A DNA stretch of 64,000 nucleotides from Candidatus Saganbacteria bacterium. Lineage in GTDB: Bacteria; Margulisbacteria; WOR-1; XYC2-FULL-46-14; XYC2-FULL-37-10. The position numbers were made by a program, and so were the translations under genes. Positions 1 through 64,000 of the stretch are shown in pieces. The first letter of the stretch is position 1. Each line of letters opens with the position of its first letter. The notes beneath the pieces were generated by a model. That model did not search any database and was not told where the DNA came from. It was given only the letters and a program-made list of their open reading frames with translations. The DNA is taken from NCBI GenBank assembly GCA_016223245.1, contig JACRPL010000013.1, positions 1-64,000 of the forward strand, read 5' to 3'.

Positions 1-7800: not shown

Positions 7801-7956
7801 ATGCTTATCCCCGTTAGGGACGGGATAATATTATCGGCAAGCGATGAACTGAATAAAACCGAAGACGGGAAAGCGGAATTACACCGGGGTTATGAGCGTC
7901 CTTCAGACGATATGGAATATGAGTATACGCTTCCGTGGCAGGTTAATTTGATGTAA
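7801..7956 (+). CDS. Possible 51-residue small ORF
   Basis: ATG 7801 to TAA 7956 encodes 51 residues (starts MLIPVRDGIILSASDEL, ends LPWQVNLM) and fills most of an otherwise empty gap. No Shine-Dalgarno is visible and no family is recognised. It may be a gene fragment or chance. Confidence 0.25.
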   Translation: MLIPVRDGIILSASDELNKTEDGKAELHRGYERPSDDMEYEYTLPWQVNLM

Positions 7957-8019
7957 AATTAATTCCGCTGTTTGAATTTATCTCTACTATCTGGTATTAT
8001 GCTGATCGGAGGGCATCAA

Positions 8020-8256
8020 ATGAACGCAAAATTGATAAAACGTGAAATAATAAAAGAAATCGAGATCCTGCCGATCAATGAGCTAAAATCCGTTGCAGAT
8101 TTTGTCGAATTCATCAGAGAAAAGCAGGAAGAAGAAAGCCTGCTTAAGAATAAAAAATTATTAAGAGAGATCAAAAAAGCGAAAAAGGATTGGGCGTCAA
8201 AGAAACACGATCAATTTATCGAATGGGGAACTTTAAAGAAAAAGTTTTCTATTTGA
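8020..8256 (+). CDS. Putative antitoxin of a RelE-type module
   Basis: Protein of 78 residues. ATG 8020 is preceded by GGAGGG with 6 bases spacing; a TTG 16 codons earlier has no such site. Helical and highly charged, with ILPINELKSVADFVEFIREKQEEES resembling the DUF2281/antitoxin N-terminal helix that follows a conserved leucine-proline start. The toxin gene follows after 3 bases. The antitoxin would bind its own promoter and neutralise the toxin; this is inferred from position and size. Confidence 0.65.
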   Translation: MNAKLIKREIIKEIEILPINELKSVADFVEFIREKQEEESLLKNKKLLREIKKAKKDWASKKHDQFIEWGTLKKKFSI

Positions 8257-8259
8257 ACG

Positions 8260-10505
<2,246 letters not shown>

Positions 10506-10510
10506 TATAA

Positions 10511-12010
10511 TCAGGTTAGAGAAGATATCCGCACGGATTCAGCTAAATAATCTACAACATCGACGAGATCGGCAAATTCTCTTTGAAGAGCGATTCTTCT
10601 TACCCTTGGAGCAAAGGCCCCGCCCATTGAATTGGCAAGCAATGCTCTTAGTTCAGGGGATGTCCGATTGTTATCAAATAGCATCAAGTCCAATCCTGTT
10701 TCCTTTTCTCCGATCTGACGTATCTGATCTGTAAGAGTTATATCGGAAACTGTCCTGTTGTCGGTAGCCATTGAAACCCTAAACCCATCCCTTAGCATTT
10801 TAAGTAAAGGATGATCTGAAAATTTGCCGCTTGCGATTGTACCCAATTGGTGGTTGCTTTTAACGCTTACTTCAAAAACAATTCCCTTATCTTTCAATTT
10901 TTGCCTGTCCGCACAGGAAAGCTCGTTTACTTGGATACCATGGCCTATGCGATCAGCTAATAATAGATCAACTGCCTTCATAATATTTTGGCCGGTCCCT
11001 ATTGGCTCGCCAGCATGGACGGTCCTAAAAACGTCCGTGTCAAATGTTTTCGCAAAAGCTTCAAGGTAATTTTCCGGAGGATATGGCGTTTCATAACCCA
11101 CAAGGTCCAAAGCTACTCTTTCGGGATATCTTTTGGCTAAACGGACAGCCGATTCTGCCGTTGGTATAGGATGATCGACATATTTATCGCCAAACAATGC
11201 AGTATCAACTTTGTCGCGATAAATACAAGCAACAAGGGTAGAGGACACGCCAAAATCCCTTTCTCCATGAATTAAACCCTGCATGATCGCTTCTCCTATT
11301 TCATCATAAGTTAAGCCCTTTTCGGTATGGAGGCATGGAGCATAACGAAGCTCGATATGAAGAACACCGTCATCATGCGCTTGGGCAATTGCGTCATAAG
11401 CAATGTTTTCCAATGCGATCCTATCCTGCATAACAGCAAGGGGCAGGGCAAATCCAGCCAATAAAAATCTTAAAAAATCAGTATTCGCTGCATCAGCCTT
11501 AAGCCTTGCATATTTTTTAATATCAGCTAAAGTTGCATTTCTTGGAAATTCCGGAATAAATTGTTTGACTCCAGGATCATCCGCTAAAACGATCCCCTGG
11601 CGCTCGGCATGTTCAGCGATCATTCTTTCCCTGACCGACCCGTCAAGATGGCAATGGAGATCGGCTTTTGGAAGCAATCGAAGCAATCTCCTCGTCAATT
11701 CAAATTTTGGGTTAGACCTAATTGCATTTATTTCTGAAGCAAGCGCTCTTGAATGCGTACATAGATTAGATGAAGTAATGCCGTATGAATACAGCATAAG
11801 AGTCGCCGTAGTCCGAACCCTCATGTCCGACGCATCTTTTGCTGTGTTCACAAGGATCAAAAATGAAGCTGGGTCCAAATTCTTGTTATGATATAAATTT
11901 ATAAGCTGACTTAATGGATTTATTCCGATATCAGAAAAAATATTTGATTGCATCCGTCTGCCTGCCATGGTCCTTAAAACCGGCGGTAAAGCAGTTAATA
12001 TCCTTGTCAT
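10511..12010 (-). CDS. add: Adenosine deaminase with N-terminal extension
   Basis: Protein of 499 residues against about 330-350 for bacterial adenosine deaminases. The catalytic domain begins near residue 110: zinc ligands His119 and His121 in ADLHCHLDGS, then HAGEP, RIGHGIQV and MATDNRTVSD with the metal Asp. The first ~105 residues form an extra helical domain I cannot assign. The family converts adenosine to inosine; a related aminofutalosine deaminase role cannot be excluded. The start overlaps the pgi stop by 4 bases, so the two are one transcript with pgi first. Confidence 0.88.
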   Translation of the reverse strand: MTRILTALPPVLRTMAGRRMQSNIFSDIGINPLSQLINLYHNKNLDPASFLILVNTAKDASDMRVRTTATLMLYSYGITSSNLCTHSRALASEINAIRSNPKFELTRRLLRLLPKADLHCHLDGSVRERMIAEHAERQGIVLADDPGVKQFIPEFPRNATLADIKKYARLKADAANTDFLRFLLAGFALPLAVMQDRIALENIAYDAIAQAHDDGVLHIELRYAPCLHTEKGLTYDEIGEAIMQGLIHGERDFGVSSTLVACIYRDKVDTALFGDKYVDHPIPTAESAVRLAKRYPERVALDLVGYETPYPPENYLEAFAKTFDTDVFRTVHAGEPIGTGQNIMKAVDLLLADRIGHGIQVNELSCADRQKLKDKGIVFEVSVKSNHQLGTIASGKFSDHPLLKMLRDGFRVSMATDNRTVSDITLTDQIRQIGEKETGLDLMLFDNNRTSPELRALLANSMGGAFAPRVRRIALQREFADLVDVVDYLAESVRISSLT

Positions 12011-13656
12011 ACTTCTTTCCCTAATCCGCTTCTTAATATTGATTCCAACATTCTCGCGGTTGATGAATTCAATCCTGCGATATCAATATTACCTGTCGCA
12101 TTGAATCCAAGCATTCTGATCCTTTGATCGACGCCAAGTTTCTTCCCAAGCTCAACTCCCCATTGGTCAAAACTGTTTAAGCCCCAAATAAATCCTTTAA
12201 CAATTGTTCGGTGTTCAAGCATTGAGAGCAGTAACCCCGCTGTAAATGGCGTCAATTTATCTAGCAATAATGAACTTGAAGGACGATTTCCTGGGAAGTT
12301 TTTGTGTGTTAATGGATTTTCGCTTCCAAAAGCCAAGGCATCGGGCTGTGCCAAGAAATTGGCCATAAGTTCAAGATGATGGTCAACACCGGTTGCTGAA
12401 TTGGTCCCTAAAGGATATTGAGGAGTTACAAATCCTATAAAATCCGCCGGGATAGGAGTTGTTCCTTGATGTATCAATTGATAAAAAGAATGCTGGCCAT
12501 TTGTGCCTGGTTCTCCAAATACAACTTCGCCAGTATCGAATTGGACTTCTCTCCCGTCAATATCAACAAGCTTGCCATTGCTTTCCATCTCAACTTGCTG
12601 GGTGTGTGGAGCAAGTTTTAATAGGGCTTGGCAATAAGGAAGCAGAGCTCTAGTTTTAAACCCTAAGAAGTTGATATTCCAAATATCGATCAATGCCGCA
12701 AGCACCGGTATGTTTTGTTCAAATGGAGCTTTCCTAAAATGATCGTCCATCCATTCGGCACCGCGAAGGATTTCTTCGAATTTATCGTAACCCAGGAATA
12801 ATGATAGGGGAACAGCGCCAACTGCCGATGTGGCACTATATCTGCCGCCGACAAAGTCCCAAAATCCGAACATGTTATCCGAATCAATTCCGAAAGCTTC
12901 TACTTTATCTTTGGCGGTAGACACAGCTGCAAAATGCTTTTTAATAACAGCCGGTTCGGTCCCAAGTTTACCCTGCATCCATTGTTTCGCAGTTGCCGCA
13001 TTAAGCATTGTTTCGGCTGTTGTGAATGTTTTAGAGACTATAATGAACATTGTTTCTTCGGGATTTAAGTCAGCTGTTTTTTGAGCAAAGTCGGTACCAT
13101 CAACATTGGCTACAAATCTTAAGTTCATGCCGGGGATAGCATAAGCTCTGCAAGCTTCAGCCAAAAAATCAGGGCCTAAATAAGATCCCCCGATACCTAT
13201 CGCAATAATATTCTTTATCTTTTTGCCGGTAACACCAAGTCTTTGGCCTGAAAGAACTTCATCCGAAAAAGTCTTAACTTTTGCAAGTACTGCTTTAACA
13301 TCTGGCATTACATCTTGACCAGCAAGTAAAACTGGGCCTCCCGATAAATTGCGTAGGGCGGTGTGGAGAACAGCACGTCCTTCCGTCACATTGATCTTTT
13401 CACCTGTGAACATGGCTTCGATATTTCCGCGAAGGCCTCGTTCGTTGGCTAAGCCGAGCAAAAGCTTTCTTGCACCATCCGATAATCTTTGCCTGGAATA
13501 ATCATAAATACCATGATCTGTCGTAACAGAAAAAGATCTAGCACGATTCGGATCTGACGCGAACATTTCCCTTAGATGTTTCCCGCCTGATGCGGCGGCG
13601 TACGAACGCAATAACCCAAAGTGCCTTGATTCGTTAAATCTTACGGATGCTTCCAT
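12007..13656 (-). CDS. pgi: Glucose-6-phosphate isomerase
   Basis: Protein of 549 residues, the long E. coli-like form. Interconverts glucose 6-phosphate and fructose 6-phosphate. Motifs: IGIGGSYLGPDFLAEA, signature GGRYSATSAVGAVPLSLFLG, catalytic Glu region (PGTNGQHSFYQLIHQG with the active His) and DQWGVELGKKLG near the C-terminus. Start ATG 13656 follows GGAG. Sits between the large phosphohexomutase gene and add, forming a minus-strand carbon-metabolism block. Confidence 0.96.
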   Translation of the reverse strand: MEASVRFNESRHFGLLRSYAAASGGKHLREMFASDPNRARSFSVTTDHGIYDYSRQRLSDGARKLLLGLANERGLRGNIEAMFTGEKINVTEGRAVLHTALRNLSGGPVLLAGQDVMPDVKAVLAKVKTFSDEVLSGQRLGVTGKKIKNIIAIGIGGSYLGPDFLAEACRAYAIPGMNLRFVANVDGTDFAQKTADLNPEETMFIIVSKTFTTAETMLNAATAKQWMQGKLGTEPAVIKKHFAAVSTAKDKVEAFGIDSDNMFGFWDFVGGRYSATSAVGAVPLSLFLGYDKFEEILRGAEWMDDHFRKAPFEQNIPVLAALIDIWNINFLGFKTRALLPYCQALLKLAPHTQQVEMESNGKLVDIDGREVQFDTGEVVFGEPGTNGQHSFYQLIHQGTTPIPADFIGFVTPQYPLGTNSATGVDHHLELMANFLAQPDALAFGSENPLTHKNFPGNRPSSSLLLDKLTPFTAGLLLSMLEHRTIVKGFIWGLNSFDQWGVELGKKLGVDQRIRMLGFNATGNIDIAGLNSSTARMLESILRSGLGKEV

Positions 13657-13690
13657 TTGTGTCGCTCCTATATTTTTGAACTTTAAGATA

Positions 13691-16213
13691 TTATATCAAT
13701 TGTAAACCGATCTCGGCAACTTCAGCGGGCTTTTCTTCCGCGTATACGACACCAAAACGATCCAGCACAGAATAAAGATCTTTTCTCTTGATTGTTTCAA
13801 ATGCTTTTTCGATAGCTGTTCGATTTTCTGGACTCAACGTCTTTGCGTCAAGATACACTTTACTCTTTAATGGATCCGTTCCTGATGGCCTGAATTTGAG
13901 GAAAGTGACCAAAGGCTCGATATCACCTTTGCTTGAAAATGCCATCAATACACCCTCGGATCTTGTGTTCCCAGCATCTAAAGTCTCTTCAACATAAATG
14001 ACTTGGTCTAGGCAATGCCATGTTGATTTCCATTCTGGCAGGATAAAAGTAAGGATTTCTTTGGCCCTTTCCAAAGAAAGCTTACCCGATCTAACGGCAC
14101 TTGCTATAGAGAAAAAGAAATTATTAAAATTAGATTTTTCGGCACCCGCATGGGATTTTAATCGAGCAGCTTCATCTGGACCAACTTGGGCGATACGCCC
14201 CTGATCACCATGTAAAATATCAAATCGGTCATCAATGCGGGAGACTATATGGTATTTGTCATATCCCGACGCAACGACATTTGGCAACCGCATCTCTTGG
14301 CCATCCAAGTAACGCTTTGCCATATCCGCCAAGTGAGCATAGAGAGCGTCCCCAACAGCTTTTTCAGGCATCGATAAGGCTTTGTCCCCTAATATATTTA
14401 TTAAAGCGTTCGCAAACCCCGAAGTTCTGCCGCCGCTTTCCTCTTCTTTGCTCAAAACTCTTAACATCAACGAACGGTCGAGAACTATTGGATCTCCCAA
14501 TTGAGGTTGAATGCTTAAAGTCTCTTCATTAGGGCGATTGAACCACCAATCCTGTATCTTTGCCAGGGCCTGATTGAAATTTTTAAACCCGACTCGGCAA
14601 AGAAAAGTCGCGATATTCCCTTCAGTTGTCTCGAGATATTTAGCAAATTCAACCCAAGCAGCTGTTGATACATAAGTTGGGAAATACATCCATTTGAATC
14701 TGTCCCATTCGCCTGATGCCTTTGTTCTTTCATAATCTGCAATATCCAGAAGTAAAAATGTCTTATTTGGGCTAGGGGCGACAATTATCTTTCCGTCCCC
14801 GATCTTATAATATTGGATCCCGAATGTTTCACATAACGGAATAGAGGCCTCGGTCAAAACTTGCTTGACCATAAAACGGTCATTATCGGGATCGCACTCA
14901 TATATTAGACGTCCGATCGGCAGATCTTTTGCATATTCGGCATAAGGGATCTGTCGAACAACTTTTGATGAAGAAGTATCCACTCCCAAATGATCGACAA
15001 AATACTCGTCCTTTACTTTGTCATAGGCAACCACGTATCCAACTCTAAAAAAAGGATCTTCTTCCGGCAATAAGGGTTCAAAAACATCAGTTCTTATACC
15101 TAGAGCCTTGAGCTGGGCCATCAAACTTTTTGACGCGCTGCCGGATAAAGTATTTAAAGTGAGCCTAAAACCTTTTTCAGCTGCAAGATTTATTGTAGCG
15201 ATCGTTTCAGGTGTTGGCGCAAGCGCTTCTTTAAACAATAATGCTGAACGATCATAAGATAAAGTCCTCAGGATATTTGGATCATTTGGCCCCGCAATTG
15301 GAATAGTATCACTATTCTCTTTCGCTTCATTATGAATTGATTCAAGGATCTCGATATATCGCGAATAAACATCAGGCAATAATTGCGCTCCGTCTCCGGC
15401 TAACGCCTTACGTCCCAATACATAAACCGAACTATGGCTTGGAGTATAATAAGTTCCTCCATCCGAGCCAAGTAAGAAACAGATTAATGATGTTAAATAG
15501 ATATTTGTTGTATCCGTTGAATGCTCAGAAGTCACAACCGTGATATCATTTGCAGCCATTATCCTGGATTCCAGGTCAAGCATTTCATCGGTCTGCGGAC
15601 GCACTTCTTTTCCCATAACTTTTAAAGGTTTATCCCTTAAAAGAATAAGGATATCTTCCACAGATCTGCCGCCAAATATCTCCCTGATAACCTTGATCGA
15701 TCCGGCTGGAAGCGCTTGTTCTATTTCTTTTGCTTTATCCGCCAAGTCGATCCCGCTCAACTTATTTTGAACTTTATCGGCATGAAGCTCTTTAATAAAT
15801 CTAGCTTCGCCCTCTATCAAAAACGCCAAAAAGATCGGATTATACATATAATTTGGATTATTGTAATCGAGAACATCAAAGGTCTCTCTTAAGCCCGCAG
15901 TTGCTTGCGGTGCCAGCTTTTTGAATTGATTCAGATAGCGCGATAAATTGTAAGAATTGATCGAGTCACCGTTCAAAACTATCTTTTGGGCATCAAGCAA
16001 GGATAGATCAAAAGGTAAAGCGGGAACGCCGGCAGGGTGGTTTGAAGCAACCTTTTCTAAAAAAGTCCTGCGTAAGTCCAATTGTTCCAGAGAGGATGTC
16101 ATTCGCCCTGGCATTTTTTGCGCGTCAAAGACAGCTTTTAATTGTGTTTTTTTAAGTGCAGTCCCGCCAACTCGTCGCAACACATCAATTGCTTTGACGC
16201 TTGTGATCGCCAT
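13691..16213 (-). CDS. Oversized alpha-D-phosphohexomutase-family protein
   Basis: Protein of 840 residues, nearly twice the usual phosphoglucomutase length. Family motifs are in the right order. A phosphoserine loop TYYTPSHSS lies near residues 254-262 (variant of TPSHNP), the metal loop DPDNDRF is at about 439-445 (variant of DGDGDR) and the phosphate-binding RPSGTDP is at about 772-778. An N-terminal ~200-residue region and a ~180-residue insertion after the metal loop are extra. Probably a phosphoglucomutase feeding pgi, but the variant loops leave substrate open. AGGAGA precedes the ATG by about 8 bases. Lies 34 bases upstream of pgi, likely the same operon. Confidence 0.8.
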   Translation of the reverse strand: MAITSVKAIDVLRRVGGTALKKTQLKAVFDAQKMPGRMTSSLEQLDLRRTFLEKVASNHPAGVPALPFDLSLLDAQKIVLNGDSINSYNLSRYLNQFKKLAPQATAGLRETFDVLDYNNPNYMYNPIFLAFLIEGEARFIKELHADKVQNKLSGIDLADKAKEIEQALPAGSIKVIREIFGGRSVEDILILLRDKPLKVMGKEVRPQTDEMLDLESRIMAANDITVVTSEHSTDTTNIYLTSLICFLLGSDGGTYYTPSHSSVYVLGRKALAGDGAQLLPDVYSRYIEILESIHNEAKENSDTIPIAGPNDPNILRTLSYDRSALLFKEALAPTPETIATINLAAEKGFRLTLNTLSGSASKSLMAQLKALGIRTDVFEPLLPEEDPFFRVGYVVAYDKVKDEYFVDHLGVDTSSSKVVRQIPYAEYAKDLPIGRLIYECDPDNDRFMVKQVLTEASIPLCETFGIQYYKIGDGKIIVAPSPNKTFLLLDIADYERTKASGEWDRFKWMYFPTYVSTAAWVEFAKYLETTEGNIATFLCRVGFKNFNQALAKIQDWWFNRPNEETLSIQPQLGDPIVLDRSLMLRVLSKEEESGGRTSGFANALINILGDKALSMPEKAVGDALYAHLADMAKRYLDGQEMRLPNVVASGYDKYHIVSRIDDRFDILHGDQGRIAQVGPDEAARLKSHAGAEKSNFNNFFFSIASAVRSGKLSLERAKEILTFILPEWKSTWHCLDQVIYVEETLDAGNTRSEGVLMAFSSKGDIEPLVTFLKFRPSGTDPLKSKVYLDAKTLSPENRTAIEKAFETIKRKDLYSVLDRFGVVYAEEKPAEVAEIGLQLI

Positions 16214-16225
16214 TATTATTTTCTC

Positions 16226-18895
16226 CTATGCTTTCTTTAATCCATCAAGTATCTTGTTCGCTTCAGCTAATACCGCGGCATCCCTGCTGTCTTCAGGAAT
16301 CTTTTCAAACCAATCGTAAGAATTGCTGAAAACTATCTTTCTTGCCAACTGCCCGGAAATTAATTCTCGTACGATAGCAGGCCCCAATTTTTCAATAATT
16401 TCATCTTTGTTTACTTTCTCAAGCAGAGTAGGGAACAGAGAAGCAAATAAGATATCGAACGCTTCTTTTCGCTCAAGAACTTGTGATGAAACCTTCAAAA
16501 TACTCTTGACCCTTGTCATCGCATGGCTGATCTCTTTTACGAGCGTCGGAAAAGCCAACCGTCCTTCCGATTTATTGTATTCACCCCAGACATACGATGA
16601 ATTATCTTCGGCATTGCGCCTGACCAGCGCTTCATTGTCGCTTACAAGTTTCTCAAAATTCTCCTTGAATTCTTCTTGTCCCAGCACCTGGATTGAAAGT
16701 ATTTCATTATTGGAAGTAAAAACGCCGCCACCATTCGCGAATGCGTCAAGGATCCTTCTTCCGTCAAGCTTATCGAATGTTGCCGCAGCTGAAACTACAA
16801 ACGGTATATTCGCGGCTTCAACAACAAGTTCGTGTACGCGAACAACTTCTTCAACATTTTGATCATTTATGACATTCCCGATAGCTGAAGGGATAAATAG
16901 GGTAGAAGGCAATGTTACAATTTCGGATATCCTGCTTCTATCTCTTAGCTCAATCTTGCCTTGAAACTCGGCAAGAAGTTCGGGAGAGAATTGATCGAGA
17001 GTTTTTTCTTCTCTTGCAAGCTTCAATAATTCATCTTTTATTCTGGCATCAAAGTCAAACCCTTCCTCGCAAACAAGCAGGCCTGTGTGATCGGATATTG
17101 CCGTAAGCTTAATATCGGGCCTTTCATTTAATATAAGATATGCCATAGCGCCGCCGACATCGCCAAAACCCTGGACAGTTGCCGTGACTCTTCTTTGTTT
17201 TGGATCGATGCCAAGCTTTTCGATCGCGATCAGCATATTAACAAATACGCCGATTCCCGTGATCTTTAATGCTTTATGCGGAAATCCTCCGAAATCAGCG
17301 CTTTTTCCAGTATATATCGCAGGCCAAAATTGCACTCCCATATGTTTTGCAACAACAGATAGGAAGTTCATATCGCTAGACGACATATTCATATCAGGCC
17401 CGGGCCTCTTGTCTCCAAGATTTTTCAAATAAACTTCAGCTTCGCTTAAATTGACCAAGTTTTCAAGCTGCACAAGCCTGAATAATAGATCTTTTGCTTT
17501 TGCTTGGTCTTTTTCTGCCAAGGCGCCCGCTATTGTTTTGTCCATATCTTCGCCTGTTAATTCCAAAATGGCATCTCTTACATAAGAATATGATCTAAAA
17601 TCCCTATGAACAGAGATAGAAGCTTCGATCTGTTCAAATGCCGCATCCTGTTCAACTGGTGGATAAGCGACTAGAACTGTCTTTAACCCGTTAACATAGC
17701 ATCCCCAGAGGATATTTTTTACTTCCTGCGTCCATGCCAAACGAAGGGATTCTTCAAGAGCCTTGCGGGATGAAGCCTCATACCATGCATCCCCATGGAT
17801 CATACCTTTCGGGTTGTCGAACAAATATCTGTCTCCGCCTTTTGAAACTTCCCCTCCAAACCTGGAACCGATCGCAAATGATCTTGTTTTTGGAGAATAG
17901 ACGTAGGTAATATCCGTAGGGTAGGTGAGCTTGAAATGATCCGCTATATTCTGTATAATTTTATGGGATAATTTGAAGATGGCGACTTCAGGATTCCTGT
18001 TTGGATCAAAAATATTAGTTTCTTTAATAGAGGTTAAAAATACGAACATGATCCTGGCCGCATCTCTATCCTTGGCGTTAGGAATATTTCTGATCGTGGA
18101 ACGGATCTGCATTGCAAGGCTTTTTAGGTCATGATTGCTTAAGCCGTAATACTGCGAAAATGTCTTGTCATATTTTACCCTAAGATATTTAACTAATAGC
18201 GTAGACATTGCAGGATTCTCAACAAATATTTTATCAACTTCATCTGCGGTTAAATGAGGCATGTCCGGAACTTCCGGGAATGTATTTAAAAATCTGCCCA
18301 TACTGTCCACAAGATCGGAATATGTATATTTTAGCCTTTCCCCGTCCAGGGCAAAAGAATTATGCGCTTTTAATCTTTCAGAAAAATTCGCCCTAAATTT
18401 ACCAAAAGCTTCAGGCACTCGTTCTTCGTCATAAAAAGGGCAAGCAAAATCTATTGTGCTATAGCCGCCGATCCTCTGATGTCTGACGCCTATTTCGTAA
18501 ATATCAAGGCCGGATTCCTTTACGGCATATGCCATATCATGGAAAAGCCCAAAATAATCGCGCGTTCTCGTTGCGAGATGGAGTATTCTTGTATCAGGAT
18601 TAAAATTCGCTGTAAAAGTAGAATCAAGGTCTGTTTTTACTATTTCACTCAAATTTAGGTGAGAAATTATAGGCGTACCGTCTTTTTTCACCGCAGAAAT
18701 TACACATGAATGGCCATTCAATCTAAACTGCGTGCCTGCTTTAATATCAACGCCTGCCAATGATGCTAACGCGCCTGGAAGGTCATTTCTTCTTCCAAAT
18801 CCGGAAAATAACACCCTGCTTACCCTAACATCCGCCCCTAATCTCTTCGCCGCAACCGGTCTTCCCGTAACTTCCGTCAATCTGCTTGAAATCAT
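16226..18895 (-). CDS. Large Glu/Leu/Phe/Val dehydrogenase-family protein (NAD-GDH-like)
   Basis: Protein of 889 residues. The C-terminal half carries the dehydrogenase core: DMNMSSSDMNFL (the conserved Asp region), GKSADFGGFPHKALKITGIGV, then a Rossmann fold VQGFGDVGGAMAYLI near residue 577 and ITSNNEIL-like SNNEILSIQ. The first ~400 residues are a large N-terminal domain as in high-molecular-weight NAD-glutamate dehydrogenases, although these are usually 1000-1600 residues. The likely reaction is oxidative deamination of glutamate to 2-oxoglutarate. A Shine-Dalgarno AGGAGG precedes the ATG. It lies 12 bases upstream of the phosphohexomutase gene and is probably co-transcribed. Confidence 0.78.
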   Translation of the reverse strand: MISSRLTEVTGRPVAAKRLGADVRVSRVLFSGFGRRNDLPGALASLAGVDIKAGTQFRLNGHSCVISAVKKDGTPIISHLNLSEIVKTDLDSTFTANFNPDTRILHLATRTRDYFGLFHDMAYAVKESGLDIYEIGVRHQRIGGYSTIDFACPFYDEERVPEAFGKFRANFSERLKAHNSFALDGERLKYTYSDLVDSMGRFLNTFPEVPDMPHLTADEVDKIFVENPAMSTLLVKYLRVKYDKTFSQYYGLSNHDLKSLAMQIRSTIRNIPNAKDRDAARIMFVFLTSIKETNIFDPNRNPEVAIFKLSHKIIQNIADHFKLTYPTDITYVYSPKTRSFAIGSRFGGEVSKGGDRYLFDNPKGMIHGDAWYEASSRKALEESLRLAWTQEVKNILWGCYVNGLKTVLVAYPPVEQDAAFEQIEASISVHRDFRSYSYVRDAILELTGEDMDKTIAGALAEKDQAKAKDLLFRLVQLENLVNLSEAEVYLKNLGDKRPGPDMNMSSSDMNFLSVVAKHMGVQFWPAIYTGKSADFGGFPHKALKITGIGVFVNMLIAIEKLGIDPKQRRVTATVQGFGDVGGAMAYLILNERPDIKLTAISDHTGLLVCEEGFDFDARIKDELLKLAREEKTLDQFSPELLAEFQGKIELRDRSRISEIVTLPSTLFIPSAIGNVINDQNVEEVVRVHELVVEAANIPFVVSAAATFDKLDGRRILDAFANGGGVFTSNNEILSIQVLGQEEFKENFEKLVSDNEALVRRNAEDNSSYVWGEYNKSEGRLAFPTLVKEISHAMTRVKSILKVSSQVLERKEAFDILFASLFPTLLEKVNKDEIIEKLGPAIVRELISGQLARKIVFSNSYDWFEKIPEDSRDAAVLAEANKILDGLKKA

Positions 18896-18923
18896 TTTCT
18901 TTTCCTCCTATGTTTTTCTTCCC

Positions 18924-20084
18924 TTATGAATAAGCCTTTCCTATCGCTCTTTCCAGGATTTCGATCTGGTCTGAAACTTCCGCAAGCCCTATAGACAACC
19001 TGACCATACCTTTATCAATTCCCCATTTTTTCTTTTCTTCGGCCGAGACAGTCGCGTGGGTGCCAAGGAAAGGCATTTCGATCAAAGATTGGTTTCCGCC
19101 TAAGCTTACCGCATGGGAAATAATCCCTTGCCCGTTCTTAGCGACATGGTCGACGATTGCCCTTGCTTTCTTTTCTCTTTCATCAGCATTTCGTCCTTCG
19201 GGAATAAAACAGATCATATAGCCTGGCGCAAATTTTCCATCCCAATCCGTAAGTAAGCGGCGGGCATTATCTTTGAAAGCATAATTTGGAAGCCCGGGAT
19301 ATATAGTTTCACTAACATGGTCATTTGAATTTAAGCATTCCGCAACTACTTGAGCGCTTGCTTGCATTGTTGCATATCTGCCATACAAAGAAGGAAGTCC
19401 GCGAGTTAATAAATGGTGCACCTGATCAGGAGATGAAATTCCTCCGGTATTCTTCCTGAAAAGGAAAAGATCCTTCCAAGAAGTTTTTGGCATCACAACG
19501 ACACCGGCCATTTCCTGTAAAAATCCTCCTAGAACCTTTGTCCCGGAATGAACAACAATATCGGCTCCATGCAGAAGAGGGTTGCATCCGGCAGGACCCG
19601 GAAAAGTATTATCAACTACAACTACTATGTTTGGATTTTGGCCGTGAGCCAAACGCGATATCGCTTCCAGATCGTAAACTCTTAAATTAGGATTGGTTTC
19701 CGTTTCAAAATAGACGACCTTTGTTTTTGGATTCAATATTTCCAAAATATTTTGAGGGTTTGATAGATCGATCTCATGGACAACAAATCCGCGGTTAACT
19801 CGTGCGACGCCCGAAACGCCGAAATAATTATCTGTACATCCGTACAAAGGTTTTGCGACAGCAACTTCATCTCCTGGTCTTAAACCAAATTCCACAGCTG
19901 AAGTTATGGCGCGCATGCCATCGCTAAAAGTCAGGCCCCAATAATTATCGTGGCGGACGCCTTCGGCGACGGGAACATCATGGACAACGCTAACTGACCT
20001 AGAACCTCTTGGGATCCTTGGGGCGGAAAGCATCTGCATCGCGGTATTGCGGTGAACTTCATAAAGCCTTCTTTCTAATCTCAT
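18924..20084 (-). CDS. PLP-dependent Cys/Met metabolism enzyme (cystathionine/methionine gamma-lyase family)
   Basis: Protein of 386 residues from ATG 20084. An upstream in-frame ATG at 20156 would start inside the divergent pfkA start and promoter, so it is rejected. Family features: FSDGMRAITSAVEFGLRPGDEVAV, YFETETNPNLRVYDLEAI, VVDNTFPGP and the PLP lysine in IVVHSGTKVLGGF, followed by SLGGNQSLIEMP near the C-terminus. Members cleave or form cystathionine or release methanethiol from methionine. Sequence alone does not settle which. It leads the minus-strand block ending in add. Confidence 0.85.
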   Translation of the reverse strand: MRLERRLYEVHRNTAMQMLSAPRIPRGSRSVSVVHDVPVAEGVRHDNYWGLTFSDGMRAITSAVEFGLRPGDEVAVAKPLYGCTDNYFGVSGVARVNRGFVVHEIDLSNPQNILEILNPKTKVVYFETETNPNLRVYDLEAISRLAHGQNPNIVVVVDNTFPGPAGCNPLLHGADIVVHSGTKVLGGFLQEMAGVVVMPKTSWKDLFLFRKNTGGISSPDQVHHLLTRGLPSLYGRYATMQASAQVVAECLNSNDHVSETIYPGLPNYAFKDNARRLLTDWDGKFAPGYMICFIPEGRNADEREKKARAIVDHVAKNGQGIISHAVSLGGNQSLIEMPFLGTHATVSAEEKKKWGIDKGMVRLSIGLAEVSDQIEILERAIGKAYS

Positions 20085-20142
20085 AATTTTATCTCGCAAG
20101 TTATTTATAATAATTTCACATGATTTTAATTTATTTTGGAAG

Positions 20143-20148
20143 TATAAT
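20143..20148 (+). promoter_or_regulatory. -10 box for leaderless pfkA transcript
   Basis: TATAAT (20143-20148) ends 6 bases before ATG 20155 and no Shine-Dalgarno lies between. No extended TG is present in this case. The divergent PLP-enzyme gene starts at 20084, so about 70 bases hold both promoters. Confidence 0.6.
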
Positions 20149-20154
20149 ATCCCC

Positions 20155-21129
20155 ATGGCAACAAAAATAAAAAATATCGCAGTAGTGACTCCTGGAGGCG
20201 ACGCTCCGGGAATGAATGTTGCGATACGCGCGGTCGTCAGATACGCTATATATCATGGCTTGGATGTTTACGGTATCCAAAGAGGCTGGCAGGGACTTAT
20301 CGAAGGCAATATTATAAGCCTTGATCTTAAATCGGTTGGCGGCATTATCAATCGCGGAGGGACTATCCTCCATACCCACAGGAGTTCGGGCTTCAGAAAA
20401 AGATCGCTCCGCAAAACTGCATATCAAAACCTTAAGGCATTTAACATTGATGCAATGGTCGTTATCGGCGGAGACGGGTCGCTTAAAGCTTCCTATGAAT
20501 TTTATAAAGAATATAATTTCCCGATCATAAATGTCCCCGCATCGATCGACAATGATATATACGGAACAGATTACAGCATAGGGTTTGATACTGCTGTCAA
20601 CACAGCGGTTGAAGCGATCGATAAAATAAGAGATACCGCGACATCGCACGAAAGGGCTTTTATAATCGAAGTTATGGGGCGAAATAATGGTTTTATAGCA
20701 CTAGACGTAGGAATGACGGCCGGCGCCGAAGCAATACTTATCCCGGAAATTAAATACGATCTTGCTGCCATTGCAAAAAGATTGCTCCTCGGCCAGCAGA
20801 GAGGGAAGACAAGTTTTATTATTGTTGTTGCGGAAGGGGCGGGACATGCGCCCGATATCGCAAAACTTATCCAAAAGAAGACAAAGCTCGATGTAAGGGT
20901 AAGTATTTTGGGCCATATGCAAAGAGGCGGATCTCCAACAGCGCTATCAAGAGAAGCCGCCTGCAAACTTGGCTCAAAAGCTGTTGAACTTCTGCTTCAA
21001 GGCAAAAAAGCTATGATGGTAGGGATCATATCAGATAAGGTCGTATCGCATAGCGCCAAAGAAATAATAGCCAAGAAAAAGAAAATAGATATCGAGGCCT
21101 ATAAACTAGCCGAAATTCTTTCCTCATGA
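20155..21129 (+). CDS. pfkA: 6-phosphofructokinase, ATP-type
   Basis: Protein of 324 residues, standard bacterial length. Motifs: TPGGDAPGMNVAIRAVVR, VIGGDGSLKA (about 104-111, Gly in the position that marks ATP-dependent enzymes), VPASIDNDIYGTDYSIGFDTAVNTAVEAIDKIRDTA and VEVMGRNNGF-like EVMGRNNGFIAL. Phosphorylates fructose 6-phosphate. The Ser in ASIDND replaces the usual Gly/Thr, so donor preference is inferred. Probably leaderless. A second phosphofructokinase of different type lies at 21407. Confidence 0.93.
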   Translation: MATKIKNIAVVTPGGDAPGMNVAIRAVVRYAIYHGLDVYGIQRGWQGLIEGNIISLDLKSVGGIINRGGTILHTHRSSGFRKRSLRKTAYQNLKAFNIDAMVVIGGDGSLKASYEFYKEYNFPIINVPASIDNDIYGTDYSIGFDTAVNTAVEAIDKIRDTATSHERAFIIEVMGRNNGFIALDVGMTAGAEAILIPEIKYDLAAIAKRLLLGQQRGKTSFIIVVAEGAGHAPDIAKLIQKKTKLDVRVSILGHMQRGGSPTALSREAACKLGSKAVELLLQGKKAMMVGIISDKVVSHSAKEIIAKKKKIDIEAYKLAEILSS

Positions 21130-21240
21130 AACTTTTTGGATCTGCATTACCGGGGGCATTTTCGATCTGGGAAAAATCATTGCCCTGCATTGAAATACAA
21201 GCATCGCGCGGCCCATATTGCACATGAAGCCTATTATAGT

Positions 21241-21340
21241 GAACCCTGCCTGCCGGCAGGCACGGCTCGCGGTTCCTAAAAACTACGAGGAAACCGCGAC
21301 GCTTGTCCCGATTCCCACATCGGGATTTAGTCGCTGGTTT
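21241..21340. repeat. Pair of family A palindromic elements between pfk genes
   Basis: First copy: GAACC (21241) and GGTTC (21271) enclose the perfect palindrome GCCTGCCGGCAGGC at 21248-21261, identical to that at 2836-2849. Second copy: left arm AAACCGCGAC (21291-21300), right arm GTCGC-T-GGTTT (21330-21340), with an inner CCCGAT/ATCGGG hairpin. The unpaired T next to GGTTT repeats the bulge seen in other copies. The surrounding 277-base gap (21130-21406) has no gene. Confidence 0.8.
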
Positions 21341-21406
21341 TTGAGTTGCTAACCAGGTTTGCCGGCATGATGCAATAATATCGTTAATCGAAAGAAGAAA
21401 TTTCAC

Positions 21407-22615
21407 TCAATAGAAATCAACAGAGTTGCGCATTTTGAAAAGTTGATGGTCTTCGGGTACGAACTTCCCGCCGTGAACCTCTGTTAGATCGTTTGGAACA
21501 ATATTTTCTCCCGCAAGGCCAGGGTATACGCCAAAATTTCCGGATTTCATATAATCGAATATCGCATCGCCAAATCTTAGGCCTAATATCCTGTCTGATA
21601 CATGCGCGATACCGCCGCGAATGGCGTGGCCGCAATTTTGAAGCCTGAAATCTGTGCCTTTGATATGCTTTTGGAATATGCCGTAGAAATATTCGCCAAT
21701 TCCGCCCAATTGTTCATTGCCGAAAGAATCCTTTTTCTTTGGAAGATCAAAGATCGCTTTGACTATAGCAAACTTTGGATCGGCAATAACTTCGTCTAAA
21801 AGTTTCTTATTGCTGTCATTGATCTCTTTAGGAAACCTGGTATCAAATATTCGAGCGCCTTCGGATACTACAACAACGCAATATTTTTGGAATGCCATCG
21901 CGTGCTCGACTTTTTTAATAACTTCTCTTAGATCAACTGTTTCTTCGGGAAGAATTACTACATCGGCGCCGCCGGCGATACCCGCGTGAAGCGCTACCCA
22001 TCCGGCATGGCGTCCCATAACTTCAACTATGAAACATCGATTGTGTGAACGAGAAGTTGTAATAATGTTTTCGATAAAGTGGACGCTTTCAATTACAGCC
22101 GAATCGAATCCGTATGTGCGCTCGGTTCCAAAAACATCGTTATCCATTGTCTTTGGCGCGCCAAACATTGGGAATGTGAATTGTTTGCCCATTTTGCCGG
22201 CGGCTCCCAAGGTATCGTCTCCACCAAGAACAACCAAACAATCCATTCCAAGCTTCTTCAAATTCTCGATCGCTTTTTCCGGTGCCTTCTTCTCAATATT
22301 TTCTTTAGAGAATAAATTTGTTCGAGATGATTTAATAATTGTCCCAGCGACTTTAAAGCTATCTTTTAGATCGACTGTCGAAAGTTTTTGGAGGATCTTG
22401 TCTTTTTCGGTTTCAGGATCGCGAGTTAGAGATTCCCAACCTTCGAGCAGACCCCAAAGTTCGATCTTTTCATCAGCCGGAAGGGCAGCGTTTGCAAGAT
22501 TTATGCGTCGAAGCAAACCATAAATTACCGCGTTATGACCCGCGCAATCGCCTCCACCTGTTAGTATCCCGATCTTTCTGATATTTATTTCTTTCCCTTG
22601 AAATTTTACTTTCAT
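21407..22615 (-). CDS. Phosphofructokinase, PPi-type active site
   Basis: Protein of 402 residues. It starts KIGILTGGGDCAGHNAVIYGLLRR and carries VLGGDDTLGAAGKMG (GGDD at 131-134) and FGAPKTMDNDVFGTERTYGFDSAV (PKTMDND at 154-160), followed by EVMGRHAGWVALHAG. Asp in GGDD and Lys in PKTMDND are the residues that in characterised enzymes block ATP and allow pyrophosphate as donor. So this is likely a reversible PPi-dependent enzyme, or one of mixed specificity. It is at the end of a deaD-tpiA-fba series on the minus strand. A Shine-Dalgarno (GAGAGG) precedes the ATG. Confidence 0.88.
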   Translation of the reverse strand: MKVKFQGKEINIRKIGILTGGGDCAGHNAVIYGLLRRINLANAALPADEKIELWGLLEGWESLTRDPETEKDKILQKLSTVDLKDSFKVAGTIIKSSRTNLFSKENIEKKAPEKAIENLKKLGMDCLVVLGGDDTLGAAGKMGKQFTFPMFGAPKTMDNDVFGTERTYGFDSAVIESVHFIENIITTSRSHNRCFIVEVMGRHAGWVALHAGIAGGADVVILPEETVDLREVIKKVEHAMAFQKYCVVVVSEGARIFDTRFPKEINDSNKKLLDEVIADPKFAIVKAIFDLPKKKDSFGNEQLGGIGEYFYGIFQKHIKGTDFRLQNCGHAIRGGIAHVSDRILGLRFGDAIFDYMKSGNFGVYPGLAGENIVPNDLTEVHGGKFVPEDHQLFKMRNSVDFY

Positions 22616-22643
22616 CTGTTTTTCCTCTCTTTCTTTCGATATT

Positions 22644-22708
22644 AACTCACCCCCACCGACTTCGTCGGTTTCCCCCTCTCTTAATAAGAGAGGGGGTTAA
22701 GGTGAGTT
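22644..22708. repeat. Family B palindromic element between fba and PPi-pfk
   Basis: AACTCACCCCC and GGTGAGTT ends enclose two hairpins: CCGAC/GTCGG around TTC, and CCCCCTCTCTT/AAGAGAGGGGG around AAT-like bases. It could also act as a transcription terminator or mRNA-end stabiliser between the two genes. Confidence 0.85.
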
Positions 22709-22710
22709 AG

Positions 22711-23694
22711 CTACTTTGCTTTGCCAGCAGATCCCAATACGTTAGTATTTTTTGCAATAATTAATTTCTTCAATTCTTCTCTTGCTGGGCCCAAGTATTT
22801 GCGAGGATCGAATTCTCCTGGTTGTTCCGCAAACACTTTTCTGATTATCGCAGTCATGACCAAACGGCCGTCGCTGTCGATGTTAATTTTGCATACTGCC
22901 GATTTTGCTGCGCGTCTTAGCTGTTCTTCGGGAATACCGACTGCATTGTCCATCTTGCCGCCGTATTTGTTTATCATTTGGACATATTCTTGCACAACCG
23001 ATGATGCGCCGTGAAGAACTATCGGGAATCCCGGAAGTCTTTTTTCTACTTCTTCCAAAATATCAAAACGGAGCGGAGGAACCGCTTCTCCAGGCTTAAC
23101 TTTGAACTTGAAAGCTCCATGAGATGTACCGATCGAGATCGCAAGTGAATCAACGCCTGTTCTCTTAACAAAGTCTTCAACTTGGTCGGGCTGTGTGTAT
23201 GTGTGCTTTTCGGCCGATACTTCATCTTCAATACCCGCCAAAACTCCAAGCTCGCCTTCCACTGTAACATCAAATTTACGCGCATATTCTACAACTTGTT
23301 TTGTTACTTCGATATTTTTTTCATAAGGGTGGTGGGATCCGTCGATCATGACAGACGAGAAACCATAATCGATACATGATTTACATAGTTCAAAGGTATC
23401 GCCGTGGTCCAAGTGAAGGCAGATCGGGATATTGCTCTTCAATTCTTTGCGGACCATTTCAACCGCTCCTTGGGCCATATATCTTAATAGTGTCTGGTTC
23501 GCGTACTTTCTGGCGCCGGATGAAACCTGGATAATAACAGGGGATTTGCTTTCGGCACAGCCCATAATAATTGCCTGCAGCTGTTCCATATTATTGAAAT
23601 TGTAAGCGGGTATCGCGTACTTTCCCTCCATAGCTTTCGTAAACATTTCCCTCGTGTTAACTAACCCTAACGTTTCATACAACTTCTGCGCCAT
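22711..23694 (-). CDS. fba: Fructose-bisphosphate aldolase, class II
   Basis: Protein of 327 residues. Zinc-dependent aldolase motifs: IPICLHLDHGDTFELCKSCIDYGFSSVMIDGSHHPYEKNI, VEGELGVLAGIEDEV with a metal Glu, IGTSHGAFKF and PIVLHGASSV. Cleaves fructose 1,6-bisphosphate to two triose phosphates. It begins 4 bases after the tpiA stop, so the two are co-translated. The Shine-Dalgarno GAGGGGG overlaps the tpiA end. Confidence 0.96.
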   Translation of the reverse strand: MAQKLYETLGLVNTREMFTKAMEGKYAIPAYNFNNMEQLQAIIMGCAESKSPVIIQVSSGARKYANQTLLRYMAQGAVEMVRKELKSNIPICLHLDHGDTFELCKSCIDYGFSSVMIDGSHHPYEKNIEVTKQVVEYARKFDVTVEGELGVLAGIEDEVSAEKHTYTQPDQVEDFVKRTGVDSLAISIGTSHGAFKFKVKPGEAVPPLRFDILEEVEKRLPGFPIVLHGASSVVQEYVQMINKYGGKMDNAVGIPEEQLRRAAKSAVCKINIDSDGRLVMTAIIRKVFAEQPGEFDPRKYLGPAREELKKLIIAKNTNVLGSAGKAK

Positions 23695-23698
23695 TTTT

Positions 23699-24448
23699 TT
23701 ACCCCCTCACAATTTTTGCGAATACATCGGCCTTAAGAGACGCCCCGCCGACGAGTCCACCGTCAATATCACCTTGTGCCATAAGATCTTTAATATTTTC
23801 AGGAGTGACCGATCCGCCGTAAAGGATGCGAACGGTATCAGATATTGACTTATCATAAAGGTCAGTTACAAGCTTTCTTATAAACGCATGAACTTCTTGA
23901 GCTTGTTCTTTTGATGCGGTCTTTCCGGTCCCGATCGCCCATACTGGTTCGTAAGCGATAACTAATGTCTGGCAGCTAGCAACTGGCAAGCCTTGAAGGG
24001 CGCCGGTTACTTGCTTTTTAATAACATCAAAGGTTACGTTTTTTTCTCTTTCAGCTAATGTTTCACCGACACAAACGATCGGTTTAAGGCAATGTTTAAG
24101 TGCGGTATTTAATTTCTTGTTGACTGTTTCATCTATTTCTCCGAAAAATTGTCTTCGTTCGGAGTGGCCGATGAGAACACAGCTCGCGCCGACTGATTTA
24201 AGCATTTGGGCTGAAACCTGGCCAGTGAAAGCGCCTTTCTCTTCCCAAAAAAGATCTTGTCCGCCGACCATAATTTCCGAATCGCGCAATACATCGGATA
24301 CAGATGAGAGCGCTGTAAATGGAGGGCATACGAGAATATCTTTATCTGTTACTTTTCCTACGAGTTTGTTGAGATCTGCGGCTAATTGGACCGATTCCTG
24401 AAGTATAGTGTTCATTTTCCAGTTTCCCGCTAGCAGTGGTTTTCTCAT
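23699..24448 (-). CDS. tpiA: Triosephosphate isomerase
   Basis: Protein of 249 residues, normal length. Motifs: GNWKMN near the start (active Lys), CVLIGHSERRQFFGE (catalytic His), the active Glu in VIAYEPVWAIGTGKTAS and the phosphate-binding LYGGSVTPENI and GGLVGGASLK. Interconverts the two triose phosphates made by the neighbouring aldolase. GGAGA precedes the ATG by about 7 bases. It follows the helicase gene by 12 bases on the same strand. Confidence 0.97.
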   Translation of the reverse strand: MRKPLLAGNWKMNTILQESVQLAADLNKLVGKVTDKDILVCPPFTALSSVSDVLRDSEIMVGGQDLFWEEKGAFTGQVSAQMLKSVGASCVLIGHSERRQFFGEIDETVNKKLNTALKHCLKPIVCVGETLAEREKNVTFDVIKKQVTGALQGLPVASCQTLVIAYEPVWAIGTGKTASKEQAQEVHAFIRKLVTDLYDKSISDTVRILYGGSVTPENIKDLMAQGDIDGGLVGGASLKADVFAKIVRG

Positions 24449-24460
24449 TAATTATCTCCT

Positions 24461-25669
24461 TTATCTTCTTCTTCGCGGGGAGCGGAATCTGTAATGGGGC
24501 TTGTTTGCGGCCGAGGCGGAGCCGAAAAATCCTGTAGAATGGAATTCGGGATGTTGCGAGATAGGGAGGGCGTTCCTGATCAATCTTTCGATATTTTTGA
24601 CCTCTCCGCGCTGGTCGGGCGTTGCGAAAGATATTGCGCGGCCTTCGTGGCCGGCCCTGGCTGTCCGGCCGATCCTGTGGACATAATTTTCGGGATCATC
24701 CGGAAGGTCGTAATTTACCACGAGCTCGATCCCTTTGACATCTATGCCCCGCGCCGCGATATCAGTCGCGACAAGTATCCTGTATTTCCCGGTCTTAAAA
24801 CCTTCAAGCGCTTCGCGCCGCTGGCTCAAGGACCTGTTTGAATGTATCTCGGCTGATGAAAACCCCGCAGTCCTTAGGCCGGAGGTTATGACCGATGCGG
24901 CCCGTTTTGTCCTTGAGAAAATTAGGACGGTCCCGCGATACTGCTCCAAAAGCTTGATTAACAGCTTCGGTTTTTCTTCTTTTTTGATAATGAACAATTC
25001 CTGCGTGACTTTTTCAGCGGCGGTGCCCGAACGGGCAATTTCAACGCTTATCGGGAGTTTCATATGGGAAGTTGCGATCTTAACGATCTTTTCGGGGATC
25101 GTGGCCGAAAAAAGCATTGTTTGGCGTTCTCTTTGCAGCTGCGCTAATATCTTTTCAATTTGCGGAGCAAACCCCATATCAAGCATCCTATCGGCTTCAT
25201 CCAAAACAAGGATCGAAACATTGTCCAGCCTAAGTATTTTTTGGTTTAAATGGTCGAGAAGCCTTCCCGGCGTTGCGATTATTACTCGGGGATTCCTGCG
25301 CAATGAATTGATCTGGTGGTACATTGACGCGCCGCCGATCAATACGGCTGTCTTCATGCCGAATGGATAGCAAAGCTTGTAAATTGTTTCTTCAACCTGT
25401 ATTGCAAGCTCCCTAGTAGGGACAAGTACCAGTCCGCGAGAGAGGTTTTGGGAAAGCCTTTGGATCATCGGGATGCCGAAAGCAAGCGTCTTGCCAGTCC
25501 CTGTTTGTGCTATACCTATAATGTCGTTGCCTTCGACGGCGATAGGTATTGCTTTATGCTGGATCGGTGTTGGGACAGAAAACTTCATCCGCTCCAGGAG
25601 TTCTAGTATCTTTGGGGAAATGCCTAAGCCATAAAAAGAGCTTCCATTTGCTTGATTCTGCATGTTCAT
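24461..25669 (-). CDS. DEAD-box RNA helicase
   Basis: Protein of 402 residues with all core motifs: Q motif (FSVPTPIQHKAIP), I AQTGTGKT, Ia PTRELAIQ, II VLDEADRMLDMGF, III SAT, IV-VI (ATDIAARGIDV, HRIGRTARAG). A short basic tail (RFRSPRRRR) follows, as in RhlE-type helicases. Likely remodels rRNA or mRNA. The start is predicted to be leaderless: on the minus strand TGGTATAAT ends 6 bases before the ATG. It is the first gene of a series with tpiA and fba. Confidence 0.93.
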   Translation of the reverse strand: MNMQNQANGSSFYGLGISPKILELLERMKFSVPTPIQHKAIPIAVEGNDIIGIAQTGTGKTLAFGIPMIQRLSQNLSRGLVLVPTRELAIQVEETIYKLCYPFGMKTAVLIGGASMYHQINSLRRNPRVIIATPGRLLDHLNQKILRLDNVSILVLDEADRMLDMGFAPQIEKILAQLQRERQTMLFSATIPEKIVKIATSHMKLPISVEIARSGTAAEKVTQELFIIKKEEKPKLLIKLLEQYRGTVLIFSRTKRAASVITSGLRTAGFSSAEIHSNRSLSQRREALEGFKTGKYRILVATDIAARGIDVKGIELVVNYDLPDDPENYVHRIGRTARAGHEGRAISFATPDQRGEVKNIERLIRNALPISQHPEFHSTGFFGSASAANKPHYRFRSPRRRR

Positions 25670-25675
25670 CTATGT

Positions 25676-25684
25676 ATTATACCA
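25676..25684 (-). promoter_or_regulatory. Extended -10 for leaderless helicase transcript
   Basis: On the minus strand TG-G-TATAAT occupies 25684-25676 and ends 6 bases before ATG 25669. The plus strand over the same bases reads TATTAT, so a divergent promoter for the metallopeptidase gene may overlap it. Confidence 0.6.
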
Positions 25685-26226
25685 TGAAAATGGAAGATGC
25701 TTGCCTAATATTGCGTTCGTACAGAAAGACTATCTCAATCGAGATAACTCAAGATGCCGATCTTTTGGTCAGGGCGCCCCACAGGATACCGAAGACAATT
25801 ATCAACGAATTCATTTCGAAGAAGAGTGCATGGATCGAAAAGAAGAAGCAATTGGTGCGAGAGCGGCAGAAAAATGCAATATCCAAGGATATGGTCGATG
25901 TTGTAGCGTTGAAGAAGCGAGCACGCTATATAATAGAGGAGCGGCTCAATTATTATGTAGGGAAGCATGGTTTCAGGTTTAATGGATTTAAGATAACTAG
26001 TGCGCGATCGAGATTTGGATCGTGCACTGCGAAAGGCGATCTCAATTTTAGCTGGCGATTGATCTTGTTTTCCCCGGAAGTAATGGATTATGTGGTTATT
26101 CATGAGTTAACGCATTTGATCGAATTCAATCATTCGAAAAGATTTTGGGCGAAGGTTGAGGAGTTCATGCCGGAGTTTCGCTTGCATAAAAAGTGGCTAC
26201 GGGAGAATAGTTATATTATTCGATAG
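25684..26226 (+). CDS. YgjP/WSS1-like zinc metallopeptidase (DUF45)
   Basis: Protein of 180 residues. The zinc site HELTHLIEFNHSKRFW (HExxH plus a downstream His) lies near the C-terminus, and SARSRFGSCTAKGDLNFSWRLILFSPEVMDYVVIHELTHL is the typical YgjP block. Often encoded near restriction systems or helicases; substrate unknown. ATG 25684 or 25690 are both plausible. The longer frame to 25549 would lie within the helicase gene and its promoter. No Shine-Dalgarno is visible. Confidence 0.85.
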   Translation: MKMEDACLILRSYRKTISIEITQDADLLVRAPHRIPKTIINEFISKKSAWIEKKKQLVRERQKNAISKDMVDVVALKKRARYIIEERLNYYVGKHGFRFNGFKITSARSRFGSCTAKGDLNFSWRLILFSPEVMDYVVIHELTHLIEFNHSKRFWAKVEEFMPEFRLHKKWLRENSYIIR

Positions 26227-26403
26227 GGGCTGGGTCTATGTTTCTATGTCGCTGTGTCGCTATGTTTTTGGGATATTTCCGCAACCGAATGACGAAAACT
26301 GCAACACTTTTACGCTAATCCACCTATTTAGCTGGTATGATAATTGCTGGATGATAGTAGTATAATTAATTATCGATTTATTGACAAAAGAGGAGAATAA
26401 AAA

Positions 26404-26928
26404 ATGGAAAAGCATAACGAGACTCATATTGCATTATTTAGAGGGAAAGGAATAAGGAAAGCTATTCATAACAATGAATGGTGGTTTTCTGTGACAGACA
26501 TATGTGCGGCATTAACTGAAAGTGTTGACGCTGGAGCATACTGGCGAAAACTTAAACAGAGATTGAGTGAAGAGGGAAGTGAAGTCGTGACAAATTGTCA
26601 CGGGTTAAAACTAGAAGCACCTGATGGAAAAATGCGTGAAACCGACTGCTCCAACACAGAAGGTGTTTTTCGCATTATCCAATCAATACCTTTGAATGAC
26701 TTGGAGCAGATATTTTCAATGCTTGGCGAGGCGGCGACGACCGAGATCGCGCGCAATAAAGATGCGCGAGGTTATCATGAAAATAAGAAAGTTGCGAATG
26801 AAGGCGGGCAGGTTGCGGGAAAAGCGAGAAAAGATCTTGAAAAACGAAGTGGTAAGAAAGTTATTACTAAGGAAAACTATTTAGGGCTTGATACATATAA
26901 CAAACTGAGGCGTATTGATGGGAACTAA
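26404..26928 (+). CDS. BRO-N domain protein (DinD-like)
   Basis: Protein of 174 residues. The N-terminal BRO-N domain shows RKAIHNNEWWFSVTDICAALTES and YWRKLKQRLSEEGSEVVTNCHGLKL; a helical tail (DLEQIFSMLGEAATTEIARNKDARGYHENKKVANEGGQVAG) matches the end of DNA-damage-inducible protein D-like proteins. Function unknown; BRO-N is a DNA-binding domain common in phage and mobile genes. Here a Shine-Dalgarno AGGAG (26391-26395) is present with TATAAT at 26361-26366, so it is a leadered gene. The 177-base gap upstream holds only this promoter and a TATGTCGCTGTGTCGC-type repeat. Confidence 0.75.
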   Translation: MEKHNETHIALFRGKGIRKAIHNNEWWFSVTDICAALTESVDAGAYWRKLKQRLSEEGSEVVTNCHGLKLEAPDGKMRETDCSNTEGVFRIIQSIPLNDLEQIFSMLGEAATTEIARNKDARGYHENKKVANEGGQVAGKARKDLEKRSGKKVITKENYLGLDTYNKLRRIDGN

Positions 26929-27005
26929 TCAATAGCCCAACCAATTTCGTGACGCCACGAAAATGTGGTCGGAGGTCATGTTGTCCGATGTCTGGTGTCT
27001 TGTAG

Positions 27006-27011
27006 TATAAT
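27006..27011 (+). promoter_or_regulatory. -10 box of leaderless nuclease gene
   Basis: TATAAT (27006-27011) ends 6 bases before ATG 27018; TTGTCC at 26981-26986 could be a weak -35 at 19 bases spacing. No Shine-Dalgarno. Confidence 0.55.
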
Positions 27012-27017
27012 TACGCC

Positions 27018-27779
27018 ATGTCCAAATATTATAATCCAAACCGAACACGAAATATTTTTGATCCGGCATCGGAGGAGCCGTACAAATTGAGCCGGTCAAA
27101 GCTTGAGCAATTCGTAAACTGCCCGCGCTGTTTCTACCTCGATCGCCGACTCGGCATCGGCCAACCACCGGGATTCCCTTTCTCCCTCAATAGCGCCGTT
27201 GACGCGCTTTTAAAAAATGAGTTCGATCACTATCGCCGTGAACATAAACCGCACCCTCTAATGACACAATATAAACTCGATGCTATTCCATACGACCATA
27301 AAGATATCGACATCTGGCGCGATGCGCTCAAAGCCGGCATCTGCCACTACCATAAAGAAACAAACCTAATGATAACAGGCGGGGTGGATGATGTTTGGAT
27401 AAACCCTCAAGAAGAACTAATAATTGTCGACTATAAAAGCACTTCAAAAGACGGACAAATTACCGCCCTCGATCAAGAATGGCAGAACGGCTATAAAAGA
27501 CAAATGGAAATATACCAGTGGCTCTTTAGATGCAATAACTATAAAGTGAACAAAACTGGGTATTTCGTTTATTGTAACGGCGATTCCAAAAAAGAACGCT
27601 TCGACGGACACCTCGTGTTTGATATAACTCTCATTCCTCATATTGGCGACGATTCTTGGGTCGAACACGTGGTGGTAGATGCGAAAAAGTGTCTCATGAG
27701 CGAAACAATACCCGAGGCTAATCTTGAGTGTGATTATTGTCGATATAGTGATGCGTTATTTGGCAATATATCCCGATGA
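27018..27779 (+). CDS. PD-(D/E)XK nuclease, Cas4/RecB-like with four cysteines
   Basis: Protein of 253 residues. Cys35 and Cys38 (NCPRCFYLD) and Cys238 and Cys241 (CDYCRY) match the iron-sulfur cluster layout of Cas4/AddB nucleases. The catalytic core has GGVDDVW (Asp124/125), IVDYKS (Asp138, Lys140) and the RecB motif QMEIY (Gln162, Tyr166). Likely a single-strand DNA exonuclease. No CRISPR or cas gene is adjacent, so it is a stand-alone member. The 3' end overlaps the convergent fic gene by 24 bases. Confidence 0.8.
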   Translation: MSKYYNPNRTRNIFDPASEEPYKLSRSKLEQFVNCPRCFYLDRRLGIGQPPGFPFSLNSAVDALLKNEFDHYRREHKPHPLMTQYKLDAIPYDHKDIDIWRDALKAGICHYHKETNLMITGGVDDVWINPQEELIIVDYKSTSKDGQITALDQEWQNGYKRQMEIYQWLFRCNNYKVNKTGYFVYCNGDSKKERFDGHLVFDITLIPHIGDDSWVEHVVVDAKKCLMSETIPEANLECDYCRYSDALFGNISR

Positions 27780-28811
27780 AGGACCTTTGCCAACTTGCTT
27801 GATCATGCCAAGTTTCTTCAATTTTTGCAGCTGTAGCTGAGCGGTTCTTTTTGGAGTACTAAGTATATCAGCCGCATCACTCGCAGTGATCCTGCCAACT
27901 TGATCCATAAAGTCTAAAATCATAAGTTGATTTCCATCCAAGTAGACTTTTGATCCGATATCGGGCCGTACTTTTTTCAATGATAATACAACGATTTTAT
28001 TTTTAACATCGTCGATCTCTTCCTTAAAACCTTTAACAAAGTATTCCAGCCAAGAAGTAAAATCGCGTTGCCTTTCTTTGTAGTTTTCCCCGATATTGAT
28101 GGCTTTATAATATTCCTGGCGATCGCGATTATAATAATCTTCCAGCGCAAATAAATGACGGAAATCATAGCCCCTGCTATATAGAATAAGAGTTGCAAGA
28201 GCCCGAGCTGTTCGGCCATTACCATCGTTGAAAGGATGGATCGCGGCAATTTCCTGATGGGCTATCCCGGCTGTTATCACAGGATTGATCCCTTCTTTCT
28301 CACTTTGTTGAAGCCACTTTATTAGATCGTTGCACAATCCAACAACCTTTCTTGCTTCCGGCCCCGTATATACAATTTTCTCGGGCTGGCCAAAACTTCG
28401 GCGTACAACAAAGATCGGGCCTTTTCTATAATTACCGGAATGTTGTTTGGCTAAAGTTCGATCGGTCACCAGCTTGTGAATATTGAGCAGAATCTTATCT
28501 GTGATCAGCTGTTTTCCCTGAACGATCTTTTCGATATATCGTAAAGCACTTATATAATTCTGCACTTCAAATATGTCGCGGTCGGAAGCGCCAACTTTCT
28601 TCTTGGCCAGAACCGCTTCAACATCGCGGACTCCCAGCCGATTCCCTTCGATCGCAGTCGAACTATGCGTCATCCTCACCAGTGCCTGGCGTCGAAGCCG
28701 CAGCTCCTGCTTGGGTAAGATCTTGGCGCGATCGATGACCGCTTTGGCCTCGGCGATCGCAATAAGCATTTTCACTATATTGTTCGTTAGTTTATATTTC
28801 GGGGCAAACAT
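27756..28811 (-). CDS. Fic-domain protein, class II, with winged-helix tail
   Basis: Protein of 351 residues. Catalytic motif HPFNDGNGRTAR at 192-203. The autoinhibitory motif STAIEG (residues 51-56, S/T-x-x-x-E-G/N) lies N-terminal, which defines class II Fic proteins. The C-terminal ~75 residues (ITASDAADILSTPKRTAQLQLQKLKKLG) form a winged helix-turn-helix. Fic enzymes AMPylate target proteins; the DNA-binding tail suggests autoregulation. Upstream are a TGATATAAT leaderless promoter and four 11-bp repeats (28838-28881) that include the -35 region. Confidence 0.92.
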   Translation of the reverse strand: MFAPKYKLTNNIVKMLIAIAEAKAVIDRAKILPKQELRLRRQALVRMTHSSTAIEGNRLGVRDVEAVLAKKKVGASDRDIFEVQNYISALRYIEKIVQGKQLITDKILLNIHKLVTDRTLAKQHSGNYRKGPIFVVRRSFGQPEKIVYTGPEARKVVGLCNDLIKWLQQSEKEGINPVITAGIAHQEIAAIHPFNDGNGRTARALATLILYSRGYDFRHLFALEDYYNRDRQEYYKAINIGENYKERQRDFTSWLEYFVKGFKEEIDDVKNKIVVLSLKKVRPDIGSKVYLDGNQLMILDFMDQVGRITASDAADILSTPKRTAQLQLQKLKKLGMIKQVGKGPSSGYIAK

Positions 28812-28817
28812 AGCTAT

Positions 28818-28826
28818 ATTATATCA
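28818..28826 (-). promoter_or_regulatory. Extended -10 for leaderless fic transcript
   Basis: Minus strand TG-A-TATAAT (28826-28818) ends 6 bases before ATG 28811. TTGCGC lies 18 bases upstream of the TATAAT and belongs to the first of the 11-bp repeats. Confidence 0.7.
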
Positions 28827-28837
28827 AAAACATATAT

Positions 28838-28881
28838 AATCGCGCAACAATCGCGCAACAATCGCGCAACAATCGCGCAGC
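28838..28881. repeat. Four tandem 11-bp repeats upstream of fic
   Basis: Four copies of AATCGCGCAAC (the last ends AGC) at 28838, 28849, 28860 and 28871. The 11-base period places each unit on the same face of the helix. They cover the -35 region of the fic promoter, so they could be operator sites. No coding function. Confidence 0.85.
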
Positions 28882-28890
28882 ATCTTGTCT

Positions 28891-29175
28891 TTACAGGATA
28901 GAAGGTCTCGTTTTCTCCAACACATCCAACTCGGTTACCAAAGTTTCCAGTTCTTCGTATCCAACATTCTCTTCATCGATCTTTTTCTCAACAGCTGCAA
29001 TCTTCGCGTGGAGAGCCTTGAACTTCTTATCGTATTCAGCTTCAGCGGTTTCTGTCTTTTTCTTATTGGACTTCTTTTCTTTCTTAGGCTTCTTGCCGCT
29101 GTGTATCGTAAAACTCACATCATCGAGAAGTTCGTGACCGCCAAAGCCTAGTGATAAATTATTTATCTGAAGCAT
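28891..29175 (-). pseudogene. ABC-F ATPase remnant: N-terminus joined to C-terminal coiled coil
   Basis: The 94-residue frame starts LQINNLSLGFGGHELLDDVSFTIHSG, which is the opening of an ABC-F (Uup/EttA-like) ATPase. Where the Walker A loop should follow, it runs directly into a Lys-rich linker and a coiled coil (YDKKFKALHAKIAAVEKKIDEENVGYEELETLVTEL), the usual C-terminal end of that family. Roughly 450 residues with both ATPase cores are missing. The join is in frame and the start overlaps the engB stop (TAATG). It cannot hydrolyse ATP; whether the short product is made is unknown. Confidence 0.75.
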
Positions 29176-29765
29176 TAATTCAAAACCTCTCGAGCCAATT
29201 CTTTGAACCCGACTTTTGATTCGGATGAATAGGGAATAACTTTATGAGCGCCGATTACATCCTGGATCTCTTTTATCTGGTCCTCATAAACCGATTTTTT
29301 TATCTTATCCACTTTGTTGGCTACAACTACAACATTTTTGTTGAACTCTTCCAAGCTCCCGAGCATTTCCATGTCGTCGGCCGTAGGACCCACATATGCA
29401 TCAATGATCAATACGATCTTCTTTTGAACATAAGTTGATTTGAACAAATACCAATCGATCAATTTAAAAAGTCTCTCTCTAACTTCCCACGATGCTTTAG
29501 CAAATCCATATCCCGGAAGATCCAACAAATAGACGGAGTCATTGATCAAAAAGATATTTATTTCTTTCGTACGACCAGGAAATGAGCTGGCAATAGCTAA
29601 ACCTTTTTTATTGGTCAGAGAATTGATAACACTTGATTTGCCGACATTGGATCGGCCGATAAAGGCGACTTGGGGGATAGCGCTATCCAAAATATCGCTT
29701 GTGCCTTTTATGCCTCTTATGAATTTTGCCGAAGTAATATTATATTTTAAATTTTGATCGTTCAT
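29175..29765 (-). CDS. engB: Ribosome biogenesis GTP-binding protein EngB/YsxC
   Basis: Protein of 196 residues, normal length. GTPase motifs: G1 GRSNVGKSS (about 33-41), G2 FPGRTKEINIF, G3 DLPGYGFA, G4 NKVDKI and G5 SS region near the end. Needed for large-subunit assembly. Downstream is the ABC-F remnant, overlapping by one base (TAATG). No ribosome site is obvious upstream; a half copy of the AACCTGCGA palindrome lies at 29781-29790 in the 37-base gap before it. Confidence 0.95.
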   Translation of the reverse strand: MNDQNLKYNITSAKFIRGIKGTSDILDSAIPQVAFIGRSNVGKSSVINSLTNKKGLAIASSFPGRTKEINIFLINDSVYLLDLPGYGFAKASWEVRERLFKLIDWYLFKSTYVQKKIVLIIDAYVGPTADDMEMLGSLEEFNKNVVVVANKVDKIKKSVYEDQIKEIQDVIGAHKVIPYSSESKVGFKELAREVLN

Positions 29766-29802
29766 GATTTGTTTGTTAGTAACCTGCGAGTGAAGTGTTG
29801 AG

Positions 29803-30429
29803 CTATTCTTTCATCTGGGGAAGGATGTACCTGGTCGAGCGGCCGGCGCCTTCGCTTTTAACTATCGCTTTATCATCAAGCATTGTGAGCTCAATATGCG
29901 CGGTTTTGTGAGAAACATTAAAAGCTTCCCTGTACTCTCTGTTAGTGATGCTTCCGTGTTCCTGCATTAATATGAGAGCGCGAAGCTGCCGCTTGTTGAG
30001 GCCTTTGCCGCCCCAAGGGTTTGTGATCGATTTTTCTTCGTCTTCTTTAGCGGGGCGCGATTCGCCGGCGTCGCGAAGATAACAGATATCATCTGTCTTA
30101 TATGGCTTCTCGTCGCCTTCGCACACAGTAATTACGGCGACTTTTTTACCGCCGCGGTCCATTACTTCAACTGTCGGTATGATTTTAGGAGTACAGCAAT
30201 TTTCGGCCAAGTCCTTGACCCATGTCTTGAACTCGTCGATATCTGGAATTTCGACCCCGATAAGGTGTTTATTTTTGTCGTCAAGACCTAAAACGATCTT
30301 GCCGCCGTCGGAGTTCGCGAACGCAACAATATCTCGCGACAAATCTTCGGGGGTAGGGATCTGTTTTTCGAATTCTACAGATTGTCCTTCGCCTTGTTCG
30401 AGCAGGGTGATGATTTCTTCCCAATTCAT
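29803..30429 (-). CDS. AlbA_2 (Schlafen-type) domain protein with HTH
   Basis: Protein of 208 residues from ATG 30429. EQGEGQSVEFEKQIPTPEDLSRDIVAFANSDGGKIVLGLDD is the AlbA_2 putative nucleic-acid-binding/ATP-like domain. The C-terminal third (LNKRQLRALILMQEHGSITNREYREAFNVSHKTAHIELTML) is a winged helix. Such proteins are regarded as transcription regulators. The start is supported by a minus-strand TGATATCAT ending 7 bases before the ATG; the longer frame to 30465 would run through this promoter. Confidence 0.8.
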   Translation of the reverse strand: MNWEEIITLLEQGEGQSVEFEKQIPTPEDLSRDIVAFANSDGGKIVLGLDDKNKHLIGVEIPDIDEFKTWVKDLAENCCTPKIIPTVEVMDRGGKKVAVITVCEGDEKPYKTDDICYLRDAGESRPAKEDEEKSITNPWGGKGLNKRQLRALILMQEHGSITNREYREAFNVSHKTAHIELTMLDDKAIVKSEGAGRSTRYILPQMKE

Positions 30430-30436
30430 TATCACT

Positions 30437-30446
30437 ATGATATCAT
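30437..30446. promoter_or_regulatory. Palindromic bidirectional extended -10
   Basis: The palindrome ATGATATCAT (30437-30446) reads TGATATCAT on both strands. It ends 7 bases before ATG 30429 on the minus strand and 7 bases before TTG 30454 (13 before ATG 30460) on the plus strand. Two divergent, nearly leaderless transcripts would overlap in their -10 boxes, so they probably compete. Confidence 0.55.
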
Positions 30447-30459
30447 ATAGGCCTTGGCC

Positions 30460-31086
30460 ATGCAATTTCTAAAAACTATTTTAGATCTGATATATCCTCC
30501 ACGATGTGAAGCCTGTAAATCCCTTGGCCCGCAAGCCTTTTGCGACAGGTGCCGATCCCAAATTTCATTCTTGAAGCCGTCGGCGTTCGTCCATTCGGTG
30601 GCCATTTATGAAAATTCTTTAAAGACCGCTATCATGAAGTACAAATACAAAAGAAAAATGCATCTTTCAAAACCTCTTGGCGAGCTTATGGCCCAGTACA
30701 TAAGATCATCGTTTGATATAAGCAGGGTGGACTATATCGTACCTGTGCCGTTGCATGAAAAAAGATTGCATGAAAGAGGTTATAACCAAGCCGAGCTTTT
30801 GTCCCATGAAATAAGCAGGCATTTTGGCGTGCCGACGCTATCCGGGTTGCTCCATAGGACGCGCGAAACAAAACCGCAGTTCGATCTCCCCCGAAACGAC
30901 AGGTTCAAAAACGTCAAAGGAGCTTTCGCTCTTCATGGCGCGCACCACATAAAAGGTAAAAGAATTTTGATATTGGACGACATATATACGACAGGATCGA
31001 CTATATCCGAATGCACGAGGGTACTTAAAGAAGGCGAGGCCGCGCAAGTCCATGTCTTAACTCTTTCTCGCGCAATTAATTTATGA
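30460..31086 (+). CDS. comF: ComF-family phosphoribosyltransferase
   Basis: Protein of 208 residues. The N-terminal zinc ribbon CEACKSLGPQAFCDRCRSQ is followed by a type I phosphoribosyltransferase fold with the PRPP motif RILILDDIYTTGSTISECT. ComF homologues act in DNA uptake in naturally competent bacteria, but many are found outside that context. ATG 30460 is chosen (MQFLKTILDLIYPPRC is the family start); the TTG at 30454 adds two residues and would be the leaderless start. It precedes hpf-secA-prfB. Confidence 0.9.
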   Translation: MQFLKTILDLIYPPRCEACKSLGPQAFCDRCRSQISFLKPSAFVHSVAIYENSLKTAIMKYKYKRKMHLSKPLGELMAQYIRSSFDISRVDYIVPVPLHEKRLHERGYNQAELLSHEISRHFGVPTLSGLLHRTRETKPQFDLPRNDRFKNVKGAFALHGAHHIKGKRILILDDIYTTGSTISECTRVLKEGEAAQVHVLTLSRAINL

Positions 31087-31117
31087 TATACTTTATTCAA
31101 ATTCACGGAGGTATAAA

Positions 31118-31498
31118 ATGCAAATAAACATACAAGCCCACCATACGGAATTGACCGCGCCGATCAGGTCCTATGCGACAAAAAAGATAGAAAAGCTGCA
31201 AGAATATTATAAGAACATCTTGAAAGCCGAGATAACGCTCGAAGTTAGGGCGAACGACGATACAAGGCGCAACCAGGTCACGGAAGTCACACTCTGGGTC
31301 TCGGGCAAAAAGGTCATAAGAGCCTCGGACGGAGCAAAGAATATTTACGCGGCGATAGACCTTGTTGAAGAGGAACTAAAGAAACAATTAAAAAAGCACA
31401 AAGATAAGCACATCAAAGAAGCAAGAAGGTCGGCAGAAAAAATAAAATCTAAATTTAGAAAGCCCGGAAAAATTGGACTAGCCGAGTCCTTACTTTAA
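31118..31498 (+). CDS. hpf: Ribosome hibernation promoting factor, short form
   Basis: Protein of 126 residues with the HPF/YfiA fold: [34 protein letters not shown], then [29 protein letters not shown]. The C-terminal dimerisation domain of long HPF is absent; a basic tail replaces it. It binds the 30S channel and silences ribosomes in stationary phase. GGAGG at 31107-31111 sits 6 bases before the ATG, and TATACT at 31087-31092 may be the -10, so it is leadered. Directly followed by secA. Confidence 0.93.
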
Positions 31499-31499
31499 A

Positions 31500-33839
31500 A
31501 TGGTTCTAAAATGGTTATTCAACCTTATCGGCGACACCGATGAGAAAAAGCTAAAGGTTATAACTCCTCTTGTAGGCCTTATAAACTCGCAAGAAGCCGC
31601 AATAAAAAAGCTTTCCGACGAAGAGCTTCGCGCAAAAACAGACGAGTTCAAAAAAAGATTAACACAAGGCGAAGCATTAGACGACCTTTTACCTGAAGCA
31701 TTCGCATGCGTAAGGGAAGCCTCCATCAGGACGATAGGCCTTAGGCATTTTGACGTTCAGCTATTAGGCGGCATTATTCTCCATCAGGGAAAAATATCTG
31801 AAATGAAAACAGGCGAGGGCAAGACGCTTGTAGCAACCCTTCCTGTTTATCTAAATGCGCTGACAGGCTATGGCGTCCATCTGGTCACCGTGAACGATTA
31901 TTTGGCAAAGCGCGATTCCGAATGGATGGGCCCGGTGTACAGAGCGCTTGGCTTAAGTGTTGGCTGTATCCAGCATGACATGGAGCCGTCAGAGAGACAA
32001 TTGCATTACAGCTGCGATATCACATATGGCACAAATAACGAATTTGGTTTCGATTACCTGCGCGACAACATGGCCCTATCCCCCGAAGATTGCGTACAAA
32101 GGGAATTGCATTACGCGATAGTCGATGAAGTTGATTCGATTTTGATCGATGAAGCGAGAACGCCGCTTATCATTTCGGGCATGGTTGAAGATAAAGTTGA
32201 TACATATTATAAAGCGAATGAGCTGGTAGGAAGATTAAAAACAAATGAAGATTTTACGCTTGACGAAAAAACCAAGAATGTTATTTTGAACGAGCCCGGC
32301 ATCAAAAAAATAGAAAAACTTTTAAATATTGAATATTTATTTGATGTAGAGCATATGGAGCTTGCCCATCAATTGCTTCAATCCCTCAAAGCGCATTACA
32401 TGTTCAAACTTGATGTCGATTATGTGATAAAAGACGGCGAGATAATAATCGTCGATGAATTCACGGGACGCTTAATGGTAGGCCGAAGATACAGCGACGG
32501 GCTACACCAGGCGATCGAGGCCAAAGAAAAAGTTCAGATAAGGGAAGAGTCTCAAACATTGGCAACGATCACTTTCCAGAACTATTTTAGGTTATACAAA
32601 AAGATAGCCGGAATGACCGGAACCGCAAAGACCGAAGAAGGCGAATTCTGGAAGATCTACGGGCTCGAAGTATTAGTTATACCCGCAAACAAGGTGATGA
32701 TAAGAAAAGATCTATCCGATGTAATCTATAAAACTAAGAAAGAAAAATTCAAAGCGGTTGTTGCCGAGATCGAAGAGCGCCACAAGAAAGGACAACCTCT
32801 GCTTGTAGGCACAGTATCGATCGAACATTCGGAACTCTTGTCCGAGATGCTTTTCCGCAAAGGGATACCTCATCGAGTGCTAAACGCAAAACAGCACGAA
32901 AAAGAAGCGGAGATAATTGCAAAAGCAGGACAAAAGAACACGGTTACGATCTCAACAAACATGGCCGGTCGTGGTACGGACATTGTATTAGGTGATGGAG
33001 TAACAGATCTTGGCGGCTTGCATGTAATCGGCACCGAGAGGCACGAGAGCAGGCGTATCGACAACCAGCTTAGAGGACGATCGGGACGCCAAGGCGACCC
33101 TGGATCGACCAGATTTTATGTAGCACTCGAAGATGAACTGATGAGACTCTTCGGCTCCGACCGAATAGCCAACATTATGGACAGGCTCGGCATAGCCCCC
33201 GATACTCCGATCGAACATCCGATGATAAGCAGAGCTCTTGAAAACGCGCAAAAGAAAGTTGAAGAATATTATTTTGGCATCAGAAAACAAATTCTTGAAT
33301 TCGATGATGTCATGAATAAGCAAAGAGATACTATTTATACTTTAAGACATAAGATCTTGTTCGGCGAGAACATTGAAGAAACAAGGGATTCGATGATCGA
33401 TCCTTCAAATAAAGAAGCTTTCGCGAAAAAAGAAGAAGAAATAGGCGCGGACGCGATGCGAAACCTTGAGAGAGTTGTTATGCTTAGAGTTATCGATTCT
33501 AGATGGATCGAACAGCTCGATAATATGGATAATTTGCGCGACGGCATAGGCCTTAGAGGTTACGGCGGAAAAGACCCGTTAGTTGAATATAAGATCGAAG
33601 GCTACCAGATGTTCAACGAAATGATGCAAGCTATCCGCGATGAGGTCTCGGACCTTATCTTAAAAGTACAGATAGTAAAAGAAGGCGGGCAGATCATCCA
33701 AAAGAAAAGGCAAGTTACATACAGCCAACCCCAAAATGCGCTGGCTGCTCGCAAGGCCGTAAGGGTTGGCCGCAACGAACCATGCCCATGCGGGTCGGGG
33801 AAAAAATATAAGAAGTGCTGCGGCAAAGAGGCTGTTTAA
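31500..33839 (+). CDS. secA: Preprotein translocase ATPase SecA
   Basis: Protein of 779 residues. Motor motifs: Walker [44 protein letters not shown], Walker [30 protein letters not shown] and [16 protein letters not shown]-terminal zinc site [14 protein letters not shown] (SecB/ribosome binding) is present. The linker before it is short, giving a length below the ~900 of E. coli. Drives export through SecYEG. Starts one base after the hpf stop; its stop overlaps the prfB start. Confidence 0.97.
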
Positions 33840-34921
33840 TGCTCGATGATCTAAAGAAAGAAACCGGCCAGTTCAAAGAAAATATTTTAAAGATCGAAAA
33901 GTACATGGGGATCGGAAAGAAGAAGGGTCGCGTAAAAGAATTGGAACCTCTCGCCCAATCATCGGATCTCTGGAAAGACCCGAACAAAGCAAAAGTTGTC
34001 CTCCAAGAAATTAAAGCGCTAGAGAAGATCGTTCAAAGCTATGAAACCTTAAAGACAACTTTTGACGATCTTGAAGGTCTTGTTGAGATATCATCCGATC
34101 AAGAAGAAAATGAGCTTCGTAAAGAATTTGAAGATATAAAAAAGAAAGCTTCAGTCCTAGAGCTCGCGGCGCTTCTATCCGGACCGTATGATTCAAACAA
34201 CGCCATATTATCAATAAACTCCGGAGCAGGCGGCACCGATTCGCAGGATTGGGCACAAATTCTACTTCGTATGTACACAAGATGGGCCGAGCACAAAGGT
34301 TATGCACTCGAAATGCCGGATATCTCATACGGCGAAGAAGCCGGCATCAAAAGCGCGACTCTTATCATTTCAGGGCCATATGCCTATGGATATTTAAAAA
34401 ACGAGACCGGAATTCACAGGCTTGTAAGGATCTCTCCATTTTCTTCCGAAGGAAAAAGACACACTTCTTTCGCATCGGTCGAAGTAGTTCCCGAAATTAC
34501 AGAGGATATTAATATAGAGATCGATCCGGCCGATCTTCGTGTCGATACATACCGCGCATCTGGCCCGGGCGGCCAGAATGTCAACAAAGTATCGTCGGCT
34601 ATTAGGATCACACATATTCCGACAGGAATCGTAACCCAGTCGCAAACGGACCGTTCACAACACAAGAACCGCGATAACGCGATGAGAATACTTAAAGCAA
34701 AGCTCTATGAAATGATGCAGGCCCAGCACAAAGAAAAAATTGACGAGTTGCGCGGAGAGAAAAAAGCGATAGAATGGGGGCATCAGATAAGGTCGTATGT
34801 TTTCCAGCCGTACACTTTGGTCAAAGATCACAGGACGGGAGCAGAAGTCGGGAATGTTGATGCGGTTGTCGATGGCGACATAGACGCATTCATTGAAGCA
34901 TCTTTGAAGAAGAAGGGGTAA
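33839..34921 (+). CDS. prfB: Peptide chain release factor 2, no programmed frameshift
   Basis: Protein of 360 residues from ATG 33839, which shares a base with the secA stop (TAATG). The tripeptide anticodon SPF (HRLVRISPFSSEGKR) marks RF2 recognition of UGA/UAA, and SGPGGQNVNKVSSAIRI holds the catalytic GGQ. The frame is continuous from the start with no in-frame TGA near codon 25, so the autoregulatory +1 frameshift of many prfB genes is absent. A longer start at 33815 would lie within secA. Confidence 0.96.
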   Translation: MLDDLKKETGQFKENILKIEKYMGIGKKKGRVKELEPLAQSSDLWKDPNKAKVVLQEIKALEKIVQSYETLKTTFDDLEGLVEISSDQEENELRKEFEDIKKKASVLELAALLSGPYDSNNAILSINSGAGGTDSQDWAQILLRMYTRWAEHKGYALEMPDISYGEEAGIKSATLIISGPYAYGYLKNETGIHRLVRISPFSSEGKRHTSFASVEVVPEITEDINIEIDPADLRVDTYRASGPGGQNVNKVSSAIRITHIPTGIVTQSQTDRSQHKNRDNAMRILKAKLYEMMQAQHKEKIDELRGEKKAIEWGHQIRSYVFQPYTLVKDHRTGAEVGNVDAVVDGDIDAFIEASLKKKG

Positions 34922-34989
34922 ACTCACCCCCTCCGACTTCGTCGGTTTCCCCCTCTCTTTTTAAGAGAGGGGGATTAAGGGGGTGAGTT
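34921..34989. repeat. Family B palindromic element after prfB
   Basis: It begins at the last base of the prfB stop codon. AACTCACCCCC and GGGGGTGAGTT arms (11 bp, perfect) enclose hairpins CCGAC/GTCGG and CCCCCTCTCTT/AAGAGAGGGGG. May serve as the terminator of the hpf-secA-prfB transcript. Confidence 0.9.
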
Positions 34990-35010
34990 GACAAAAACAA
35001 GGAGAATCAA

Positions 35011-36933
35011 ATGGCAGAGAGGATCAGCAAGATATTATTATCCATGATCTTAACCCTTGCGGTGCTGACAGGCGCATGGCTCGGGTTTCAGAGACATGGC
35101 ATCGAATCCGAAAGCAAAACGATCGAACTCGCAATGGACTATAATGACCTTAAAACAATTTCCGCCCTCTCTCATTATTCCTTCGACAAACTTTTGGGCG
35201 ACATTAAAGAACGTGGGGTAGTTTCGATAGGCGTCCGCGAAGAAACGCTTTCTGAAGCATCAACCATGGGCGAGATTTATTATGTCACAGGGTCGGGGAT
35301 TGCAAGGTCTCCCGACATAAACCTTGAATTAAAAAAGCTCGCGCGAAAAAAACTTATTTCCGGCGACAAGACATATATAATTAGTACGAACGACACTTCG
35401 CGGACAAGAATCGCAGGCCAGCTTTCTTCAATGCTTCCGGAAAAAGATATTATACCTTTGAAAAAAAACATCGTCGAGATAAGCCAAGGCGACGTCCTGC
35501 TTAAAGACGCAGGTGTTGGATTATCCGAAGCTGTTACAAATTATTTATCCAAGAAAGGCTTCCGCATCATCCCAAGACTGTGGAACGACCCGCGCTATAA
35601 CATCAAACAAAAGATCGCTTCGCTCAAAGGGCATCAAACGATCATCTTTGACGGCGATGAGATCACAGGATATCCCGAGAACATCAAGCTATTGGCCAAA
35701 GAATTAAAGAAGAACGGCATTAAATTCGGCAATGTCGAGATCGTAAAACAAGATGGGGATAAAAAGCTTAGAGGATTAATGAACCACAATATTGTCCGCG
35801 TCCACAGCATCCCAAAAGACGAATTGAAAAAGCTTGGCCGGGATGAGGCAATAGACAGGTTTGTTCGCGCGGCAAAAGAGCGAAGCATTAGGCTTATCTA
35901 TATTAGGCCGTTCCTGCCTCCGCAGATAATAGGGGATCCCATCAAATATAATTTGAGCTACTTATCAGATGTGAAGGCCTCGCTTGCAAATGCCGGCTTC
36001 AACCTTGGCCCTGCGTCAAAACCAACAGTTATAAAACCTTTCGGATGGCAGGTGCTCCTTATGGGGATTGGAGTTGTGATAGGAGGATTGCTTCTTATAA
36101 ATTATTTTATTAAGTTCCCGGAATTTGTAAATTGGATAACGATAGTTGCGTCTGCTTTTATTATGGTAGTTGTCGGAGCCGGCGGCCATTCATTTATTCT
36201 TGAAAAGACCTTGGCATTTTTGGCAGCCATCACTTTTCCGGCATACGCTATGATCTCCCAATTCTCCAAAAAAACACAGGGAGAGGGCAATCCATATATC
36301 AATGCTTTGTACATTGCCCTAAATGTTGTTGCAGACACCGCATTGGGCATTATTTTGATCGTAGGCCTTCTCGCGAACACTACCTTCATGCTAGCGGCCC
36401 AAACATTTGCCGGGATCAAATTCACTTTGATAATTCCAGTCCTTCTTGTCGCGATATACTTTTTCTTTAAAACAGAAGAAGGATTCGATATGACATCGTT
36501 CAAGAATAAATTGCAGAACATAATGTCGACCAACTTGCCTGTTTGGATTTTCTTATTAGGGTTAGTTGCGTTAGGATCGCTTGCTATCCTTCTTGCGAGA
36601 TCCGGCAATTTTGTGCTCCCTGTCCCCGAATTTGAAAAGACAGGGCGTTTGATATTGGAAAAGATCATGTCGGTAAGACCTCGTACAAAAGAATTCTTGA
36701 TCGGATATCCATTCTTGATGATATCAGCGTTCTTGTTCCTAAAAGATAAAAAACAATGGTTGCCGGTACTTTTAGCTATTGCTGTTATTGGTCCCGTATC
36801 AACGCTCAACAGCTTCTGCCACATCCACAGCGCGCTTGTTATATCAATCATAAGATCTGTTAATGGTTTAGTGCTCGGGGTTCTAATTGGATGGCTTGCG
36901 TGGTTCCTGATCACCAAATATTCAAAAGCATGA
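35011..36933 (+). CDS. DUF5693-family multi-pass membrane protein
   Basis: Protein of 640 residues. One N-terminal membrane segment (about 7-24) is followed by an extracytoplasmic domain of about 320 residues (ending PFLPPQIIGDPIKYNLSYLSDVKASLANAGFNLGPAS) and at least eight membrane segments from about residue 345 to the end. AAGGAG lies 8 bases before the ATG. The family is of unknown function but recurs next to csaB and tagA/wecG, as here. A role in export or assembly of a cell-wall polymer is inferred from that context. Overlaps csaB by 4 bases (ATGA). Confidence 0.85.
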   Translation: MAERISKILLSMILTLAVLTGAWLGFQRHGIESESKTIELAMDYNDLKTISALSHYSFDKLLGDIKERGVVSIGVREETLSEASTMGEIYYVTGSGIARSPDINLELKKLARKKLISGDKTYIISTNDTSRTRIAGQLSSMLPEKDIIPLKKNIVEISQGDVLLKDAGVGLSEAVTNYLSKKGFRIIPRLWNDPRYNIKQKIASLKGHQTIIFDGDEITGYPENIKLLAKELKKNGIKFGNVEIVKQDGDKKLRGLMNHNIVRVHSIPKDELKKLGRDEAIDRFVRAAKERSIRLIYIRPFLPPQIIGDPIKYNLSYLSDVKASLANAGFNLGPASKPTVIKPFGWQVLLMGIGVVIGGLLLINYFIKFPEFVNWITIVASAFIMVVVGAGGHSFILEKTLAFLAAITFPAYAMISQFSKKTQGEGNPYINALYIALNVVADTALGIILIVGLLANTTFMLAAQTFAGIKFTLIIPVLLVAIYFFFKTEEGFDMTSFKNKLQNIMSTNLPVWIFLLGLVALGSLAILLARSGNFVLPVPEFEKTGRLILEKIMSVRPRTKEFLIGYPFLMISAFLFLKDKKQWLPVLLAIAVIGPVSTLNSFCHIHSALVISIIRSVNGLVLGVLIGWLAWFLITKYSKA

Positions 36934-37934
36934 AGATCGCAGTTTCAGGATATTATGGGTTCGGAAATTTGGGCGATGAAGCAATCCTCCAATCCCTAAA
37001 GGAAGGCTTCAAGGGACACGAATTATTAATACTCGATCGTGATAATAGGTTTAACCGCAAATATATAAAAGACGCGGATATTTTTATTAGCGGGGGCGGG
37101 GGGCTGCTGCAAGACAAGACAAGTACCAAAAGCTTCCTCTATTATGTCGGGCTCATATTCTACGCAAAGCTACTTCGCAAAAAAATATATATATTTGCTC
37201 AAAGCATTGGCCCCATAACTAATCCATTCAATCTCATGCTTCTAAAAAGGGCTCTTAGTTCAGCTAATCTTATAACAGTAAGAGATAGCGCTTCTTTTGA
37301 TTTCTTACAGTCTTTAAATCTCAAGGAAAAGATACTCAAAACCGCCGACCCAACTATTATTCTCAAAAAAGATGATTCAATTAAGATAGAGAAAAAGTAT
37401 CCCGGACCAATGATCGGGATATGCCCAAGACAATTCAAAGATATGCCAAAAGACATGGAAGAGAATTTTGCAGCGCTCTTGGACAAATTATTTTCTCTCA
37501 ATAAAGCGAACATTGTATTGATCCCTTTCCAAAAGCCAAACGATATCGAGATCTGCGAGAACATTGCAAAGAAAATGAAGCGCCCTAATAGAATTTTAAG
37601 AAACGGTCTTCCCCCGAACAAGATGATGGGAGCGATATCCCAAATGGACCTCGTGCTAGGCATGAGGCTTCATTCATTGATCTTTGCCGTAAATACTCTA
37701 ACCCCATCGCTTGGCATCACTTACGATCCAAAGGTCCAAGGTTTTATGGACGATCTGTCTCAGCCTGTTATTGAACCGAAAGATCTCAAGGAAACGGAAA
37801 TACTTTTGGAAGTAATAGGACATCTCCTTGAAACCTCGGACGGAATAAAACACAGCCTTGAAATCGAACGCCGCAAGTTATATGCTAATGCAGAGCTTAA
37901 TTTTGAGTTACTAACGATGCTAAGGAGCAAATAA
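36930..37934 (+). CDS. csaB: Polysaccharide pyruvyl transferase CsaB
   Basis: Protein of 334 residues; ATG 36930 overlaps the DUF5693 stop and gives the family start KIAVSGYYGFGNLGDEAILQSL. Further motifs: ISGGGGLLQDKTSTKS, FAQSIGPITNPFN, and DLVLGMRLHSLIFAV. Adds pyruvate ketals to a peptidoglycan-linked polysaccharide so that SLH domains can bind. In diderm relatives of Firmicutes this tethers OmpM-type outer-membrane proteins, which suggests an SLH-based envelope tether here. Confidence 0.92.
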   Translation: MKIAVSGYYGFGNLGDEAILQSLKEGFKGHELLILDRDNRFNRKYIKDADIFISGGGGLLQDKTSTKSFLYYVGLIFYAKLLRKKIYIFAQSIGPITNPFNLMLLKRALSSANLITVRDSASFDFLQSLNLKEKILKTADPTIILKKDDSIKIEKKYPGPMIGICPRQFKDMPKDMEENFAALLDKLFSLNKANIVLIPFQKPNDIEICENIAKKMKRPNRILRNGLPPNKMMGAISQMDLVLGMRLHSLIFAVNTLTPSLGITYDPKVQGFMDDLSQPVIEPKDLKETEILLEVIGHLLETSDGIKHSLEIERRKLYANAELNFELLTMLRSK

Positions 37935-37936
37935 AA

Positions 37937-38551
37937 ATGGACTTAATAAATTTCAATTGGCTGGGGCTTGCGATAGTTATTATTCAGATATTCATCATAA
38001 CCGATCCTGTCGGCAATCTTCCTATCTTCTACGCGCTGACAAAAAAGGAAAACCCGATCGACCGGCAAAAAACATTTTTTACGGCGGCGGTCACCGCGTT
38101 CACTATGCTTATCGTTTTCGCTTTCTTAGGGAATGCGATACTCGATCTGTTCAAAATAACTCTTGCCGATTTTCAGATAGCCGGCGGCATATTGATCTTG
38201 ATCATAGCGACGCTTATTTTGATTAGAGGCACTTGGGCGGAAGAAATGGAACACCCTGAATCGGTTGGAGTAGTGCCTATCGCATGCCCGCTTCTTGTGG
38301 GTCCGGGCGCGATCACGACAGCAATGGTATCGATGGCTATAAACGGCATAGCGATAACGATCCTAGCCATTGCCGCGAATTTCTTCATCACTTTGGTCAC
38401 CTTATATTTCGGAGAGAACATTTTTAAGTTCTTGGGTGAGAACGGGTCAGCGATAGTAGGAAAGGTTATGGCGATCATTTTAGCTGCTATTGCCGTAAGC
38501 TTTATTCACAGCGGAATAGCTTCTTGGATGACTGTGCCTGTCGTCAGGTGA
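37937..38551 (+). CDS. MarC-family (UPF0056) membrane protein
   Basis: Protein of 204 residues with six predicted membrane helices. Family features: IFIITDPVGNLPIFYALT near the start, QIAGGILILIIATLIL, and CPLLVGPGAITTAMV in the middle. Function unknown despite the multiple-antibiotic-resistance name. It lies 2 bases after csaB and 4 bases before wecG, so it is part of the envelope operon. Confidence 0.9.
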   Translation: MDLINFNWLGLAIVIIQIFIITDPVGNLPIFYALTKKENPIDRQKTFFTAAVTAFTMLIVFAFLGNAILDLFKITLADFQIAGGILILIIATLILIRGTWAEEMEHPESVGVVPIACPLLVGPGAITTAMVSMAINGIAITILAIAANFFITLVTLYFGENIFKFLGENGSAIVGKVMAIILAAIAVSFIHSGIASWMTVPVVR

Positions 38552-38555
38552 TGAT

Positions 38556-39305
38556 TTGATAGAACAAATAAAACTGGCTGATGTTATTGTAGACAATGTA
38601 ACAATGGCGGAAGCTTTGGATAAACTTCAAGAGCTTATCGCATCGAAGGTTCCAAGCATTATCGTCACCCCCAACCCCGAAATCATAGTTTCCTCACAAA
38701 ACGACCCAGAACTTAAGGCAATAATAAACAACGCAGACCTAAGATTGCCAGATGGAATCTCTATGGTTGTAGTAAGCAAGATACTAGGTTCGCCTCTTAA
38801 AGAGAGGGTATCGGGCATTGATTTCCTGCTGGCCTCGTGCAAGCTTGCCGAAAATAGGGGCTGGAGCATATATCTTCTTGGAAGTTCAGAAACAGTTGTG
38901 AAAAAAACGGCTGAGAATCTTCAGGTCCAATTCCCCAAATTAAAGATCGCGGGATATCATAATGGGTTTTTTAATACTAAAGAAGAAGAAAGCTCAATCA
39001 TCACCTCCATAGCCAACATAAAACCGACTATCGTTTTTGTAGGGCTAGGGGCAGGAAGACAGGAGCGGTGGCTCGCAAAAAACATGAAAGGCATAGGCTC
39101 CTCGACTGCGCTCGGGGTAAACTCCGGCGTAGGAATAGGAGTGGGTGGGAGTTTTGACGTTATTTCTGGACTAAAAAAACGAGCACCTGTTATATATCAG
39201 AAACTTTATATCGAATGGCTTTATCGCTTAATAACCGAGCCGCAGAGGTGGAAGAGGCAATTGGCGTTACCGAGGTTCTTGTGGTTGACGTTGATAAAAA
39301 GATGA
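38556..39305 (+). CDS. WecG/TagA-family glycosyltransferase
   Basis: Protein of 249 residues from TTG 38556 (GGTGATGA upstream acts as a weak ribosome site). Conserved block: TPNPEIIVSSQNDPELKAIINNADLRLPDGISMV, RVSGIDFLLASCKLAE, WSIYLLGSSETVVKKTAENL, VGLGAGRQERWLAKN and GVGGSFDVISGLKKRAP. Family members add N-acetylmannosamine to undecaprenyl-PP-GlcNAc in teichoic-acid or enterobacterial-antigen synthesis. Last gene of the DUF5693-csaB-marC cluster, which together suggests a pyruvylated secondary cell-wall polymer. Confidence 0.9.
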   Translation: MIEQIKLADVIVDNVTMAEALDKLQELIASKVPSIIVTPNPEIIVSSQNDPELKAIINNADLRLPDGISMVVVSKILGSPLKERVSGIDFLLASCKLAENRGWSIYLLGSSETVVKKTAENLQVQFPKLKIAGYHNGFFNTKEEESSIITSIANIKPTIVFVGLGAGRQERWLAKNMKGIGSSTALGVNSGVGIGVGGSFDVISGLKKRAPVIYQKLYIEWLYRLITEPQRWKRQLALPRFLWLTLIKR

Positions 39306-39311
39306 TATAAT
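39303..39311 (+). promoter_or_regulatory. Extended -10 for leaderless MNT-HEPN gene
   Basis: TG-A-TATAAT (39303-39311) ends 6 bases before ATG 39318 and overlaps the wecG stop codon. No Shine-Dalgarno. Confidence 0.7.
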
Positions 39312-39317
39312 TCCCAT

Positions 39318-39878
39318 ATGAAAGAAGAAATTGTCGAGAAATTAAAAGATCTATTCGCTTCGAAGAAAGAGATTTCGATGGCTTTCCTTTTTGGGTCACA
39401 GGCAACAGGAAAAACAACTTCTGAATCCGATATCGATGTAGCTGTTTGGTTTTCAAAAAATGTTGAGCTCAATGAGATCGATAGGCTTTGGCTGGAGATC
39501 GAATCTTTGCTGCACAATAACGTCGATCTAATTATTCTTAATCAAGCCAACCCAAATACCGCATGGGCGGCTATGCGGGGAATAACTCTTAAGATCACGG
39601 ATTATCGCTTATATTACATAGATATTTGCAAGATACTGCTTGCAGGCGAAGATATCGAGATGCCCAACAGCTATAGGGAAGTCATATTGAAACTAGCGGA
39701 AATGAAAATTTTAACGCTTGGAAAGGTCGAAAAGATAGCCGATTATGCCAATCTGCGGAATATTTTGGCTCACCAATATCTTGATATTAAGTGGGATAAG
39801 ATCAGATCGTTTATTGCCAATGCATTGGATGATTATAACGAATTTATTGCGATCATTTCAAAGAAGATAGGGATTTGA
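39318..39878 (+). CDS. MNT nucleotidyltransferase fused to truncated HEPN domain
   Basis: Protein of 186 residues. Residues 20-75 are a minimal nucleotidyltransferase: GSQATG (26-31), SDIDVAV with Asp38 and Asp40, and the third Asp at 70. Residues about 115-182 match the end of a HepT toxin, including RNILAHQY (Arg147, His152, Tyr154), the RX4HXY RNase and AMPylation motif. In known MntA-HepT modules these are two proteins and MntA AMPylates the HepT tyrosine; here they are one chain and the first HEPN helices are missing. Activity is uncertain. The end overlaps the convergent frameshifted gene by 21 bases. Confidence 0.75.
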   Translation: MKEEIVEKLKDLFASKKEISMAFLFGSQATGKTTSESDIDVAVWFSKNVELNEIDRLWLEIESLLHNNVDLIILNQANPNTAWAAMRGITLKITDYRLYYIDICKILLAGEDIEMPNSYREVILKLAEMKILTLGKVEKIADYANLRNILAHQYLDIKWDKIRSFIANALDDYNEFIAIISKKIGI

Positions 39879-40747
39879 TAAATAATTCGCAATTCGAAAA
39901 AACTTTGGAAATTCGAGATGCTTAACTCTTTTCCCCCAGCCAAACCATTCCCCAATCAAAATCATCATCTGCGGCAAGATGAACGGGAGAGCCGAATCGA
40001 TAAACACTAAAATGTCCACAGGAAACCCAAGACAAAATACGCTATCAGTATTAAATTTGCCGACATGCCGCCCCATATTGTGATTAACCGATCTGCCGCC
40101 ATCTAAAATTGGAAGCCTATAAAGCCTGCCTAATCCTTCGTCAGATACTGCGGATAGTCCAAGTTCCAAACAAGCAGCAGTTTTTACAAAACGATGCTGT
40201 GAGGTATTTACGATCCCGGAAATTGCCGGCATAAAATACTGTGGCGCATATTTCCATGAGCTTCCTGCAACTTCCTGAATGACAGTAGCAAGCGGCGGGA
40301 TTTCAGCAAATCCCATTCTTTGCCAATATCTTATTGCCGTATCGCTATAAGCCGAATTATATACAGCGGCCAGTTTTTCAATAAATCTGCTCTTGCAGAG
40401 GACCGCATTGCCAATTCATTGCGGAATTTAAGTTCAGCCAAAGTTAAAAAGATATCATCTAACTTTCTTTGATCAAACTCGGTAACAAGAGTAGGGGGTG
40501 CTACGGATTGTGGGTGAATGCCAAAATAATCGTCGCAAACAACCAATGACCTTGGAACATCATAACCTGTTACGGCGTCAGTGTATTTTGCGTGATCCAA
40601 GAAGAGGGTTCCTTCGCCTTTACCGTTAGGATTCCCATTACCTAAAACATGAACCCTTCCTGATTCACTTCTGAATAATCCTGGCCGAACTCTTTCAAAT
40701 CGCCCAAGATTGCCGTAGATTTCTGATGTTATTACTCTGAACGCCAT
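39858..40747 (-). pseudogene. Frameshifted gene of unknown family (two overlapping halves)
   Basis: The 5' half runs from ATG 40747 to a stop at 40331; the 3' half is open to 39858 in the next frame. Reading one extra A in the A5 run at 40374-40378 joins them: ...RADLLKKLAAVYNSAYSDTAIRYWQRMGFAEIPPL... gives one smooth protein of about 296 residues. The joined segment YSDTAIRYWQRMGF resembles the end of a GNAT acetyltransferase, but I do not recognise the whole. G AAA AAC at this point could also allow a -1 ribosomal shift, though an indel or read error is simpler. The divergent DUF5674 gene starts 57 bases away. Confidence 0.6.
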
Positions 40748-40788
40748 GTTTCTTTATCGAGTCGTTTAGACGAGAATTTCACCGATTA

Positions 40789-40797
40789 TGATATAAT
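40789..40797 (+). promoter_or_regulatory. Extended -10 for leaderless DUF5674 gene
   Basis: TG-A-TATAAT (40789-40797) ends 6 bases before ATG 40804. No Shine-Dalgarno is present. Confidence 0.7.
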
Positions 40798-40803
40798 AAC
40801 CTT

Positions 40804-41145
40804 ATGAAAATCATCGAAGATGCAATCTCAATTTCCGAATTGAAACAAATGGCCGAGAAAGGGTTTGGGAACTTCGTTAAAGCTGTTGTTGATATTGAAA
40901 GAAATATAATGGCAGTCGACGCTGAGTTGCATGCCGACGAGGAATCTCTTCTTCTTGAAAATGGATCCAAACAATCGAATTTGTGGGGTATAAATATTTA
41001 TCCTGAAAACAAAAAACAAGAATGGATCGAGTTTGATTCTATGATAAATCTCAAACCATCTCTTGGCAATCGCACAAGAAGCATCCAAGACCAAGCAATA
41101 AAAGACACGATCACTCAAATTGTTCACAATATTGTTACACCATGA
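40804..41145 (+). CDS. DUF5674 family protein
   Basis: Protein of 113 residues matching the DUF5674 pattern: MKIIEDAISISELKQMAEKG, FVKAVVDIERNIMAVDAELHADEESLLLENGSKQSNLWGINIYPE and WIEFDSMINLKPSLGNRTRSI. The conserved E-x-H-A-D-E-E and WGIN motifs could form an active site, but the function is unknown. It overlaps the next gene by 4 bases (ATGA), so the two are coupled. Confidence 0.85.
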   Translation: MKIIEDAISISELKQMAEKGFGNFVKAVVDIERNIMAVDAELHADEESLLLENGSKQSNLWGINIYPENKKQEWIEFDSMINLKPSLGNRTRSIQDQAIKDTITQIVHNIVTP

Positions 41146-41474
41146 ATTATCAACATAAAGAATTAGCTTCAGGCCGATGGAACAACTTCTCCTTTCTAGA
41201 GCAAATGGCCAATGTTGGAAGCGAAGTTGAAAGAGCTATCAATTGGCGAAAAAGAGGAAACATGAAGAACTCACAATCGGCATTTGATAGGACATTGGAA
41301 CTATTAGATCTAACGATAGCAGATAACAAGAACACAAAACGCTTAAAAGAAATAGTTAGGACAAGAGAAGTTTTGGCGGATTATTTCGCTTTCGACAATA
41401 AATACAAATCAACCGATGAAAACTGGCAGAATTACTTTTTGGCGTTCAATTATGCAGCTAGAATAAACGCTTAA
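41142..41474 (+). CDS. Conserved hypothetical partner of DUF5674
   Basis: Protein of 110 residues, helical: ELASGRWNNFSFLEQMANVGSEVERAINWRKRGN, AFDRTLELLDLTIAD and REVLADYF followed by WQNYFLAFNYAARI. I recall similar small proteins beside DUF5674 genes in other uncultured bacteria, but I cannot name a function. Coupled to DUF5674 by a 4-base overlap, which suggests a two-protein unit. Confidence 0.65.
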   Translation: MNYQHKELASGRWNNFSFLEQMANVGSEVERAINWRKRGNMKNSQSAFDRTLELLDLTIADNKNTKRLKEIVRTREVLADYFAFDNKYKSTDENWQNYFLAFNYAARINA

Positions 41475-41582
41475 TTTAGGCTAATTCGTTCAATTCGAGA
41501 AAACTTAGGAAATTCGATCAATTAGCGACGCCACTCCCATTCGAGGTCTGGCAAATTTCATCTTGGCTGAACGTATTATTGG

Positions 41583-41591
41583 TGTTATAAT
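41583..41591 (+). promoter_or_regulatory. Extended -10 upstream of second MNT gene
   Basis: TG-T-TATAAT (41583-41591) ends 8 bases before ATG 41600 with no Shine-Dalgarno (the bases between are pyrimidine-rich). Predicted leaderless or nearly so. Confidence 0.6.
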
Positions 41592-41599
41592 TTCCTCCA

Positions 41600-41950
41600 A
41601 TGGTAGAAGAAAAAGGAACAAACTTAGAACCGCCTGTTAATTCAAGATTATTAAAAGAAATAACTAGGAGAATAGTCGCAAAGATCGATCCGGAAAAGAT
41701 CATACTTTTCGGATCACATGCCTACGGCAATCCAAACAAAGATAGCGATCTCGACCTATTTATCATAAAAAACACGAAATTACCCGCCAGCAAAAGATAC
41801 GCGATGATAAGCGATGCTCTCTTCCCAAGGCTCGTTCCAATGGATTTCATTGTAAGGGCCCCTAAGGAGATCGATTCTCGCCTTAAAGGTTTTGATCCAT
41901 TTATTAAGGAAGTGCTAAATAAAGGGAAAACTTTATATGAAAGGAAATAA
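41600..41950 (+). CDS. Minimal nucleotidyltransferase (MNT)
   Basis: Protein of 116 residues: IILFGSHAYGNPNKDSDLDLFII holds the GS...G and D-x-D nucleotidyltransferase motif, and PMDFIVRAP gives the third Asp. The partner HEPN gene overlaps its end by 14 bases. MNT/HEPN pairs work as antitoxin/toxin, with the MNT partner AMPylating or binding the HEPN RNase. Confidence 0.85.
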   Translation: MVEEKGTNLEPPVNSRLLKEITRRIVAKIDPEKIILFGSHAYGNPNKDSDLDLFIIKNTKLPASKRYAMISDALFPRLVPMDFIVRAPKEIDSRLKGFDPFIKEVLNKGKTLYERK

Positions 41951-42233
41951 CTTCTCAATTGAATGGGTTGAAAAATACTTAAAAGCGCTCCTGACAATGA
42001 ACGAAATTGAATTTCCAAAACAGCACGATCTAGAAGAACTTCTTTCCCTTCTTCTAAAAAAAGATCCTTTTCTAGCGACGATCCGCAATGATCTGGAAAA
42101 ATTAACTCCTTATGCCGTCCGATTTAGATATCCTGGCGACGAAGTTCCGGCAAAAGAAGTAAATGAAGCGGTAATTATCACAAAATGCTTACGAATTATT
42201 TTAAGAAAGAAATTGGGGCTAAAAACAAAATAA
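41937..42233 (+). CDS. HEPN-domain protein, N-terminally short
   Basis: Protein of 98 residues. VEKYLKALLTMNEIEFPKQHDLEELLSLL and YAVRFRYPGDEVPAKEVNEAV are the centre and end of a PF05168-type HEPN domain. The first helices (about 35 residues with the usual FHAQQA region) are missing, so the gene seems truncated at the 5' side. No RX4-6H RNase motif is visible. Its stop overlaps the purC start (TAATG). Confidence 0.7.
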   Translation: MKGNNFSIEWVEKYLKALLTMNEIEFPKQHDLEELLSLLLKKDPFLATIRNDLEKLTPYAVRFRYPGDEVPAKEVNEAVIITKCLRIILRKKLGLKTK

Positions 42234-43126
42234 TGACAGATAATATACTATTAGATATCGAGCTTCCAGGCATCAAATTATTCAAAAAGGGCAAGGTCAG
42301 GAATGTTTATGACCTTGGAGATGCGCTTCTGATCGTCGCGTCCGACCGCATTTCCGCTTTTGATTCCGTCATGCCAAACGGCATCCCAGATAAAGGAAAG
42401 ATACTCAACCAAATATCTCTATTCTGGTTCAACTTCACTAAGAACACAATCAAAAACCACGTGATAGAATCTGATGCAGAGAAATATCCAAAAGAACTTT
42501 CCCCCTTCAAGAAGATGCTGTCTAAAAGATCGCTTATAGGCAAAAAAGCTGATTTGATCCCGATAGAATGCGTTGTTCGCGGTTATCTCTCTGGATCGGG
42601 ATTAAAAGAGTACAATAAGGCAAAATCTATCTGCAGCATTAAATTGCCTGACGGTCTTGTTGAATCTTCAAAACTCCCTGAACCAATTTTCACTCCAACA
42701 ACAAAAGCCGATGTCGGACATGATATGAACATTAGCTTTAAAGAAGTTATAGACAAAGTAGGAGCAGAGACAGCAAATACCCTAAGAGATAAAACCTTGG
42801 CTATCTATACATCTTGTGCGAATTATGCTTTATCAAAGGGAATAATCATAGCCGATACCAAATTTGAGTTTGGATTTTATAATGGCGAAATTATTCTTAT
42901 TGATGAAATCCTGTCACCCGACTCGTCGCGCTTCTGGCCAAAAAACAAGTATGCTCCAGGAAGATCACAACCAAGCTACGACAAACAATTCGTAAGAGAT
43001 TATCTTGAATCGATCAAATGGGACAAAGAACCGCCCGCTCCAAAACTTCCTGGCGATGTTGTCGCAAAAACAAGAGAAAAATATTTCGAAGCCTATAAAT
43101 TGCTTACAGGCAAGGAGGTGCTCTAG
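42233..43126 (+). CDS. purC: Phosphoribosylaminoimidazole-succinocarboxamide synthase
   Basis: Protein of 297 residues from ATG 42233, overlapping the HEPN stop by one base; a longer frame from 42185 would run into HEPN. SAICAR synthase motifs: GKVRNVYDLGDALLIVASDRISAFDSVMPNGIPDKG, ECVVRGYLSGSGLKEY, ILIDEILSPDSSRFWPKN and KQFVRDYLE. Purine pathway step adding aspartate to CAIR. Other purine genes (purB, purS, purQ) follow after 2 kb. Three ATGACCA copies lie just after the stop. Confidence 0.96.
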   Translation: MTDNILLDIELPGIKLFKKGKVRNVYDLGDALLIVASDRISAFDSVMPNGIPDKGKILNQISLFWFNFTKNTIKNHVIESDAEKYPKELSPFKKMLSKRSLIGKKADLIPIECVVRGYLSGSGLKEYNKAKSICSIKLPDGLVESSKLPEPIFTPTTKADVGHDMNISFKEVIDKVGAETANTLRDKTLAIYTSCANYALSKGIIIADTKFEFGFYNGEIILIDEILSPDSSRFWPKNKYAPGRSQPSYDKQFVRDYLESIKWDKEPPAPKLPGDVVAKTREKYFEAYKLLTGKEVL

Positions 43127-43175
43127 GGAAAAATGACCAATGACCAAGTTCCAATGACCAATTAGGAGGAACAAT

Positions 43176-43772
43176 ATGAATATAGGAAAAGCATTCGGAG
43201 ATTCTTGGGGGATATTCACAAAGAATTTAATTACTATAATCTTAGCCTTTATTGTTGTCGGGGTCTTGGGCATTCTAACGCTGGGGATTCTCTTGCTCCC
43301 GCTTTTTGTCGGGTTCCAAATGATGTTTGTTAAAGCAAAACGCGGCGAACAGATCTCTTTAAACGATGTATTTTCGCAGATCAAGAATTTTTGGAGGTTC
43401 CTGCTTTGCGTTATTATAATCGGCCTGACATGCTCTATATTCTTCCTTGTGTCGGCATTGTTCTTCAACTTTGGTTATAATTTGGTCGGGGGCATCCTTG
43501 TCGCCTTAGGGATAATAACCGCAATTTATTTCGGGGTTAGCTGGATGTTCGCCTTCCTAATAATCGCGGACAAAGGCATGCCTGCTATTGACAGCTTAAA
43601 GGCAAGCAAGATGATAGTTTCAAAAAATAACTTCTTCATGCATTTGCTAATGCTTATTTTAGTGAGCATTGTGGGGAATAGCGGGTCGTATGCATTGATG
43701 ATAGGCATATTGCTGACCTTCCCGCTGGCACAGGGAGCTTTGGCCTGCGCGTACGCGGACGAATCGAAGTAA
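43176..43772 (+). CDS. Integral membrane protein, unknown
   Basis: Protein of 198 residues with five or six hydrophobic segments (about 18-48, 70-125, 148-185). It starts MNIGKAFGDSWGIFTKNLITIILAFIVVG and ends ALACAYADESK, a layout like DUF975/DUF4013-type membrane proteins. AGGAGG lies 6 bases upstream. A truncated copy of the same family follows at 43863, separated by a family B repeat. No function assigned. Confidence 0.75.
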   Translation: MNIGKAFGDSWGIFTKNLITIILAFIVVGVLGILTLGILLLPLFVGFQMMFVKAKRGEQISLNDVFSQIKNFWRFLLCVIIIGLTCSIFFLVSALFFNFGYNLVGGILVALGIITAIYFGVSWMFAFLIIADKGMPAIDSLKASKMIVSKNNFFMHLLMLILVSIVGNSGSYALMIGILLTFPLAQGALACAYADESK

Positions 43773-43775
43773 GCT

Positions 43776-43848
43776 AACTCACCCCCTCCCTCACAAAGTT
43801 CGGGTTTCCCCCTCTCTTATAAAGAGAGGGGGATTAAGGGGGTGAGTT
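43776..43848. repeat. Family B palindromic element between membrane paralogues
   Basis: AACTCACCCCC and GGGGGTGAGTT arms enclose a CTCTCTT/AAGAGAG hairpin. The first inner hairpin has diverged (CCCTCACAAAGTTCGGG). Confidence 0.9.
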
Positions 43849-43862
43849 GAAAAGGAAATAAT

Positions 43863-44186
43863 ATGGATATAGGCAAGGCATTTATCGATGCTTGGGAAGT
43901 TTACAAAAAGAATTATATCGTTCTAATATTATCTTATTTGACTTTTCTCATATTATCGGTCTTGACCCTTGGTGTTTTGGCCATCCCTCTAAGTGTAGGG
44001 TTCAAGATGATGTATGCAAAAGCATCAAGGGGCCAAGATATTGTCTTCAACGATATCTTTTTGCAAATGAAGAATTTTATGCCGCATGGTTTCAATGCAA
44101 GTAATTATATTCCTTCTTGTTATGTCTTATACTTCCGGAGTCATAACCTGTGCGTACCTCCAGGAAAGCAAATAACAAATGGATAA
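43863..44186 (+). pseudogene. Truncated, frameshifted paralogue of upstream membrane protein
   Basis: The first 72 codons (MDIGKAFIDAWEVYKKNYIVLILSY... to FLQMKNF) closely follow the 43176 gene. After that the sequence is unrelated in this frame (ends at 44186). One frame over, the same DNA reads YTSGVITCAYLQESK and stops at 44173-44175, matching the paralogue end (GALACAYADESK). So the middle is deleted and the frame is shifted. A tandem duplication followed by decay is the simplest reading. Confidence 0.75.
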
Positions 44187-45249
44187 AAAGACAAAAAAAA
44201 TAAAGATCGGGAATATTGTTATTGGCGGCGGAAATCCAATCGCCGTCCAATCCATGACAAAGACCGATACATCCGATGTTAAAGCGACAATAGCAGAGAT
44301 ACATAAGCTCGAGGCCGCAGGCTGCCAGATCATAAGATGCGCGGTCCCCGATGAAAAAGCCGCACACGCTATAGGCGAGATAAAAAAGAATATATCGATC
44401 CCTTTAATAGCCGACATCCATTTTAACTACAAGTTGGCGATTATTTCGGCAGAAAATGGCGCGGATAAGCTTAGGATCAATCCCGGGAACATTGGCGATA
44501 TAGAAAAGATAAAGTCGGTAGTTTCGGCGGCAAAAGAAAGGAATATCCCGATACGAGTCGGGGTAAACTCCGGGTCGCTCCAAAAAGATATTAAAAAAAA
44601 ATATTTCCACCCGACAGCAAAAGCTTTGGTTGAGAGCGCATTGCAGAACGTCAAAATACTTGAGAAGCTTAAATTCACAAATATTGTGATAGCCGTTAAA
44701 TCAACATCGGTACCGATAACGATCGAGGCTTATGAATTATTATCCAAAAAAGTGGATTACCCTTTGCATGTTGGTCTAACAGAATCGGGCATTTCAAAGA
44801 TAGGAATTATAAAGTCATCAGTTGGAATTGGATCGATCTTATCGCGAGGGATCGGAGATACAATAAGGGTATCGCTTACCAGGGATCCAATTGAGGAAGT
44901 TAGGGTGGGATTTGAGATATTAAAATCGCTGGAGAGAATTAAGCACGGGATAGTCTTGATCTCTTGCCCCACATGCGGCAGGACCGATATCGATGTTGAA
45001 AAGATATCAAAAGAGATCGAGGAAAAAACAAGGCATATAACAGCGCCTCTAAAAGTTGCTATAATGGGATGCGAAGTTAACGGCCCCGGGGAAGCAATGG
45101 ATGCCGACCTTGGGCTCGCGGGCGGCCGAGAAGTAGGGCTTATTTTCAAGCATGGCGAGATCCTAAAAAAAGTGAACGAGTCCGAAATGGTCAAAATCCT
45201 GCTTCAAGAAATTGAAAGCATGGCGAAAGAATATCAAGGGGGATTATAA
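44179..45249 (+). CDS. ispG: 4-hydroxy-3-methylbut-2-enyl diphosphate synthase
   Basis: Protein of 356 residues, ferredoxin/flavodoxin-dependent MEP-pathway enzyme. N-terminal TIM barrel (IGNIVIGGGNPIAVQSMTKTDTSDV, DIHFNYKLA, LRINPGNIG). The Fe4S4 domain has SCPTCGRTDIDVE and a third Cys in IMGCEVNGPGEAMDADLGLAGG. It overlaps the end of the decayed membrane paralogue. Isoprenoids are therefore made by the MEP route. Confidence 0.96.
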   Translation: MDKKTKKIKIGNIVIGGGNPIAVQSMTKTDTSDVKATIAEIHKLEAAGCQIIRCAVPDEKAAHAIGEIKKNISIPLIADIHFNYKLAIISAENGADKLRINPGNIGDIEKIKSVVSAAKERNIPIRVGVNSGSLQKDIKKKYFHPTAKALVESALQNVKILEKLKFTNIVIAVKSTSVPITIEAYELLSKKVDYPLHVGLTESGISKIGIIKSSVGIGSILSRGIGDTIRVSLTRDPIEEVRVGFEILKSLERIKHGIVLISCPTCGRTDIDVEKISKEIEEKTRHITAPLKVAIMGCEVNGPGEAMDADLGLAGGREVGLIFKHGEILKKVNESEMVKILLQEIESMAKEYQGGL

Positions 45250-45252
45250 AAC

Positions 45253-46548
45253 ATGATCGATAGGTATACGCTTCCAAGGATGAAAGAAATATGGAGTGAA
45301 GAGAATAAATTTAAAAAATGGCTTGAAGTAGAACTTGCCGCATGCGAAGGATGGACGCGGTTAAAAAGGATACCTTCTTCTTGCCTAAAAAAGATCAAGA
45401 GCAAAGCGTCTTTTGATGTTAACCGCATAAACGAGATCGAAAAAACCGTGGATCATGACGTTATAGCCTTCCTAACGTCGGTTGCGGAAAAAGTTGGCCC
45501 CGATTCCAGGTTCATCCATATGGGTCTTACATCATCAGATGTTGTCGATACTTCTTTATCGCTGCTTATGCGTGAAGCCGGAACTCTGATCTTGAACGAT
45601 ATCAAAGACTTGATACGTGTTTTGCGGCGCATGGCAAAGAAATATGAAAATGCGGTCATGATGGGACGAACTCATGGAGTTCATGCCGAACCTATGACCT
45701 TTGGCCTCAAAATGGCGCTGTATATGTCCGAAATGGAAAGGAATTACGAGAGAATGCAAAAAGCAGTAAGTGTAATTTCATACGGCAAATTCTCGGGAGC
45801 TGTTGGAACATACTCAAACATAGATCCAAAAGTTGAAGAGATCGCTTGCGGGATATTACAGTTAACGCCTTCAAAAGTTTCATCTCAAGTATTGCAAAGG
45901 GATCGCCACGCCGAATATTTAACGACAATAGCTATTATCGGTGGAACGCTGGAAAAGATAGCTCTAGAAATTCGAGGCCTTCAAAAGACAGAGATCGGAG
46001 AAGTCGAAGAACCCTTCAAGAAAGGCCAAAAGGGATCGTCAGCAATGCCTCACAAGAAAAACCCTATTACATGCGAGCGGATCTGCGGGCTGGCGCGGGT
46101 CCTTCGCGGCAACGCAACGGTCGCCGTTGAAAATATGGCCCTTTGGCACGAAAGGGATATATCGCATTCCGGCGCTGAACGCATAGTGATCCCAGACTCA
46201 ACAACGCTTTTGGACTATATGCTAACTTCAATTACGCGCGTTGTCGATAATCTTATAGTAAACACAGAGAACATGAAAAGAAACATCGAAAGAAGCGGCG
46301 GCCTTATTTATTCGCAAAGGCTCCTTTTGGCTTTGGTAGACCGAGGCTTAACCCGAGAAGACGCCTACCAGCTTGTCCAGGCGAATGCGATGAAGGCGCG
46401 GGGACTTAGCAAGAACCTGAAAACCGTTGTCATGGAAGACTACAAGATCACAAAACATTTATCGCTGAAGGATATTGAAGAAATATTCGATATCCGTTAT
46501 TATCTAAGGAACGTTCCAAAAATATTTACAAGGCTGGGAATAGCATGA
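45253..46548 (+). CDS. purB: Adenylosuccinate lyase
   Basis: Protein of 431 residues. Signature loop GSSAMPHKKNPITCERICGLAR with catalytic Ser, plus TSSDVVDTSLSLLMREA, GRTHGVHAEP and WHERDISHSGAER. It acts twice in purine synthesis (SAICAR and adenylosuccinate cleavage). It starts 3 bases after ispG and overlaps purS by 4 bases. Confidence 0.97.
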   Translation: MIDRYTLPRMKEIWSEENKFKKWLEVELAACEGWTRLKRIPSSCLKKIKSKASFDVNRINEIEKTVDHDVIAFLTSVAEKVGPDSRFIHMGLTSSDVVDTSLSLLMREAGTLILNDIKDLIRVLRRMAKKYENAVMMGRTHGVHAEPMTFGLKMALYMSEMERNYERMQKAVSVISYGKFSGAVGTYSNIDPKVEEIACGILQLTPSKVSSQVLQRDRHAEYLTTIAIIGGTLEKIALEIRGLQKTEIGEVEEPFKKGQKGSSAMPHKKNPITCERICGLARVLRGNATVAVENMALWHERDISHSGAERIVIPDSTTLLDYMLTSITRVVDNLIVNTENMKRNIERSGGLIYSQRLLLALVDRGLTREDAYQLVQANAMKARGLSKNLKTVVMEDYKITKHLSLKDIEEIFDIRYYLRNVPKIFTRLGIA

Positions 46549-46802
46549 AAGCAAAAATTTACGTAACGCATAAGAAAGGCGTTTTAGATCCTCAAGGAAA
46601 AACGGTCGAATCAGCGCTCAAGACTTTGGGATACAAGAACGTCTCGAACCTCCATGTCGGAAAATATATAGAGCTGGAAATCGATGGCAGGGACAAGAAA
46701 AAGATAGAAAAACAAGTGATCGAGATGTGCGACAAGCTTCTTTCAAACCCTATAATCGAACAGTATAGATTTGAGGTTGTCCCGAGCGGAGTCGAGGGAT
46801 GA
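46545..46802 (+). CDS. purS: FGAM synthase small subunit PurS
   Basis: Protein of 85 residues: [32 protein letters not shown] is the PurS signature and the C-terminal IEQYRFEVV strand completes the fold. Bridges PurQ and PurL in the multi-subunit FGAM synthase. ATGA overlaps with purB and with purQ on both sides. Confidence 0.96.
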
Positions 46803-47458
46803 AGTTTGGGATCATAGTATTCCCGGGGTCAAACTGCGACCATGATATCTACCACGTCATAAAAGACGTCCTAAAACAACCTGTCGAATACATTTGGCAC
46901 ACGGAACACAACTTAAGCGGCTTTGACTGTATTGTTCTTCCGGGAGGCTTTTCTTACGGCGATTATTTGAGATGCGGAGCAATAGCTCGATTTTCAAAGG
47001 TTATGGAAGCCTTAAGACAATTCGCGGATTCGGGAAAACTTGTGGTCGGGATCTGTAACGGATTCCAAATATTATGCGAAGCCGGATTTTTGCCGGGCGC
47101 TCTGCAGCGAAATAAAGATCTAAAATTTATATGCAAACATATCCATCTTAAAGTTGAGAATAACAAAACAAAATTCACAAAAAAATATGGTAGGGGAGAG
47201 GTATTAAGAATTCCAATAGCCCATGGCGAAGGAAATTATACCTGCGATAAGCAGACCCTCGCCTCGCTAAAAAAGAACAATCAGATCGTTTTCACATATC
47301 ACGGCGAAAACCCTAACGGCAGCATGCTAAATATTGCGGGGATTTGCAATAAAAAACGCAATGTTATAGGCCTTATGCCTCATCCGGAACGCGCGTCGGA
47401 ATCGATCTTAGGGTCAACAGACGGATTAAGGTTCTTTAAATCGATCCTTTCCCGCTGA
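46799..47458 (+). CDS. purQ: FGAM synthase glutaminase subunit PurQ
   Basis: Protein of 219 residues. Class I glutaminase with [15 protein letters not shown], nucleophile Cys in [19 protein letters not shown], and the His-Glu pair in MPHPERASE. Hydrolyses glutamine for the FGAM synthase with PurS and PurL. purL is not in the window; the next gene is a GH5 lipoprotein, so the large subunit lies elsewhere. Confidence 0.96.
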
Positions 47459-47493
47459 AATTTCTCGCAAAATCTGCCGATATATAATAATAT

Positions 47494-49230
47494 ATGAAAA
47501 ATATCGGTTCTTTGTGCTCAGAACCTGAGACTGAAGTCTCGGTTCCTCGCATATCTATAAAGAAAAATGGAACCGCGAATTCATTCGCAGGTTCCATTTT
47601 CAAAATGCTATTTATTTTCATCTTATCTTTTTCAACTTTATTTATTTTGGCCGGATGCGGGGTCGACTCGAACAAATATACAATAAGATCAATAACGCTA
47701 TCGCCATCTAACGCCCAAATATTTTCAACAAAAACACAGCAATTTACATGCAAAGCCCTTTATGGTGACGGTATGCAGCGCGATTTTTTTGGCGCATCTT
47801 TTGCTGTAGATATTCCAAGTTCTGGTATAATTGATAAAAATGGGCTTTTTACAGCGTCTAATACAAACGCAACGATCGAAGCTACGATTACTGCGGCTTA
47901 TGGGAATTTAATGGCAAGCGCTGAAATTACAGTGAGCCCGGAAATTACAACAAAAGAAGCGGTTGCTTTGGTAAATACGCCGGAAGTTCCGCAAAACCTT
48001 GCCGTTTCAAATATAACCCCCTACACAGCGAAAATTACAATTAGCGGCGGCGCTGACGGCTATATCCTGTCATTTGGTTTAGATGAAGCGGCATCAAATT
48101 CCGGCCTGATCGAAGCTATGAGCAATACAATCCCATTGTCAGGCCTCCCGTCAAATTCGGAGATATTTTTCAAAGCTAAAGCTTTTAAATACGCGGATAC
48201 AGGGCGCATATACAGCAATTATTCGAATATTTCAAGCTTTGATACCGCAAATTATCCCATTAAATTCGATATTTTGGAAAACAAGATCATTGATGACAAA
48301 GGAAATACAATAATTTTCCGCGGCGTCAATATATTGGACCCTGCATGGATGGATTTGATCTATAAAAATATCGATGATAAATATTTTTCAGCGCTTGCGT
48401 CATGGAAAGTAAAAATAATTAGGGTCCCGATACATCCGGCAGCTTATAAATATTACGGCAGTACCGCATACCTTAAGATACTGGATAAAGTATTGGACCT
48501 TGCCGCATCGCATGAAATATATGCGATATTAGACTATCATTCCATAGGATTTCCGCCTGAAGGTGAATATATGGGTCTAACAGGAACAGATACGCCATGG
48601 ACAGGATCGATATATGCGTATACAATCCAAGAATTGATAGATTTCTGGAAAATCATTGCCGAACATTATAAGAACGACAATAGAGTTGTGTTTTATGAGC
48701 TTTTTAATGAGCCTACAAAGACCAATTTACCTATAACTGATTCTACCGACAATCTAATAACCGGAAGCTCATTGGATAAGATATCATGGGGCTTATGGAA
48801 AGCCCAAGCTGAAATTTTAGTTGATATTATAAGAAATATTAACGAAAATGCAAAGATCATAGTAGGGGGGATAAATTATTCTTATGACCTATCGTATGCA
48901 CTGAAAGATCCCGTAAACAGGCCAAAGATTGTCTATGGCACGCATCCATACCCGAATCAATCAATGAGCTCGGACACCGCATTTGGCAATTTAGTGTCAA
49001 AATACCCGGTTTTTGCTACCGAATTCGGCTATGCTCCGGGAGCCGCGGGCAAACATTACCAAGGTGATGATGTATACGGAACTCAAATTATCCAGTATTT
49101 AGAGGGCAAGAAAATAGGATGGACGGCTTGGAACTTTAGTACAGAATGGTTTCCGTCATTGTTATTAGACTGGGATTATAATACGACCGCGTCGGGTAGT
49201 TTGTTCAAAAATCTTCTCAAGTCGCACTAA
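47494..49230 (+). CDS. GH5 glycoside hydrolase lipoprotein
   Basis: Protein of 578 residues. A signal peptide (FKMLFIFILSFSTLFILAGC) ends in lipobox LAGC with Cys55, so it is exported and lipidated. Next come a bacterial Ig-like domain (about 60-145, ITLSPSNAQIFST), an FN3-like domain (about 160-250) and a GH5 cellulase-type barrel (from about 265; GNTIIFRGVNI). Catalytic acid Glu406 is in FYELFNEP; nucleophile Glu510 is in FATEFGYAPG. Residues 10-36 before the hydrophobic core are encoded by two family A palindromes, so the n-region is abnormally long. TATAAT at 47483-47488 ends 5 bases before ATG 47494. The ATG at 47605 would give a normal-length signal peptide. Confidence 0.85.
   Translation: MKNIGSLCSEPETEVSVPRISIKKNGTANSFAGSIFKMLFIFILSFSTLFILAGCGVDSNKYTIRSITLSPSNAQIFSTKTQQFTCKALYGDGMQRDFFGASFAVDIPSSGIIDKNGLFTASNTNATIEATITAAYGNLMASAEITVSPEITTKEAVALVNTPEVPQNLAVSNITPYTAKITISGGADGYILSFGLDEAASNSGLIEAMSNTIPLSGLPSNSEIFFKAKAFKYADTGRIYSNYSNISSFDTANYPIKFDILENKIIDDKGNTIIFRGVNILDPAWMDLIYKNIDDKYFSALASWKVKIIRVPIHPAAYKYYGSTAYLKILDKVLDLAASHEIYAILDYHSIGFPPEGEYMGLTGTDTPWTGSIYAYTIQELIDFWKIIAEHYKNDNRVVFYELFNEPTKTNLPITDSTDNLITGSSLDKISWGLWKAQAEILVDIIRNINENAKIIVGGINYSYDLSYALKDPVNRPKIVYGTHPYPNQSMSSDTAFGNLVSKYPVFATEFGYAPGAAGKHYQGDDVYGTQIIQYLEGKKIGWTAWNFSTEWFPSLLLDWDYNTTASGSLFKNLLKSH
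47521..47600. repeat. Two family A palindromes inside the GH5 signal region
   Basis: Copy 1 (47521-47545): arms GAACC-T-GAGACT and AGTCTC-GGTTC with a 2-base loop. Copy 2 (47564-47600): arms AAAATGGAACCGCGAAT and ATTCGC-A-GGTTCCATTTT with loop TC. The one-base bulge lies beside the GG/CC end in both; the cores differ in sequence yet pair. Confidence 0.85.
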
Positions 49231-49408
49231 TTCAATTTTGGCTGTTAAAAACCTCTGTGGACAAGTCATGGGTGACGCAGTTTTTGGCATAGCATAAACA
49301 AATACGAGCTATTCATCACCCACTATATACTTGACATAAGATATATTATACGACGTTGTATGGGGCACAAAAATATATGTTTTTATGGCATATTTTTGGG
49401 GGACTTAA

Positions 49409-50518
49409 CTAATCTCCGACGCCTTTTACCCTTAATCCTATCGAATAGTTCCTTGCCGAATTGAAAATATCGTCAGCCTGGAAGAAGATGTCGCTATAAT
49501 TATACATCTTATAGAAGGCTGTAGTCCTGATCTTGGGAACTGCCGGCTTTGGATTGTTGAAATCATACAGATCGCCGCTTATGATCATAGCTTTTGACGC
49601 AAAGAAATCCAACCCGCCTCCAAGGAATGTATTGATCATTCCCAGGCGCATTCCCATATCAGATGTTAATCTTCGTGATATCTGAATGTCTAGCAAGCTC
49701 AAGTTCCGAGTAGGCCCCTCTCCTATTCCGACCCTTAAAAAATCCGTCGGGCTTTGGACTATATCCAAATTACCTCTCACGCTGTTAGCAGTGGTACCAT
49801 ATTGCATATCAGCCGAAGGCTTAACATTTAATTTACCGAAAGAATCAAAAAAGTTATTGGCTGAAGCTAAGGTTCTATTGGTTTCTTGAACAGTACCTTT
49901 AACGGAAGCTTGAAAGTTTGGATCTCCGGTTATCTTCAAAATACTCGCATTTGTTTGCCTTAACTCGTTTGTGAGCCTTTCGACATCTGCCGCTACCTTA
50001 TCCGCGGTAAATACCGCGCCCTTAAACGCAGCTTGCAGGTTTGGGTCCTCAATAATGCTTCTTAATGTTAACAATATCTTTTTTGTCTCGACCAAATTTT
50101 GAGACCCGATATCAACAAAATCGACCAGGCCTGCGGTTGAGATACCGCTTAGCGCCTTTCCTTCTTTATACGCGGCTTCAGCCGTCCCTGGCCTGATCTC
50201 CAAATATTTAAGGCCTACAATGCCGTCGAACCCTATCCTTAATGTCGAGTTTTCAGGGACAATAAGCCCTTTTTTGATTATCGTATGGATCTTAATATCT
50301 TGAGGCCCAGGGTCTATTTTCATTACCTTCCCGACAGTAAACCCCCTATACCTGACCTCGGACCCGATCGTTAGCCCTTCAATGTTTGGGAAAGACCCCA
50401 TTAATTCGGTACCTTCCCTTATTAAGAACAGGTTGCTTTTCCAAGAGATAGCAAGTCCCAGCGCGATAAATACAACCATTGTAAAGATCCCGACCTTTGC
50501 AGCTGCGGATAATTTCAT
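49409..50518 (-). CDS. mlaD: MCE-domain protein MlaD-like, with beta-rich tail
   Basis: Protein of 369 residues. One N-terminal membrane anchor (about 7-25) precedes the MCE domain (about 38-115; GSEVRYRGFTVGKV, GFDGIVGLKYLEI). A helical region (120-210) and a C-terminal ~150-residue beta-rich part follow (MRLGMINTFLGGGLDFFASKAMIISGDLYDF, IFFQADDIFNSARNYSIGLRV). It binds lipid in the periplasm with the ABC subunits MlaF and MlaE encoded just upstream. The beta tail is a known trait of some MCE proteins and could contact the outer membrane; that is inferred. A 178-base gap beyond the stop shows no gene. Confidence 0.9.
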   Translation of the reverse strand: MKLSAAAKVGIFTMVVFIALGLAISWKSNLFLIREGTELMGSFPNIEGLTIGSEVRYRGFTVGKVMKIDPGPQDIKIHTIIKKGLIVPENSTLRIGFDGIVGLKYLEIRPGTAEAAYKEGKALSGISTAGLVDFVDIGSQNLVETKKILLTLRSIIEDPNLQAAFKGAVFTADKVAADVERLTNELRQTNASILKITGDPNFQASVKGTVQETNRTLASANNFFDSFGKLNVKPSADMQYGTTANSVRGNLDIVQSPTDFLRVGIGEGPTRNLSLLDIQISRRLTSDMGMRLGMINTFLGGGLDFFASKAMIISGDLYDFNNPKPAVPKIRTTAFYKMYNYSDIFFQADDIFNSARNYSIGLRVKGVGD

Positions 50519-50533
50519 ACTAAAGCATCTCCT

Positions 50534-51271
50534 TTATTTTGTGCTTTCAAGCCCGGCATTGATAAAATCATATATTATCTTGTTTGTTGATCTTTTTGTT
50601 TCAGAAACTGTCCCGCTCTCGATGAATTTTCCTTTATGCAGCATTATTATCCTGGATGCTGTCCTAAAAATAGTGCTTAATTGATGGGTTACGACAATCG
50701 ATGTAACCTTTAATCCTCTTCCCAATTCAATAATTAGGTTTTCTATATTCGTTGAAGTTATGGGGTCAAGGCCAGTTGTCGGCTCGTCGTATAATATAAT
50801 TTTTGGGTCAAAAGCGAGTGCGCGCGCGATGCTTACCCTTTTTTGCATGCCGCCAGACAGTTCGGACGGCATCAGGTCCTCTTTGCCGGCAAGATCGACA
50901 AGCTTTAACTTTTTTGAAACGATAGCGCTTATTTCCCTTTCGGATAAATTGGCATGTTCGCGCAGCGGAAAAGCGATGTTTTCACCTACTGTCATCGAGT
51001 CAAAAAGAGCGGAAGACTGGAAAACCATCCCGATCTTTTGCCTTAGCTTCAACAAGCCTTCTTCGGATAATCTATTTATGTCCTGCCCATCAATGAAAAT
51101 ACTTCCCGATGTAGCATCTTCAAGCCTCAAGATGAGCCGCAACAGGGTGCTTTTTCCGCAGCCAGACGGCCCAATTATGGCTAACGTTTCGCCTTCGGGG
51201 ATAACGATCGAAACATCGTCCAAAACCGTAAGCGCACCATATTTTTTTGTTAAGCTCAATATCTTTATCAT
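50534..51271 (-). CDS. mlaF: MlaF-like ABC transporter ATPase
   Basis: Protein of 245 residues. Walker A GPSGCGKSTLLRL, Q loop GMVFQSSALFDSMTVGENIAFPLRE, signature LSGGMQKRVSIARALAFDPKIILYDEPTTGLDP and H loop VVTHQ. The SGGM signature is typical of MlaF. It drives lipid movement with MlaE and MlaD. It overlaps the mlaE stop by 4 bases and precedes mlaD by 15. Confidence 0.93.
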   Translation of the reverse strand: MIKILSLTKKYGALTVLDDVSIVIPEGETLAIIGPSGCGKSTLLRLILRLEDATSGSIFIDGQDINRLSEEGLLKLRQKIGMVFQSSALFDSMTVGENIAFPLREHANLSEREISAIVSKKLKLVDLAGKEDLMPSELSGGMQKRVSIARALAFDPKIILYDEPTTGLDPITSTNIENLIIELGRGLKVTSIVVTHQLSTIFRTASRIIMLHKGKFIESGTVSETKRSTNKIIYDFINAGLESTK

Positions 51272-52047
51272 TTAAATAACAGTACCGACAAAAAATAATT
51301 AACGACGAACAATGCGATGAGACATGAAACCACAGATGATGTCGTAGCTTCCCCCACTCCTTTCGCCCCACCTTTTGTTTTAAGTCCCCTGTAGCACGCG
51401 ATTATCGAAATGATAATACCGAAAATTAATGATTTGAAGACGCCGCCGTAAATATCGCTCGTTTTTATGAACTGCTGAGCAGAATTGATATAATCGACAG
51501 AATTGATCTTTATCAAATAAACTGCGACCAGATATCCGCCCAAAAAGCAAAAGATATCGGCAAGCACCGTAAGCAACGGGAGCATGAACGTGCAAGCAAG
51601 CATTCTCGGCCCAACAAGATATTTTACAGGATTACTGCCGGCCGCTTTTAGGGCATCTATCTGTTCAGTTACGTTCATCGTGCCGATCTCGGCTGTAATT
51701 GCGGCTGCAACCCTAGACGCTATAACGATCCCCGTTAATGCCGGGGCAAGCTCGCGAGTAACAGCTATCCCCATGACGCCGCCTATATATTTGCTCGCGC
51801 CAAATCGTACGAATTCGGTCCCGATCTGCACAGCAAAGACCATGCCTACAAAAAATGCGGAAGTTGCAGCTATCGGCAGGGAATTGATGCCAACTTTGAC
51901 CATCTGATCGAAAACCAATTCCGGCCTAACTTTCCCGGAAATTAAGCTTTTTAGGGTATCAATGAATAATTGCGTGGAATGCCCGAATTCCTCGATGATC
52001 TCGATAGATTTATTCCCCAAGTTTTCGATGAATCTGTTATTTTCCAT
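51268..52047 (-). CDS. mlaE: MlaE-like ABC transporter permease
   Basis: Protein of 259 residues with five membrane segments. Conserved MlaE block: GITREL-like AVTRELAPALTGIVIASRVAAAITAEIGTMNVTEQIDALKAAGSNPVKYLVGPR. Permease of the lipid ABC transporter with MlaF and MlaD. Its start overlaps the nnrD stop by 11 bases, so transcription runs from acpS/nnrD into the mla genes. Confidence 0.93.
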   Translation of the reverse strand: MENNRFIENLGNKSIEIIEEFGHSTQLFIDTLKSLISGKVRPELVFDQMVKVGINSLPIAATSAFFVGMVFAVQIGTEFVRFGASKYIGGVMGIAVTRELAPALTGIVIASRVAAAITAEIGTMNVTEQIDALKAAGSNPVKYLVGPRMLACTFMLPLLTVLADIFCFLGGYLVAVYLIKINSVDYINSAQQFIKTSDIYGGVFKSLIFGIIISIIACYRGLKTKGGAKGVGEATTSSVVSCLIALFVVNYFLSVLLFK

Positions 52048-52858
52048 TATACGCCCTTATTGCATACGGGATATTTTCAATAATATCCGATGCTATCATC
52101 CCATACTCGCCTTTATCTTTTTTGGACAAGTCTCCGGCTATCCCATGAATATTTACCGCAAGGCATACCGCATCAAAGATCGGCAATCCCTGCCCAACAA
52201 AAGATGCGATGATCCCGGTCAATACATCCCCGGATCCGGCGGTCGCCATCCCGGGGTTCCCTGTCTTATTTACATATTCGAGCCCGAACGGGCTTGCGAC
52301 AACCGTATTATATCCCTTTAAAACAATAATTGCGTTCCATTTTTTTGAAAATTCTTTAGCGATCTTCAGGCGATTTTTCTGTATATAGTCAATTGATAAA
52401 TTCGCAAGCCTAGCCATCTCTCCCGGGTGTGGCGTAATAATTATTTGTAAATTAGTTTTTTCCAGATCATCGCCGTTTAACACATTAAGAGCATCGGCAT
52501 CTATTATTAATGGGCAATTTGAAGTTTTCAACAATTTGAGAACTAGATCCTTTATGTTTTCACTTTGCGAAAGGCCTGGGCCACAAGCAATACAATCGTA
52601 TTTAATATCCGACATCTCGTAATAATTTTTTATGATAACTTCTGGTGTTGCCAGATTCGCGATATCTTTTAAACTTGAAGGAACTGCCCAGTAAACAAGC
52701 CCCGCCCCAGCCCTTAATGCCGCGCGCGATGCCAAGACCCCTGCCCCAAGCATCCCAGATGATCCGGCAACGATAAGGACGCGGCCATAATCGCCTTTAT
52801 TCGTATCATTTTTTCTTTTCGGTAATTTATTTTTCAACATATACGGTGGCCACGGCAT
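52037..52858 (-). CDS. nnrD: ADP-dependent NAD(P)H-hydrate dehydratase
   Basis: Protein of about 273 residues. It starts near LPKRKNDTNKGDYGRVLIVAGSSGMLGAGVLASRAALRAG, with the ATP/ADP-binding GATP-like AGSGDVLTGIIASFVGQG and NVNG-type GPGLSQ. It repairs hydrated NAD(P)H. The epimerase (NnrE) half found in many fused proteins is absent. ATG 52858 (used here) and 52840 are both possible and overlap acpS by 32 or 14 bases; a longer frame to 52942 is unlikely. Confidence 0.9.
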   Translation of the reverse strand: MPWPPYMLKNKLPKRKNDTNKGDYGRVLIVAGSSGMLGAGVLASRAALRAGAGLVYWAVPSSLKDIANLATPEVIIKNYYEMSDIKYDCIACGPGLSQSENIKDLVLKLLKTSNCPLIIDADALNVLNGDDLEKTNLQIIITPHPGEMARLANLSIDYIQKNRLKIAKEFSKKWNAIIVLKGYNTVVASPFGLEYVNKTGNPGMATAGSGDVLTGIIASFVGQGLPIFDAVCLAVNIHGIAGDLSKKDKGEYGMIASDIIENIPYAIRAYNGK

Positions 52859-53201
52859 AATCCCTGCTATGCGAAAGGCTGACATGGACTTTTTTAGCAA
52901 TTTTTCTCTTGAGATATATTTGAGGTTTCCCAAGCAGGTCATTTACAACTTCAATATCCGTCCATGCCGCTCCGTTCTTATCCTTTCCGATCCCTCTGAT
53001 CCCTGTTCCTATCGCTTTAGAGAACGCTTCTTTAGCGGCAAATCTGGCGGCAAGCTCGGGTATTTTGAAGCCTTTCTTTAATGTGCAGTAAACGATTTCG
53101 CGATCAGTATATATTTTTTTTAGAAAAGAATCTCCATATCTCTCAACGGAGGAACTGATACGGTCAATTTCAATTATGTCGACGCCAATTCCTTTTATCA
53201 T
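52827..53201 (-). CDS. acpS: Holo-acyl-carrier-protein synthase
   Basis: Protein of 124 residues from ATG 53201, overlapping the ilvE stop by one base. Motifs: GIGVDIIEIDRI (Mg-binding Asp), AARFAAKEAFSKAIGTGIRG and VSLSHSRDYAVATV. Transfers phosphopantetheine to acyl carrier protein. Confidence 0.95.
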   Translation of the reverse strand: MIKGIGVDIIEIDRISSSVERYGDSFLKKIYTDREIVYCTLKKGFKIPELAARFAAKEAFSKAIGTGIRGIGKDKNGAAWTDIEVVNDLLGKPQIYLKRKIAKKVHVSLSHSRDYAVATVYVEK

Positions 53202-54115
53202 TAATAGACAGGTGTCACCCAACTTGAATATTTAGGATCGTCGCCGCGAGCCGCGCGAAAATAAATTTCTTGCAGCTTCTTTGTTAAATTCCCTATTTTC
53301 CCGTCTTTTATTGTCTTATCGTCGACTTGGATGATAGAAGATATTTGGGCACCGGTCCCGCAAAAGAATAGCTCATCGGCGGAATATAATTCATCTTGTT
53401 TGATCTGCCGTTCAACCGTTTCGATGCCAAGTTCTTTTGAAGCAAGTTCCATCACGGCAGCTCGAGTTATGCCCGGAAGAATTGTTTCGGAAAGCGGCGG
53501 CGTTATCAGCTTGCCGTTCTTGGCTACGAACAAATTTTCCCCCGATCCTTCGGCGACTGTTCTTTCGTGCGATAGAAGGATCGCTTCGTCAAAACCTTTT
53601 TCTAAAGCTTCCGCTTTTGCAAGGGAAGAATTAAAATATGCGCCGGTGATCTTCGCTCCTTGAGGCGCCGATCTCTCCGAGATCCTATACCAAGAAGAGA
53701 CGCAAACTCTTATTCCCTTTGTAATATCAAGATATGCGCCAAATGGGGCCAAGAACATGCAGAAATCATCTTCGATCCCTAAAAGGCCCAGTCCAATTTT
53801 TTCCTGGGATTTATAATAGATCGGTCTTATATAGATATCTTCTTTATATCTGTTCTTTTTTGTAAGTTCAACGGTAATATCCACCAATTCATCGATCGAA
53901 TATTTTGTGGCGGTCTTTAGAGCGAGAGCCGAAGATCTTTGAAGGCGCTCAAAGTGTTCTTTAAGCTTCAAGATATACATCTGGTTTTTGTCGGCATTCC
54001 AATATGCTCGTATGCCTTCGAAAACTCCTGTACCATAATTGAAAGCATGAGTCATTATTCCGATCTTTGCATCGGAAAACGGGACTATTTTCCCTTTAAA
54101 AAAAGCGTATTTCAT
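53201..54115 (-). CDS. ilvE: Branched-chain amino acid aminotransferase
   Basis: Protein of 304 residues, fold-type IV PLP enzyme. It begins KYAFFKGKIVPFSDAKIGIMTHAFNYGTGVFEGIRAY, has the PLP Lys in GAKITGAYFNSSLAKAEAL and the Glu region TVAEGSGENLFVAKNGKLITPP, and ends with ELFFCGTGAQISSI. Final step of valine/leucine/isoleucine synthesis. It starts 2 bases after hicA. Confidence 0.95.
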   Translation of the reverse strand: MKYAFFKGKIVPFSDAKIGIMTHAFNYGTGVFEGIRAYWNADKNQMYILKLKEHFERLQRSSALALKTATKYSIDELVDITVELTKKNRYKEDIYIRPIYYKSQEKIGLGLLGIEDDFCMFLAPFGAYLDITKGIRVCVSSWYRISERSAPQGAKITGAYFNSSLAKAEALEKGFDEAILLSHERTVAEGSGENLFVAKNGKLITPPLSETILPGITRAAVMELASKELGIETVERQIKQDELYSADELFFCGTGAQISSIIQVDDKTIKDGKIGNLTKKLQEIYFRAARGDDPKYSSWVTPVY

Positions 54116-54117
54116 GA

Positions 54118-54303
54118 TTATGGTTTGGGGACTTCCAAATCCTTGCAGATTTTCTTGGCTAAGAATTCATGAATTTCATTGTGCCGGGGAATAGTTGATG
54201 TTTTGCGGTTGGATGAATTGAAATAAACTGTATGTCGGGATCCCTCTCGAAGGAAACGGCAACCGTTAAGGGTTAGATGTTCTATTAAATCCCTTCTTTT
54301 CAT
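54118..54303 (-). CDS. hicA: HicA-family mRNA interferase toxin
   Basis: Protein of 61 residues with the double-stranded-RNA-binding-like fold: RRDLIEHLTLNGCRFLREGSRHTVYFNSS, the catalytic His in SRHTVY, and TIPRHNEIHEFLAKKICKDLEV. Degrades mRNA; neutralised by HicB. Its start overlaps the hicB stop by one base. Downstream ilvE begins after 2 bases. Confidence 0.92.
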   Translation of the reverse strand: MKRRDLIEHLTLNGCRFLREGSRHTVYFNSSNRKTSTIPRHNEIHEFLAKKICKDLEVPKP

Positions 54304-54524
54304 TAAACATTAACTCCGATTTCCTCTTTTACCACTTTCTTTCCTACAATATCTCTTTCCGCAAGTTCACGATTTGATTCTAAAATAAGTGCAATTGCTT
54401 CTTTTAAATTTTCCCTGGCGTCATCCAATGTTTTACCCTGGGTATTGGCTCCAGGCAGTTCTTCCACATATCCGAGAAACCAATCTTCCGTTGTTTCAAA
54501 AACCGCCGTAAAATTATTTATCAT
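54303..54524 (-). CDS. hicB: HicB-family antitoxin
   Basis: Protein of 73 residues: FTAVFETTEDWFLGYVEELPGANTQGKTLDDARENLKEAIALILESNRE is the HicB N-terminal domain. No separate DNA-binding tail is present. Encoded first, with the toxin following, the reversed order of many hicAB modules. An AGGCGGTG ribosome site precedes the ATG. Confidence 0.92.
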   Translation of the reverse strand: MINNFTAVFETTEDWFLGYVEELPGANTQGKTLDDARENLKEAIALILESNRELAERDIVGKKVVKEEIGVNV

Positions 54525-54615
54525 TATTACACCGCCTTAATGCGCCCTAATTCTATCATAAAAACATTTCTGTGAAAAGGTGAGATTTTCGAGGAGGGGG
54601 CTGAAGCCGATTGAT

Positions 54616-56214
54616 CTACATCCTCTCCGGAGCCGAAACTTTTAATAATTCTAACACATTGCGAAGTACTATTCGAGTGGCAGAAACAAGGGTAAGCCTA
54701 GAATACGAAAGCTTTCTATCTTCGGTTATCACTCTGCATTGATGATAAAAATTATGGAAGTTTTGCGCAAGATTTTTCGAATATTCGATCAATATATGAG
54801 GCTCGCGACGCTTTGCCGCAGCCAGGATCTCGTCCGGATAATCAAGCAGCTTCCTCATGAGTTTTCTTTCGGATCCGTGCGTTAGCTTCGATAGATTTGG
54901 AGCGCATTCATAAAAAGTTTTTTTATCATTGAATTCTTTTATTATGCTTGAGATCCTCGCATGGGCATATTGGACGTAATATACGGGATTGTCAGAGGCT
55001 TGCGCTTTTGCAAGTTCGAGATCAAAATTCAAATGCGAGTTGACCGATGTCATGGTCATAAAAAATCTTGTAGCATCACGCCCGACTTCGTCGACTACTT
55101 CATTTAAAGTCACCATGTCCCCGGTTCTCTTCGACATTCTGACAGGCTCTTTCCCGCGAAAGAGGGAAACAAGCTGTCCGATTATCACTTCGAATTTCGA
55201 TACCTGTAGGCCAAGGGATTGGATCGCCGCTTTCAAACGAGGAATGTAGCCGTGGTGGTCCGCGCCCCATACATCTATCATATAGTCAAAACCTCTTTCA
55301 TATTTGTCGGCATGATACGCAATATCGGCCGCAAAATATGTTGTTTCGCCATTCGCCCTGATCAAAACACGATTCTTATCATCGCCCAGCTCTTGGGATT
55401 TAAACCACAAGGCACCCTCTTCCTCAAAAGTCACACCATGCATTTTCAATTTCAAAATAGCATCTTTTACTTTATTGTTCTTATGGAGTGTTTCTTCGGA
55501 GAAGAATCGATCGAATTTGACACCAAGCTTCTCGAGTGATGCCTTCTGTTCATTAAGCATTATCTTTAATATTATTCTTCTGATGTCCTGCTTGCCCGCC
55601 GAAGCCGAGGCTATGGCGGGATCTTCTAATATCCTGTTTACATAATCTCCGCCATACCCACCCTCGGGGATCTCTGTACCATTGATACGCGCCTTGACCG
55701 ATAGCTCCAGCTTATCTATTTGGTTGCCGACATCGTTCACATAAAATTCGCGCTCAACTGTATACCCGATAGCTTCTAGAAGGCTAGCAATATCGTCTCC
55801 GATCACCGCCCACCTGCCATGACCCACATGCAAAGGGCCGGTAGGATTGGCCGACACAAATTCTACAAGCACTTTTTGGTTCTGGCCAAAATTGGATCGT
55901 CCATATTGATGGTCTTTATCAATTATTTCAAATAGAATATCTTGCAGGAACTTTATGTTTAATTTGAAATTTATAAACCCGTTCCTGGCCGCTTCAACTT
56001 TTTCAAAGGTATTATTGGTAGATAGATCAGCGGCGATAAAAGACGCGATCTCAAAGATCGGTTTGTTGACAATGGGCGCCAACTTTAGCACTATATTTGT
56101 CGCAAAATCTCCGTAGCGTTCTTGAGGGATCGAAATGTCTACTTCGGGCAAAAGAGAGGGAGAAACAAGCTTTGATGCCGAATCTTTGACTAATTTAGCT
56201 AGTTTCTCCCTCAT
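54616..56214 (-). CDS. argS: Arginyl-tRNA synthetase
   Basis: Protein of 532 residues. HIGH motif SANPTGPLHVGHGRW (about 110-124), KMSKS-equivalent EPVRMSKRTGDMVTL, and the DALR anticodon-binding domain at the end. Start ATG 56214 follows AAAGGA. The 91 bases after the stop (54525-54615) separate it from hicB and show no gene. Confidence 0.97.
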   Translation of the reverse strand: MREKLAKLVKDSASKLVSPSLLPEVDISIPQERYGDFATNIVLKLAPIVNKPIFEIASFIAADLSTNNTFEKVEAARNGFINFKLNIKFLQDILFEIIDKDHQYGRSNFGQNQKVLVEFVSANPTGPLHVGHGRWAVIGDDIASLLEAIGYTVEREFYVNDVGNQIDKLELSVKARINGTEIPEGGYGGDYVNRILEDPAIASASAGKQDIRRIILKIMLNEQKASLEKLGVKFDRFFSEETLHKNNKVKDAILKLKMHGVTFEEEGALWFKSQELGDDKNRVLIRANGETTYFAADIAYHADKYERGFDYMIDVWGADHHGYIPRLKAAIQSLGLQVSKFEVIIGQLVSLFRGKEPVRMSKRTGDMVTLNEVVDEVGRDATRFFMTMTSVNSHLNFDLELAKAQASDNPVYYVQYAHARISSIIKEFNDKKTFYECAPNLSKLTHGSERKLMRKLLDYPDEILAAAKRREPHILIEYSKNLAQNFHNFYHQCRVITEDRKLSYSRLTLVSATRIVLRNVLELLKVSAPERM

Positions 56215-56238
56215 AATATTGAATATCCTTTCTTCGTA

Positions 56239-56265
56239 TTAACCGCGAATTCATTCGCAGGTTAA
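56239..56265. repeat. Family A palindrome at the end of ytxH
   Basis: Arms TTAACCGCGAAT (56239-56250) and ATTCGC-A-GGTTAA (56253-56265) with loop TC. The flanking bases pair further. The core is identical to that at 47575-47588. The minus-strand stop codon of the small ytxH gene (56262-56264) lies inside the right arm. Confidence 0.85.
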
Positions 56266-56438
56266 TTCTCTTTTGACTTATCGAAGCTGGATTTTACTTC
56301 ATTGAATTTTTCTTTGCCTTTCTCAATTGCTTCGGATACTTTCTTTCTGGCATCTTCGCCTTTTTCTGGAGCAAAAAGAAGCCCTGCTACAAAACCTATT
56401 ATCCCCCATCCCAATATCCCCTTTAACAGCTTGCCCAC
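56262..56438 (-). CDS. YtxH-like small membrane protein
   Basis: Short gene of 58 residues from GTG 56438, sharing one base with the stop of the DUF948-like gene (TAGTG), with GGTGAT upstream. Sequence VGKLLKGILGWGIIGFVAGLLFAPEKGEDARKKV is the YtxH pattern: one membrane helix and a G-x-x-x-G-LLFAPxxGxxxR motif. A Lys-rich coiled tail ends at a stop supplied by the palindromic element at 56239-56265. Forms a unit with the upstream gene; both are stress-related in Firmicutes. Confidence 0.8.
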   Translation of the reverse strand: MGKLLKGILGWGIIGFVAGLLFAPEKGEDARKKVSEAIEKGKEKFNEVKSSFDKSKEN

Positions 56439-56710
56439 TATTTATCACCTTCCTTCATAATATCGATTGATTCTTTGACTTTATTTATTATATCAAGGTT
56501 CCCGATCTTCTTTTTTGCGATTTCAATGCCAGAAATAATAAAATCCATGATGCTTATCAAAAATGCCGCCGCTTTGATCTCTTTTTTGAGCCTGTTTGTA
56601 ACAAACCGTATGTCAAGAAGAACTAAAACTCCAAGTATTGCAAGAACAATAAGCGCAATAAGTAGTATTATTCCGCAAAATTGAAGAGCCAAACCCATAT
56701 ATAAACTCAT
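56438..56710 (-). CDS. DUF948-like small membrane protein
   Basis: Protein of 90 residues with one N-terminal membrane helix (about 9-33, rich in Leu/Ile) and a helical cytoplasmic part (TNRLKKEIKAAAFLISIMDFIISGIEIAKKK). DUF948 proteins are often encoded beside YtxH, as here with a one-base overlap. Function unknown. It follows pheA by 3 bases. Confidence 0.65.
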   Translation of the reverse strand: MSLYMGLALQFCGIILLIALIVLAILGVLVLLDIRFVTNRLKKEIKAAAFLISIMDFIISGIEIAKKKIGNLDIINKVKESIDIMKEGDK

Positions 56711-56713
56711 TTT

Positions 56714-57580
56714 TTACCTCCTTGCCTTAGGATATGATCCAAGCAGCTTATAGAAAGCGACTTTGCTCTCAATCATCCTAAGCGCCCTAGAAATGTCGAT
56801 ATCATCCCTGTGGCCTTCTAGGTCGACAAAGAAATAATAGTCGCCCAATTCTTTTTTTACGGGGCGGGATTCTATCTTTGTAAGATTTATGTCGCGCTCT
56901 GCAAATTCGGCTAACACATCGTGCAGACCTCCCGGCCTATCCTTGGGAAGAGTAAAAACTATTGATGTTTTGTCTTTTCCTGTTTTCTTATGGTCCTGTT
57001 TTGATAATATTACGAACCTCGTTTGGTTGTCCTTTGAATTAAGATCACGCGCTATTACCGATAAGCCATATAATTTTGCGGAAGCCAAGGTGCCGATCGC
57101 CGCGAATACCGGACCTTTGACGACGCCATGGGAAATGATCTTTTCGCCAAGTGATTGCGCGACCTGCTTTGCCGCTTCCGATGTTGAATATGACAAATGA
57201 AGTTTAGCTTTTGGTAGTTTTCTCCTCAAATAATCTTTGCATTGCTCAAGCGGCTGGGGATGGGAGATAACATCGGTTATTTCGTTGGCTTTAACCCCTT
57301 TCTGGGCTAAAAGATAATTATGGACGGGGAAAATAAGTTCGCCGCAGATCTTCAAATTTACATCGCGAGCCAGCATATCGGTTACGGTCCCTATCGTTCC
57401 TTCGATAGAATTTTCGATAGGAACTATGATCTCATCAACGCTTTTTTTATCGGCAGAGACCAGCGCATCGTGGAAAGTGGCAAAAGGCTGCATAGAAACT
57501 TTGCCTTTGATCTTTCTTGCATAGATCTTGCTGGCTTCTTCTGAAAATGTCCCTTCAGGACCTAAGTACCCTACTTTCAT
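56714..57580 (-). CDS. pheA: Prephenate dehydratase
   Basis: Protein of 288 residues from ATG 57580, with GGAGG 9 bases upstream; a longer frame to 57673 lies in the deaminase gene. Periplasmic-binding-like catalytic domain: [29 protein letters not shown] and [10 protein letters not shown] (catalytic TRF). The C-terminal ACT domain ([26 protein letters not shown]) senses phenylalanine. Converts prephenate to phenylpyruvate. No chorismate mutase domain is fused. Confidence 0.96.
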
Positions 57581-58019
57581 ACTGCACGACCTCCATGTTG
57601 GATTCTTTGAGCATCTGGCTTGCCAATTCGTCGGGGTATCCGCCTTCGTAAACCAAACGGACGATCCCCGCATTTACCATCATTTTAACGCAAATAACGC
57701 ACGGTTGATAGGTGCAATACATCGTACTGCCGTCTATTTTAACTCCATGCACCGCAGCCTGTATGATGGAATTTTGTTCAGCATGGAGGCCGCGGCACAA
57801 CTCATGCCTCTGTCCCGATGGAACATTCATCTGTTTACGTATGCAGGTTTCTTCGGTGCAGTGCTCAAATCCCTTAGGCGATCCATTATACCCTGACGCT
57901 AACATATGGTTGTCTTTGACTACTATCGCCCCGACTTGGCGCTTAACGCATGTCGCGCGCGTTGAAACATCTTTGGTTATTTTCATGAAGTACTCGTCCC
58001 ATGAAGGTCTTAAGTCCAT
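57555..58019 (-). CDS. dCMP/cytidine deaminase family protein
   Basis: Protein of 154 residues. ATG 58019 shares one base with the transketolase stop. Zinc site: [17 protein letters not shown] (His, Glu) and [18 protein letters not shown] (two Cys). The long [27 protein letters not shown] start is that of ComE/dCMP deaminases, which produce dUMP for thymidylate. It overlaps the pheA start by 26 bases. Confidence 0.9.
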
Positions 58020-58966
58020 TATTTTTTCCTGGTAATAACAGACTTTACGGCTGCAACTATATCTTGAGGCGTTAATCCATATTTGACAAGCAATTCTGCT
58101 GGCTTTCCCGATTCCCCAAATGTGTCTTTGACGCCCACACGCACAACGGGGACGGGATACGTTTCGCACAACACCTCCACAACCGCGCTACCCAGCCCCC
58201 CAATTATAGAATGTTCTTCTGCCGTCACAACTGCGCCTGTTTTTTTTGAGCTCTTAATTATCAATGCTTTGTCGATCGGCTTTATTGTGTGCAGGTTAAT
58301 TACTTCAGCGGATATCTTTTTATCTTTTAATATTTTTGCGGCTTCGAGCGCGGCATCAACCATGATCCCGCATGAAAATATTGTCACATCTTTGCCTTCT
58401 TGCAGAACTATCCCCTTGCCAAGTTTAAAATTGATCTTTTCGTTCTCATATATCACAGGTGTAGCCAACCGGGAAAGCCTTACATAGGCAGGCCCGTGCA
58501 GTTCAGCAACTGCCCTGATCGCGGCGGCAGTTTCTATTGCATCGCATGGAGCTACAACTGTCATATTGGGAAGAGGCCTCATTATAGCTATATCTTCGTT
58601 TGCTTGGTGAGAAGCTCCATCTTCGCCTGTTGTTATCCCGCCGTGGGTTACGACAACTTTAACGTTAAGCCTTGTATAAGCACACATCATCCTTATCTGG
58701 TCCCAAGCCCTGCCCGATCCAAATACCGCGAATGTTGAAGCAAAAGCGATCTTTCCGGCTGCCGCCAATCCAGCGGCTGTTGAGATCATGTCTTGTTCAG
58801 CGACTCCCATATCAAAAAATCTTTCAGGAAAAAGTTTCGCAAAGTTCACAGTTTTCGTCGAGGCCGAAAGATCCGCATCCAATACCACAATATTTTGGTT
58901 TTCCGCTCCAAGAGCGGCCAATGTCTTGCCGTATGCATCCCGTGTCGCGATCAATTGTTTAGCCAT
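58019..58966 (-). CDS. Transketolase, C-terminal half (split)
   Basis: Protein of 315 residues: Pyr and C-terminal domains. It starts [31 protein letters not shown], and carries [45 protein letters not shown] and [17 protein letters not shown]. With the partner gene it makes a two-chain transketolase, as in archaea and many uncultured bacteria. It overlaps the N-terminal-half gene by 8 bases. Confidence 0.93.
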
Positions 58967-59804
58967 TATTTTTAAAACACTCGCAAAGTTCGCTTAAAGC
59001 TTGCGCTTCCTCTTCTTTTGTGGGGGCTTTCCCGTGAAAATCGAGCGGTTTCGCTTCCATGAACGATACGCCTTTCCCTTTTACAGTGTCAGCAATGATC
59101 ACTGTCGGCGACCCCTTGATCTTTTCCGCTTCTTCAAAAGAAGCAATTATCGCATTGATTGAATGCCCGTCACATTTTAACACATGGAAACCAAACGCTT
59201 TGAATTTATCGGCTAGAGGCTCAATATTTTTGATATCCTCTACCCGGCCATCGATCTGATATTTGTTCCTGTCGACTATGACCGTCAAATTATCGAGCTT
59301 TTTATGCGAAGAGGTCATAGCGGCTTCCCAGATCTGGCCTTCTTGGCATTCGCCATCGCCTGTTAAACAATATATCCTATAAGATTTCTTGTCGAGACGC
59401 GCGGCTAACGCCATCCCGTTCGCGGCAGAAAGCCCCTGTCCCAATGATCCGGTTGATATTTCGATCCCCGGAAGCGAAAGCATATCGATATGTCCCTGAA
59501 GAGAGCTTCCAATCTGTCTTAATGTTTTAAGATATGATTTTGGGAAATATCCGGCTTCCGCAAGAGCCGCATAAAGTACCGGCGCTGCATGTCCCTTCGA
59601 CATCACAAACCTGTCGCGATCGGCCCATTTCGGCTCTTTTGGATCATGCCTCATTTTATGAAAATAGAGGACAGTTATGATGTCGGCAGCCGAAAGAGAC
59701 CCTCCTGGATGCCCCGATTGCGCACGGCAAGTCATTTCTATTATATGCTTGCGCAAAGTGTTGGCTTTAATTTCTAATTCTTTGAGTAATTCTTTCGAAA
59801 CCAT
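58959..59804 (-). CDS. Transketolase, N-terminal half (split)
   Basis: Protein of 281 residues with the TPP motif CLTGDGECQEGQIWEAAMTSSHKKLDNLTVIVDRNKYQIDG, plus GHPGGSLSAADIITVLYF and MSKGHAAPVLYAAL. Pentose-phosphate pathway enzyme with the next gene. The promoter TGATATCAT ends 7 bases before ATG 59804, with no Shine-Dalgarno, so the transcript is probably leaderless. Confidence 0.94.
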   Translation of the reverse strand: MVSKELLKELEIKANTLRKHIIEMTCRAQSGHPGGSLSAADIITVLYFHKMRHDPKEPKWADRDRFVMSKGHAAPVLYAALAEAGYFPKSYLKTLRQIGSSLQGHIDMLSLPGIEISTGSLGQGLSAANGMALAARLDKKSYRIYCLTGDGECQEGQIWEAAMTSSHKKLDNLTVIVDRNKYQIDGRVEDIKNIEPLADKFKAFGFHVLKCDGHSINAIIASFEEAEKIKGSPTVIIADTVKGKGVSFMEAKPLDFHGKAPTKEEEAQALSELCECFKNNG

Positions 59805-59811
59805 TTATAGA

Positions 59812-59820
59812 ATGATATCA
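59812..59820 (-). promoter_or_regulatory. Extended -10 for leaderless transketolase transcript
   Basis: Minus strand TG-A-TATCAT (59820-59812) ends 7 bases before ATG 59804. Same sequence as the divergent pair at 30437-30446. Confidence 0.6.
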
Positions 59821-59846
59821 TGAATAAAAAGAGCGTTCAAGAAATT

Positions 59847-60863
59847 TCAGAACTTGTATCCAAAATCGAGATAAACCCCGGAAGACGTATTATAGCCGGA
59901 TTCAGCAAAAAAATTATTAGCATTCCTGCCGATCTGTACGCCTATCCCGATCTTTCCGCCATCAGAGACCAAAGACGGCATACCGACCAAGTACATGACA
60001 GGATTTGAAAAATTATGGTAAGTTACAGTCGGCCCCCAGTAGTTTACATCGGCTTTGAACATCATGCCAATTTCAGCCATTGTAACTGTATAATCGACGC
60101 CCGATCCAAACCCTGCGCCCATTACAAGTTCGCTTCCTTTGTCCAAAGGAGCTACGTAATCTGCCATTAGGGCCGCAGACCCGGCAATTATCCCGCTTTT
60201 TATTTGGAATGTTTCCCCTGGAGCCTTTGGCGCCGGCTCTACCGGTTTTACAACCGGCTGAGGAGGAGGAACCGTTATCGGAGGCGGAGGATGTGCCGTT
60301 ATTTTTTCTGGCTGCGGAAGCGAAACTTCTTCCTCGCCTTGCAGCTTTTTTAATTTTTTCTTTAATGCCTTGATCTTCGAATTTATAGCATTCATCTGCC
60401 TCATGAGGCTTTTTCTAAGCGCCGGATTTTTGGCTCTTTTAAATTTTAATCCTAAAGATTTGAGGTTTGAAGTGAGTTTTTTTATCTGATTTTGAATTAT
60501 AGAAACTTCGCTTTCCGCTGCCGGGGGCGCCTCTTCCTCAATAATTTTGGGTTCAATTTGGGGCGCAGGCTTGTGGTAAGCCCGATGGATCCTCGGCTTG
60601 TATATTCTGCGCGCCTTGCCGATTATTTTGGGTTTAAGCAGTTTTTCCTTAAGCTTTTGAGCCTCAATTATCCTATTCAACTTCTCATTTCTTATCTCAA
60701 TAATAGCTTTGTTGATCTGCTGTATTTCGTTCCCGATCTGGCGGATTTTTGTTTTTATCACCTTTTGTTTTTTTACGGCAGTGGCATTTTTATTCGCGGC
60801 AAATGAATCGGCTGAAGAAACAAATAGGATCAAAACAAATAATGAAACAATTTTTGTTTTCAT
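59847..60863 (-). CDS. Coiled-coil outer-membrane protein with Pro-rich linker
   Basis: Protein of 338 residues. The signal peptide is about residues 1-22 (KIVSLFVLILFVSSADSFA). Next are two coiled coils (about 28-75 and 115-175, the second Lys-rich) separated by a segment of Pro and Glu, then a Pro-rich linker (PPPPITVPPPQP, about 190-205). A C-terminal beta-barrel-like part of about 130 residues ends GVYLDFGYKF with the terminal Phe typical of outer-membrane beta-barrels. Function unknown; a periplasm-spanning structural role is inferred from the coiled coil. The promoter upstream is strong. Confidence 0.75.
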   Translation of the reverse strand: MKTKIVSLFVLILFVSSADSFAANKNATAVKKQKVIKTKIRQIGNEIQQINKAIIEIRNEKLNRIIEAQKLKEKLLKPKIIGKARRIYKPRIHRAYHKPAPQIEPKIIEEEAPPAAESEVSIIQNQIKKLTSNLKSLGLKFKRAKNPALRKSLMRQMNAINSKIKALKKKLKKLQGEEEVSLPQPEKITAHPPPPITVPPPQPVVKPVEPAPKAPGETFQIKSGIIAGSAALMADYVAPLDKGSELVMGAGFGSGVDYTVTMAEIGMMFKADVNYWGPTVTYHNFSNPVMYLVGMPSLVSDGGKIGIGVQIGRNANNFFAESGYNTSSGVYLDFGYKF

Positions 60864-60877
60864 GATCGATTATGGAC

Positions 60878-60907
60878 ATAATAACGAAAACAAGTTGTGC
60901 TTGTCAA
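60878..60907 (-). promoter_or_regulatory. Strong promoter of the outer-membrane protein gene
   Basis: On the minus strand TTGACA (60907-60902) and TATTAT (60883-60878) are 18 bases apart. The start codon lies 14 bases beyond, so the leader is only about 7 bases. Confidence 0.75.
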
Positions 60908-60909
60908 GC

Positions 60910-61773
60910 TCAAATATAGGAAGGCATTATTATTTCCAGCTGCAATTTTACGCGGAATTTCCCCCAAACCCTATTCCTTGCTAGGTCAATCAATTTTCTT
61001 ACATCTTGGCATGTCGCCTGCCCCAGATTGACTATAAAATTCGCATGCTTGCTAGAGATCTGCGCGTTCCCTATCCTTGCCCCTTTAAGCCCGGCATCTT
61101 CAAGTAATTTTCCAGCAAATTGGCCTTTCGGATTTTTAAAAATGCTGCCCATGGACGGTATGTCGTAAGGCTGCTTCTCGATCCTGTCTTTCATATATGC
61201 TTGCATTTTTTCTTTGATATTTAATGCGGTGTCGCGGTCCAAATTAAGCTCAACTTTTTTGATAAATAAGCTCGTTTCAGTAAAAACGCTGGTCCTGTAG
61301 TTGAATTTGCAATCGGCTTTGGAATATACATTTTCTTTGCCGTTTTGGTCGATGACCAACACCTTCTCGACAAATTTCCCGATCCATAACTCTTTAAGGC
61401 CTGCATTCATCACAACCGCGCCGCCCAGCGTCCCAGGGACACCCGCCAAAAATTCAAGCCCGGTCAGGCCGTTTTTCCTTAGGTCATTCAATAATTTCTG
61501 CAAAGGCATGCCGGCATCGACTAATGCATTTTTGCCGGCAATTTCGATATTATCCATCCCAAGCTTTATCACGACACCATTAAACCCTTTGTCAGCAAAC
61601 AAAATATTTGAACCGAGGCCCAAAATAAAATATCTTAATTTTTTCGACCTGGCAAAATCAATGGCTTCAACAATCCCATCTATATCCCTTGCGGTCGTAA
61701 AATATAAAGCGGGGCCGCCGATCTTGATCGTTGAATGGAGAGATAAGGGCTCGTTTTTTTGCAGTTGAAGCAT
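60910..61773 (-). CDS. murB: UDP-N-acetylenolpyruvoylglucosamine reductase
   Basis: Protein of 287 residues. FAD domain: LSLHSTIKIGGPALYFT, YFILGLGSNILFADKGFNGVVIKL, and GVPGTLGGAVVMNAG. The C-terminal domain has SMGSIFKNPKGQFAGKLLEDAGLKGARIGNAQISSKHANFIVNLG. Makes UDP-MurNAc. It follows murC by 2 bases. The plus-strand outer frames in this gene are shadows. Confidence 0.96.
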   Translation of the reverse strand: MLQLQKNEPLSLHSTIKIGGPALYFTTARDIDGIVEAIDFARSKKLRYFILGLGSNILFADKGFNGVVIKLGMDNIEIAGKNALVDAGMPLQKLLNDLRKNGLTGLEFLAGVPGTLGGAVVMNAGLKELWIGKFVEKVLVIDQNGKENVYSKADCKFNYRTSVFTETSLFIKKVELNLDRDTALNIKEKMQAYMKDRIEKQPYDIPSMGSIFKNPKGQFAGKLLEDAGLKGARIGNAQISSKHANFIVNLGQATCQDVRKLIDLARNRVWGKFRVKLQLEIIMPSYI

Positions 61774-61775
61774 TG

Positions 61776-63167
61776 TTATAGTTTGATCTTGAGGCGCGAC
61801 AAAATTTCTTTGCCGATATTATTTATATCGCCGGCTCCCATAGTCAGTATCAGGTCGTTTGGCTTGAGCATCTTGACGAGAATCTCTGGTATGCGTTCTT
61901 TTCTTTGGACGTAGAGGACGTCCTGGTGTTTTTCCACTTCGCGAGAGATCATCCGGCCGTCGACATTTTGGATCGGCGACTCGCCCGCTGAATAAATATC
62001 GGTCAATATGACAAGGTCGGCGTCAATAAAAGCCTCCCCGAACTGCGAGAAAAGGTTTAATGTGCGGCTGTACCTGTGCGGCTGGAAAATAGCAATTATC
62101 CTATGGTCATCTCCCCATCCCATTTTAGTGGCGTGAAGAGTCGCCTTTATCTCTGTCGGATGGTGAGCATAATCGTCAACGACCAGGATGCCGTCAACCT
62201 CGCCTATAATCTGGAAACGCCTTTTTGCTCCAGTAAAAGAATGGAGGGATGAAGCTATTGTCGAAAATGGGATGCCCGCTTCCATTGAAACTGCGATTGC
62301 TGCTAGTGCATTTGAAATATTCTGCTCGCCGGGGATAGACAAGACGAGCTCTCCAAGCATCTTTCCATTCCGTAGAACATTAAATTTCGACTTGTTCTCA
62401 TCAAACAAGAAATTTCGCGCGGTAATATCCGCGTCGGAAATTATCCCGTATGTAATTTTCCTGATGGATGTTTTGTTGGCGATCTCCGCCGATTGGGGAT
62501 TGTCGACTCCAACAACTAAAAGCCCGTCTTTTGCGGTTCGCCCAATAAATTGCCCGAATATATCATGCAAGTTTTCGACCGTGCCGAAATATTCCATATG
62601 GTCGGGCTCGATATTGGTCAAAACAGTTACAGTTGGGTTTAATTCCAAGAATGACCCGTCGCTTTCGTCAGCTTCGGCTATTGCATATTCCCCTGCCCCA
62701 AGCCTCGCATTGCCGTCGACATAATCCGTCTCGCCGCCGATCAAGTATGTAGGGTCAAGCCTCGCATCGCAGAATATTTTCGATATCATCGATGTCGTCG
62801 TCGTTTTGCCGTGCGTGCCTGCGACCGCCACCCTTTGTTTGAATTTGTCCATGATCCACGAAAGCATCTGCGCGCGCTTAATAATCGTAAGGTTCTTAGA
62901 CTTGGCTTCCATGAATTCTACATTGTCCTTTGAGACCGCGGATGAATACACGACAAGATCAGCTTCACGCAGGTTGCTTGCGCTGTGCTCGATAAATACT
63001 TTTATCCCGAGGTCCTTCAGCCTTATTGTATTGCTCGACTCTTTAAGGTCGGAGCCGGAAACCCTAAACCCCATTTGAAAAAGTATCTTCCCTATAGCTG
63101 ATACTCCGCACCCGCCAATGCCGATTAAATATATATTCTTATGTTTACCGATATCGAAGCTATTCAT
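61776..63167 (-). CDS. murC: UDP-N-acetylmuramate-L-alanine ligase
   Basis: Protein of 463 residues from ATG 63167, overlapping murG by 8 bases; a longer frame to 63221 lies inside murG. NAD-like start IYLIGIGGCGVSAIGKILFQMGFRVSGSDLKES, P-loop AGTHGKTTTTSMISKIF, DESDGSFLELNPTVTVLTNIEPDHMEYFG, and VVDDYAHHPTEIKATL. First amino-acid addition to UDP-MurNAc. Confidence 0.96.
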   Translation of the reverse strand: MNSFDIGKHKNIYLIGIGGCGVSAIGKILFQMGFRVSGSDLKESSNTIRLKDLGIKVFIEHSASNLREADLVVYSSAVSKDNVEFMEAKSKNLTIIKRAQMLSWIMDKFKQRVAVAGTHGKTTTTSMISKIFCDARLDPTYLIGGETDYVDGNARLGAGEYAIAEADESDGSFLELNPTVTVLTNIEPDHMEYFGTVENLHDIFGQFIGRTAKDGLLVVGVDNPQSAEIANKTSIRKITYGIISDADITARNFLFDENKSKFNVLRNGKMLGELVLSIPGEQNISNALAAIAVSMEAGIPFSTIASSLHSFTGAKRRFQIIGEVDGILVVDDYAHHPTEIKATLHATKMGWGDDHRIIAIFQPHRYSRTLNLFSQFGEAFIDADLVILTDIYSAGESPIQNVDGRMISREVEKHQDVLYVQRKERIPEILVKMLKPNDLILTMGAGDINNIGKEILSRLKIKL

Positions 63168-64000
63168 ATAAAAGTTCCACAACTTTTTTTGCGGCATCAG
63201 GTCTTGCGATCCGAAGCGCATTCTGCGACATTTCTCTTAATTTCTGCGGATCGTCAAGCAGCCCGATTGCCAGCTGGGGAAGTCTTGCGATATCCTTTTC
63301 GGGAAGGACCTCGGCCGCATGGGCATTTTTTATCTCTTCCGCATTCAGTTGTTGATGGCCTTCGGAAGCAAACGGGAAAGGGACCAGGATCGAAGGCATC
63401 CCGACAGCCAGGAATTCAGAAATTGCAGTCGCCCCCGCCCTGCTTAAAGCCAAGTCGCATGACTTGAGGCATTCTTCGATATTATACATATAGGCGATCG
63501 GATGGTAAAATGGATATTTTGTTTTAATGCCAAAGCTTAAAACATCAGCAAAATCCCTTTGGCCTATAATGTGGAACAATTCAATATTTTTGTTCTCAAA
63601 CATTTGAATATTTGAAATTATCGCCCGATTGATAGCCCGCGCGCCTTGGCTTCCTCCGACTATTAGCACATTCCTTCCAGGCGCTTCCTTTCTTTTGATC
63701 CCCCGGATGCTTTGCCTTACAGGGTTCCCGGTAACTATCCCGTTGATATATTTTTTTGAAGCATTATAAGACAATGCCGTCCCATACGAGATCTTCGACA
63801 GCATTCTTGAAACGATCCCCGGCAGCACATTCTGTTCCTGGAGGATTAGTCTGATCCCGAACAATCTTGCGGCGATCGCCACTGGAAAACTTACATATCC
63901 TCCCGTTAGGACAACGCGGTCCGGCCTGAAGCGCAAGAAAATAATGATGCTCTGCAAAAATCCGACCAAAGCCGCAAAAGGGGCGGATGCGGCTTGAAAT
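63160..64000 (-). CDS. murG: MurG lipid II glycosyltransferase, 5' end beyond window
   Basis: About 280 C-terminal residues are present; the N-terminus lies past 64000. The frame is open to the edge (FQAASAPFAALVGFLQSIIIFLRFRPDRVVLTGGYVSFPVAIAARL). Motifs: ILQEQN, NVLIVGGSQGARAIN, LALSRAGATAISEFLAVGMPSILVPFPFASEGHQQLNAEEI. Transfers GlcNAc to lipid I. An in-frame TTG at 63969 could be mistaken for a start but is internal. Order murG-murC-murB on one strand. Confidence 0.94.
   Translation of the reverse strand, partial: FQAASAPFAALVGFLQSIIIFLRFRPDRVVLTGGYVSFPVAIAARLFGIRLILQEQNVLPGIVSRMLSKISYGTALSYNASKKYINGIVTGNPVRQSIRGIKRKEAPGRNVLIVGGSQGARAINRAIISNIQMFENKNIELFHIIGQRDFADVLSFGIKTKYPFYHPIAYMYNIEECLKSCDLALSRAGATAISEFLAVGMPSILVPFPFASEGHQQLNAEEIKNAHAAEVLPEKDIARLPQLAIGLLDDPQKLREMSQNALRIARPDAAKKVVELLYE

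Follow-up and report, generated by a model that had tools for sequence, protein, structure and literature searches.

WOR-1 is a sister lineage of Cyanobacteria, and in the WOR-1 genome analysed here the gene for ATP-dependent 6-phosphofructokinase begins six bases behind a TATAAT hexamer, which raises the question of whether such genes are transcribed without a leader and how far this arrangement extends across the genome. The original prediction, drawn from the window (the whole stretch of DNA analysed, 64,000 nucleotides, bases 1-64000 of one contig), held that leaderless starts of this kind are widespread and lack a Shine-Dalgarno (SD) sequence, and that they form a second start mode favoured by solitary or first-in-operon genes. 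The genome, from Margulisbacteria, class WOR-1 (Saganbacteria), comprises 1.65 Mb in 24 contigs, with an estimated completeness of 100%. Its phosphofructokinase has the nearest named match in candidate division WOR-1 bacterium RIFOXYB2_FULL_37_13, at 72% identity.

Start-adjacent -10 elements in the window

Re-reading of the window sequence confirmed the spacing given for all 11 starts: six bases between TATAAT and the start codon in seven cases, eight in one, five in one, and seven bases behind TATCAT in two. An extended -10 TG, attributed to most of these sites, is present in 8 of the 11 (the exceptions are 20155, 27018 and 47494), and a usable SD was found at none of them. The GGTG found 15 bases upstream of 41600 is too distant; it precedes the -10 and would therefore be absent from the RNA. 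The sites are listed below, the spacer being the number of bases between hexamer and start codon.

6965..6982, + strand: TGATATAAT-tatttt-ATG, spacer 6; ORF 6980-7288, 102 aa, no family match
20143..20157, + strand: TATAAT-atcccc-ATG, spacer 6, no TG; ATP-dependent 6-phosphofructokinase, 20155-21129
25667..25684, - strand: TGGTATAAT-acatag-ATG, spacer 6; DEAD-box RNA helicase, 24461-25669
27006..27020, + strand: TATAAT-tacgcc-ATG, spacer 6, no TG; PD-(D/E)XK nuclease superfamily protein, 27018-27779
28809..28826, - strand: TGATATAAT-atagct-ATG, spacer 6; Fic-like protein, 27756-28811
30427..30445, - strand: TGATATCAT-agtgata-ATG, spacer 7 (TATCAT); AlbA_2/Schlafen-domain protein, 29803-30429
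39303..39320, + strand: TGATATAAT-tcccat-ATG, spacer 6; MntA-HepT-like fusion protein, 39318-39878
40789..40806, + strand: TGATATAAT-aacctt-ATG, spacer 6; DUF5674 protein, 40804-41145
41583..41602, + strand: TGTTATAAT-ttcctcca-ATG, spacer 8; MntA-like nucleotidyltransferase, 41600-41950
47483..47496, + strand: TATAAT-aatat-ATG, spacer 5, no TG; glycoside hydrolase family 5 protein, 47494-49230
59802..59820, - strand: TGATATCAT-tctataa-ATG, spacer 7 (TATCAT); N-terminal half of transketolase, 58959-59804

An SD is indeed present at each of the three genes that had been named for contrast.

1620..1641, + strand: nusA, SD GGAGG 6 bases before ATG; gene 1639-2760
31105..31120, + strand: hpf (S30AE domain), SD GGAGGT; gene 31118-31498
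24446..24465, - strand: tpiA, SD AAAGGAG; gene 23699-24448

Several of these loci have peculiarities of their own. The open reading frame of a PLP-enzyme gene (18924-20156, - strand) starts at 20156, sharing 2 bases with the start of the divergent phosphofructokinase gene, and would include the -10 of the latter; its true start is probably further in, for example at 20084. The 281-aa protein encoded at 58959-59804 (- strand) corresponds to transketolase models in their N-terminal part only, as in a split transketolase, and the 186-aa protein at 39318-39878 (+ strand) matches the MntA antitoxin in its first half and the HepT toxin in its second, as in a fused antitoxin-toxin pair.

Genome-wide signal and promoter character

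Codon usage alone, with no start signal used, called 1,404 genes on 1.64 Mb, and the sequences upstream of them were scanned for all 4096 hexamers at 31 spacers (0-30). An 814-kb sample chosen around contigs with hits was left out of the proportions, since it over-counts spacer 6. The top signal of the hexamer-by-spacer scan was TATAAT at spacer 6, present in 49 genes where 3.2 were expected (Poisson P ~4e-40) and outranking GGAGGA, AGGAGG and every other SD word; the same hexamer came next at spacers 8, 7 and 9 (23, 19 and 18 genes). Across the genome there are 34 instances of TGnTATAAT-N6-ATG, compared with one of the backward pattern and two at a spacing of 14. With a position matrix that includes the TG, a score of at least 6 was reached by 132 genes (6 in shifted controls) and a score of at least 3 by 188 (22 in shifted controls). 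The excess over controls amounts to 9-12% of genes, with about 130-170 carrying a start-adjacent -10 where about 6-22 would do so by chance, and a -10 ending 5-9 bases before the start codon is above chance genome-wide. A genome-wide peak at -6 to -12, on which the original prediction had staked itself, is present and exceeds every other upstream signal in the genome.

This start-adjacent element behaves as a genuine sigma-70 promoter, with a TG extension, a -35 and an initiator. With the upstream sequences aligned on the hexamer, what stood out most, apart from the TG region, was a TTG at 17-bp spacing, found in 29 of 132 genes as against 0-8 at other spacings. The -35 is better in those -10 elements that have no TG (mean 3.5 vs 2.9 matches, p = 0.002), the usual sigma-70 trade-off. 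Among the spacer-6 genes, 52 of 59 have C or T immediately before ATG, compared with 162 of 395 (41%) SD genes (p = 3e-12). Bacterial initiators in general favour a pyrimidine at -1 followed by a purine at +1, so that the A of ATG is the likely +1 position.

Genes that use the arrangement

Of the divergent first genes, 24% have a start-adjacent -10, as do 9% of the remaining first genes and 4% of those whose upstream neighbour is no more than 30 bases away, and the difference between divergent first genes (59/248) and tightly following genes (24/653) is pronounced (p = 4e-18). The predicted preference for genes that come first therefore holds for the first position in a directon; the preference for solitary genes does not, as a close same-strand gene follows 39 of 86 leaderless-like first genes and 211 of 461 others. 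The idea of two coexisting start modes was supported: SD-led genes occur alongside, and SD-led first genes have an excess of TATAAT 20-29 bases upstream. At that distance the promoter would give a short leader, just enough for an SD, which suggests that the same kind of promoter is used at two distances.

A minority of -10-adjacent genes lie inside gene strings. TATAAT directly follows the stop codon in 10 of 462 genes ending in TGA and in 2 of 942 ending in TAA or TAG (p = 5e-4). In the window, TGA 6965-6967 is both the stop of the upstream gene (6191-6967) and the source of the TG in the extended -10 of the next gene, and TGA 39303-39305 likewise ends the gene upstream of 39318-39878 and supplies the TG of its extended -10. 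The same doubling of stop and TG (TGATATAAT-N6-ATG), seen at 6965-6982 and 39303-39320 (+ strand), recurs in several further places of the genome. A possible, and still tentative, reading is that leaderless initiation is a constitutive, class-wide mode in WOR-1 and that the 18-bp TGA-TATAAT-N6-ATG module of stop, promoter and start may let genes within strings switch to a leaderless transcript of their own.

Start codons and recurrence among relatives

NCBIfam models place the N-terminus within residues 1-3 for eight genes with a -10 at spacers 5-9, namely those for RuvC, TsaD, YebC, riboflavin synthase, UMP kinase (PyrH), PdxJ, AroH and aspartate kinase; the family model of the phosphofructokinase at 20155-21129 begins at residue 6. 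ATG is the start codon in 123 of 132 -10-adjacent genes and in 1120 of 1267 others (p = 0.11), GTG and TTG starts being not significantly rarer among the former. The start of tsaD is fixed by the N-terminus MxILAIETSCDE, and its arrangement of -10 and ATG recurs in several relatives despite unalike flanks: TGCTATAAT-N7 (L145), TGCTATAAT-N6 (L157), TGATATAAT-N5 (L161) and TGGTAAAAT-N8 (L165), with TGATATTCT-N6 in another class (L169 and L170).

Among relatives of the same class, the spacing N6 outnumbers N14 in 30 of 30 genomes (691 vs 96). The other classes of the phylum are uneven: families f10 and f11 have a strong signal, in f13, f15 and f16 it is weak or lacking, and f18, f19 and f20 likewise seem to show hardly any or none at all.

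SD absence and the ribosome

An SD of at least 4 bases precedes 6 of 132 (4.5%) -10-adjacent genes, compared with 640 of 1267 others, and an SD of at least 5 bases precedes 2 of the 132. The predicted lack of an SD thus applies to nearly all of these genes, although most of it is a matter of space: when -10 elements were pasted into the upstream sequences of other genes, an SD of at least 4 bases was left in 11%, as the -10 occupies the SD position. A depletion beyond that imposed by space remains (p = 0.006). Strict exclusion of the SD by the -10, which the odds ratio of 0.05 made look dramatic, was set aside as mostly geometric on the strength of this pasting control.

The 16S rRNA ends in CACCTCCTTTCT, so the anti-SD is kept and leaderless use is not explained by a ribosome that lacks it; as an S1-like protein and S21 are both encoded in the genome, a ribosome deficient in these proteins was likewise rejected as the cause. 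The gene for the S1-like ribosomal protein (contig C4:29530-30888, + strand) has a -10 of its own (TGCTAAAAT) nine bases before ATG. The assembly has a single 16S rRNA gene (contig C12:5651-6991; L041:1501-2841, - strand), from which 9 bases are missing in the 530 loop (GTGCCAGCA) and about 170 bases between GGTTTAATTCGATGC and GATAACGTTAAG, both stretches being intact in relatives. These losses fall in universally conserved stretches and are most likely an assembly fault; a truncated 16S was for that reason rejected as a cause of leaderless use.

Probable leaderless transcription and alternative explanations

Taken together, the directly observed -10 signal, its position, promoter character, initiator, fixed start codons and class-wide recurrence make it very probable that sigma-70-type promoters are set so that transcripts start at or just before ATG, yielding leaderless mRNAs; where the 5' ends lie and how translation begins are what we infer from them. 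The promoters would be mostly of the extended -10 type (TGnTATAAT) with a weak -35, and RNA polymerase would start on the A of ATG at spacer 6 and up to about 3 bases before ATG at spacers 7-9. A transcript beginning there would have no leader and hence no room for an SD, and the ribosome would presumably bind the 5'-terminal AUG directly. How it might do so (as 70S or 30S, and with which factors) is taken by analogy from E. coli and other work (PMC9031893). On this model about 9-12% of genes, and about a quarter of divergent first genes, would be leaderless, the rest being SD-led or using other starts on the same anti-SD-bearing ribosome.

The stretch before the start could instead be an A/T-rich leader element, unstructured or S1-binding, that aids leadered mRNAs without an SD and is no promoter at all. 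In some phyla, an A/T-rich bias at -20 to -10 has been connected with S1 or with low structure (PMC5397173), and an S1-domain protein is encoded here. However, the signal consists of a single hexamer, fixed in sequence, orientation and spacing (34 vs 1 for its backward form), not general A/T-richness, and it is accompanied by the TG, the -35 TTG at 17 bp, the trade-off between TG and -35 and the pyrimidine at -1, which makes a leader element very unlikely. Also very unlikely is that the -10 elements are real but secondary, with longer upstream transcripts as the main product and leaderless RNA as a minor one: this would suit the 24 of 132 genes that have a same-strand gene no more than 30 bases upstream and the -10 elements that overlap an upstream stop codon, but most stand at the start of a directon, often a divergent one, with neither a second strong TATAAT upstream nor an SD that could serve a longer transcript. 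Misplaced start codons, with the true start downstream of an ordinary leader, have a negligible chance of accounting for the pattern. The choice of starts by codon usage is imprecise, and the start at 25669 (- strand) has another in-frame ATG 6 bases downstream; yet eight of the proposed start codons are fixed by family models, the peak at one spacing is sharp, and the downstream ATGs have no SD.

Comparison with known leaderless genes

Leaderless genes are already known in other bacteria, and as far as we found WOR-1 is a lineage new to them, in which the signal is particularly clean. TA-led genes were identified in 207 of 953 bacteria by Zheng et al. (2011; PMC3160421), with TAtaaT where genomic GC is middling and a TG peak where it is low. 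The arrangement described here is alike in that a signal resembling TATAAT precedes the start by about 10 bp and SD-led genes occur beside it, but Margulisbacteria/WOR-1 are absent from the groups for which that study lists leaderless genes. In Deinococcus, RpoD binds the -10 motif and expression depends on it (Zhong et al., PMC12340547); the -10-motif-led genes of Deinococcus-Thermus also have the motif 6-7 bp upstream of the ORF and run parallel to RBS-led genes, whereas their motif is TANNNT and covers about one third of genes, as compared with a full TATAAT, mostly with TG, a detectable -35 and about one tenth of genes in the WOR-1 genome. Mycobacteria similarly use leadered and leaderless modes side by side (PMC3898074, PMC4633059), with more than 20% of genes leaderless and GUG also efficient in M. 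smegmatis (reviewed in PMC9031893); their leaderless starts are experimentally mapped, in contrast to those of the present genome, which are predicted from sequence and are ATG in 123 of 132 genes. A search of the literature outside subscription journals found no paper joining leaderless genes and Margulisbacteria and, for CPR/Patescibacteria and uncultivated lineages, no title or abstract reporting leaderless genes.

A deep-branching uncultivated lineage beside Cyanobacteria would thereby join the bacteria with large-scale leaderless use, through a signal that can be read from genomes alone, and the arrangement offers a practical rule for start-codon correction and promoter calling in WOR-1 metagenome-assembled genomes. 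Exchanges of SD-led and leaderless starts between close relatives are open to comparison in families such as phosphofructokinase: this gene is SD-led in most relatives and leaderless-like in the present genome, which indicates that genes switch mode, and on this example the arrangement appears not to be conserved gene by gene. A second, distant gene of the phosphofructokinase family (21854-22585, - strand; 36% identity) is the convergent neighbour of 20155-21129 (+ strand), and the two stay near each other in several relatives.
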